A DNA stretch of 35,939 nt from Limosilactobacillus coleohominis (GTDB taxonomy: Bacteria > Bacillota > Bacilli > Lactobacillales > Lactobacillaceae): the NCBI RefSeq assembly GCF_016901675.1, contig NZ_JACJKU010000008.1, forward strand, positions 1 through 35,939, given 5' to 3'. Shown one piece after another: positions 1-35,939 of this stretch. Within the stretch, counting starts at the first letter, position 1. The number at the start of each line of letters is the position of its first letter. The translations under genes and the position numbers were made by a program. A model generated the notes under the pieces. It made no database searches and was not told the DNA's origin. It saw only the letters and a list, made by a program, of their open reading frames with translations.

Positions 1-73
1 GCTATCGGAATTTCACAACTTTTAAAACACGAATCTACTTGATTATTAATCATAAAATTACAGTAAAATAAAA

Positions 74-102
74 GAGTCACATACCCTAAAAGTATGTAAC
101 TC
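74..102 (-). terminator. Intrinsic terminator (second, distal to yebC)
   Basis: Arms at 74-84 and 92-102 pair over 11 bp with one C-A mismatch. Read on the minus strand the hairpin is followed by TTTTATTTT; on the plus strand no T-run follows. It therefore points leftward. It lies beyond the first yebC terminator, so it is either a back-up terminator or the end of a short separate transcript. Confidence 0.6.
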
Positions 103-170
103 GTAAAACCATACCAATTTAGCGAAAATTTCACGATTTTGTTAAACCAACACTAAATGATGTAGAGCCC

Positions 171-206
171 AAAAAAGTTCAGAACGACATCAAATCGTTC
201 TGAACT
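171..206 (-). terminator. Intrinsic terminator of yebC
   Basis: A perfect 12-bp stem (176-187 with 195-206, 7-nt loop) is followed on the minus strand by a run of six T (171-176). It starts 32 bases after the yebC stop codon and is the obvious end of the yebC transcript. Confidence 0.9.
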
Positions 207-237
207 AATCTTAGGTTGTTTTGCGATAAAGATACGA

Positions 238-978
238 TTAATCTTCTTCATCTTCTGCGATGTAGCCAGCTTCATAAATATCAGCAACATCATCATTATT
301 TTGTAATTCTTCAATTAAATGACGATATTGGCCAACCTTGTCACTAGGAACTTCAGTCTTATTTTCTGGAATCATAGTAACTTCAGCAGTATCCAATTCG
401 TAACCCTTTTCTTGAAGAGCATCACGTACGCTAGTCATGGAACTAGGATCAGTGAAAATTTGGAACTTTTCATCAGTAGCCTTCATATCATCGGCACCAG
501 CATCCAAAGCATCCATTAACATATCATCTTCACTTGTGTCTAATCCATCACGAAGAACTTCAATTAATCCTTGACGATTAAACATGTATGAAACTGAACC
601 ACTAGCACCTAGAGAACCACCTGAATGGGTAAATGCAGAACGAACCGCAGCAGCAGTCCGGTTCTTGTTATCAGTAAGGCAGAATACCATTACTGCTACA
701 CCACCTGGTCCATAACCTTCATACGTGGTTTCTTCAAAGTTGGCACCACCAGCACCAGTTGCCTTATCAATGGCCCGTTGAATATTTTGCTTAGGCATGT
801 TTGCAGCCCGAGCCTTATCCATCACCAGACGCAATTGAGGGTTATTGTCGGGATCAGGGTCACCTGCTTTAGCGGCTTGGTATAAGTCACGAGAAATTTT
901 TTGAAAGATTTTACCACGCTTAGCATCTTGGGCGTTTTTACGTCCCTGAATGTTATGCCATTTTGAATGTCCTGACAT
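238..978 (-). CDS. yebC: YebC/PmpR-family DNA-binding regulator / translation factor
   Basis: The 246-residue product starts with the family signature GHSKWHNI (residues 2-9) and matches the usual YebC length of about 240-250. Members were described as DNA-binding transcriptional regulators (PmpR); recent work on the family links some members to relief of ribosome stalling at proline stretches. Which role applies here cannot be read from sequence. The ATG at 978 is preceded by GAGGAG at good spacing. A promoter overlapping the stop codon of the upstream membrane gene allows independent expression, and a strong terminator follows. Family identity is firm; the exact function is inferred. Confidence 0.95.
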
Positions 979-1021
979 GAACTAACTCCTCTTTTCTTTT
1001 TTATGATACATAAACAATGAG

Positions 1022-1050
1022 ATTTTACCAAATTAATACTGATAATTCAA
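1022..1050 (-). promoter_or_regulatory. Promoter for yebC
   Basis: On the minus strand TTGAAT (1045-1050), a 17-base spacer and TAAAAT (1022-1027) form a near-consensus sigma-A promoter. The -35 hexamer overlaps the TGA stop codon (1047-1049) of the upstream membrane-protein gene, so yebC can be expressed separately from ccpA and that gene. Confidence 0.65.
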
Positions 1051-1865
1051 GACCTTCGCCGTCTTAAAAAGAAACTAATTATAAATAATATAACAGCCAC
1101 AACAATATCAACCATTACCATTTGCCAACCAATTTTCAATATATTTGTACTAATTTCATGAATAACGTTAGCAAATGAGGCAAAATCTTGAGCATAGCTT
1201 TGCACAACCGGTTTTGTCATAATCAAAATTCCAGCAGCAATTCCACCACCAATTAAAGTGATCCATCTAAAATCGCGGATTATTGTTCTGCTAAACAAGT
1301 TTCTAATAACAATTAGGAGTAATATCACAACACTAATAACCAATCCAATTAATGTTGATACTCGTGCTATTTTAATACCTGTTTCTAATTCTTGAATCTC
1401 ATCATTATTCAGTCGACTATTTATTATTGATGAAATTTGATCATTAATTGAACCAGTAGGTAGCTGAGTAATAACTGACGATGGTACTCCGTAACCAGAT
1501 AATGTTTCACTTAGCTTGGATTCATTGTCATTGATAATATTATCAACACTAATATGAACATTTTTTCCTTCATAAACTTGGTGAATAACTTGCTTCAGTA
1601 TTTTTCGTGTTTGCTGATCGTTAATTACATTAGTATCAATTCCATAACTGGATAAGCTTGAATTAACATCACTTTTGATTTGACTACTAACTGATGAATT
1701 GATAATTTCATTGGTCATGTACCGTTCATTTAAAACTGTCGTCTGTGCCAACGCACAGATAAATAACACCACTGATGCAAGCACACCCAGCAAGGTTGTC
1801 AGCCAATGTTTTGATGCATTATGCGGTTGATTTGTCTGTTTTCGATATTCCATCCGTGAAGGCAA
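1047..1865 (-). CDS. Membrane protein of unknown function, four predicted helices
   Basis: I do not recognise this protein (about 272 residues). Near the N-terminus is one membrane helix, then a Ser/Asn/Ile-rich domain of about 120 residues with repeated SSVS-, SSIIN- and SLSSYG-like stretches, which would lie outside the cell if the N-terminus is cytoplasmic. Three further helices and a short basic tail (RRRRS) follow. Start choice: AGGTG lies 6 bases before a TTG at 1865, immediately after the ccpA stop; an in-frame GTG at 1874 is part of that AGGTG, and the first ATG (1853) is 18 bases away. Close linkage to ccpA suggests co-transcription. The function is open. Confidence 0.8.
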   Translation of the reverse strand: MPSRMEYRKQTNQPHNASKHWLTTLLGVLASVVLFICALAQTTVLNERYMTNEIINSSVSSQIKSDVNSSLSSYGIDTNVINDQQTRKILKQVIHQVYEGKNVHISVDNIINDNESKLSETLSGYGVPSSVITQLPTGSINDQISSIINSRLNNDEIQELETGIKIARVSTLIGLVISVVILLLIVIRNLFSRTIIRDFRWITLIGGGIAAGILIMTKPVVQSYAQDFASFANVIHEISTNILKIGWQMVMVDIVVAVILFIISFFLRRRRS

Positions 1866-1877
1866 TATTATCACCTG

Positions 1878-2903
1878 CTATTTGGTTGACTGTCTTTCCA
1901 CAAATCCGTGTTGGAGAATCACATTGCTATTGCCATCTTGTTCTGCATCAGCTTCAGCAGCCTGTTGATCCTCGGACATTAGTTTAGTCAATAATCGCAT
2001 TGAAACAGCACCAATATCATAAAGCGGTTGAGTAATACTTGACATCATTGGTCGAGTAATTGTTGCTAACTTGGTGTCATTTCCTGTAATTATTTCAAAA
2101 TCTTCAGGGACTTTAACGCCATGATCATGCAACCCATTCAGTAATCCAGCAGCAATACTATCATCACTCAAGAATGCCGCCGTTGCACCAGTCTTGAGAA
2201 TACGGTCAACAAGCGCATAACCCTCCTCATATGAATCATGAGCTTCAAAAATTAAGCGATGATCATATTGACGTTGAGAATCTTCATAAGCCTTTTGATA
2301 ACCAGGAATTCGCTGTTGAGCATTAATAGTACTAGACTTGCTACCAATAATTAAAGCGACTTTTTCATTATTTTTCAGTAATTTACTGGTGGCTTCTTGA
2401 GTAGCTTTTTGATAATCAATTCTGACTACTGGTAATGAATCATCATTAGTTACAGAACCGGCAACAACCACTGGAACATTTGAACTCTCAAATTCAGCTT
2501 TTACGTCATCGCTCACGTCATGGCCCATAAAAATGATTCCGTCGACTTGCTTGGCAAACATACTCCGTACAACTTGCAATGCATTTTTATCATCAGCATC
2601 TGAATTAGCCAGAATCATATTGTATTTGTACATCGTTGCGATATCATCAATCCCTAATGCCAACTCTGCAAAATAATCGTTTGTGATGTCTGGAATCACA
2701 ACACCGACCGTAGTAGTCTTCTTGCTAGCTAGTCCACGAGCCACTGCATTTGGTCGATAATTAAGTCTTTTAATAACTTCTAAAACTTTTTTTCGAGTAT
2801 CAGGTTTTACATTTGGATTACCATTCACTACTCGAGAAACAGTAGCCATTGAAACATGTGCCTCACTTGCAACTGTATAAATAGTAATAGCTTGTTTTTC
2901 CAT
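1878..2903 (-). CDS. ccpA: Catabolite control protein A (LacI family)
   Basis: CcpA is the global carbon-catabolite regulator of Firmicutes; it binds cre sites together with HPr-Ser46-P. The 341-residue protein has a LacI-type helix-turn-helix (TVASEAHVSMATVSRVV, about residues 8-24), a hinge helix (NAVARGLASKKTTTVGVV) and a periplasmic-binding-protein-like core ending in RQSTK. It is a little longer than most CcpAs (about 332-336) because of an Ala/Glu/Asp-rich insertion near the C-terminus (DQQAAEADAEQDGNSN). The ATG at 2903 has AAAGGG 8 bases upstream; the longer frame from 2990 would begin inside the promoter and is rejected. pepQ, often beside ccpA in lactobacilli, is not here. Confidence 0.93.
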   Translation of the reverse strand: MEKQAITIYTVASEAHVSMATVSRVVNGNPNVKPDTRKKVLEVIKRLNYRPNAVARGLASKKTTTVGVVIPDITNDYFAELALGIDDIATMYKYNMILANSDADDKNALQVVRSMFAKQVDGIIFMGHDVSDDVKAEFESSNVPVVVAGSVTNDDSLPVVRIDYQKATQEATSKLLKNNEKVALIIGSKSSTINAQQRIPGYQKAYEDSQRQYDHRLIFEAHDSYEEGYALVDRILKTGATAAFLSDDSIAAGLLNGLHDHGVKVPEDFEIITGNDTKLATITRPMMSSITQPLYDIGAVSMRLLTKLMSEDQQAAEADAEQDGNSNVILQHGFVERQSTK

Positions 2904-2961
2904 AATATAAGCCCTTTCTTTATTGATTTGACGAGTTTTCATTATATTTTCATCAATAAAG

Positions 2962-2990
2962 AATATACCAAAAAAAGTAATAAAGTTCAA
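2962..2990 (-). promoter_or_regulatory. Promoter for ccpA
   Basis: On the minus strand TTGAAC (2985-2990), a 17-base T-rich spacer and TATATT (2962-2967) precede ccpA, with a predicted leader of about 50 bases. It lies immediately downstream of the ytxH terminator. I see no convincing cre site in this short region. Confidence 0.65.
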
Positions 2991-2994
2991 ATTA

Positions 2995-3020
2995 AAAACG
3001 GCCCAATTAAGGGTCGTTTT
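2995..3020 (-). terminator. Intrinsic terminator of the ytxG-ytxH unit
   Basis: AAAACGGCCC (2995-3004) pairs with GGGTCGTTTT (3011-3020), 10 bp with one G-U pair; on the minus strand the stem runs into GTTTTTAATTT. It starts 15 bases after the ytxH-like stop and separates that unit from the ccpA promoter. Confidence 0.8.
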
Positions 3021-3034
3021 CTAATTCAATTGAA

Positions 3035-3418
3035 CTACTTATCTTCCTTTTGCGTCTGATCAATCAAAATGTCGTCATTGTCATCGTCTTTTGCATCTTT
3101 TAAAGCTGCTCGTAAATCTGCTGTCTCCTCATCAAAGTTATCACTTACAAAATGACCAGCAAATTCATCTTTTTTATTTTTAACGAGATCAGTGATATCA
3201 CTCATTTTATCAACTGCATTCTCGCCATAATCATGAACCATTGCATCAGCAATGTCTAAAGCATTTAAAGCATAATCTGTTACTACATCCATGGTTTCAA
3301 ATGCCGTTGCCTTCACTTTTGCTTTAATAAGGCTCTGTTGTTTATCATCCAATGAGGTCCAAGCCGCTAGTCCTGCTAAACTGCCTAGTGTCAGGCCTGC
3401 TAAAAATTTCTTTCCCAT
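3035..3418 (-). CDS. ytxH: YtxH-like small envelope-associated protein
   Basis: The 127-residue protein has an N-terminal Gly/Ala/Leu-rich hydrophobic segment (KKFLAGLTLGSLAGLAAW) typical of YtxH proteins, then an amphipathic helical region and a very acidic C-terminus (KDAKDDDNDD). YtxH is a general-stress protein in Bacillus with no defined biochemical role. GGAGG precedes the ATG. It follows the DUF948 gene by one base, matching the Bacillus ytxG-ytxH pairing beside ccpA. The family call rests on the N-terminal segment and synteny rather than strong motifs. Confidence 0.75.
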   Translation of the reverse strand: MGKKFLAGLTLGSLAGLAAWTSLDDKQQSLIKAKVKATAFETMDVVTDYALNALDIADAMVHDYGENAVDKMSDITDLVKNKKDEFAGHFVSDNFDEETADLRAALKDAKDDDNDDILIDQTQKEDK

Positions 3419-3419
3419 C

Positions 3420-3827
3420 CTATAAGTCCTCCTTTTGTTGTTTCCGATTTTTAAAACGGTTAAATAATCCTACTGCTGCAACTTTTCCAACATTCGTCAT
3501 CATCTTTGATACCGTAATTCGATTATTACGGTGATTATTTATTTTTTCCACGAAGTTACGTGAGGCTTCATTGACATCAGAGACGCTTTGCCCTACATCA
3601 GCAAGTGCTTGAACGGCTGGTGTGATCATTTCAGCCTTATCATTGACGTCAGTTAATAATTCATTTGTGTTCGTAAGAACATTATCTAGTTCCTGAGTCA
3701 GGTCATTTACATTTTTTGATAAATCAGATAGGTTTTTTACAACTTTATTTAAGAACCACCCTACCCAAATTACTAGAATTAAAAAGGCAATGGCTGCAAT
3801 CAATCCAGCAATTTGTCCAACAGTCAT
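3420..3827 (-). CDS. ytxG: DUF948 (YtxG-like) membrane-anchored protein
   Basis: The 135-residue protein has one N-terminal membrane helix (about residues 5-27), a heptad-like region rich in Asn, Asp, Leu and Val (LSKNVNDLTQELDNVLTN) likely to form a coiled coil, and a basic C-terminus (NRFKNRKQQK). This is the DUF948/YtxG layout; the molecular function is unknown. The ATG at 3827 has GGAGGAG just upstream; the longer frame from 3935 would start in the promoter region and is rejected. It is the first gene of the ytxG-ytxH pair and is divergent from mscS. Confidence 0.85.
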   Translation of the reverse strand: MTVGQIAGLIAAIAFLILVIWVGWFLNKVVKNLSDLSKNVNDLTQELDNVLTNTNELLTDVNDKAEMITPAVQALADVGQSVSDVNEASRNFVEKINNHRNNRITVSKMMTNVGKVAAVGLFNRFKNRKQQKEDL

Positions 3828-3867
3828 AATATCTCCTCCTTTAAAGTCTTGTTCAAAGAATATCACG

Positions 3868-3895
3868 AATATAAAAATCCGGCAAACCATTGCAA
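3868..3895 (-). promoter_or_regulatory. Promoter for ytxG-ytxH
   Basis: On the minus strand TTGCAA (3890-3895), 16 bases and TATATT (3868-3873) form a promoter. TTGCAA is its own reverse complement and also serves as -35 of a promoter on the other strand. Confidence 0.5.
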
Positions 3896-3917
3896 TTTTG
3901 AGATTTTCTGATATTAT
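3890..3917 (+). promoter_or_regulatory. Promoter for mscS-HAD
   Basis: TTGCAA (3890-3895), 16 bases and TATTAT (3912-3917) lie upstream of mscS. The predicted leader of about 55 bases holds a small hairpin (CACTTTT at 3933-3939 with AAAAGTG at 3942-3948). Confidence 0.5.
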
Positions 3918-3980
3918 ACTATCAAATATAAACACTTTTAAAAAAGTGACAAAATTTTTTGATGAGGACGATTTAATTTA

Positions 3981-4823
3981 ATGAATTCACAATTAGCGAC
4001 CTATTCTAAGCATTTTCAAAAGACCATTTCCAATGTTAATTGGTTTCAAGTCGGAGACAATTTTATTCATAAATCTGGCACCCTTTTGTTTGCCACAGTT
4101 GTCTTTGCACTTATCTTATGGATTGGTAAGTGGATTATTAATTCGATCTTTCGGCAAACCAAACGAATTGAAATTCTCGGTGGATTCAAACGGGCCGCAA
4201 CTTTTAGAGCACTATCTCTAAATATCTTCCGTTACACTACCTATTTTTGCTACCTGTATGCCATTCTTTCAATTATTGGTGTTCCTGTTGGAACATTGAT
4301 TGCCGGTGCTGGAATTTTCAGTATTGCTTTAGGTTTAGGAGCACAGGGATTCGTTAGTGATGTTGTCAACGGGTTCTTCATCCTTCTGGAAGAGCAACTG
4401 GATGTTGGTGACTTAGTAGAAATCAACAATATCAAAGGAACAGTTACTGCGATAGGGCTTCGTACAACTAAACTACTTAGTTCAGATGGCACATTAAACT
4501 TTATTCCAAATCGTTCCATTACTATCATTAAAAATTACTCACGTCATTCCCGTCTTATTAATATTGACCTAAATATTGCGATGGATTCTGACCTTGAAGT
4601 AGTTAAACAAATCATTACAAAGGAGAATCAAAAACTTATGAACAACGAGCAAGTCGAGCTGGTGGCGACGCCGGAAATTATTGGACCCGTTGATGTTAAC
4701 GGTAAATTAGTTTTTCGCGTTGCCGTAAACGTACCCACTAAAAAACAAAATCGATTAACACCAAAATTATTGAGTGCCTACCTGACAGCACTTGCTCGGG
4801 GAGGTATTCATCTAACTAAATAG
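3981..4823 (+). CDS. mscS: Small-conductance mechanosensitive channel, MscS family
   Basis: The channel opens under membrane tension to release solutes on hypo-osmotic shock. The 280-residue protein has membrane helices at about 33-55 and 83-100, then the conserved pore-lining helix and cytoplasmic entrance (GAGIFSIALGLGAQGFVSD, from residue 109), and the beta domain with DVGDLVEINNIKGTV. The size and layout resemble the short Bacillus YkuT type. GATGAGGA lies upstream of the ATG with slightly long spacing. The HAD gene follows at once, so the two are probably co-transcribed. The family call is secure. Confidence 0.93.
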   Translation: MNSQLATYSKHFQKTISNVNWFQVGDNFIHKSGTLLFATVVFALILWIGKWIINSIFRQTKRIEILGGFKRAATFRALSLNIFRYTTYFCYLYAILSIIGVPVGTLIAGAGIFSIALGLGAQGFVSDVVNGFFILLEEQLDVGDLVEINNIKGTVTAIGLRTTKLLSSDGTLNFIPNRSITIIKNYSRHSRLINIDLNIAMDSDLEVVKQIITKENQKLMNNEQVELVATPEIIGPVDVNGKLVFRVAVNVPTKKQNRLTPKLLSAYLTALARGGIHLTK

Positions 4824-4835
4824 GAGATGAACACA

Positions 4836-5693
4836 ATGACTGTTAAAATGATCGTAACTGATATGGATGGAACTTTTTTAAATAATGATCATTCATTCAA
4901 CAAAAACTTATTTTCTTATGCATTTGCACTGATGCGAGCACGTGGCATCAAATTCGTTTTAGCCAGTGGATCGAGCTACCCTCGCTTACGAAGAGATTTT
5001 TATGAATATAAGGATCATTTGACTTTCATTTCACAAAATGGATCTGTTACCCACATCGGTAATCGTCTAATTGATTATATCCCCCTCACCCCTCATGACC
5101 TAAATACTCTACTTTTTGTTCTTCATCGTACTTCCTTAACTGATCATATCGACCAACTTGTCGTTTCGGGGGTTCACGGTTCATATGTTGATGCATCAAT
5201 GAGTGACCAAGATTTCAATCGGATGAAAATCTTTTATGAAAAGATTACCCGGGTACCTTCACTACTAAACGTCTTCCAAACATTTCCCGATGAAATATTT
5301 ACTAAAATTACTATTTGCTTCTCACATGATCTCAGTTTAAAGGACATTCATTCTAAGCTTGATAATCACTTACCAGCTAACCTACTTATGGAAAATTCTG
5401 GTTATAATTGTGAATTAATTGGTAATGCTCTGGCTACCAAAAGAAATGCCATTCAAACACTGCAAACCATTTATGAAATTAATGATCCTAACGATATCGT
5501 TACATTTGGAGACAATGAAAATGATCTAGGAATGTTGGCAATGACTAAAAACAGCTTTGCAATGAGAAACGCCGCAGACCACATTAAACTACAAGCTCAC
5601 AATACAACCCAATTGGATAATAACGATGATGGCGTTTTAGAAACTATTATGAACATTCTAGACATGAAACTACCATTACAGATAGCACAATAA
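4836..5693 (+). CDS. Cof-type HAD-superfamily phosphatase
   Basis: The 285-residue protein has HAD motif I DMDGTFLN near the N-terminus, motif II with ASGSS, a conserved Lys and motif IV FGDNENDLGML, with the C2B-type cap seen in Cof/YidA-like sugar-phosphate phosphatases. The substrate cannot be predicted. Start: a first ATG at 4827 overlaps the GGAG ribosome site, which is 9 bases from the ATG at 4836; the latter gives MTVKMIVTD and is preferred. It lies 12 bases after mscS in the same unit and is followed by a shared terminator. Confidence 0.9.
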   Translation: MTVKMIVTDMDGTFLNNDHSFNKNLFSYAFALMRARGIKFVLASGSSYPRLRRDFYEYKDHLTFISQNGSVTHIGNRLIDYIPLTPHDLNTLLFVLHRTSLTDHIDQLVVSGVHGSYVDASMSDQDFNRMKIFYEKITRVPSLLNVFQTFPDEIFTKITICFSHDLSLKDIHSKLDNHLPANLLMENSGYNCELIGNALATKRNAIQTLQTIYEINDPNDIVTFGDNENDLGMLAMTKNSFAMRNAADHIKLQAHNTTQLDNNDDGVLETIMNILDMKLPLQIAQ

Positions 5694-5716
5694 TTATTAT
5701 CTACTTGATTAGGTAC

Positions 5717-5756
5717 AAAAAAGGCCGTTGATACTTTTCTATATCAACGGTCTTTT
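5717..5756. terminator. Bidirectional terminator between convergent genes
   Basis: CCGTTGATA (5725-5733) pairs with TATCAACGG (5742-5750), extended by G-U and G-C pairs. It is flanked by a run of six A on the left and T-rich sequence on the right, so it can stop both the HAD transcript and the opposing murI-rdgB-phosphodiesterase transcript. Confidence 0.88.
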
Positions 5757-5775
5757 CTTATCACCGGGCATCAAT

Positions 5776-6303
5776 TTATTCATGAGCCCGCGCAAAACCA
5801 AACTTTAATTCAGGTATCGGCTGTAAATTCCGATCAAAATATTGAACATCAAAATGCTCTTGCGTAGCATCTACAACTGCAAACGTACCACCAATTTGTG
5901 CATATTCACCACGTGGATAGCTAATGCTTCCTGGATTAATAAATAAACAATTATCATCCATTGCAACGGCTAATTGATGTGTATGTCCATATGCAACTAT
6001 ATCTGCTTTTGTCTCTTTAGCCAATAACAGTAGCGGTGTCATGGTCATTCCTACCTGAAATAAGTGACCATGTGTAACTGTCACATTTTGATTATCAATC
6101 TTTTGTGTGATGACTTTTGGGTAATCCAATTTTTGATCAGTGTTTCCAAGTACTGTTTGAAAATCTCTCATCGGAGATACACTGGATGATAGATTAGAAT
6201 CACCACAGTGAAATAATTGATCAACCTTCAGCTTAAATGCTGCATCAATCGATTTTAAAATTTGATCATCTCCGTGATTATCACTCACCAATAAAATTTT
6301 CAT
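5776..6303 (-). CDS. YfcE/MJ0936-family metallophosphoesterase
   Basis: The 175-residue protein has the calcineurin-type metal-site motifs SDNHGD, HCGDSN, GNTD, THGH and YGHTH in order, as in single-domain phosphodiesterases acting on cyclic or artificial diesters; the natural substrate is unknown. The ATG at 6303 overlaps the rdgB stop by one base (TAATG) and has GGTGG 8 bases upstream, so a GTG four codons earlier (6315) is less likely. It is the last gene of murI-rdgB-phosphodiesterase, an arrangement familiar from other Firmicutes. Confidence 0.9.
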   Translation of the reverse strand: MKILLVSDNHGDDQILKSIDAAFKLKVDQLFHCGDSNLSSSVSPMRDFQTVLGNTDQKLDYPKVITQKIDNQNVTVTHGHLFQVGMTMTPLLLLAKETKADIVAYGHTHQLAVAMDDNCLFINPGSISYPRGEYAQIGGTFAVVDATQEHFDVQYFDRNLQPIPELKFGFARAHE

Positions 6304-6896
6304 TAACTCAACCACCAGTCTGTAAATTGCTCCATAAAATTCCTTAGAGCTCGACCACGGTGACTAACTGCATTTTTTTGTTCATCAGTAAGTGTTGCCA
6401 TTGCACACCCTAATTCATCAACGTAAAATAACGGATCATATCCAAACCCATTACTACCCTGCGGGTTACGCAAAATATGACCATCAACCCGCCCTTCAGC
6501 TACTAGTTGATCTCCATTTGGTTTTAAACCAACAATCGTTGTATGAAAATGGGCAGTCCTATATAAATCATCCACACCTGATAATTCACGCAATAATTTA
6601 CGATTATTAGCTTGATCATCATGATCACCGGCATATCTAGCTGAATGAACACCAGGTGCACCATCAAGCGCATCTACCATCAAGCCGGAATCATCCGCCA
6701 TCACTGGAAGCCCTAACTGCTTTACTGATGTACGCGCCTTAATCAGAGCATTTTCCTGGAAAGTTTGTCCATTTTCATCGATAGCAAAATGTGGAAAATC
6801 TGCTAAAGTTTTAACATTAATACCAAGCGGACTTAGCATTTCACCATATTCTCTAGCTTTTCCAGCATTATTTGTTGTAATTACAATTGTTTTCAT
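6303..6896 (-). CDS. rdgB: RdgB/HAM1 non-canonical purine NTP pyrophosphatase
   Basis: The enzyme hydrolyses XTP, ITP and dITP to monophosphates, keeping deaminated purines out of DNA and RNA. The 197-residue protein shows TTNNAGKAREY (substrate-binding N-terminus), MADDSGLMVDALDGAPG (catalytic Asp region), GFGYDPLF and the C-terminal SHRGRA motif, all expected of the family at normal length. Its ribosome site (GAGG) lies in the last codons of murI and there is a 3-base gap, implying translational coupling. Confidence 0.95.
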   Translation of the reverse strand: MKTIVITTNNAGKAREYGEMLSPLGINVKTLADFPHFAIDENGQTFQENALIKARTSVKQLGLPVMADDSGLMVDALDGAPGVHSARYAGDHDDQANNRKLLRELSGVDDLYRTAHFHTTIVGLKPNGDQLVAEGRVDGHILRNPQGSNGFGYDPLFYVDELGCAMATLTDEQKNAVSHRGRALRNFMEQFTDWWLS

Positions 6897-6899
6897 TAA

Positions 6900-7703
6900 T
6901 TAATCCTCGGGAATATCAACATGTTCACACGTAAAGTGATCACCAGGGAGCCACTTTTCAGCACCAGTTTGCAGATCCTTAAAGTTTCCAGTACTGTACA
7001 ACTTCATTTCGCCTGGTTGATCATTACCGGTTAATTGATCTGAATCAGCTAGCATCTTCTTAGCCGTTTTAACTGTTTCTAGAGCAGGGTCAACCAATTT
7101 AACTCCCGGTAATAAATTACTAATTTCCTTTGATAAGAATGGGAAGTGGGTACAGCCAAGTACCAGCACATCTACTTGTTTATCTTTGAAAATGCTTAGT
7201 TCTTCATTTACTACTTCTTGTGCTTTAGGAGTGCCAACTTCGTTATGTTCAACGACACTTACCATCGGCTGTGCAGCCTTTGGAATAACTGGAACATTTG
7301 GATTTAGTTCGTGAATTGTCTTAGGATAAGCTCCAGCCTTAATCGTTCCTTCAGTAGCAGTAACCCCAATTCGATCATGCTTTGGTTGTTCTAATGCCGC
7401 CTCAGCTCCTGGCTTAATTACCCCAATGACAGGAATTGGTAATTCTTTTTGAAGGATAGGCAATGAAGCAGCTGTAGCAGTATTGCATGCAATTACCATC
7501 ATTTTAATGTCATGGGTCATCAAATATTTGCCAATGTTCAATGCTAACTGGCAGACATTTTCTTGTGTGCGAGTTCCGTATGGAAAATGACCTTGATCAC
7601 CAACAAACACAATAGACTCATTTGGCATTTGTTCTCTAAAGATCCGGATAACAGATAAACCACCAAGACCAGAATCCATAACACCAATTGGACGATTATC
7701 CAT
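6900..7703 (-). CDS. murI: Glutamate racemase
   Basis: It interconverts L- and D-glutamate to supply D-Glu for peptidoglycan. The 267-residue protein has the catalytic cysteines C73 (ACNTATAA) and C184 (GCTHFP), the N-terminal MDSGLGGLSV motif containing D10, and PYGTRT. GGAGG precedes the ATG. It heads the murI-rdgB-phosphodiesterase unit and is divergent from yslB. A TATAAT (7757-7762, minus strand) is a likely -10, with only a weak -35 that overlaps a 15-base palindrome. Confidence 0.96.
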   Translation of the reverse strand: MDNRPIGVMDSGLGGLSVIRIFREQMPNESIVFVGDQGHFPYGTRTQENVCQLALNIGKYLMTHDIKMMVIACNTATAASLPILQKELPIPVIGVIKPGAEAALEQPKHDRIGVTATEGTIKAGAYPKTIHELNPNVPVIPKAAQPMVSVVEHNEVGTPKAQEVVNEELSIFKDKQVDVLVLGCTHFPFLSKEISNLLPGVKLVDPALETVKTAKKMLADSDQLTGNDQPGEMKLYSTGNFKDLQTGAEKWLPGDHFTCEHVDIPED

Positions 7704-7756
7704 AATATTACCTCCTTAAAACTTGACAGATCTAATTAAATGACACATTTTACTAT

Positions 7757-7762
7757 ATTATA
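7757..7762 (-). promoter_or_regulatory. Candidate -10 box for murI
   Basis: A perfect TATAAT on the minus strand lies about 54 bases before the murI start. The -35 position has no good hexamer (TAGTAA at 17-base spacing) and falls in the palindrome at 7776-7790, which suggests a weak or regulated promoter. Confidence 0.4.
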
Positions 7763-7814
7763 TCGTTTATTGAAAAGAATTACTAATTCTTCGCCATTTT
7801 GTTTTTAAATTAGT

Positions 7815-7820
7815 TATAAT
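7815..7820 (+). promoter_or_regulatory. Candidate -10 box for yslB
   Basis: A perfect TATAAT lies 30-35 bases upstream of yslB. No convincing -35 stands at 16-18 bases, so the call is tentative. Confidence 0.35.
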
Positions 7821-7849
7821 GTTAATTGATTTGAAATGGAAGGATTACG

Positions 7850-8362
7850 TTGCAAATGACTCAAAAACGTTATGATCAATTAATTAATAGTCGTCGTGGT
7901 TTCATTAGTGCTACGATGCGCGATGTTCTATTGCCAGCTATTCTTGGCAAAGAAACTGATGGTATTTTATATTGGATTGGAAAAGATCTCGCTCGGGAGT
8001 ATCCTGTACAAACGATAGATGAATTAATTTTACTAACCAAACAGCTTGGCTTCGGTGATTTAGAATTAGTAAAAGATTCAGATTTGCAACACACTTTTAA
8101 ACTCAGCGGGCCTATCGTTAGTGAACGCTTAGAAATAGATAAAGAACACACTTCTTTTACTCTTGAAGCAGGATTCATTGCTCAAGAATTAGAGTTTCAA
8201 TTGGGAACAGTTACTGAGGCAGAAGTGGATAGCATCAGGCATAAAGAAGTGCGAATTTTTGCCCAGAATGATCCCCAAAAACTAAGTAATCCAGACGAAA
8301 CAGAAATTGTCCAATTTATCAAATTAAAACAGTCTCCATCAAAATCTACATCAAAAAAATAA
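7850..8362 (+). CDS. yslB: YslB-like DUF2507 protein
   Basis: The 170-residue protein matches the YslB/DUF2507 pattern in its N-terminus (SRRGFISATMRDVLLPAILG), the WIGKDLAREYP segment and an FxLEAGFIAQ-like core. The family is related to the V4R/heme-NO-binding-like fold, and its role is not known. In other Firmicutes it also lies near murI/racE and trxA-mutS2. Start uncertain: AAGGA is 5 bases before TTG (7850) and 11 before ATG (7856), and the two forms differ by two residues. A bidirectional terminator follows directly. Confidence 0.85.
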   Translation: MQMTQKRYDQLINSRRGFISATMRDVLLPAILGKETDGILYWIGKDLAREYPVQTIDELILLTKQLGFGDLELVKDSDLQHTFKLSGPIVSERLEIDKEHTSFTLEAGFIAQELEFQLGTVTEAEVDSIRHKEVRIFAQNDPQKLSNPDETEIVQFIKLKQSPSKSTSKK

Positions 8363-8384
8363 GAGCTGGCTTTCACCAGCTCTT
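8361..8384. terminator. Bidirectional terminator between yslB and trxA
   Basis: AAGAGCTGG (8361-8369) and CCAGCTCTT (8376-8384) form a perfect 9-bp stem with a 6-nt loop. T-runs follow on both strands, so it serves the convergent yslB and trxA transcripts. Its left edge overlaps the yslB stop codon. Confidence 0.9.
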
Positions 8385-8389
8385 TTATT

Positions 8390-8701
8390 TTATAAGTATT
8401 GTTCCAACACTTTCTGCAACTGCTCTTTGGAGTGATAACCAATCACTTTATCAACTACCTCTCCATTCTTTTTGATCATTAACGTTGGAATACTCATGAT
8501 CTGAAATTTTCTTGCAGTATCTGGATTTTGATCAACATCTAATTTATAAAAGTTGACTTGGTCCATGGAATCAGATAAATCTTCCACAACTGGAGATTGC
8601 ATCCGACAAGGACCACACCAGGTAGCCCAAAAATCAACTAATGCAACACCGTTGGAAGTATCTTGATCAAAAGTTTGATCTGTTGTAACTTTAACAGCCA
8701 T
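8390..8701 (-). CDS. trxA: Thioredoxin
   Basis: This is a cytoplasmic dithiol-disulfide oxidoreductase reduced by thioredoxin reductase. The 103-residue protein has the active site WCGPC (C29, C32), the DFWATWCGPC context, the cis-Pro loop MSIPT and a C-terminal GYHSKEQL helix, with full family length. GGAGG precedes the ATG. It lies 71 bases after mutS2 and has its own promoter, so it can be expressed both with and without the cvpA-mutS2 transcript. Confidence 0.97.
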   Translation of the reverse strand: MAVKVTTDQTFDQDTSNGVALVDFWATWCGPCRMQSPVVEDLSDSMDQVNFYKLDVDQNPDTARKFQIMSIPTLMIKKNGEVVDKVIGYHSKEQLQKVLEQYL

Positions 8702-8730
8702 AATTTATGCCTCCTACGTTTTTAATTATT

Positions 8731-8758
8731 ATTTTACCAGAAAACAACCTAATTACAA
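8731..8758 (-). promoter_or_regulatory. Promoter for trxA
   Basis: On the minus strand TTGTAA (8753-8758), 16 bases and TAAAAT (8731-8736) lie between the mutS2 stop and trxA, giving a leader of about 25-30 bases. Confidence 0.55.
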
Positions 8759-8772
8759 TGAAAATTACTTAC

Positions 8773-11148
8773 TTATTCAAAGTAAACTATTGTTGCGCCA
8801 TCTCCACCATTTGAAGGAGATGCATATTCAAAGGATTTTACTCTAGAATTGCTGCGCAAGTATTCTTGAGTCCCCTTACGAATAGCACCAGTTCCCTTAC
8901 CATGAATAATGGTGACACTTGGTAAATTATTCAATAAAGCATGATCAATGAAATCGGAAAGGTTTGCCATGGCAGGCTCATAGCGCTGTCCACGCAAATC
9001 GAGTCTTGCTGATGTCCTTCTTGTTTGAACAGTTCGGACGCGCTTTGGACGCACCTCTTTTTGATGATCAGCCTTGGTAAGCTCTTTCTTTGAAACTTTT
9101 TCAAGGTCACGATCATCAATCTCCATCTTTAAGATTCCTAATTGGACCTCCCATTTATGTTTTCCCCGCTTAGAAAGAATCGTTCCAATTTGACCATATG
9201 ACTTAACTTTCACTGCATCTCCAACCTGTAAGTTATGCTTTTGCTTAGCTTTTTGAAGAACCTTGTTTTTACTCAACCTTGGATCCCTATGCAGGGCATT
9301 AAGTTGTCCTTGAGCATCAATTAATTCATTTTCTTTGATTGGTGTTCCCTTTTGACCTTCTAATTGTCGTAGGTGATGAATAATTTTATCCGCTTTTCGC
9401 TTAGCATTGGCAACCTCATGATTTGCTTTAACACGAGCCTTTTCATACATGTCATCACGATTTTCATTAAATCGCTGCAACTTTTCATTAAGCTCTGCTT
9501 GTTTTTGCTCATTATCATTTACTAATTTTTCCAAACGTTCTTGTTTTTCTCGAGCTTGTCTTCGCTGTTCTACTAGATCACCAATCATTTGGTTCAATTC
9601 TTGACTATCATCCTCAACCAATGATTGAGCATCATCTATAACACTATCAGCAAGCCCTAATCGCTTTGCGATTGCAATCCCATTTGATTGACCCGGAATG
9701 CCCAACATTAATCGATATGTAGGTTTCAAAGTTTCTTGATCAAATTCCATGCTTGCGTTAATGGTATCTTGGCGTTCAAAACCGTATACCTTCAACTCCG
9801 GATAGTGGGTTGTAATTACAACTTCACTTCCAACCTTTTGAATTTGATCCAAAATAGCCATTGCTAAAGCTGCCCCTTCTTTAGGATCAGTTCCAGCACC
9901 TAATTCATCTAATAATATTAGTGAGCGATCCGTTATGTTATCCAAAATACTTTTTACATTTTCCATATGTCCAGAAAATGTTGAAAGATTTTGTTCTAAC
10001 GATTGTTCATCTCCAATGTCTGCAAACACATTATCAAAAATAGTAATCTGACTACCATCATTAGCAGGAATAAAAAATCCTGATTGACCCATTAATTGAA
10101 TGATTCCTAAGGTTTTCAAAGTAATTGTTTTACCACCAGTGTTTGGCCCTGTAATTACAATTGATCGATAGTCTTTGCCAATTTTGATATCATTTGCGAC
10201 CACCCGTTTTGCATCAATTAATGGATGGCGAGCTTTTCTTAAATTAATATAACCTTCATCATTAATTACCGGCAATGTAGCTGCCATCTTTTTTGCTAAA
10301 CGTGCTTTAGCGTTCACAAAATCCAAATGACCCAGTAATCGTTCGTTATTTGCTATTTCTTCACGGTAAGGGCTAATCATTTCTGACAATTCTGCCAGCA
10401 CCCTTCTAACTTCTTGTCGTTCCTCAATTTGGACTTGACGTAGTCGATTATTAATCTCAACCACGTTTTGTGGTTCAATGTACAGAGTTTGACCACTTGC
10501 ACTCTGGTCATGAACTACTCCCCCAAAACGACTACGATAGTGTGCTTCAACAGGAATAACATACCGATCATTACGCATCGTAATGATGTTGTCGCTTAAG
10601 TATTTAGATTCACGTCCTCGAGTATACTTCTCCAATGATTGACGAATTTCTGTTTCAGTACTTGCGATTAATTGACGTAATCCGTGTAATTTGCTGGAGG
10701 CCTCATCTTTTATCCTTCCATCGTCATCAACAGATTTTAACAATCGATTAGTCACATCTGGAATGGTAACCAGTTGTGACTGTACATCATACAGATGCCG
10801 TAAATTTACTTGATCATCGCCGAGACGTTCAAAAAAATTCGTCATTGCCATAGTTGCTTTTAAAACTTTGGCTATCTGCGATAATTCAGTGCCATTTAAA
10901 CTAGCATGAACCTTCAAGCGTTTTAATTGTGGATTAATATCATCCAAAGATGGTACCGGAATTGGCCCTACTAAACGATTAATATCCGCAGCATCCGTTG
11001 TTTCGTCAATCATCCACTGTACAGTGTCAATTTTAGATACTGGTGCTAATTGCTTTAGCTCTTTCATACCCGCTGATGTAGATAAATATTTATCAGCAAG
11101 ATGCTTTAATTTATCATATTCTAGAATTTCTAAAATTTTGTTATTCAT
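8773..11148 (-). CDS. mutS2: MutS2 / RqcU: Smr-domain ATPase
   Basis: The 791-residue protein has a MutS-like core and ABC ATPase with Walker A GPNTGGKT, Walker B LILLDELGAGTDPKEG, a long charged coiled coil (about 520-630) and a C-terminal Smr domain (LDLRGQ, HGKGTGAIR). MutS2 lacks mismatch-recognition domains; in Bacillus it senses collided ribosomes (RqcU), and in other bacteria it has been linked to suppression of recombination. Start: GGAG lies 9 bases before the ATG at 11148; a TTG two codons earlier is too close to it. It follows cvpA by 12 bases. Confidence 0.95.
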   Translation of the reverse strand: MNNKILEILEYDKLKHLADKYLSTSAGMKELKQLAPVSKIDTVQWMIDETTDAADINRLVGPIPVPSLDDINPQLKRLKVHASLNGTELSQIAKVLKATMAMTNFFERLGDDQVNLRHLYDVQSQLVTIPDVTNRLLKSVDDDGRIKDEASSKLHGLRQLIASTETEIRQSLEKYTRGRESKYLSDNIITMRNDRYVIPVEAHYRSRFGGVVHDQSASGQTLYIEPQNVVEINNRLRQVQIEERQEVRRVLAELSEMISPYREEIANNERLLGHLDFVNAKARLAKKMAATLPVINDEGYINLRKARHPLIDAKRVVANDIKIGKDYRSIVITGPNTGGKTITLKTLGIIQLMGQSGFFIPANDGSQITIFDNVFADIGDEQSLEQNLSTFSGHMENVKSILDNITDRSLILLDELGAGTDPKEGAALAMAILDQIQKVGSEVVITTHYPELKVYGFERQDTINASMEFDQETLKPTYRLMLGIPGQSNGIAIAKRLGLADSVIDDAQSLVEDDSQELNQMIGDLVEQRRQAREKQERLEKLVNDNEQKQAELNEKLQRFNENRDDMYEKARVKANHEVANAKRKADKIIHHLRQLEGQKGTPIKENELIDAQGQLNALHRDPRLSKNKVLQKAKQKHNLQVGDAVKVKSYGQIGTILSKRGKHKWEVQLGILKMEIDDRDLEKVSKKELTKADHQKEVRPKRVRTVQTRRTSARLDLRGQRYEPAMANLSDFIDHALLNNLPSVTIIHGKGTGAIRKGTQEYLRSNSRVKSFEYASPSNGGDGATIVYFE

Positions 11149-11160
11149 AATCAATGTCTC

Positions 11161-11700
11161 CTATGCAAACCAATGAATTGCATTTTCTGCTAATATCGGT
11201 GTTTTTAAAATGATCCACTGCGCTAGTCCTGAATTGGCAAGCTGATCTTGCCACCATTGTCCTGGCCATAGTTGGAATACCATTAATATCATAAAAATAA
11301 TTAGGTAACCAATTAATAAGTCTAAGCACCCACCAGCCCAGCGATTTACTGTACCAACAACAGGTACCTTTTTTAAAAAACGAACTCTTTTTAACAACCA
11401 TCTACTAAGGAAAGTAATTGCGTAAAAAATGATAATAAAAGCAATTCCATTATAAAAAAACTGATTGCTGCTAACCGTTAGCATATTTGTAAAGGTCCCA
11501 CCAGTTGGTGATTCTTCATGACCACCAATTGATGGTAAGATATTACTTAGCACTAATCCCAGTGCTTTAGCACCCATTCTGGCTACTAACCAGCCAATAA
11601 AATAAGTAGCAGTTGATATTAACATTGCTACAAGTCCCTTTTTAGAACCATTAATCCAACAACCAACAAGGATTATTAGAATAAACATACTAATTATCAA
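11161..11700 (-). CDS. cvpA: CvpA-family membrane protein
   Basis: The 179-residue protein has several membrane helices, beginning SMFILIILVGCWINGSKKGLV; the Gly-x-(K/R)-(K/R)-Gly after helix 1 is typical of CvpA proteins. Between helices 2 and 3 is a soluble loop of about 30 residues. CvpA was named for colicin V production in E. coli; its role in Firmicutes is unclear, but it is regularly found before mutS2. The start is TTG at 11700, with AGGA about 10 bases upstream. It is divergent from rnhC, with 36 bases between the starts. Confidence 0.88.
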   Translation of the reverse strand: MIISMFILIILVGCWINGSKKGLVAMLISTATYFIGWLVARMGAKALGLVLSNILPSIGGHEESPTGGTFTNMLTVSSNQFFYNGIAFIIIFYAITFLSRWLLKRVRFLKKVPVVGTVNRWAGGCLDLLIGYLIIFMILMVFQLWPGQWWQDQLANSGLAQWIILKTPILAENAIHWFA

Positions 11701-11736
11701 TTATTTCACATCCTATCAATAAAAGGAGTTCACAAA

Positions 11737-12654
11737 ATGAACGTTGTTATTCAAGTTTCACCATCAAAATTTAAACAAATCCAGCAAAACTATGTAACTA
11801 ATCAGCAAACAGGATTACCAAAAGGAACCTCTTTTAGAGTTAAGATCCCCGGAGTTACAATTACTGGTTACCAAAGTGGAAAAATAATGTTTCAAGGTCA
11901 ACTAGCTCAGCAGGAAGCCCAACGGTGGGATACTCATGGCATGATGACATCAAAGAGTCATCCCACCAAAATTGCCGATGACTTGCCGCAAAATTTTGAT
12001 CAGCTTTCCGTGCTTGGATCTGATGAAGTTGGCACTGGTAGCTATTTTGGCCCACTTACAACTGCTGCTGTATTTGTTCAACATAATCATCTACAAGCAC
12101 TAAACGAGTTAGGAGTTGAAGATTCTAAAAAATTGTCTGATCCTGCCATTATTAAAATGGCTAAGCAGATTATGCAAATTTGTCCTTACCACGTCGTAAA
12201 TGTTAAGCCCCACGATTATAATCGCTTAATTAAACAGTATAATCAGGCACAACTAAAAGCGATTTGCCATAACTATGTTTTAGGAAAAGTTTTAGATAAA
12301 ATCAAGCCGCAGAGTCCTAATGCAATTTTAATTGATGAATTTGTGAGTCCACAAACTTATTTTAATTATCTTCAAGGACAATCACCAATTATTACCAAAA
12401 ATGTGTTCTTTAAAGAGAAAGGAGAAAGCTATCACCTTGCCGTAGCGGCTGCATCAATTGTTGCCCGCTATGTTTCTCTTCAAACGATGGATGAGTTATC
12501 TGCCATTGCTGGACAAACTCTGCCCATTGGTGCAGGTCATAAAGTCGACCTCATTGCTGCTGACCTCATTAGTAAAGGCAAAAATCTTGATCAATTTGCT
12601 AAACTACACTTTGGTAATACTATGAAAGCGCGTCGTTTAGCCAATCAAAAATAA
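11737..12654 (+). CDS. rnhC: Ribonuclease HIII
   Basis: It cleaves RNA in RNA-DNA hybrids (R-loops, primers). The 305-residue protein has an N-terminal TBP-like substrate-binding domain (about 1-85) and the RNase H2/H3 catalytic core starting with SDEVGTGSYFGP (D96, E97), then EDSKKLSD and later acidic residues (LIDEF). AAAGGAG precedes the ATG. The pairing opposite cvpA-mutS2 is conserved in Firmicutes. Divergent promoters must overlap the start of cvpA, since only 36 bases separate the genes; I see no clear hexamers. Confidence 0.95.
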   Translation: MNVVIQVSPSKFKQIQQNYVTNQQTGLPKGTSFRVKIPGVTITGYQSGKIMFQGQLAQQEAQRWDTHGMMTSKSHPTKIADDLPQNFDQLSVLGSDEVGTGSYFGPLTTAAVFVQHNHLQALNELGVEDSKKLSDPAIIKMAKQIMQICPYHVVNVKPHDYNRLIKQYNQAQLKAICHNYVLGKVLDKIKPQSPNAILIDEFVSPQTYFNYLQGQSPIITKNVFFKEKGESYHLAVAAASIVARYVSLQTMDELSAIAGQTLPIGAGHKVDLIAADLISKGKNLDQFAKLHFGNTMKARRLANQK

Positions 12655-12712
12655 TATAACATCAATACTACCAGCAAAAAGATTTTTACCTAGGAATTAG
12701 TGAGCACAAATA

Positions 12713-12753
12713 GGCCTCAAACGTTCGGTCGTCCCGGATGTTTGAGGCCATTT
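12713..12753. terminator. Strong terminator between rnhC and the DUF1292 gene
   Basis: GGCCTCAAAC (12713-12722) pairs perfectly with GTTTGAGGCC (12740-12749), and the stem continues inward six more pairs with two G-U pairs to a 5-nt loop. TTTT follows on the plus strand, so it mainly ends rnhC. The minus-strand tail (TATTTG) is weaker, but this is also the only terminator for the opposing ireB-ruvX-DUF1292 unit. Confidence 0.85.
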
Positions 12754-12810
12754 TATACCACGCTGTACCATTTTAATATGCAAAAAGAGAATTATGTCCT
12801 AGTCTCTAGA

Positions 12811-13116
12811 TTAAATATTAAAGTTACCATCGTCATCAATAAACGTGTTGATAACTTGTTGGACCATATCCCATTCCTCATCACTTTCAATCGGCATGAG
12901 TTGAACCTCATCTTCTTCAGACTCACCAGGAATCATTTCAAAAGCTTGAACATTAACCTCTTCGTCGTTTTCTTGATCTACAGGGTATAAGCAAATATAC
13001 CATTTATCTGAATTATCAGCTTGAAAACGTAAAGCCTCTTTATATAGCTCCTCGTTACCCTTTTCATCAACTAGAGTAAATACTTCGCCTTTATCTTCTG
13101 GTTGAATTCTTGCCAT
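12811..13116 (-). CDS. DUF1292 (UPF0473, YrzB-like) protein
   Basis: This small acidic protein of 101 residues has the pattern of the YrzB/UPF0473 family: an N-terminal beta hairpin (VFTLVDEKGNEELYKEALRF), WYICLYPVD and a C-terminal EEWDMVQQVINTF. No biochemical function is known. GAGGTA lies before the ATG. It follows ruvX by 8 bases, completing the conserved ireB-ruvX-DUF1292 set. Confidence 0.9.
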   Translation of the reverse strand: MARIQPEDKGEVFTLVDEKGNEELYKEALRFQADNSDKWYICLYPVDQENDEEVNVQAFEMIPGESEEDEVQLMPIESDEEWDMVQQVINTFIDDDGNFNI

Positions 13117-13124
13117 TTTCTACC

Positions 13125-13565
13125 TCACAGTTCTTTTACTAATTTACCATGTCGGTCTAAATAATTCTGTAATATTAAGCTTGCAGCCAATTCATCAATA
13201 ACTTTCTTTTGCTTGCGTCGCGATACATCTGCTTCTTCCACTAGCATGCGGTGAGCTTGAACGGTTGTTAACCGTTCATCTTGAAAATCAACCGGTAAAT
13301 CAGGAAAACGTTCCTGAAGCATTTCGCCATAATGACGTGATGCATCTACTCGCGGTCCTTCAGTGTTATTCATGTTTTTTGGTAAGCCAATTACAAAACC
13401 TGCTACTTGACGTTTTTTAACCAGTTCCGCAATCCGATCAATTCCAAAAACTTGATTATCTTCATCAATTGGAATAATTTCTACAGCTTGAGCTGTCCAT
13501 CCAAGAGGATCACTTTCCGCAACACCAACAGTTTTTGAACCGACATCTAAACCTAATAAACGCAT
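13125..13565 (-). CDS. ruvX: YqgF/RuvX: RNase H-fold putative pre-16S rRNA nuclease / Holliday junction resolvase
   Basis: The 146-residue protein starts [19 protein letters not shown] with the catalytic Asp (D7) of the RNase H fold, followed by [13 protein letters not shown] and FQDERLTT and a final conserved Asp in VIDELAA. E. coli YqgF is implicated in 16S rRNA 5'-end maturation; a resolvase role is also proposed. The start overlaps the ireB stop by one base (TAATG), indicating translational coupling. Confidence 0.93.
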
Positions 13566-13828
13566 TACTTTTGGTCCCCATTACTAGCAAGATAAGAACG
13601 AACAAGTTCTTCAATAATTTCATCACGTTCATGTTCCCGAATGAGGTTTCGTGCATTATTTAACCGTGGAATATAAGCTGGATCTCCAGATAAAAGATAC
13701 CCGACGATTTGATTGATTGGGTTATACCCCTTTTCTTCTAATGCATCATAGACTGTTTTTAATGTTTCCTTAACATTCTTTTCATGTTGTTCATCGAAAT
13801 TAAAAAACATGGTTTCATCATTTGCCAT
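13565..13828 (-). CDS. ireB: IreB-family regulatory phosphoprotein
   Basis: The 87-residue IreB/YrzL (DUF965) protein is a substrate of the PASTA kinase IreK in enterococci and affects cell-envelope stress and cephalosporin tolerance. Conserved parts are [39 protein letters not shown] and [15 protein letters not shown]. The N-terminus reads MANDETM: from memory, enterococcal IreB carries phosphorylated Thr in a TDET context, so the second Thr is kept (T6) while the first is Asn here. AGGGAGG precedes the ATG. It is the first gene of ireB-ruvX-DUF1292, downstream of alaS. Confidence 0.93.
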
Positions 13829-13866
13829 TAGGGTAACCTCCCTCTAACTTAATACTTAATAGTAAA

Positions 13867-13875
13867 ATTATACCA
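13867..13875 (-). promoter_or_regulatory. Extended -10 promoter for ireB-ruvX-DUF1292
   Basis: On the minus strand TGGTATAAT (an extended -10, TGn plus TATAAT) lies about 40 bases before ireB. The -35 position falls in the alaS terminator and is poor, as allowed for extended -10 promoters. Confidence 0.55.
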
Positions 13876-13893
13876 TATTTAATCTAACAAATA

Positions 13894-13925
13894 GGGGATA
13901 CGGCTGATTAATTTACCGTATCCCC
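13894..13925 (-). terminator. Intrinsic terminator of alaS
   Basis: GGGGATACGG (13894-13903) pairs perfectly with CCGTATCCCC (13916-13925) around a 12-nt loop, 7 bases after the alaS stop. The minus-strand tail is TATTTGTT, a modest T-tract, so some readthrough into ireB is possible. Confidence 0.75.
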
Positions 13926-13932
13926 ATTAAAT

Positions 13933-16584
13933 CTAATGATTTAAATATTCTTCAGCTTTTTCTAATGCCTGTGGAATTCCTGCTGGATTCTTTCCACCAG
14001 CTTGGGCCATTGTTGGGCGTCCACCACCCCCACCATTAATTGCAGGGGCAATTGCTTTAATTAAATCACCAGCTTTAATTTGTTTAGCTTTCTCATCGCT
14101 AACTGCTACTAATAGGTTAGCCTTATCATCATTTGCAGTACCAAGTACTAAGAAATCAGATAAGCCCTTTTGACGCCATTGATCAGCCAACTGACGAAGT
14201 TGACTCATCCCGGCTACATTTACTTGTGCAGCAATTAAACCACCATTCTTGGTTTCTTTAACATTATCAAAGACCTGTCCAGCCTGTTGAGAGGCAATCT
14301 TGGCTTGTAAACTTTCATTAGTCTTTTGCAAGTCTTTTAACTGTGATTGTAATTCTTGAATCCGATGTGGAACTTCCTTCTCTTGACTTACCTTCAAGTC
14401 GTTACTTACTTGATCAAGGAGATCAACTCGTTTCTGCATAAATTGGAAAGCATCACTACCAGTAACTGCTTCAATTCTGCGAATTCCAGCACCAACACCG
14501 GCTTCAGAAACAATCTTAAATAGTCCTAACTCGTTTGTGTTGTTGACATGGTCACCACCACAAAATTCGGTGTTATAGTCACCAATTTTAACAACCCGTA
14601 CTTTATCTCCATATTTATCTGAGAACAAAGCAATGGCACCCATTTCTTTGGCAGAATCAATATCTGTTTCTACTGTAGTAACAGGGATTTCTTTCCAGAT
14701 TTGTTCATTAACCATCTTTTCAACGGCTTTTAAATCTTTTTCAGTTACTTGACCAAAGTGGTTAAAGTCAAACCGCAGATAATGTTCTTCTACCAGAGAA
14801 CCCGCTTGTTGAGTATGACCACCCAAGACATTCCGCAATGCTTGATCCAACAAGTGGGTGGCTGTATGGTTCTTTTCAATCTTTAAGTGACGAAGTCGAT
14901 CAACAACCAAGCGGTAATTAGCACCCTTCTTTAATGGTGCCGTTAATTTAACACGGTGAAGGTTTTGCTGGTTTGGCGCGTGTTGTACGTCAACCACACG
15001 TCCTACTTTTTTACCATAGTTATCAATGATATCACCAGTATCCGCAACCTGGCCTCCCATTTCAGCATAGAATGGTGTGACATCAAAAATAACCTCAATA
15101 TCTTTTGCAGAAGGATCAGCTTCATCAACATGCTGGCCTTCTTGCGTCAAGCCAATCACTTTCGCACCATCAACCTCTAACTGAGTATAACCAACATACT
15201 TGCTAGGTTCTTTAAATTCAGTCCAAACATCAGTTTGAACGCCCATTCCATTGTCAATGTTTCGGGCCTTACGTGCTCGATTTTGCTGTTCAGTCATTGC
15301 CGCTTCAAAACCTTTTTGGTCAACACTAAGGCCTTCATCAGCAGCGTATTCCTTTGTTAGTTCAATTGGGAAACCGTATGTATCGTATAGCTTAAATGCA
15401 GTCCGCCCATCGATTTCATTAGTGCCATTTTCCTTAGCCTCTGCAATAACATTGTTAAGCAGGTTTAGTCCGCCATTCAAAGTAGCACTGAACCGGTCTT
15501 CTTCAGACTTAATGACAGAAGCAATGTAGTCCGCATTTTCTAGTACATCAGGGTAATAATCCTTCATAATTTTGCCGACAGTTGGGACCATCTTAGCAAG
15601 AAATGGTTCATCAATGCCTAATTTCTTACCAGCCACAACTGCACGTCTTAGCAAGCGACGAATAACGTATCCTCGTCCCATATTAGAAGGTAGTGCGCCA
15701 TCACCAATCGCAAACGTAATTGTTCTAATATGATCAGCAATAATCTTAAATTGAATGTCATCAGAGGCGTTGCTGCCATATTTTTTACTATCACTAAACT
15801 CTTCGGTTTGCTTAATCAGTGGTAAGAATAAGTCTGTTTCAAAGTTAGTTGGCGCGTTCTCAAAAATCGAAACAACCCGTTCCAGACCCATTCCAGTATC
15901 AATGTTTTTATGTGGCAATGGTTCATATGTGTCTTCTGGCGTATGGTTAAACTGACTAAAGACAATGTTCCAAATTTCTAAGTAACGTTCGTTTTCCCCG
16001 CCTGGGTAATTTTCAGGATCGTCTTCAGGAACGTTATTCATTTCCTGTCCACGGTCATAGAAAATTTCTGTATCAGGACCAGAAGGACCTTGACCAATGT
16101 CCCAGAAATTATCCTTGTTTTGTACTAAATGATCTTCTGGCACACCAGCTTCTCGCCAATAATTATAAGCATCATGGTCTTTTGGATAATAAGTAATGTA
16201 AAGCTTTGCCGGATCAAAAGCAAACCATTCATCACTGGTCAATAATTCCCAAGCCCATGGAATAACTTCTTTTTTAAAGTAGTCACCAACAGAAAAGTTA
16301 CCCAACATTTCAAACATAGTATGGTGACGAGCGGTCTTCCCAACGTTTTCAATATCATTAGTCCGAATACTCTTTTGAGAGCTCGTCATTCGCGGGTTTT
16401 CAGGAACCACTTTGCCATCAAAATATTTTTTCATTGTGGCAACTCCGGAGTTAATCCACAGTAAGGTTGGATCGTCAACCGGAACAAGTGAGCGACTTGG
16501 CATTTCTTTATGACCATGTTGAATAAAGAAGTCCAAGTACATTCTTCGTACTTGTGCACTATTTAACTTCTTCAATTTTTTCAT
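13933..16584 (-). CDS. alaS: Alanyl-tRNA synthetase
   Basis: It charges tRNA-Ala and edits mischarged Ser/Gly. The 883-residue class II enzyme shows motif 1-3 regions (TLLWINSGVATMKKYFDG, RHHTMFEMLGNFSVGDYF, GMGLERV), the editing-site HTATHLLD and CGGDHVNNT zinc motifs, and a C-terminal C-Ala domain ending in the Gly-rich NGGGGGRPTMAQAGG. The ATG at 16584 has GGAGGG 6 bases upstream; a longer frame from 16611 would overlap the T-box terminator and is rejected. Expression is controlled by the T-box leader; the upstream neighbour is cshB. Confidence 0.97.
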   Translation of the reverse strand: MKKLKKLNSAQVRRMYLDFFIQHGHKEMPSRSLVPVDDPTLLWINSGVATMKKYFDGKVVPENPRMTSSQKSIRTNDIENVGKTARHHTMFEMLGNFSVGDYFKKEVIPWAWELLTSDEWFAFDPAKLYITYYPKDHDAYNYWREAGVPEDHLVQNKDNFWDIGQGPSGPDTEIFYDRGQEMNNVPEDDPENYPGGENERYLEIWNIVFSQFNHTPEDTYEPLPHKNIDTGMGLERVVSIFENAPTNFETDLFLPLIKQTEEFSDSKKYGSNASDDIQFKIIADHIRTITFAIGDGALPSNMGRGYVIRRLLRRAVVAGKKLGIDEPFLAKMVPTVGKIMKDYYPDVLENADYIASVIKSEEDRFSATLNGGLNLLNNVIAEAKENGTNEIDGRTAFKLYDTYGFPIELTKEYAADEGLSVDQKGFEAAMTEQQNRARKARNIDNGMGVQTDVWTEFKEPSKYVGYTQLEVDGAKVIGLTQEGQHVDEADPSAKDIEVIFDVTPFYAEMGGQVADTGDIIDNYGKKVGRVVDVQHAPNQQNLHRVKLTAPLKKGANYRLVVDRLRHLKIEKNHTATHLLDQALRNVLGGHTQQAGSLVEEHYLRFDFNHFGQVTEKDLKAVEKMVNEQIWKEIPVTTVETDIDSAKEMGAIALFSDKYGDKVRVVKIGDYNTEFCGGDHVNNTNELGLFKIVSEAGVGAGIRRIEAVTGSDAFQFMQKRVDLLDQVSNDLKVSQEKEVPHRIQELQSQLKDLQKTNESLQAKIASQQAGQVFDNVKETKNGGLIAAQVNVAGMSQLRQLADQWRQKGLSDFLVLGTANDDKANLLVAVSDEKAKQIKAGDLIKAIAPAINGGGGGRPTMAQAGGKNPAGIPQALEKAEEYLNH

Positions 16585-16602
16585 TTCTTTCCCTCCAAAC
16601 AG

Positions 16603-16801
16603 AAAATCCATCCCTGCTCACAGAGACGCCTTCAAGCGCGGTACCACTCTGATTGCAACGATGGATCGTTAACCTCTTTCATTCCCTAATAAGGGCTTAT
16701 TAACATGTTTACTCCGGGGAGCAATTTGAAAAGTAATGGATTCCTTTCACCAACCGGAAACTCTCTAATACACTTACCATTTCAAATCATATCCCAGACG
16801 C
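16603..16801 (-). promoter_or_regulatory. T-box leader of alaS (GCU specifier)
   Basis: On the minus strand the leader holds the antiterminator core AGAGTGGTACCGCG (16637-16650) and a terminator hairpin (16621-16628 with 16609-16616, then ATTTT). Upstream is a stem I with base TCTGGG/CCCGGA, an AGAGAG element and an apical GGTTGGTG. The internal loop just inside the stem I base contains GCT (16720-16722), an alanine codon, which matches the downstream gene. Uncharged tRNA-Ala should therefore favour readthrough into alaS. Confidence 0.93.
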
Positions 16802-16806
16802 GTTTT

Positions 16807-16835
16807 ATTATAGACTCACTTCCAGTTAAAATCAA
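16807..16835 (-). promoter_or_regulatory. Promoter for the alaS T-box transcript
   Basis: On the minus strand TTGATT (16830-16835), a 17-base spacer and a perfect TATAAT (16807-16812) predict a transcript start near 16800, at the foot of stem I. The -35 hexamer contains the TGA stop codon of cshB (16832-16834). No terminator separates cshB from it, so cshB transcripts probably run into the T-box terminator. Confidence 0.75.
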
Positions 16836-18214
16836 CGACCGAATTCTTGTTTTTGTCGTTCCATTCGGTGTTGACGTTGACGCGCCCGCTTTGCTTTACG
16901 TAACTTGTGTCGTTGTTCTTGTTTTGCCTGTTGACGGGCCTCTTCCTTAATTTTGTTCCTAATTCGTTTTTTGTATCCAGGCTTAACTTTCTTCTTAGTT
17001 TTCTTCACAAATCCTTTCATCGTAGGATCTAACGCCTTTTTACGACGCTTATAACTGTGCCGACGATTTCGGTCATAGGTTGTTTTAATGCGACCATTTG
17101 TTAATACCTTTGGAGTAAATTTAATTCCACGTTCTTCTAATTTAGAAATTAGGTCATCTTCTGCGGGAGCATAAAGTGTAATGGCCGTTCCCTTCATGTT
17201 AGCACGTCCTGTTCTACCGACACGATGAATAAAATATTCCAAGTCAGTAGGAATATCATCGTTGATAATGAGAGATACACCTTCAATATCAATCCCACGA
17301 GCCGCTAAATCAGTTGCCACCACATACTGGAATTCCATATTACGAACTTGACGCATCATTTTTTTACGTTCACGTGGCTCTAATCCCCCATGAATCAAAG
17401 CAACCTTAAGGCCTTGTTGAGTTAAATAATCGTGGAGTTCAGTGGCACGTTCACGTGTGTTAGCAAATACTAAAGCTAAAAATGGTTCACCCATGGTCAA
17501 GAGTTGATAAATCAAGTTATTCTTGTCGCGCCCCTTAGTAGACATCAACCAATTATCAACATTCGGATTTATAACCGTTTCGGTTGGGATTTCCTCAACT
17601 GTCGGATTTTCCAGATACTTTTTAAGAAAAGGCCGCAAGCCAACTGGAATTGTTGCTGAAAAAACCATCATTTGCAATTTTTCTGGAAAATGACTGGCAA
17701 TTTGATCAACCTGCTCTAGAAATCCCATATCTAAAGTCATATCAGCTTCATCAATGACAAATTGTTTTGCCTTGTGAACATCAAGCGCATTTGAATTAAT
17801 CAAGTCTAAAATACGTCCAGGTGTCCCAATTACCAATTGTGGTTGTTTCCGTTGTAGTTGTTCCACTTGGTGTTCTTTGTCGGTTCCACCAACATAATTA
17901 TGAATGGTGAAGCTAGGATCAGCATATTTATTTAATTGTTTAGCTGCATTATAAGTCTGGTAAGCCAGTTCTCGACTAGGTGCTGTAATTACTGCTTGAA
18001 CTTCTTGAAGTTTAGGATCCATCATAGAGAAAATGGGCAGTAGAAATGCATGAGTTTTCCCAGAACCAGTTTGTGATTGACCTACAACATTTTCTCCCTT
18101 TAGTATTTCAGGAATCACTCGTTCCTGGACAGGCGTCGGTTGAACAAAATTAATCGCCTTTAAGGCTGGATACAACCATTTTTTTAAATTAAATTCTGTA
18201 AAAGTTGTACTCAT
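16832..18214 (-). CDS. cshB: DEAD-box RNA helicase, CshB-like
   Basis: The 460-residue protein has all core motifs: Q-motif (Q30), Walker A GQSQTGSGKT (to residue 54), TAPSREL, TPGR, DEAD (155-158), SAT, then IHGGL, ATDLAARGID and HRVGRTGR. A strongly basic C-terminal tail (about 85 residues rich in Lys, Arg and Gln) probably binds RNA. Length and position next to alaS and an nrnA-like gene fit CshB, the cold-shock helicase involved in RNA remodelling and decay. GAGAGGAA precedes the ATG. It lies 17 bases after nrnA. DEAD-box identity is certain; the CshB assignment is likely. Confidence 0.92.
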   Translation of the reverse strand: MSTTFTEFNLKKWLYPALKAINFVQPTPVQERVIPEILKGENVVGQSQTGSGKTHAFLLPIFSMMDPKLQEVQAVITAPSRELAYQTYNAAKQLNKYADPSFTIHNYVGGTDKEHQVEQLQRKQPQLVIGTPGRILDLINSNALDVHKAKQFVIDEADMTLDMGFLEQVDQIASHFPEKLQMMVFSATIPVGLRPFLKKYLENPTVEEIPTETVINPNVDNWLMSTKGRDKNNLIYQLLTMGEPFLALVFANTRERATELHDYLTQQGLKVALIHGGLEPRERKKMMRQVRNMEFQYVVATDLAARGIDIEGVSLIINDDIPTDLEYFIHRVGRTGRANMKGTAITLYAPAEDDLISKLEERGIKFTPKVLTNGRIKTTYDRNRRHSYKRRKKALDPTMKGFVKKTKKKVKPGYKKRIRNKIKEEARQQAKQEQRHKLRKAKRARQRQHRMERQKQEFGR

Positions 18215-18231
18215 TTGTATTTCCTCTCATT

Positions 18232-19176
18232 CTAATTAGTACTGGTAATAGTTTCCAATTCCTCCACGATTTGGTTAATTTCATCAGTATCAGCTGCTTT
18301 GGCACCACTTGCGAGAGCATGTCCACCCCCTTGGTGATTCTTAGCTAATTCGTTAATAGCTGGACCCTTAGACCGTAATCGTACTCTGAAGTGACCGTCT
18401 TCTTGTTCGACAAAGATTGCCCATGCTTTAACATCTTCAATTTTTCCTGGGAGGGGAACTACAGCTGACGTCCCTGCTTCTGTTAATCCGAACCGTTTTA
18501 AAACTTCATTACTTAAAACTACATATGCAGTCCCGCTATCAGAAATTGTTAGATTTTCATATACGTATGCAGATAAGCGAGCCAATGCTACTGATATTTG
18601 GTCTTCACGCCGACTAATACCTGCCGCATCCGCCCCATGAGCAATTAAAGCCCCTGCTACTAACATTGTTCTGGCCGTCGTTGCTGGATATAGGAAACGT
18701 CCGGTATCTCCAGCAATTCCAGCATACAATGCGTTAGCTGCCTTTGCAGGTAACTTTAAGTCATTAGCAAAGTGTTGATAAAAATCATAAATCATTTCTG
18801 AACAACTTGATGCTTCTGGCTGAACCCACATTAAATCACCAAAGGGCTCATCATTTGGGTGATGATCAATTTTAATTAATTTATCACCATTATTAAATCG
18901 CCGATCATCAATCCGCGGTGCATTAGCGGTATCAACTACAATTACCAGCGCATCATTGAATTCATTTGATTTTAAGTCATCCATTTTCCCAATCCAATTC
19001 AAGCTAGGAAAATCCTTGCCAACTACATAAACCTCTTTATAAGGGAAAGATGCCTTAATTATTTCTGCAAGCCCAACTTGCGAACCAAAAGCATCTGGAT
19101 CAGGGCGTTGATGTCGATGAATGATAATCTTAGGATATTTTTTGATATTTGCATAAATTTCATCTAGAATTTCCAT
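18232..19176 (-). CDS. nrnA: DHH/DHHA1 phosphoesterase, NrnA-like (oligoribonuclease / pAp phosphatase)
   Basis: The 314-residue protein has the DHH motif series: HRHQRPDPDAFGS (D26, D28), VVDTAN (D82), IDHHPND (D104, H105, H106), GDTGRF and the C-terminal DHHA1 GGGHALASGA. NrnA proteins degrade nano-RNAs and dephosphorylate pAp. AAGGAG precedes the ATG. It follows yajC, but a strong terminator stands in the 69-base gap and I see no clear promoter after it. It may act with cshB downstream in RNA turnover (inference). Confidence 0.9.
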   Translation of the reverse strand: MEILDEIYANIKKYPKIIIHRHQRPDPDAFGSQVGLAEIIKASFPYKEVYVVGKDFPSLNWIGKMDDLKSNEFNDALVIVVDTANAPRIDDRRFNNGDKLIKIDHHPNDEPFGDLMWVQPEASSCSEMIYDFYQHFANDLKLPAKAANALYAGIAGDTGRFLYPATTARTMLVAGALIAHGADAAGISRREDQISVALARLSAYVYENLTISDSGTAYVVLSNEVLKRFGLTEAGTSAVVPLPGKIEDVKAWAIFVEQEDGHFRVRLRSKGPAINELAKNHQGGGHALASGAKAADTDEINQIVEELETITSTN

Positions 19177-19213
19177 TGTTATTCTCCTTTTAAATAAAAG
19201 ATGAAGTTGAAAG

Positions 19214-19241
19214 AAAAAAGCTGGGATTGCTCCCAGCTTTT
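19214..19241 (-). terminator. Intrinsic terminator after yajC
   Basis: AAAAGCTGGGA and TCCCAGCTTTT form an 11-bp stem with a 4-nt loop, and on the minus strand a T-run continues from the stem (AGCTTTTTTC). It starts just after the yajC stop and separates yajC from nrnA-cshB. Confidence 0.85.
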
Positions 19242-19245
19242 CGCA

Positions 19246-19656
19246 CTATTTGGCTGAATCAGTATTCTCACCATCTTCAGCAGAATCCTCAGCCTTATCT
19301 TCAGCCTTGATTTCTTGAGGAGCGGCTTCTTCTTTTGGAGATTCCTTAGTATCTGCTGGTTTAGTTTCATTACTTGTATTGGCCTTATTAGCTGATACCA
19401 CTCGTTGAATGGCAACAAGGTCAAATGTTAAGTAAATACCTTCACAGTCAAGCGTCACTGTTTTTTCCTTTTCGTTAACTTCACTAACAACACCGTGAAG
19501 CCGACCAATTGTTACAACGTGGTCCCCCGGACGCAACTTACTCATCATTGATTGATGTTCTTTCCGTTGCTTTTGTTGTGGACGGATCATGAAGAAATAC
19601 ATGAATACAACCATCAACAAAATCAAAATGATGCTTGACATACTTTGACTACCCAA
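19246..19656 (-). CDS. yajC: YajC, Sec translocon accessory subunit
   Basis: The 136-residue protein has an N-terminal membrane helix (IILILLMVVFMYFFMI), the YajC signature RPQQKQRKEHQSMMSKLRPGDHVVTIGRLHGVV, and a beta-rich core. A very acidic tail of about 45 residues, rich in Glu, Asp, Lys and Ala (EDKAEDSAEDGENTDS), makes it longer than E. coli YajC (110). YajC associates with SecDF-SecYEG. The start is TTG at 19656 with AAGGG at rather long spacing; ATG five codons later lacks a ribosome site. It occupies the usual place downstream of the tgt position. Confidence 0.9.
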   Translation of the reverse strand: MGSQSMSSIILILLMVVFMYFFMIRPQQKQRKEHQSMMSKLRPGDHVVTIGRLHGVVSEVNEKEKTVTLDCEGIYLTFDLVAIQRVVSANKANTSNETKPADTKESPKEEAAPQEIKAEDKAEDSAEDGENTDSAK

Positions 19657-19709
19657 AACACTTCATCCCTTCTAAAAATAATTCACCTTTAAGAATACCA
19701 AAGATTACA

Positions 19710-19731
19710 ACAAATTACCACTATTTATCAA
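19710..19731 (-). promoter_or_regulatory. Possible promoter for yajC
   Basis: In the 83-base gap before yajC the minus strand has a TTGATA and, 16 bases on, TGTAAT, a plausible but weak promoter. The approximate span is given; the yajC transcript may instead come from the mutS-ruvB unit. Confidence 0.25.
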
Positions 19732-19739
19732 AGAGCACA

Positions 19740-20756
19740 TTACGACTTGATACCAATCTCACTTCGTACCTTGTTAAAGTATGAATTTAACCATCTCCAG
19801 TTACGCAATCCCAATAAATGATCACCGACTGAACTATGGATATGACTTAAATAATGTAAATATGATAAATTAACTTCGTTTTGAGCGGTTATATTGATTT
19901 TATCCTGACTATTTTGGTACTGTTCATAACTCACTTTTTCAATCTGATTATTAATATAGGTTTGTCCTTGATGAGCCATTTCAATGGGAATGCTGGTAAC
20001 AATGATATCAACACCTGCTAGTAATGCTAGCTTAATTTGCTCATTGCTGGTTGCTGCCAACATCCGTGGCTTGTCGTTTGGCAATATTTCGATCGTTTCG
20101 TGGACGATCCTTTGCCATTCAGTTTGTTCATCAGGAAGATTAGTTATTAGATAACCATCTTTACTACCGATTTGCTGATAATTTAATTTTCGCAGCTCTT
20201 TCAAACCGGCTCCGCCAATTACACCCCATGAACTTTCGCCTTGCTGTTGCCATTGTATATTTATTTTTAATGCCGTTTTTAAGTCGTCAACTGGTGCGTA
20301 GTAATATGCATTTTGAAACAATGGTAATTGAATATCTGCTTGGCCAATTTGTTGCAATTGTTGAGCTTGCTTACCAGTGATTCTTTTATGAGCACCTGAG
20401 TACGGCTCCTCATATCGAACACCCAATTCTCCGGCGTTTTTTTTGACTTTCTCTAAGGAGGAAAATTGATCCACAAATGAAATAACAGGCCCCGCCCAAT
20501 TTAAGAAACTTCCAACCGAATCACATGATTCCAATGTCTGCGTCCCTGGTTGAATGCTTAATGGCAAAATATTAACTGCTAATGATTGGCAACCAATTTC
20601 CCTTAGTTCTTCTGAAGTTAATGGACTAACTAACCCATTTTTTGCGTATGGAATCACAGCTGGAGTTTTAATGATTCCACTACTTGTATGCAAAATGCCA
20701 CTTCTAACGTGCTTATTAGTTAAACTTACCTGTTGAATTTCAAAAGTACTTACCAT
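19740..20756 (-). CDS. Degenerate tRNA-guanine transglycosylase (TGT) homologue, predicted catalytically inactive
   Basis: The 338-residue protein aligns along its length with bacterial Tgt (about 380): RSGILHTSSGIIKTPAVIPY at the start, LTSEELREIGCQSLAVN, NDKPRML, and a C-terminal YLHYL...GLRNWRWL. The key residues are gone. TDSGGFQ reads ISFVDQFSS (no active-site Asp), FDEC reads FQNA (147-150), GIxQG reads GVIGG, GG-L reads TNL, and the nucleophile region MFDCV reads IIVTS (251-255). The CxCxxC zinc ligands are absent and the zinc His is Arg. The frame is intact, with AGGAG 7 bases before the ATG at 20756 and ruvB 10 bases upstream. It may be a TGT pseudoenzyme; substrate or partner is unknown. 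Confidence 0.85.
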   Translation of the reverse strand: MVSTFEIQQVSLTNKHVRSGILHTSSGIIKTPAVIPYAKNGLVSPLTSEELREIGCQSLAVNILPLSIQPGTQTLESCDSVGSFLNWAGPVISFVDQFSSLEKVKKNAGELGVRYEEPYSGAHKRITGKQAQQLQQIGQADIQLPLFQNAYYYAPVDDLKTALKINIQWQQQGESSWGVIGGAGLKELRKLNYQQIGSKDGYLITNLPDEQTEWQRIVHETIEILPNDKPRMLAATSNEQIKLALLAGVDIIVTSIPIEMAHQGQTYINNQIEKVSYEQYQNSQDKINITAQNEVNLSYLHYLSHIHSSVGDHLLGLRNWRWLNSYFNKVRSEIGIKS

Positions 20757-20766
20757 GTCCATACTC

Positions 20767-21792
20767 CTATTTTTGGGGATGATACTCTATTCCGAGATGC
20801 TCATAAGCAGCAGGCGTGACCATTCGCCCACGCGGAGTTCTGGAAATAAAACCAATTTGCAGAAGGTATGGTTCATACATTTCTTCAATTGTATCAACCT
20901 CTTCTCCAATATTTGCAGCAATCGTTTTGACACCAACTGGACCACCATGATAAAAATTAATCATTGTCATCAACATTTTCCGGTCGACTTCATCTAATCC
21001 CTTATTATCGACTTGAAGTAACTTTAAAGCTTTAACAACGATCTCATGATCAATTGCAGGTTTCTTTGCAACCTGCGCAAAGTCACGAACTCGCTTTAAC
21101 AGCCGGTTGGCGATTCGGGGAGTTCCTCGTGAACGAAGAGCTAATTCATGTGCTCCTGAATCCTGAATTCGTACATTAAATATTCGGGAACTCCTCATGA
21201 TAATTTGATTTAACTCTGTCGCATTATAGTACGCCATGTGTTCCACGATTCCAAAACGATCTCGTAGTGGCGCGGATAATGCACCCGCACGTGTTGTGGC
21301 ACCAATTAGTGTGAATGGTGGCAATGGAAAATGAACTGGATGTGCAGTAGGTCCTTCACCAACAACGATATCAATATAAAAATCTTCCATTGCTGAATAT
21401 AGCATTTCTTCTACGACTTTTGGTAACCGGTGAATTTCATCAATAAATAAAACATCACCAGCTTGTAGCTCATTTAGTAAAGCTACTAAATCACCTGGCT
21501 TTTCAATTGCAGGACCGCTCGTTGTCTTAATATTAACCCCCATTTCATGAGTAATGACCATTGCTAACGTTGTTTTCCCTAGTCCTGGTGGACCATATAA
21601 TAAGACATGGTCTAATGCTTCTTCTCGGGATTTAGCAGCTGCTATGTAGACCTGAAGTTCTTTTTTTATTTTATCTTGCCCAATATAATCAGCCAATACT
21701 TGGGGACGGAGGCTTGTCTCGATTACATTTTCATCATGACCAGTGGACTGGTTCGACATAATGTTTGATTGATCACTCAATTGCCTGGCCAT
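20767..21792 (-). CDS. ruvB: Holliday junction helicase subunit RuvB
   Basis: This is the hexameric AAA+ motor that drives branch migration with RuvA. The 341-residue protein has Walker A GPPGLGKT, Walker [10 protein letters not shown], sensor 1 GATTRAG, arginine-finger region RDRFG and a C-terminal winged helix. The ribosome site AAAGGAG directly abuts the ATG at 21792 (no spacer); a TTG at 21780 would have 12 bases. The product differs by four residues. ruvA ends 9 bases upstream. Confidence 0.96.
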
Positions 21793-21801
21793 CTCCTTTC
21801 A

Positions 21802-22407
21802 TTAATTCAACAATGACAACCCATGTCGCAAATATTGATCTGTGCTCATTGGCGGTTCTTTAATCAAAGCTTTTTGGGTTCGTTTGACGTCCTTTTCAGT
21901 ATATCCTAATGCCTTAAGTGCTGCCAAAGCATCTTTTAATTCGGGGTTCATCTGATCATCATTAACTGGTTGATTTGAAATTTGCGGCTCTAGCTTAAAC
22001 GTCGGTAATAATGCTTCAATTTTATCCTGCAATTCAATAATAATTCGAGAAGCCGTCTTCTTACCAATACCGGGGAATTTTGTGATATAACTGACGTTAT
22101 TATTAGCAATTGCCTCAACCAGTCCCTGATGGTCAGGATTGGCTAAAATGGCTAAGGCACTTTTAGGACCAATTCCGGAAACATTCAGCAACTTTTGAAA
22201 TAGTTTTTTTTCTTCGCTGCTATGAAAACCAAATAAGCTAATCGCATCTTCCCTAACCGCCTGATAAATATATACTTTTGCTGGAGTTTCATTAATGTCA
22301 AAGCTGTAAGGATTTGCTACCTGCACTCGATAACCAATCCCTTGGACTTCAACCACAATGTAATCAGGTTGAACATCTGTAACATTGCCAATTAAATATT
22401 CGTACAT
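21802..22407 (-). CDS. ruvA: Holliday junction helicase subunit RuvA
   Basis: The tetrameric protein binds four-way junctions and loads RuvB. The 201-residue protein has an N-terminal OB domain ([20 protein letters not shown]), two helix-hairpin-helix motifs ([12 protein letters not shown] and [12 protein letters not shown]) and a C-terminal RuvB-binding domain ([15 protein letters not shown]) after a variable linker. GGGAGG precedes the ATG; mutL ends 15 bases upstream. Confidence 0.97.
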
Positions 22408-22422
22408 TCTTTGCCTCCCTTT

Positions 22423-24414
22423 TTAATATTCATGATCATCAAAATCATCAGCAAACGGTTGATGTGATTCTTGAATTCGTTTAAACAATTTTTCTAAATC
22501 TGTATCAGTGAAATGGATTAACACTGGGCGTCCATGAGGACAATTAAATGGGTTCTCACAAGTTGGAAGCTTCTTGAGCAATGCTTTTGCCTGTAAATCA
22601 TCCAGCCGATGATTGGCTTTGATAGCACGTTTACAACTCATCATAATTGCCGTTTTAGCTCTAAATTCAGCAACCGTTAATTTTCCATTGTTAATTACCC
22701 AATCAATCATTTCACTGGCAGTGTCCTCTTCCTGACCATCGATAAACCAAGTCGGGTGGCTAGATAATAGAAAACTATTTTGACCAAATTGTTCTAGATG
22801 AATTCCAAAATCATTTAAAACATCTAAATGTTCATTAATTTTTAATGCATCTGGAACTGAATAATTCAAAACAATTGGATTCAAGAAATTTTGCTGATCA
22901 TCTGAAACATTACCAATTTCTTTTCTAAATCGCTCATAATTAACCCGTTCTTGTGCTGCATGCTGGTCAACTATATATAGGCCGTCTGAGGCTTGGGCAA
23001 GCAGAAATGTTCCCTGGAGCTGACCAATATATTGCAATGTTGGAAAACGTTTGGTTTGTTCATCTGCCTTATCATCAATATCCAGTTGAAGCTCTTCGCT
23101 GTGTTGACCCTCCTTTGTCTTATTCACGGTTTCAGTATCAACACCATTATTATCGAACGTTTGTACCTGCTCATTACGATAACGGTTATCAAATTCCTTC
23201 ATTGACTGCTCATTTAATTCTTGAAGATTATGAACAATAATTGGATCATCGACAGCACTATCGCTACCTCCCGCAGAAGCTGGATTAATCTTATTATCTG
23301 GTACAAAGTTCTGTTTAACCTGATCAGAATAACGTTTTGGTCGATATGATTGTTGCGTATCATGAACATTATTAATGGGATTAGGCACAATTAATTGATC
23401 CGCTTTGTCACCCACATCCGGAATCAAGTTTTGCTTAGCGATTTGACGACGAATAGTATCACTAATTAATAACGATAGTTGTGGTTCTTTACTTAATCTT
23501 ACTTCACGTTTTGCTGGATGAACATTAACATCCACTAATAGCGGATCCAAGTCAATGTTAATTACTACAATCGGATAACGTCCCACCATTAACTTTGACC
23601 CATATCCATCAATAATCGCCTTCGACAACTGGTAATTTCTCACATAACGATGATTAATGGTAATGGTCATGTATTGGCGACTAGCTCGTGTTAATTCAGG
23701 TAAAGAGACGTATCCGCTTATTTGAAAATCATTGTCTTCACCCTGAATTAGTAGCATTTTACGTCCTGCCTTAACACCATAGATAGCAGCAATGACTTGC
23801 TGAAGGTTTCCATTACCAGCCGAACGAAACAATTCTTTACCATCATGAGTAAAAGATATTGCAACATCAGGATTTGCCAGTGCTAATCGATCAATGATAT
23901 CCACCATGCGACTTAATTCTGTATGCGGTGATTTTAAATATTTTAGACGTGCTGGTGTATTGAAAAATAATTCCTTAACAGTAACATCTGTTCCTCGGCG
24001 AGCCGGTGCTGGGGCAAAATCCGTCATTTTCCCACCGTGCAAATGTATCATTGTACCGGCATCACCACCTGTTGAAGTGGTCATTAAAACATCCGCTACT
24101 GAAGCAATACTGGGTAAAGCTTCACCTCGAAAGCCCATTGTTTGAACTCGGAATAGATCTTGTCGAGTATTGATCTTACTGGTGGCATGCCGTTTAAATG
24201 CTTCTTTAACATCATCTTCAGCAATCCCAATTCCATCATCAATAACCCGCAATTCTCCAAGTCCCGCTTTTGTAACAATGATATCAATCCGTTTGCTACG
24301 AGCATCTAATGAGTTTTCGACAAGTTCCTTAATAATTGAGGCCGGTCGCTCAATTACCTCACCAGCAGCAATCTGATTTGCTAAGACATTATCTAATTCA
24401 TGAATTTTACCCAA
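22423..24414 (-). CDS. mutL: DNA mismatch repair protein MutL
   Basis: The 663-residue protein is a GHKL ATPase with NQIAAGEVIERP, DDGIGI, RHATSKI and GFRGEAL, a long variable Gln/Asp/Asn-rich linker (about 330-450) and a C-terminal domain with the endonuclease metal motif DQHAAQERVNYE (from residue 483) and CPHGRP. This marks the MutL type with intrinsic nicking activity found in organisms without MutH. The start is TTG at 24414; the AGGGTGA ribosome site overlaps the mutS stop codon (TAG), so translation is probably coupled. Confidence 0.96.
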   Translation of the reverse strand: MGKIHELDNVLANQIAAGEVIERPASIIKELVENSLDARSKRIDIIVTKAGLGELRVIDDGIGIAEDDVKEAFKRHATSKINTRQDLFRVQTMGFRGEALPSIASVADVLMTTSTGGDAGTMIHLHGGKMTDFAPAPARRGTDVTVKELFFNTPARLKYLKSPHTELSRMVDIIDRLALANPDVAISFTHDGKELFRSAGNGNLQQVIAAIYGVKAGRKMLLIQGEDNDFQISGYVSLPELTRASRQYMTITINHRYVRNYQLSKAIIDGYGSKLMVGRYPIVVINIDLDPLLVDVNVHPAKREVRLSKEPQLSLLISDTIRRQIAKQNLIPDVGDKADQLIVPNPINNVHDTQQSYRPKRYSDQVKQNFVPDNKINPASAGGSDSAVDDPIIVHNLQELNEQSMKEFDNRYRNEQVQTFDNNGVDTETVNKTKEGQHSEELQLDIDDKADEQTKRFPTLQYIGQLQGTFLLAQASDGLYIVDQHAAQERVNYERFRKEIGNVSDDQQNFLNPIVLNYSVPDALKINEHLDVLNDFGIHLEQFGQNSFLLSSHPTWFIDGQEEDTASEMIDWVINNGKLTVAEFRAKTAIMMSCKRAIKANHRLDDLQAKALLKKLPTCENPFNCPHGRPVLIHFTDTDLEKLFKRIQESHQPFADDFDDHEY

Positions 24415-24425
24415 GTTTAATCACC

Positions 24426-27062
24426 CTATTTTAGTTTTTGCTGCCACTCATAAACTTTATTCATTACATCCATTGGTGTCATTCCCATTAAGTTTAAATC
24501 TTTAATCTGTTTCAGCAATTGAGCATTCTTCTTTGAAAGCTGTGGCTGTGAATCTGTAGGGAACAATTCTAACTGTCCATTTTTTTCTTCTGGTAATTCA
24601 TTAACCTTTTCAGTGTTCTCAGATGGTTTTTCATTAACTGTTGTAACAACATTGTCTTGTTGATTTTGACCGACTACATGGTCATTTCCATGTTGCCCTT
24701 CCAGTTGATTAAGAATCTGATTAGCCCGTGTCAGTAACTGTTGTGGCATTCCTGCCAGCTTAGCAACGTGAATCCCATAAGACTTATCTGCCGGACCGGA
24801 TGTAACCTTATGCAAGAATATCAGTTCACCATTTTTTTCAGTTGCTCCAACGTGAACATTGTGTAATTTATGCAACTGCTCATCTAATGAGGTTAACTCA
24901 TGATAGTGTGTTGAAAACAATGTTTTGGCGTGAACATTATTGTGAACATATTCAATAATCGCCTGAGCAAGTGCCATCCCATCGTAAGTTGCAGTTCCCC
25001 GACCAATCTCATCAAACAGAATCAGACTATTTGGCGTTGCATGCATTAATGCATTATTTGCTTCCATCATTTCAACCATAAATGTACTTTCACCAGAAAC
25101 CAAGTCATCCGCTGCACCAATTCTGGTAAAAATTTGATCAAAGATCGGCATATTAGCCTTATCTGCAGGAATAAAGCAACCAATTTGGGTCATTACAGCT
25201 GATAGCGCTAGTTGACGCATGTAAGTACTTTTCCCCGACATATTTGGTCCAGTAATCAATAAAATATCTGTATCTTTTCCCATTTTGACATCATTAGGGA
25301 CATATTCCTGGTGCCCCATAAATTTTTCAACCACTGGATGCCGTCCATTTTTGATCATTAGCTGGTGATCATGATTCAGTTGAGGTCGAACAAAATGGTA
25401 ATCTTCAGAAACTACTGCAAAACTTTGAAGAACATCCAATTCAGACAAAGCACTAGCTAATGTTTGTAACCTCTCAATTGCTGCTTTAACTTTCTCTCGG
25501 ACCTCCACAAATAAGTCATATTCTAAAGAGGTGGACTTTTCTTGAGCCCCTAGTATTAACGCTTCTTTTTCTTTCAATTCAGGCGTAGAGAAACGCTCGG
25601 CATTGGTTAAAGTTTGTTTGCGTTCATAACGGCCCTCAGGAAGTTTATCTAAGTTAACCTTAGTAACTTCAATATAGTAACCAAAAACATGGTTATAGCC
25701 AATCTTAAGATTATTAATACCAGTGGTTTCACGTTCTTTTTGTTGTAGGTCAGCAATCCACTGTTTACCATTATTCATGGCATCACGATATTGGTCGAGT
25801 TGGTCATTATAATGATTTTTAATCACTCCACCCTCAGTTACAGAAATCGGTGGATCATCAACAATTGCCTGATCAATTAAATTGGCAATATCTTCCAGTG
25901 GATCCATCTTGTTAACCAATTCGTCCAACACTGGTGAATCCATTGTTTCTAGTACATACTTTATTTTGGGAACTTGTTGTAGTGACGTTTTTAATTGGAT
26001 GAGGTCACGTCCATTGACGTTACCATATGCTACCCGACCAGCTAGTCGTTCCAAATCATATACTTTAATTAATTCTTCTTGAAGATTCTTACGCTCAAAA
26101 TAGTTATCCAGCAATACCTGAACCTTGTCTTGTCGCTCAATAATTTGTTCTTGATTAATCAGCGGACGATCCAGCCAGCGCTTTAATAGCCGACTACCCA
26201 TTGCTGTCTTGGTCTCGTCTAATAACCAGACCAGTGTTCCTTGCCGCTTGCCACTTCTCATATTAGTCATTAATTCCAAATTAGTTTTAGAATAATGATC
26301 TATCTTCATGAAGGAATTAGGTTGATAAGCCTGAGCAATCTGTAAATGCGCTAACGATCGTTTTTGAGTTGTTAATAAGTAAGAAACTAGAATAGCTACA
26401 ACGTGTTTCTGATTTTTATCATCTAGATTTTGTATTAAATAACTGACTTCAGATTCTTTAGATATTTCAGGTTGACTTGAAATCAAAATATTGCGCTTTT
26501 GCAACTGATCAATCAATGAAGCTGGTAGCTTCTCTAAATGAACCACTTCACGGGTTTGCAAATTAATCAGCTCGTTAATTAATGTTGCCTCACTTTGAAA
26601 AGTAGTTGTTTTTAATTCACCAGTAGAGAGATCTGTATAAGCTAAACTAAATGTTTGATCATTAATATAGATCGCAGAAAGATAGTTATTTGTTTGCGCC
26701 TGGTCACCTTTCAAATCCATTTGCGTCCCTGGAGTGACTAACCGAGTTACGGCCCTTTTAACCATCCCCTTGGCTTTCTTTGGATCTTCCATTTGTTCAC
26801 AAATAGCAACTTTATAGCCCTTGTCAATTAAAATGTCCACATAATTTTCTACTGCACGATGTGGTACACCACACATTGGAATAGGATTTTTAGAACTGTG
26901 GCTACGACTGGTTAAAGTAAGTTCTAGTAATTGAGCTCCCTTGACGGCATCATCATTAAACAGTTCATAAAAATCACCTAATCTATAAAATAAAAAAGCA
27001 TCTGGATATTGATCTTTCACTTTTTGATACTGTTCCATCATTGGAGTTAATTTTTTTGCCAC
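24426..27062 (-). CDS. mutS: DNA mismatch repair protein MutS
   Basis: The 878-residue protein has the N-terminal mismatch-binding domain with the Phe-x-Glu motif (FYELFNDDA), connector, lever and clamp domains, and the ABC ATPase with Walker [10 protein letters not shown], Walker [17 protein letters not shown] and the FSTHYHEL His switch. A charged linker and a C-terminal dimerisation segment follow. Start: GAGGTG lies 6 bases before GTG at 27062, preferred over a GTG at 27071 that overlaps this site. It leads the mutS-mutL-ruvA-ruvB group. No strong promoter was found in the 71 bases upstream. Confidence 0.96.
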
Positions 27063-27129
27063 GCAAGTCACCTCATTATCCTTTACATAATTAGTTCCAT
27101 GTTGAAAATAAGTTGTTCAATCTGTAATG

Positions 27130-27156
27130 AAAAGGACCGGGAATCACACCCAGCCC
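27130..27156 (-). terminator. Intrinsic terminator of rny
   Basis: On the minus strand GGGCTGGG (27149-27156) pairs with CCCGGTCC (27134-27141), 8 bp with two G-U pairs, followed by TTTTC. It lies 5 bases after the rny stop. Confidence 0.8.
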
Positions 27157-27161
27157 TGTTT

Positions 27162-28712
27162 TTATTTAGCATAATCAATGGCCCGGACTTCCCGAATTAC
27201 CGTGACTTTAATATGTCCCGGATATTCTAATTGGTCCTCAATTTCGTGCTTAATGTCATGTGATAATGCAGCCGCTTGATTATCCGATACTTTATTTGGC
27301 TTTACAATGACCCGCACTTCACGTCCTGCTTGAATTGCATAACTATGATCAACACCACGATGCTGATTAGCAATGTCTTCCAGCTGCTTCAAACGTTGGA
27401 TGTATTCTTCTAATGACTCACTCCGTGCTCCTGGTCGAGCTCCTGAAATCGCATCTGCAGCCTGGACAAGTACCGCGATGGTTGAAGTAGCAGGCACATC
27501 GCCATGGTGAGAAGCAATTGTATTAATTACAACAGGGTTTTCCTTATACTTCCGGGTTAATTCAACCCCTAGTTCAACGTGTGACCCATCAACTTCATGA
27601 TCAATTGCTTTACCAATATCATGTAACAGTCCTGCGCGTTTAGCCAACACTGTATCCTCACCAAGTTCAGCAGCCATGATTTCCGTCAATTTAGCAACTT
27701 CAATGGAATGCTGTAATACATTTTGGCCGTAACTAGTTCGATATTTCATCCGACCAATTATTTTAATCAAATCAGGATGCATACTATGAATTCCTAGGTC
27801 AAAGATCGTTTCTTCCCCAACTTCTCGTAGTTGAGCATCCATGTCTTGCCGAGCCTTTTCCACGGCCTCTTCAATTCTTGCCGGATGAATTCGCCCGTCT
27901 TGAATTAAGCGTTCCAAAGCCATCTTTGCAATTTCACGACGTACAGGATCAAACCCGCTTAATACAACGGCTTCTGGAGTATCATCAATAATTAAATCAA
28001 TCCCAGTTAGTGTTTCTAAGGTTCGAATATTACGACCTTCTCGACCGATAATTCGTCCTTTCATATCATCATTTGGCAAGTTCACTACTGAAACGGTTGC
28101 TTCCGACACCATATCAGCGCCACTTCTTTGAATGGCATTCACAATTAAATTCTTTGCCTTTTTCTCTGCAGTTAACTGCGCGTCTTCTTCGCTTTCTCGA
28201 ATCATCTTATCTCGTTCAGATGCCAGTTCATCCTTTAACTGGTCCAACAAGAGCTTTTTCCCTTGATCCTTTGTTAATCCAGCAACTTCTTGTAATTTTT
28301 GTTGTTGTTGCTTAATTAAATTTGCTACTTGTTCATGATCTTTTTGTACTTGTTCCCGTTTTTCATCTAATTTCGATTCACGCGAACTAATTACGTTTTC
28401 ACGATCTTCTAAGGCACTATCCTTACGATCTAAAGTGTTTTCTCGTTGAATCAAGCGTTCTTCTTGTTTTTGAACATCTTGACGACGATCTTGTAGATCT
28501 TTTTCTACGCCTTCACGATAACGGTGACTTTCTTCCTTAGCCTCCAAAATGGCTTCTTTTTTAGAAGTGGCCGCTTCTTTTTTGGCAGATAAAATAATTT
28601 CCTTAGCATTATTTTTGGCTTCCGCAACTTGTTTTTCAACGATCATTTTACGGATTACATAACCAAAAACACAAGCAACAATAGCGATGACGGCTGTCAT
28701 TATAATTTCCAT
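27162..28712 (-). CDS. rny: Ribonuclease Y
   Basis: This membrane-anchored endoribonuclease initiates mRNA decay in Firmicutes. The 516-residue protein has an N-terminal membrane helix ([15 protein letters not shown]), a long coiled coil (about 30-200), a KH domain ([19 protein letters not shown]) and an HD domain with [12 protein letters not shown]. Length and layout are standard (about 520). GGAGGTG lies 5 bases before the ATG. It has its own promoter, placed after the recA terminator, and its own terminator, so it is a single-gene unit. Confidence 0.97.
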
Positions 28713-28768
28713 TATGACACCTCCAAATCAACTATTGAGTTGTGAAATTCATCAATTAAAATTGAATA

Positions 28769-28784
28769 ACGTGTAAAAACACGT
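28769..28784 (-). promoter_or_regulatory. Perfect hairpin at the 5' end of the rny mRNA
   Basis: ACGTGT (28769-28774) and ACACGT (28779-28784) are perfect inverted repeats around a 4-base loop. The predicted transcription start of rny (near 28787) places this stem-loop within a few bases of the mRNA 5' end. It could protect the transcript or take part in feedback by RNase Y; it might also be a protein-binding operator. Confidence 0.5.
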
Positions 28785-28793
28785 ACAAAGTTA

Positions 28794-28822
28794 ATTTTAA
28801 TCGTTGTTTCAAACGGTGTCAA
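28794..28822 (-). promoter_or_regulatory. Promoter for rny
   Basis: On the minus strand TTGACA (28817-28822, perfect -35), a 17-base spacer and TAAAAT (28794-28799) form a strong sigma-A promoter, with a leader of about 75 bases. Confidence 0.75.
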
Positions 28823-28842
28823 TAAATGGATAATGCATCATA

Positions 28843-28884
28843 TATAAAAGCAGAACTGGTCAAAAGGCTTTAACCAATTCTGCT
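28843..28884 (-). terminator. Intrinsic terminator of recA
   Basis: AGCAGAACTGGT (28849-28860) pairs with ACCAATTCTGCT (28873-28884), 12 bp with one G-U pair. TTTTATAT follows on the minus strand. It lies just after the recA stop. Confidence 0.85.
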
Positions 28885-28892
28885 ATTTTTAT

Positions 28893-29963
28893 TTATTTTT
28901 TTGAGGCTTCTTCAATTGTTTCTTGTTGGCTAGAATTATCATCACCATTAGCTTTTGCCTTCTCTTCTTCGCTAACTGGCATGTTATAGGCTTCCCGTAC
29001 TTTCGTCATTAAGACTTGCATTTGTTCGGGATGATCCTCTAGCCATTTCTTGGCATTCTCACGACCTTGACCAATTCTATCAGATCCATAAGAATACCAC
29101 GCACCACTCTTCTTAACGAGATCTTTATCAACAGCCATATCAAGTAATTCACCGGTCTTTGAAATACCAGTACCATACATAATATCAACTTCTGCACGTT
29201 TAAAAGGTGGAGCTACCTTATTTTTCACAACTTTAATCTTCGCACGGTTACCAATCACATCTGTACCATTTTTAAGTTGTTCCCCACGGCGAATTTCCAT
29301 TCTAATTGTAGAATAGAACTTTAATGCACGCCCGCCTGGTGTAGTTTCAGGATTACCAAACATTACGCCGACTTTTTCCCGAATTTGGTTAATGAAGATT
29401 GCAATGGTCTTAGTTTTATTAATTTCACCAGAAAGCTTTCGTAAAGCTTGTGACATTAATCTAGCTTGAAGACCCACATGAGTATCACCCATTTCGCCTT
29501 CAATTTCGGCTCGTGGAACTAATGCCGCAACTGAATCTACGACGACGATGTCAACTGCACCACTAGCTATTAAGGCATCCGCAATTTCCAAACCTTGCTC
29601 ACCAGTGTCTGGTTGCGAAAGAAGTAAATTATCTATATCAACACCCAGCGCTTCAGCATATTGTGGATCAAGAGCATTTTCTGCATCAATGTATGCAGCT
29701 GTACCACCCTGTTTTTGTACTTCTGCCACAGCATGAAGGGCAACCGTAGTTTTACCAGAACTTTCTGGACCATACATTTCAATTATTCGTCCGCGGGGAT
29801 AACCACCAACACCTAATGCTTCATCAATCGCTAATGATCCACTAGAAATTGTAGCAATTTGAGTGTCAGCTGCATCACCCATCCGCATGATTGAACCCTT
29901 TCCAAAGTTCTTTTCAATCTTCTTAAGTGCATTATCCAATGCAGCTTTTCTTTGATCAGCCAT
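28893..29963 (-). CDS. recA: Recombinase RecA
   Basis: RecA forms filaments on single-stranded DNA, performs strand exchange and triggers LexA self-cleavage. The 356-residue protein has Walker A GPESSGKT (65-72), the [21 protein letters not shown]1 region, the L2 region around [16 protein letters not shown], and a C-terminal domain with an acidic, Asn/Gln-containing tail. AAGGAGG precedes the ATG. It is preceded by its own SOS-controlled promoter and follows cinA, a conserved order. Confidence 0.98.
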
Positions 29964-29993
29964 TTTTTTCCTCCTTATCAGGAACCTGATTTA

Positions 29994-30021
29994 ATCATAT
30001 CAGTTTTTTTTCAAAAAACAA
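29994..30021 (-). promoter_or_regulatory. Promoter for recA
   Basis: On the minus strand TTGTTT (30016-30021), 16 bases and TATGAT (29994-29999) give a leader of about 25 bases. The LexA-type box lies 8 bases upstream of the -35. Confidence 0.6.
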
Positions 30022-30029
30022 GGAAAAAT

Positions 30030-30043
30030 CGAACCAATGTTCG
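30030..30043. promoter_or_regulatory. SOS box (DinR/LexA operator) of recA
   Basis: CGAACCAATGTTCG is a perfect CGAAC-N4-GTTCG palindrome, the Gram-positive LexA/DinR operator. It lies 2 bases beyond the cinA stop codon and just upstream of the recA -35, so recA can be induced separately from cinA after DNA damage. Confidence 0.92.
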
Positions 30044-30045
30044 AA

Positions 30046-31296
30046 TTATTCTGTTTTATGCAATAATAAATGAAGAAGCATTAATAAGCCCAATTGTACA
30101 CTTTGCCGACGAATCGCTTCTCGACCCATTTTTTGTGATAAGTGTAACTGGCGCTTTATAAGTTGACCATCATATTGAATGCCAACCCAAACCTCTCCTA
30201 CTTGATGACCATCTAAAGTATCAGGTCCTGCCACTCCTGTAAATCCTATACCAATGTTTGCCCCAGTTTTTTCAGCAGACATTTTAGCCATAGCACCTGC
30301 TACTTCACCACTTACTACCCCATATTGTTCAATAAACTCACTGGGGATTCCTAGTAGTTGTGTCTTCATTTGAGTGGCATATGTTACAAAGCCTCCCTCA
30401 AAAACACGCGATGCCCCTGGAACCGAACACAATGTTGCTTGGAACAATCCACCAGTTAAGCTTTCCGCCGCCGAAATTGTGTAATGATGACTGGCCAGTC
30501 TTTGCACCACTTCTCCAGCTAACGTTATATTCTCACCAGTTCCAAAATAATATTGTCCTAATTTTTCAATAATTACTGAGCTAGCTTTGTTAATAATCTT
30601 CTGAGCATGTTCCTCTGCTAAATCATACACAGTTAAGCGAACTTGTGTTTCATCAGGTTGTACATAGGAAGTTGCAATTATTTCTGGATAAGGCTCTAAC
30701 AGATGATTGATATCATCCATTAATGAGGACTCTGGATAACCAACAAAATGTAAATTGGCACTCATTATTGTCCGACCATTTGTCAGTTGTCGCAGTTTTG
30801 GTATCAAGCTATTACTAACCATGGCCTTAAATTCTCGAGGAGGCCCTGGCAGAACAACGAAGGTATGATGGCCTTGAGTAATCATTGACCCTAACGCTAG
30901 CCCAACAGGATTGCTTAATGGTTCCCCGCCCTTCAAATAATATGCTTGTCTTATATTTTCTGGTGCTAAATCAACTTGCCGTTTTGCAAAATCGTTTTGA
31001 AGTTTAACCCAATAATCCTGGTCTAATTCCAATTCTGTATCTAATGCCGAAGCAACACTGGACATCGTGACGTCATCATCAGTTGGCCCTAGGCCCCCAC
31101 AAATAAAGATTAAATGAGCCCTTTTCTCAGCCTGCTTAATCGCTTCAATAATTCTGGAAGGGTGATCATCAACAGTGGTCTCCCAATGACTTTTGATGTC
31201 CAATTGACGAAGCTGATCTGCTAAATATCTGGCATTGGTATTAGTGATTTGTCCTAAAATAATTTCCGTCCCAACGGAAATAATCTCTGCATCCAT
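30046..31296 (-). CDS. cinA: CinA-family protein (MoCF-like domain plus amidase-like C-terminal domain)
   Basis: The 416-residue protein has the N-terminal molybdopterin-binding-like domain (ISVGTEIILGQITNTNARYLA, CGGLGPTDDDVT, LPGPPREF) and the C-terminal CinA domain (AAESLTGGLF, GVVSGEVAGAMA, GFTGVAGPD), the latter related to nicotinamide-nucleotide amidase. In streptococci CinA links competence with RecA; elsewhere it has ADP-ribose/NMN recycling activities. GGAGG precedes the ATG. It lies between pgsA and recA; a strong terminator stands upstream with no clear promoter after it, so expression by readthrough is likely. Confidence 0.95.
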   Translation of the reverse strand: MDAEIISVGTEIILGQITNTNARYLADQLRQLDIKSHWETTVDDHPSRIIEAIKQAEKRAHLIFICGGLGPTDDDVTMSSVASALDTELELDQDYWVKLQNDFAKRQVDLAPENIRQAYYLKGGEPLSNPVGLALGSMITQGHHTFVVLPGPPREFKAMVSNSLIPKLRQLTNGRTIMSANLHFVGYPESSLMDDINHLLEPYPEIIATSYVQPDETQVRLTVYDLAEEHAQKIINKASSVIIEKLGQYYFGTGENITLAGEVVQRLASHHYTISAAESLTGGLFQATLCSVPGASRVFEGGFVTYATQMKTQLLGIPSEFIEQYGVVSGEVAGAMAKMSAEKTGANIGIGFTGVAGPDTLDGHQVGEVWVGIQYDGQLIKRQLHLSQKMGREAIRRQSVQLGLLMLLHLLLHKTE

Positions 31297-31323
31297 AAAT
31301 AACCTCCTTATTATCTAAAGACG

Positions 31324-31367
31324 AAAAAAAACTGTGAAATAAATTAATTATTTCAACAGTCTTTTTT
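31324..31367. terminator. Strong terminator between pgsA and cinA
   Basis: ACTGTGAAATAA (31331-31342) pairs with TTATTTCAACAGT (31348-31360) with one bulged base. On the minus strand a run of eight T, counting the stem edge, follows; T-rich sequence is on the other side too. It ends the rodZ-pgsA transcript 7 bases after the pgsA stop. Confidence 0.87.
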
Positions 31368-31952
31368 CTATTTGAAGCCGTCGGAGAATACTCCTTTTCC
31401 CTGAATAAAGTAATCTGCTCCAGAATAAACAGTGAAGAATAAACAAATGTACAACATAATTTGCCCAAATGGAATATTCCAGATTGCAAAAATAGCATTA
31501 TGTAATAACAAGAAAATGATGGCGATAAATTGCGTTGTTGTTTTGATCTTACCAGGCATTTTGGCAGCCAAAACTTGACCGTTTTGTTCAACAATTAGTA
31601 ATCGTAACCCAGTAACTGCCAATTCGCGCCAAATGATAATACTGGTTACCCATGCAGGAACATCATGGCTTGCAGTCAAAACAATAAAAGCCGTCATTAC
31701 TAAAATTTTATCTGCTAATGGATCAGTAAATTTACCAAAATTAGTAACTAAATGATTCTTTCTGGCAATCCGACCATCTAAATTGTCCGTAATGGTAGCG
31801 GCAATAAACAAAATTGTGGCTATTAATTGGGCAACAGGTACTGTAGCACCCCAGAAGCTAACACTTCCCCAACCAAATGGTACAACCATCAAAATTAAGA
31901 AAAACGGAATAATGATAAGTCTCACAATTGTGAGTTTATTAGGTAAATTCAA
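31368..31952 (-). CDS. pgsA: CDP-diacylglycerol-glycerol-3-phosphate 3-phosphatidyltransferase
   Basis: It makes phosphatidylglycerol phosphate, the committed step to phosphatidylglycerol. The 194-residue membrane protein has the CDP-alcohol phosphotransferase motif D56-x2-DG-x2-AR-x8-G73-x3-D77-x3-D81 in full, with about six membrane helices. The start is TTG at 31952 with GGAGG 7 bases upstream. rodZ ends 18 bases upstream, and a strong terminator follows. Confidence 0.96.
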   Translation of the reverse strand: MNLPNKLTIVRLIIIPFFLILMVVPFGWGSVSFWGATVPVAQLIATILFIAATITDNLDGRIARKNHLVTNFGKFTDPLADKILVMTAFIVLTASHDVPAWVTSIIIWRELAVTGLRLLIVEQNGQVLAAKMPGKIKTTTQFIAIIFLLLHNAIFAIWNIPFGQIMLYICLFFTVYSGADYFIQGKGVFSDGFK

Positions 31953-31970
31953 AGTAAATCCTCCATAACT

Positions 31971-33017
31971 TTACTGCCGATTGTTGGTTTGATTTCCATT
32001 ATTAGCAGTTCTTTGGTTATTAACGCTGCTGTTATTAGTAGTCACTTGACTATTCCTGTTTTGTACCGTCCGATTGTTTTGAACATTACTGGTAGAGTTT
32101 TGACTAGCAGTACGAGTGGTGTTGCTTGAACTACTTGAACTTGTGGTAGATCCACCAAACGTGATTGTGATTACACGTGTTGCTGGGTAACGGTTATTGT
32201 CAGTGAAATCTAACGTCTGATTACCAATTTTAATCTTGGTGACCCGAGCATTACTTACTCGAATAGTAACAGTGTTAGCGTTCTTAGCTAATACAACAGT
32301 CTTCTTATCATTAGCAACCATTGTTTGATTTAAACGGTTTCTACCATCAACGTTCACACTATTAGTTGATGATCCGGTTGTAGAAATCTGTAAATCGGTG
32401 TTTTTACTGAGTGGCTTACTAGTACGGTAAGCTACTGTATTGGCATTACGAGAAGACTCAGTAAACTTAATTTTATTATTTTGTTTAGTCTTTTTCTTTG
32501 AACTTGAAGATGCCTTCTTTTTACTTGACTCTCCTGAAACAGAAACTGAGCTGCTATCGATTTTGGAAGAATCTTTATGATTTCGAGCAATGGCTGTTAC
32601 CCAGATAGCAGCTAAAACAATAATGACAATCAAACTGACAATAATGGTTGGTAAATAGCGTCTGATACCATCAATTCGATCAGCCGCTGTCGTTCTCTTT
32701 GCACCATCTCGTCGAGTTTCAACCGCTTGATTCAGGTGTTCTGAATAATCTTCTGTTTTAGTTTTTGGCAAATAGTCATCATATTCTTGAAGCAATTCAT
32801 TGCCATTTAAGCCAACAGTATTTGCATACTGTTTGATGAATGCACGCACATAAAAGTCGCCAGGTAATTCATCAAATTTTTCATCTTCAATTGCAATTAA
32901 ATATCTTTTTTGAATCTTGGTTGCCTGTTGGAGGTCATCTAAAGTCAAACCATTCGCAACACGAGCATCCTTTAATTTTTTTCCAATATTGAGCTGTTTG
33001 TCTTGTTCTTCACTCAT
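31971..33017 (-). CDS. rodZ: RodZ-like transmembrane HTH protein with DUF4115 and a Ser/Asn/Gln-rich tail
   Basis: The 348-residue protein has an N-terminal Xre-type HTH (NIGKKLKDARVANGLTLDDL, then PGDFYVRAFIKQYANTVGL), one membrane helix (about residues 113-138), a Ser/Lys-rich linker (KKKASSSSKKKTKQNN), a DUF4115-like extracellular beta domain and about 57 residues of Ser/Asn/Thr/Gln-rich tail. RodZ couples MreB to the elongation machinery. The ATG at 33017 is preceded by GAGGGAC; a GTG at 33032 lies in this ribosome site and is rejected. It stands between ymfH and pgsA, as Bacillus ymfM does. Confidence 0.88.
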   Translation of the reverse strand: MSEEQDKQLNIGKKLKDARVANGLTLDDLQQATKIQKRYLIAIEDEKFDELPGDFYVRAFIKQYANTVGLNGNELLQEYDDYLPKTKTEDYSEHLNQAVETRRDGAKRTTAADRIDGIRRYLPTIIVSLIVIIVLAAIWVTAIARNHKDSSKIDSSSVSVSGESSKKKASSSSKKKTKQNNKIKFTESSRNANTVAYRTSKPLSKNTDLQISTTGSSTNSVNVDGRNRLNQTMVANDKKTVVLAKNANTVTIRVSNARVTKIKIGNQTLDFTDNNRYPATRVITITFGGSTTSSSSSSNTTRTASQNSTSNVQNNRTVQNRNSQVTTNNSSVNNQRTANNGNQTNNRQ

Positions 33018-33056
33018 TGTAAAGTCCCTCACTCTTCATTATTTAAACCAAAAACT

Positions 33057-33065
33057 AGTATAGCA
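33057..33065 (-). promoter_or_regulatory. Extended -10 promoter for rodZ-pgsA
   Basis: On the minus strand TGCTATACT (TGn plus a good -10) lies about 40 bases before rodZ. TTGAAA is present but only 14 bases upstream, so the extended -10 probably drives recognition. Confidence 0.5.
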
Positions 33066-33103
33066 TATTTACGCTCTTTCAAATCCTAAGAATCTCTTAC
33101 ATA

Positions 33104-34393
33104 TTAATTTGGTTGAATCATAAATTCAGTTAATCTAAACGGAGCAATAAACTGTTGATAGGCCGCATATAAATCTTCCATTGTAATAAAACGTAAAATT
33201 TCAATTTCATCAAAGATGTTAATCGAGCCAAACAAAGATGACGAGTAGCGATTAGCAATTGCTTCTGGAGAATTAAGACTCATAATTAATCGCCCTAATG
33301 CACCACGTTTAGTGTTCATGAACTCGTCCGTCATATTTTCCAGTTTATCATTTCCCGTCAACAAAATTTTTTGAATTTCTTCAAATAATCGTTCCGGTTC
33401 ATCGGTATCAGAACTAATTGTAGCAAAATGAAAACCACGTTCCATTTCAAAACTAAAACTGAACGAATCATCGATTAATCCTGCATTATATAGTTGCAAA
33501 TAATTTTTTGTAGTATCATCCAGCAACATTTCCAACATTAATTCACAAGCAAGTTTGTATTTTAATCGATCTTCATGATTATCAAAGACTCTCAATCCCC
33601 TAATTCCGATCATCGCCTTCGGCCTGGTAATCGGCATCACTTCTTTACCAGTCTTGATCACATCTTTGCCATTTGGTTGACTAATTATCTCACCACGTTG
33701 AAATTCTTCAAATTCTCCACGATGCAATTGTTCTTCATCCACAATTGAATTCAACGTTGTCTCAGGATCAATATTACCAACCACCACTAATTTCAAATTA
33801 TTAGGTTGATAGAATGTTTTATAACACTTCATTAGAAGTTCTGGGGTAATCTCCCCAATGCTTTCAACGGTTCCTGCAATGTCGATATGCATTGGATCAT
33901 TCGGATATAAATGCGCAATGGTTCCTGTATATAATCGTGAATCAGGGTTGTCATTATACATTTTTATTTCTTGACCAATGATTCCTTGCTCTTTCCGAAC
34001 CCCGGCCACTGAAAAATATGGTGATTGAACAAAATCTAACAATGTTCGTACGTTTTTTTGAATATTTGTGGTACCTGAGAACTGATAACTTGTTTGTGTA
34101 TAACTAGTAAAGGCATTGGCATCAGCTCCTTGCTCACCAAAAATATCAAATGCATCATGATCAGCTTTTTCAAACATCTTATGTTCTAAAAAATGAGCAA
34201 TTCCATCCGGTACTTTAGTGATTTGAGTGGATCCTTTAGTAAAAAAACGGTTATCTACCGAACCATAATTAGTTGTTAAAATTCCATAAGCTTTTTTAAA
34301 TCCTTGCCGTGGAATTAAGGTCACATCCATGCCATTATTTAATTTTTGATGATATACAGTTTGATTAAACTGCTGGTATATCCTCTTCTCCAC
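33104..34393 (-). CDS. M16-family metallopeptidase, YmfH-like (active-site subunit)
   Basis: The 429-residue protein has the inverted zinc motif HFLEH (H67, E70, H71) in AHFLEHKMFEK, with a downstream Glu region (RKEQGIIGQEIKMYNDNP) as expected for the third ligand. It pairs with the M16 protein encoded just upstream, which lacks this motif, as in the Bacillus YmfF-YmfH pair. The substrate is unknown. The GTG start at 34393 uses GGGAG, which is formed by the last codons of the upstream gene, so translation is coupled. Confidence 0.93.
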   Translation of the reverse strand: MEKRIYQQFNQTVYHQKLNNGMDVTLIPRQGFKKAYGILTTNYGSVDNRFFTKGSTQITKVPDGIAHFLEHKMFEKADHDAFDIFGEQGADANAFTSYTQTSYQFSGTTNIQKNVRTLLDFVQSPYFSVAGVRKEQGIIGQEIKMYNDNPDSRLYTGTIAHLYPNDPMHIDIAGTVESIGEITPELLMKCYKTFYQPNNLKLVVVGNIDPETTLNSIVDEEQLHRGEFEEFQRGEIISQPNGKDVIKTGKEVMPITRPKAMIGIRGLRVFDNHEDRLKYKLACELMLEMLLDDTTKNYLQLYNAGLIDDSFSFSFEMERGFHFATISSDTDEPERLFEEIQKILLTGNDKLENMTDEFMNTKRGALGRLIMSLNSPEAIANRYSSSLFGSINIFDEIEILRFITMEDLYAAYQQFIAPFRLTEFMIQPN

Positions 34394-34398
34394 TATTT

Positions 34399-35649
34399 TT
34401 ATCTCCCATCTAGAAAATAAACCGCCTGTAATTTCATTTGTTGAGCCACATTAACAATTTCTGAAATATTAACATCTTCTATTTGCGTAATCTCGTTATT
34501 ATCAAGCTGCCGATTCATCAAGGCACTCACTAGTTCACGCTCCACTAACCGTGCAGGGTTGTCCTGCCCTAATAGATAGCCGTTGATAATATTCTTTTTT
34601 ACTCTGTCTAATTGCCGATCATTAATTTTTCCATCTTGTATCGTCATTAGTTGATGCTGAATAAGTTGTTGTGCCTTATCACGATCTTGACTATTAATGC
34701 CGGATTGAACAAAGGCATAACCGTTAAACGGTCGATATCCACTCGAAGCATAATATGCGAGGCTAGCTTTTTCCCTAACATTTGTGAACAATAATGAATA
34801 TGGACTAGCCCCAAATAAGCCATTCATCACTAAAGCAGGGTAATATTCTTTATCTGAAAAATAAATTGGCAGTCGGTAAGCGAGATCTAACTTAGATTGC
34901 TGAATATCATCAAAATCATAATCATCCGCAATCTCACTTTTAAGACCCTGTTGATAAAAAATATTCCTACTCAAATTCTGATCACGATCACTAAATTCCC
35001 ATTCTTTAAATAATTTCTGGTAATGCGGTTCATCAACGTTACCCACAACGATAATATCAATTTGGTCGTTTGCAATCATTGAACAATACGCCTCATGCAA
35101 CTGGTCTGGAGTAATGCTGGTCAATGCCTCCACAGTTCCCACACTTGGCATTTGCATAATCGAATCATGTGCAAAATAAAGCTGAAGTAGACGCTTAGCT
35201 GCTAAATATTGCCTATCATCATTCCATGATTGTAACGTTGCTATCAAATTTTTATTTTGAAGTTGCCAACTCTGTGGTGAGAGTACTCCACCTTCCATCA
35301 ATGGATGAAACAATAAATCATGCAAAAAGTGAACGGCTTCATTAGATAGATGATGTTGAAGCACATTGTCATTAACGATGTTTAAACTAATTCTTAAATT
35401 ATGAACAGTACCAATTCTTGTTACATACCCATCTAACTCAGCACCATACATTTCAGATAACCGCCGTGCAACTGCAGTTTGGTCAGGGTATTTTTGCATT
35501 CCATTTATTAATAAGTTAACTAGCAAGTTCCGCACAGCACTGTTTTGCTTTGTTTGCTTTGTAGCAAAACTAATTAAAATCCGGGTTGTCGTATATTTAT
35601 CAGTAGGGATAATATGTAACCTTACACCTCGTGCTAAACTAATTTGCAT
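34399..35649 (-). CDS. M16-family peptidase homologue, YmfF-like, lacking the zinc motif
   Basis: The 416-residue protein shares the M16 fold pattern (RILISFATKQTKQNSAVRNL, ARRLSEMYGAELDGYV, DIIVVGNVDE, NVREKASLAYYASSGYRPF), but the HxxEH position reads VRNLLVNLLINGM, with no zinc ligands. It should be the non-catalytic partner of the YmfH-like protein. AAGGGG lies 7 bases before the ATG. It is the first gene of the ymfF-ymfH pair and has its own promoter. Confidence 0.92.
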   Translation of the reverse strand: MQISLARGVRLHIIPTDKYTTTRILISFATKQTKQNSAVRNLLVNLLINGMQKYPDQTAVARRLSEMYGAELDGYVTRIGTVHNLRISLNIVNDNVLQHHLSNEAVHFLHDLLFHPLMEGGVLSPQSWQLQNKNLIATLQSWNDDRQYLAAKRLLQLYFAHDSIMQMPSVGTVEALTSITPDQLHEAYCSMIANDQIDIIVVGNVDEPHYQKLFKEWEFSDRDQNLSRNIFYQQGLKSEIADDYDFDDIQQSKLDLAYRLPIYFSDKEYYPALVMNGLFGASPYSLLFTNVREKASLAYYASSGYRPFNGYAFVQSGINSQDRDKAQQLIQHQLMTIQDGKINDRQLDRVKKNIINGYLLGQDNPARLVERELVSALMNRQLDNNEITQIEDVNISEIVNVAQQMKLQAVYFLDGR

Positions 35650-35678
35650 TCCTTATCCCCTTTTCTCTATTAGTCAAT

Positions 35679-35694
35679 GTATGAAATATCATAC
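35679..35694. promoter_or_regulatory. Perfect 16-base inverted repeat over the ymfF -10 box
   Basis: GTATGA-AATA-TCATAC is a perfect 6-4-6 palindrome covering the -10 hexamer and likely transcription start of the ymfF-ymfH promoter. The placement is that of a repressor operator. I do not recognise the motif. Confidence 0.5.
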
Positions 35695-35716
35695 GCATTT
35701 TTAAATCAAAATACAA
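35688..35716 (-). promoter_or_regulatory. Promoter for ymfF-ymfH
   Basis: On the minus strand TTGTAT (35711-35716), a 17-base spacer and TATGAT (35688-35693) give a leader of about 32 bases. Confidence 0.6.
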
Positions 35717-35761
35717 GAAACAGCTATATCAAAGTTTTTGCCAACTTCAAAATGACAGGAA

Positions 35762-35793
35762 GCCCCAGCGTGCTGTTATCAGTACACTGGGGC
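35762..35793 (-). terminator. Terminator-like hairpin after the substrate-binding protein gene
   Basis: A 14-bp stem (35762-35775 with 35780-35793; one C-A mismatch, one G-U pair, 4-nt loop) lies about 45 bases after the stop of the right-edge gene. The T-tract on the minus strand is poor (TTCCTGTCATTTT), so efficiency is uncertain. Confidence 0.55.
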
Positions 35794-35839
35794 CCCATTA
35801 TCTGACCGTTATTATTCTTTCTATCCGTCATTTTCCAAA

Positions 35840-35938
35840 TTAATTGTTTGGTCCAAGATAATTACTATTAGTTCCAAACCATTTTTGATTAATCTTTCTT
35901 AATTCACCTGTTTTTTGCAAGTGACCTAAACCTTGGTT
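35840..35938 (-). CDS. Amino-acid ABC transporter substrate-binding protein, C-terminal end (partial)
   Basis: The last 32 codons of a minus-strand gene run off the right edge. The peptide contains GLGHLQKTGELRKINQKWFG, the typical end of family 3 solute-binding proteins (a helix, GxLxKIxxKWFG), then a short Asn-rich tail and TAA at 35840. The family supplies polar amino acids to ABC importers and is lipid-anchored in Firmicutes. The specific substrate cannot be judged from this fragment. Confidence 0.75.
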   Translation of the reverse strand, partial: NQGLGHLQKTGELRKINQKWFGTNSNYLGPNN

Positions 35939-35939
35939 A

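Follow-up and report, generated by a model that had tools for sequence, protein, structure and literature searches.

Limosilactobacillus retains an aberrant TGT-fold protein in the tgt place between ruvB and yajC

What is the role of a TGT homolog that occupies the usual tgt place between ruvB and yajC with none of the catalytic residues of the enzyme? The question arises from a first-pass annotation of the window (the whole stretch of 35,939 nucleotides that was analyzed), which described an open frame with a good ribosome site in the tgt slot, stripped of its catalytic and zinc residues. The features of the locus are as follows.

19740..20756, minus strand: gene of the TGT-like protein, 338 residues plus stop, without canonical active site or zinc ligands
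20764..20768, minus strand: ribosome binding site AGGAG, seen in the sequence, 7 nt before the ATG at 20756 and overlapping the end of ruvB
20475..20477, minus strand: codon of F94, the place of catalytic Asp102 by alignment
20442..20444, minus strand: codon of K105 (Ser113 in Z. mobilis TGT), Lys in 44 of 46 orthologs
20316..20318, minus strand: codon of F147, the place of catalytic Asp156 by alignment
20280..20303, minus strand: YYAPVDDL motif, residues 152-159, with P155 and D158 in all 43 core genus rows
19998..20000, minus strand: codon of V253, the place of nucleophile Asp280 by alignment
20767..21792, minus strand: ruvB, upstream neighbor (Pfam)
19246..19656, minus strand: yajC, downstream neighbor (Pfam)

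No stop interrupts the 338 codons between the ATG at 20756 and the stop at 19740. The same frame has a longer reading (19740..20762, minus strand, 340 residues); the ATG at 20756 seems the likelier start because of the AGGAG at 20764-20768 and its 7 nt spacing. Pfam places mutS, mutL, ruvA, and ruvB upstream of the gene and yajC, a DHH protein, a DEAD-box helicase, and alaS downstream. Frame, ribosome site, and tgt slot are therefore as first described. No Rfam family was found in the window at the gathering threshold, and hence no preQ1 riboswitch at that threshold.

By profile the protein is a TGT-family member and falls short of Tgt proper. It scored 125.6 bits against Pfam TGT (PF01702, cut-off 26.3) over residues 19-336 of the 340-residue reading and 113 bits against the NCBIfam superfamily model TIGR00449, above the cut-off of 47.6. 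Against the NCBIfam Tgt equivalog TIGR00430 it gave 116 bits, below the cut-off of 306.75. All 10 proteins scanned from the genus were below the TIGR00430 cut-off, and eight of them pass NCBI's superfamily TGT model, which is a warning for automatic annotation. Aligned in Z. mobilis numbering, Asp102 is replaced by F94 (in ISFVDQF), Asp156 by F147 (FQNA versus FDEC), Cys158 by N149, and Asp280 by V253 (in IIVTS). GIxQG reads GVIGG and the GG-L loop reads TNL. The zinc site is likewise gone: CxCxxC is absent, there is no Cys at its three places, and His349 is Arg. The window protein matches none of the 16 scored catalytic and zinc sites. The Z. mobilis position numbers other than Asp280 are in register with the profile alignment. 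Every replacement named in the first-pass annotation is present in the sequence and in the alignment, and the alignments gave no sign of catalytic residues shifted to other positions. PMC3660597 identifies Asp280 as the nucleophile, which attacks ribose 34. As this Asp is Val and Asp102 and Asp156 are both Phe, the window protein, judging from its residues, cannot exchange the G34 base by the known mechanism. The term noncatalytic would apply here only in the sense of loss of the known base-exchange residues; given its lineage-specific invariants (K105 and PVDD), the protein could have a new activity.

The window genome (G000; 99.66% complete, 240 contigs) gave a single PF01702 match, and thus the second, active tgt that the first-pass annotation had proposed to look for was not found by this search. 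Across the genus, 46 of 50 Limosilactobacillus genomes gave a TGT-family match, one each, at 36-288 bits; matches in the sister genera typically exceed 500 bits, and all 14 control genomes had the family. An aberrant TGT was found in 40 of the 41 better-quality genomes of the genus. As 46 of 50 genomes each carry one intact aberrant TGT, the observation goes beyond chance, and the aberrant TGT is a genus trait rather than a one-species oddity. These counts bear on the comparison made in the first-pass annotation with QTRT2, the second eukaryotic subunit, which has the TGT fold without the nucleophile (PMC3660597). That the window protein is a similar helper subunit of a catalytic TGT is hardly credible, as its own genome has no second PF01702 match, 46 genus genomes have one per genome, and the zinc ligands kept in QTRT2 are lost here. 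The comparison thus failed for want of both a catalytic partner in the genome and a zinc site.

The four genomes without a match gave nothing in a search with the genus alignment. In one of them (G279, locus L129, 2508-2620) the gene has been cleanly deleted: yajC starts about 90-110 bp behind ruvB, and none of the matches listed falls in the gap. In the other three the gene may have been lost or may lie outside the assembled sequence: the contig of G428 stops 65 bp after ruvB, and in G018 and G014 the locus is unassembled, with just partial RuvB matches of 29-32%. The RuvB of G279 is closest to that of G428 (91%), the contig of which ends just there.

Beyond these genomes, a scan of an 84,980-species collection with the genus alignment, which ran through a single motif (the YYAPVDDL region) and so finds only carriers of that motif, returned 34 stretches. 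Relatives are encoded by 31 of them, each from Limosilactobacillus or from uncultured Lactobacillaceae or Lactobacillus bins. When the window protein was the sole query of the same collection, none of the 51 pattern stretches was a relative. The relatives include L. reuteri, L. vaginalis, L. oris, L. panis, L. pontis, L. coleohominis, and L. ingluviei. The window species clusters with L. caecicola, L. coleohominis, and Candidatus L. excrementigallinarum at 47-48% identity (99/97 in the tree).

The queuosine pathway was then considered in the same genomes. QueA was found neither in the window genome nor in any of the 50 genus genomes, and it was present in nine of 14 named control genomes. QueT was also found in none of the 50, and QPTR (PF02592) matched in one, below its cut-off. 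Matches to QueC (PF06508) at E 0.001 or better occur in 48 of the 50 but are weak (at most 31 bits); 37 exceed the low cut-off of this model, and the frames matched are mostly of 378-660 residues. These matches may be other PP-loop ATPases. Among 101 Lactobacillaceae genomes, QueA is present in 74, and the TGT match of each of these reaches E 6e-143 or better. The 27 without QueA comprise four Limosilactobacillus, 16 listed others without a TGT match, and seven outside the listing. All 90 checkable Lactobacillaceae genomes outside the genus have either both tgt and queA or neither, and only Limosilactobacillus retains tgt alone.

Two observations concern canonical tgt in these surveys. Four sister-genus genomes (G200, G325, G338, and G400) gave two partial tgt matches each with weaker E values, perhaps frameshifted or broken genes, and the canonical match at G129:C1:95901-96962 is reported with one in-frame TAA.

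The loss of canonical residues is graded across the genus. The open-frame, dN/dS, column, and 16-site counts given here draw on all 46 orthologs, whereas the 48-row alignment holds 42 of them (L022, L023, L067, and L029 left out) plus six canonical TGTs. Comparison with 17 canonical TGTs, in which 214 columns are near-invariant, shows that fewer than 25% of the 46 genus rows share the canonical residue in 126 of these columns; in 14 columns at least 85% do. Asp102 is kept in 16 of the 46 orthologs, Asp156 in 13, and Asp280 in 25; all three are present in 12 and none in 21. The four zinc ligands are retained in 35. No ortholog has all 16 scored sites. Cys158 and Gly105 are found in none of the 46, Gln203 in seven, and Glu235 in one. 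The L. oris and L. pontis proteins lack Asp102 and Asp156 and have Asp280; that of L. vaginalis lacks all three. Different lineages have thus lost different catalytic residues, and the loss of every catalytic and zinc residue described in the first-pass annotation is true of the window species and not of the genus, in which 12 orthologs keep the three Asp residues.

The least diverged members of the genus are L018, L062, and L063 (genomes G013, G247, and G165; 268-288 bits). They retain Gln203, the GG loop, and the zinc ligands; the three catalytic Asp positions are occupied by K or Q, S, and E, and the gap to ruvB is wider (39-87 bp).

Because 25 orthologs keep Asp280, 12 all three Asp residues, and 35 the zinc ligands, some species of the genus might still exchange bases. 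Extended to the genus, this reading would make the protein a still active transglycosylase with an altered base or altered residues, for example in queuine salvage. A gut-microbiome reconstruction (PMC6593275) takes TGT-only gene sets, in 297 genomes, as queuine salvage. We regard such an activity as very unlikely given the complete absence of Cys158 and Gly105 from the 46 orthologs, the scarcity of Gln203 and Glu235, the lack of QueT in the 50 genomes with QPTR in only one of them below cut-off, and the loss of Asp at all three places in the window species. Applied to Limosilactobacillus, the rule of PMC6593275 that TGT-only means queuine salvage would misread the genus.

Retention of the gene under selection, as proposed in the first-pass annotation, is borne out. 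All 46 orthologous frames are open (283-363 residues, with starts assigned by a simple rule). Stops flagged inside L022, L023, L067, and L029 are located at the C-terminal end. Neither refuting observation named in the first-pass annotation, shifted catalytic residues or decaying homologs, was thus made. The dN/dS ratio could be estimated in 14 of 16 sister pairs chosen by hand and was well below 1 in each. In the nine pairs with dS <1 it was 0.10-0.23 (largest upper 95% bootstrap bound 0.47), whereas the RuvB values of these nine were 0.008-0.033. For the TGT-like gene, five pairs with dS >1 gave 0.06-0.23, and the remaining two, among them the window's own pair, were saturated. The 60 pairs that differ least at synonymous sites of RuvB include close pairs, not independent of one another, that reach 0.29. 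Comparisons of L086 with distant rows (dS >1 and unreliable across clades) gave 0.31-0.81, RuvB also being raised there (0.12-0.28). As a control, canonical tgt was taken ungapped from 28 sister-genus loci, with 10 pairs listed that are not all independent, one having a dS of 0. Five close pairs (dS 0.2-0.5) gave 0 to 0.019 and four pairs with dS >1 gave 0.07-0.10. The purifying constraint on the TGT-like gene is real; it is much weaker than that on canonical tgt in close pairs, although the ranges meet in distant pairs.

The fast evolution of the gene relative to ruvB in the nine close pairs, the parallel loss of catalytic residues, and the one clean deletion (G279) would be consistent with a slowly decaying relict kept only by its operon position between ruvB and yajC. 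However, a relict would hardly keep 46 of 46 frames open over so deep a divergence with dN/dS well below 1, nor would it fix new motifs and keep a confidently predicted fold. Moreover, in the 16 listed QueA-less genomes of the family outside the genus, TGT is simply absent. We judge this explanation improbable.

The place of the gene and its tree argue for vertical descent. In 43 of the 46 orthologs the start lies -8 to +19 bp from the end of ruvB, and the TGT-like tree, which is split from 14 canonical TGTs at 100/100, recovers the same species groups as the RuvB tree. Note that the deep forks of the two trees differ or are weak and that the program warned of long branches meeting. A phage or plasmid origin was considered and rejected given this descent and the lack of close mobile relatives. 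The genus-motif scan of viral contigs gave three stretches, none of them a relative. The L. reuteri protein as query of annotated phages gave 17 records, all below 60% identity (best of eight listed, 30%). The window protein as query of plasmids gave 43 records, also all below 60%; the eight listed have 23-25% identity, three being annotated Tgt and five carrying no annotation there. Four of the phage records (OR845897.1, OR848199.1, OR844993.1, and OR846599.1) carry no annotation and hold a TGT-like frame that is 28-30% identical to the protein of L. reuteri; one record is only 1.5 kb, and they are possibly host DNA in phage assemblies.

The fold appears to be preserved. AlphaFold2 models of the window protein (32 sequences; pLDDT 93.2, pTM 0.92) and of the L. 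reuteri ortholog (28 sequences; pLDDT 94.6, pTM 0.92) were confident, and the window model superimposed on Z. mobilis TGT (1q2r_A) with a Z score of 38.0 and an rmsd of 2.1 over 328 residues at 20% identity. The best Foldseek E value with the window model was 2.4e-25. An intact TGT barrel is thus predicted for the window protein, in line with the barrel part of the structural check put forward in the first-pass annotation.

On this barrel the genus has fixed residues of its own. The gained columns were defined on 43 core rows, with L018, L062, and L063 left out. In these rows P155 and D158 are invariant, V156 is conserved in 98%, and K105 and Y152 are each conserved in 95%. K105 is Lys in 41 of the 43 and in the three other rows, and is absent from L092 and L093. 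By profile alignment the corresponding residues of Z. mobilis TGT are T164 for P155, R167 for D158, P165 for V156, S113 for K105, and Y161 for Y152. According to the secondary structure of the model, K105, Y152, and PVDD are either in loops that lead from a strand to a helix (beta-to-alpha loops) or in the opening turn of that helix. The beta-to-alpha loop side carries the active site in TIM barrels.

These residues are the reason to consider a new enzymatic activity, the main rival of a binding role: K105, Y152, and PVDD, with the inherited G182, G184, E213, and R216, would form a site that modifies or cleaves a nucleic acid or nucleotide. Conservation of this order among orthologs that otherwise share as little as about 25% identity, and the position of these residues in the model, would both fit such a site. 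However, the invariants may be structural only, for example through a Lys-Asp contact between loops. In addition, D158 is Tyr in L018, L062, and L063, K105 is missing from L092 and L093, and the gene context suggests neither partner nor substrate. A new enzyme therefore seems to us an unlikely, if serious, possibility.

A binding role is what we infer to be most likely for the window protein because the barrel is retained, the gene is under purifying selection, and the new invariants lie near the former active site. We think it reasonably probable that the protein is a TGT-fold protein repurposed in place after queuosine loss, with binding as its likely function and no known exchange in this species. 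An ancestor of Limosilactobacillus would have lost the queuosine pathway (no QueA and no QueT), the order of events being our reconstruction. Its tgt, now close behind ruvB, would have been retained after that loss. Freed from base exchange, the gene would have diverged within the genus, with lineages losing different catalytic residues and the window species losing all of them together with the zinc site. The barrel would have been kept while new residues (K105, Y152, and P155-V156-D157-D158) became fixed near the former active site. The outcome may be a binding protein that reuses the inherited site for RNA, the anticodon arm of tRNA being the first candidate, or for a small nucleobase-like ligand. 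The retained pseudoenzyme of the first-pass annotation survives in part: a pseudo-TGT is retained under purifying selection, but the analogy to QTRT2 did not hold.

Across almost the whole genus the protein probably does a job different from that of TGT. A more tentative proposal, to which we give somewhat less than even weight, is that the orphaned tgt gave rise to a new protein family that has a conserved site of its own (K105 and YYAPVDD). If so, nearly all members of the genus keep a gene that is named after an enzyme which it no longer encodes. TGT is a highly conserved RNA-modifying enzyme of known fold and superfamily, and pseudoenzymes as such are also known. In the open-license PMC literature we found no report of genus-wide tgt conversion after QueA loss, of a Limosilactobacillus TGT, or of a dead bacterial TGT. 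The 46 natural homologs allow loss of enzyme chemistry to be watched while fold and gene remain under selection. Genetic tools exist for L. reuteri.

Among known systems, bacterial Tgt (TIGR00430; 1q2r) shares with the window protein homology over the full length, the predicted barrel, and the place between ruvB and yajC. The window protein differs from it in its score (116 of the required 306.75 bits), in having none of the 16 scored sites, and in coming from a genus without QueA or QueT. The archaeal enzymes ArcS and TgtA belong to the same superfamily; the L. reuteri ortholog scores 43 bits against ArcS, the best of the 10 genus proteins scanned, and 54 against TgtA, and the genus proteins are far below the respective cut-offs of 440 and 350. 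For the window protein itself, ArcS was not matched at E 0.01, and the TgtA score was 13.8 bits. With regard to DpdA-type DNA transglycosylases, three proteins scanned with PADLOC, a library that may or may not include a DpdA model, gave no defense-system match. Eukaryotic QTRT2 resembles the window protein in having a TGT fold without the catalytic nucleophile (PMC3660597), but its zinc ligands are retained and it depends on a catalytic subunit as partner, whereas the window species has neither.
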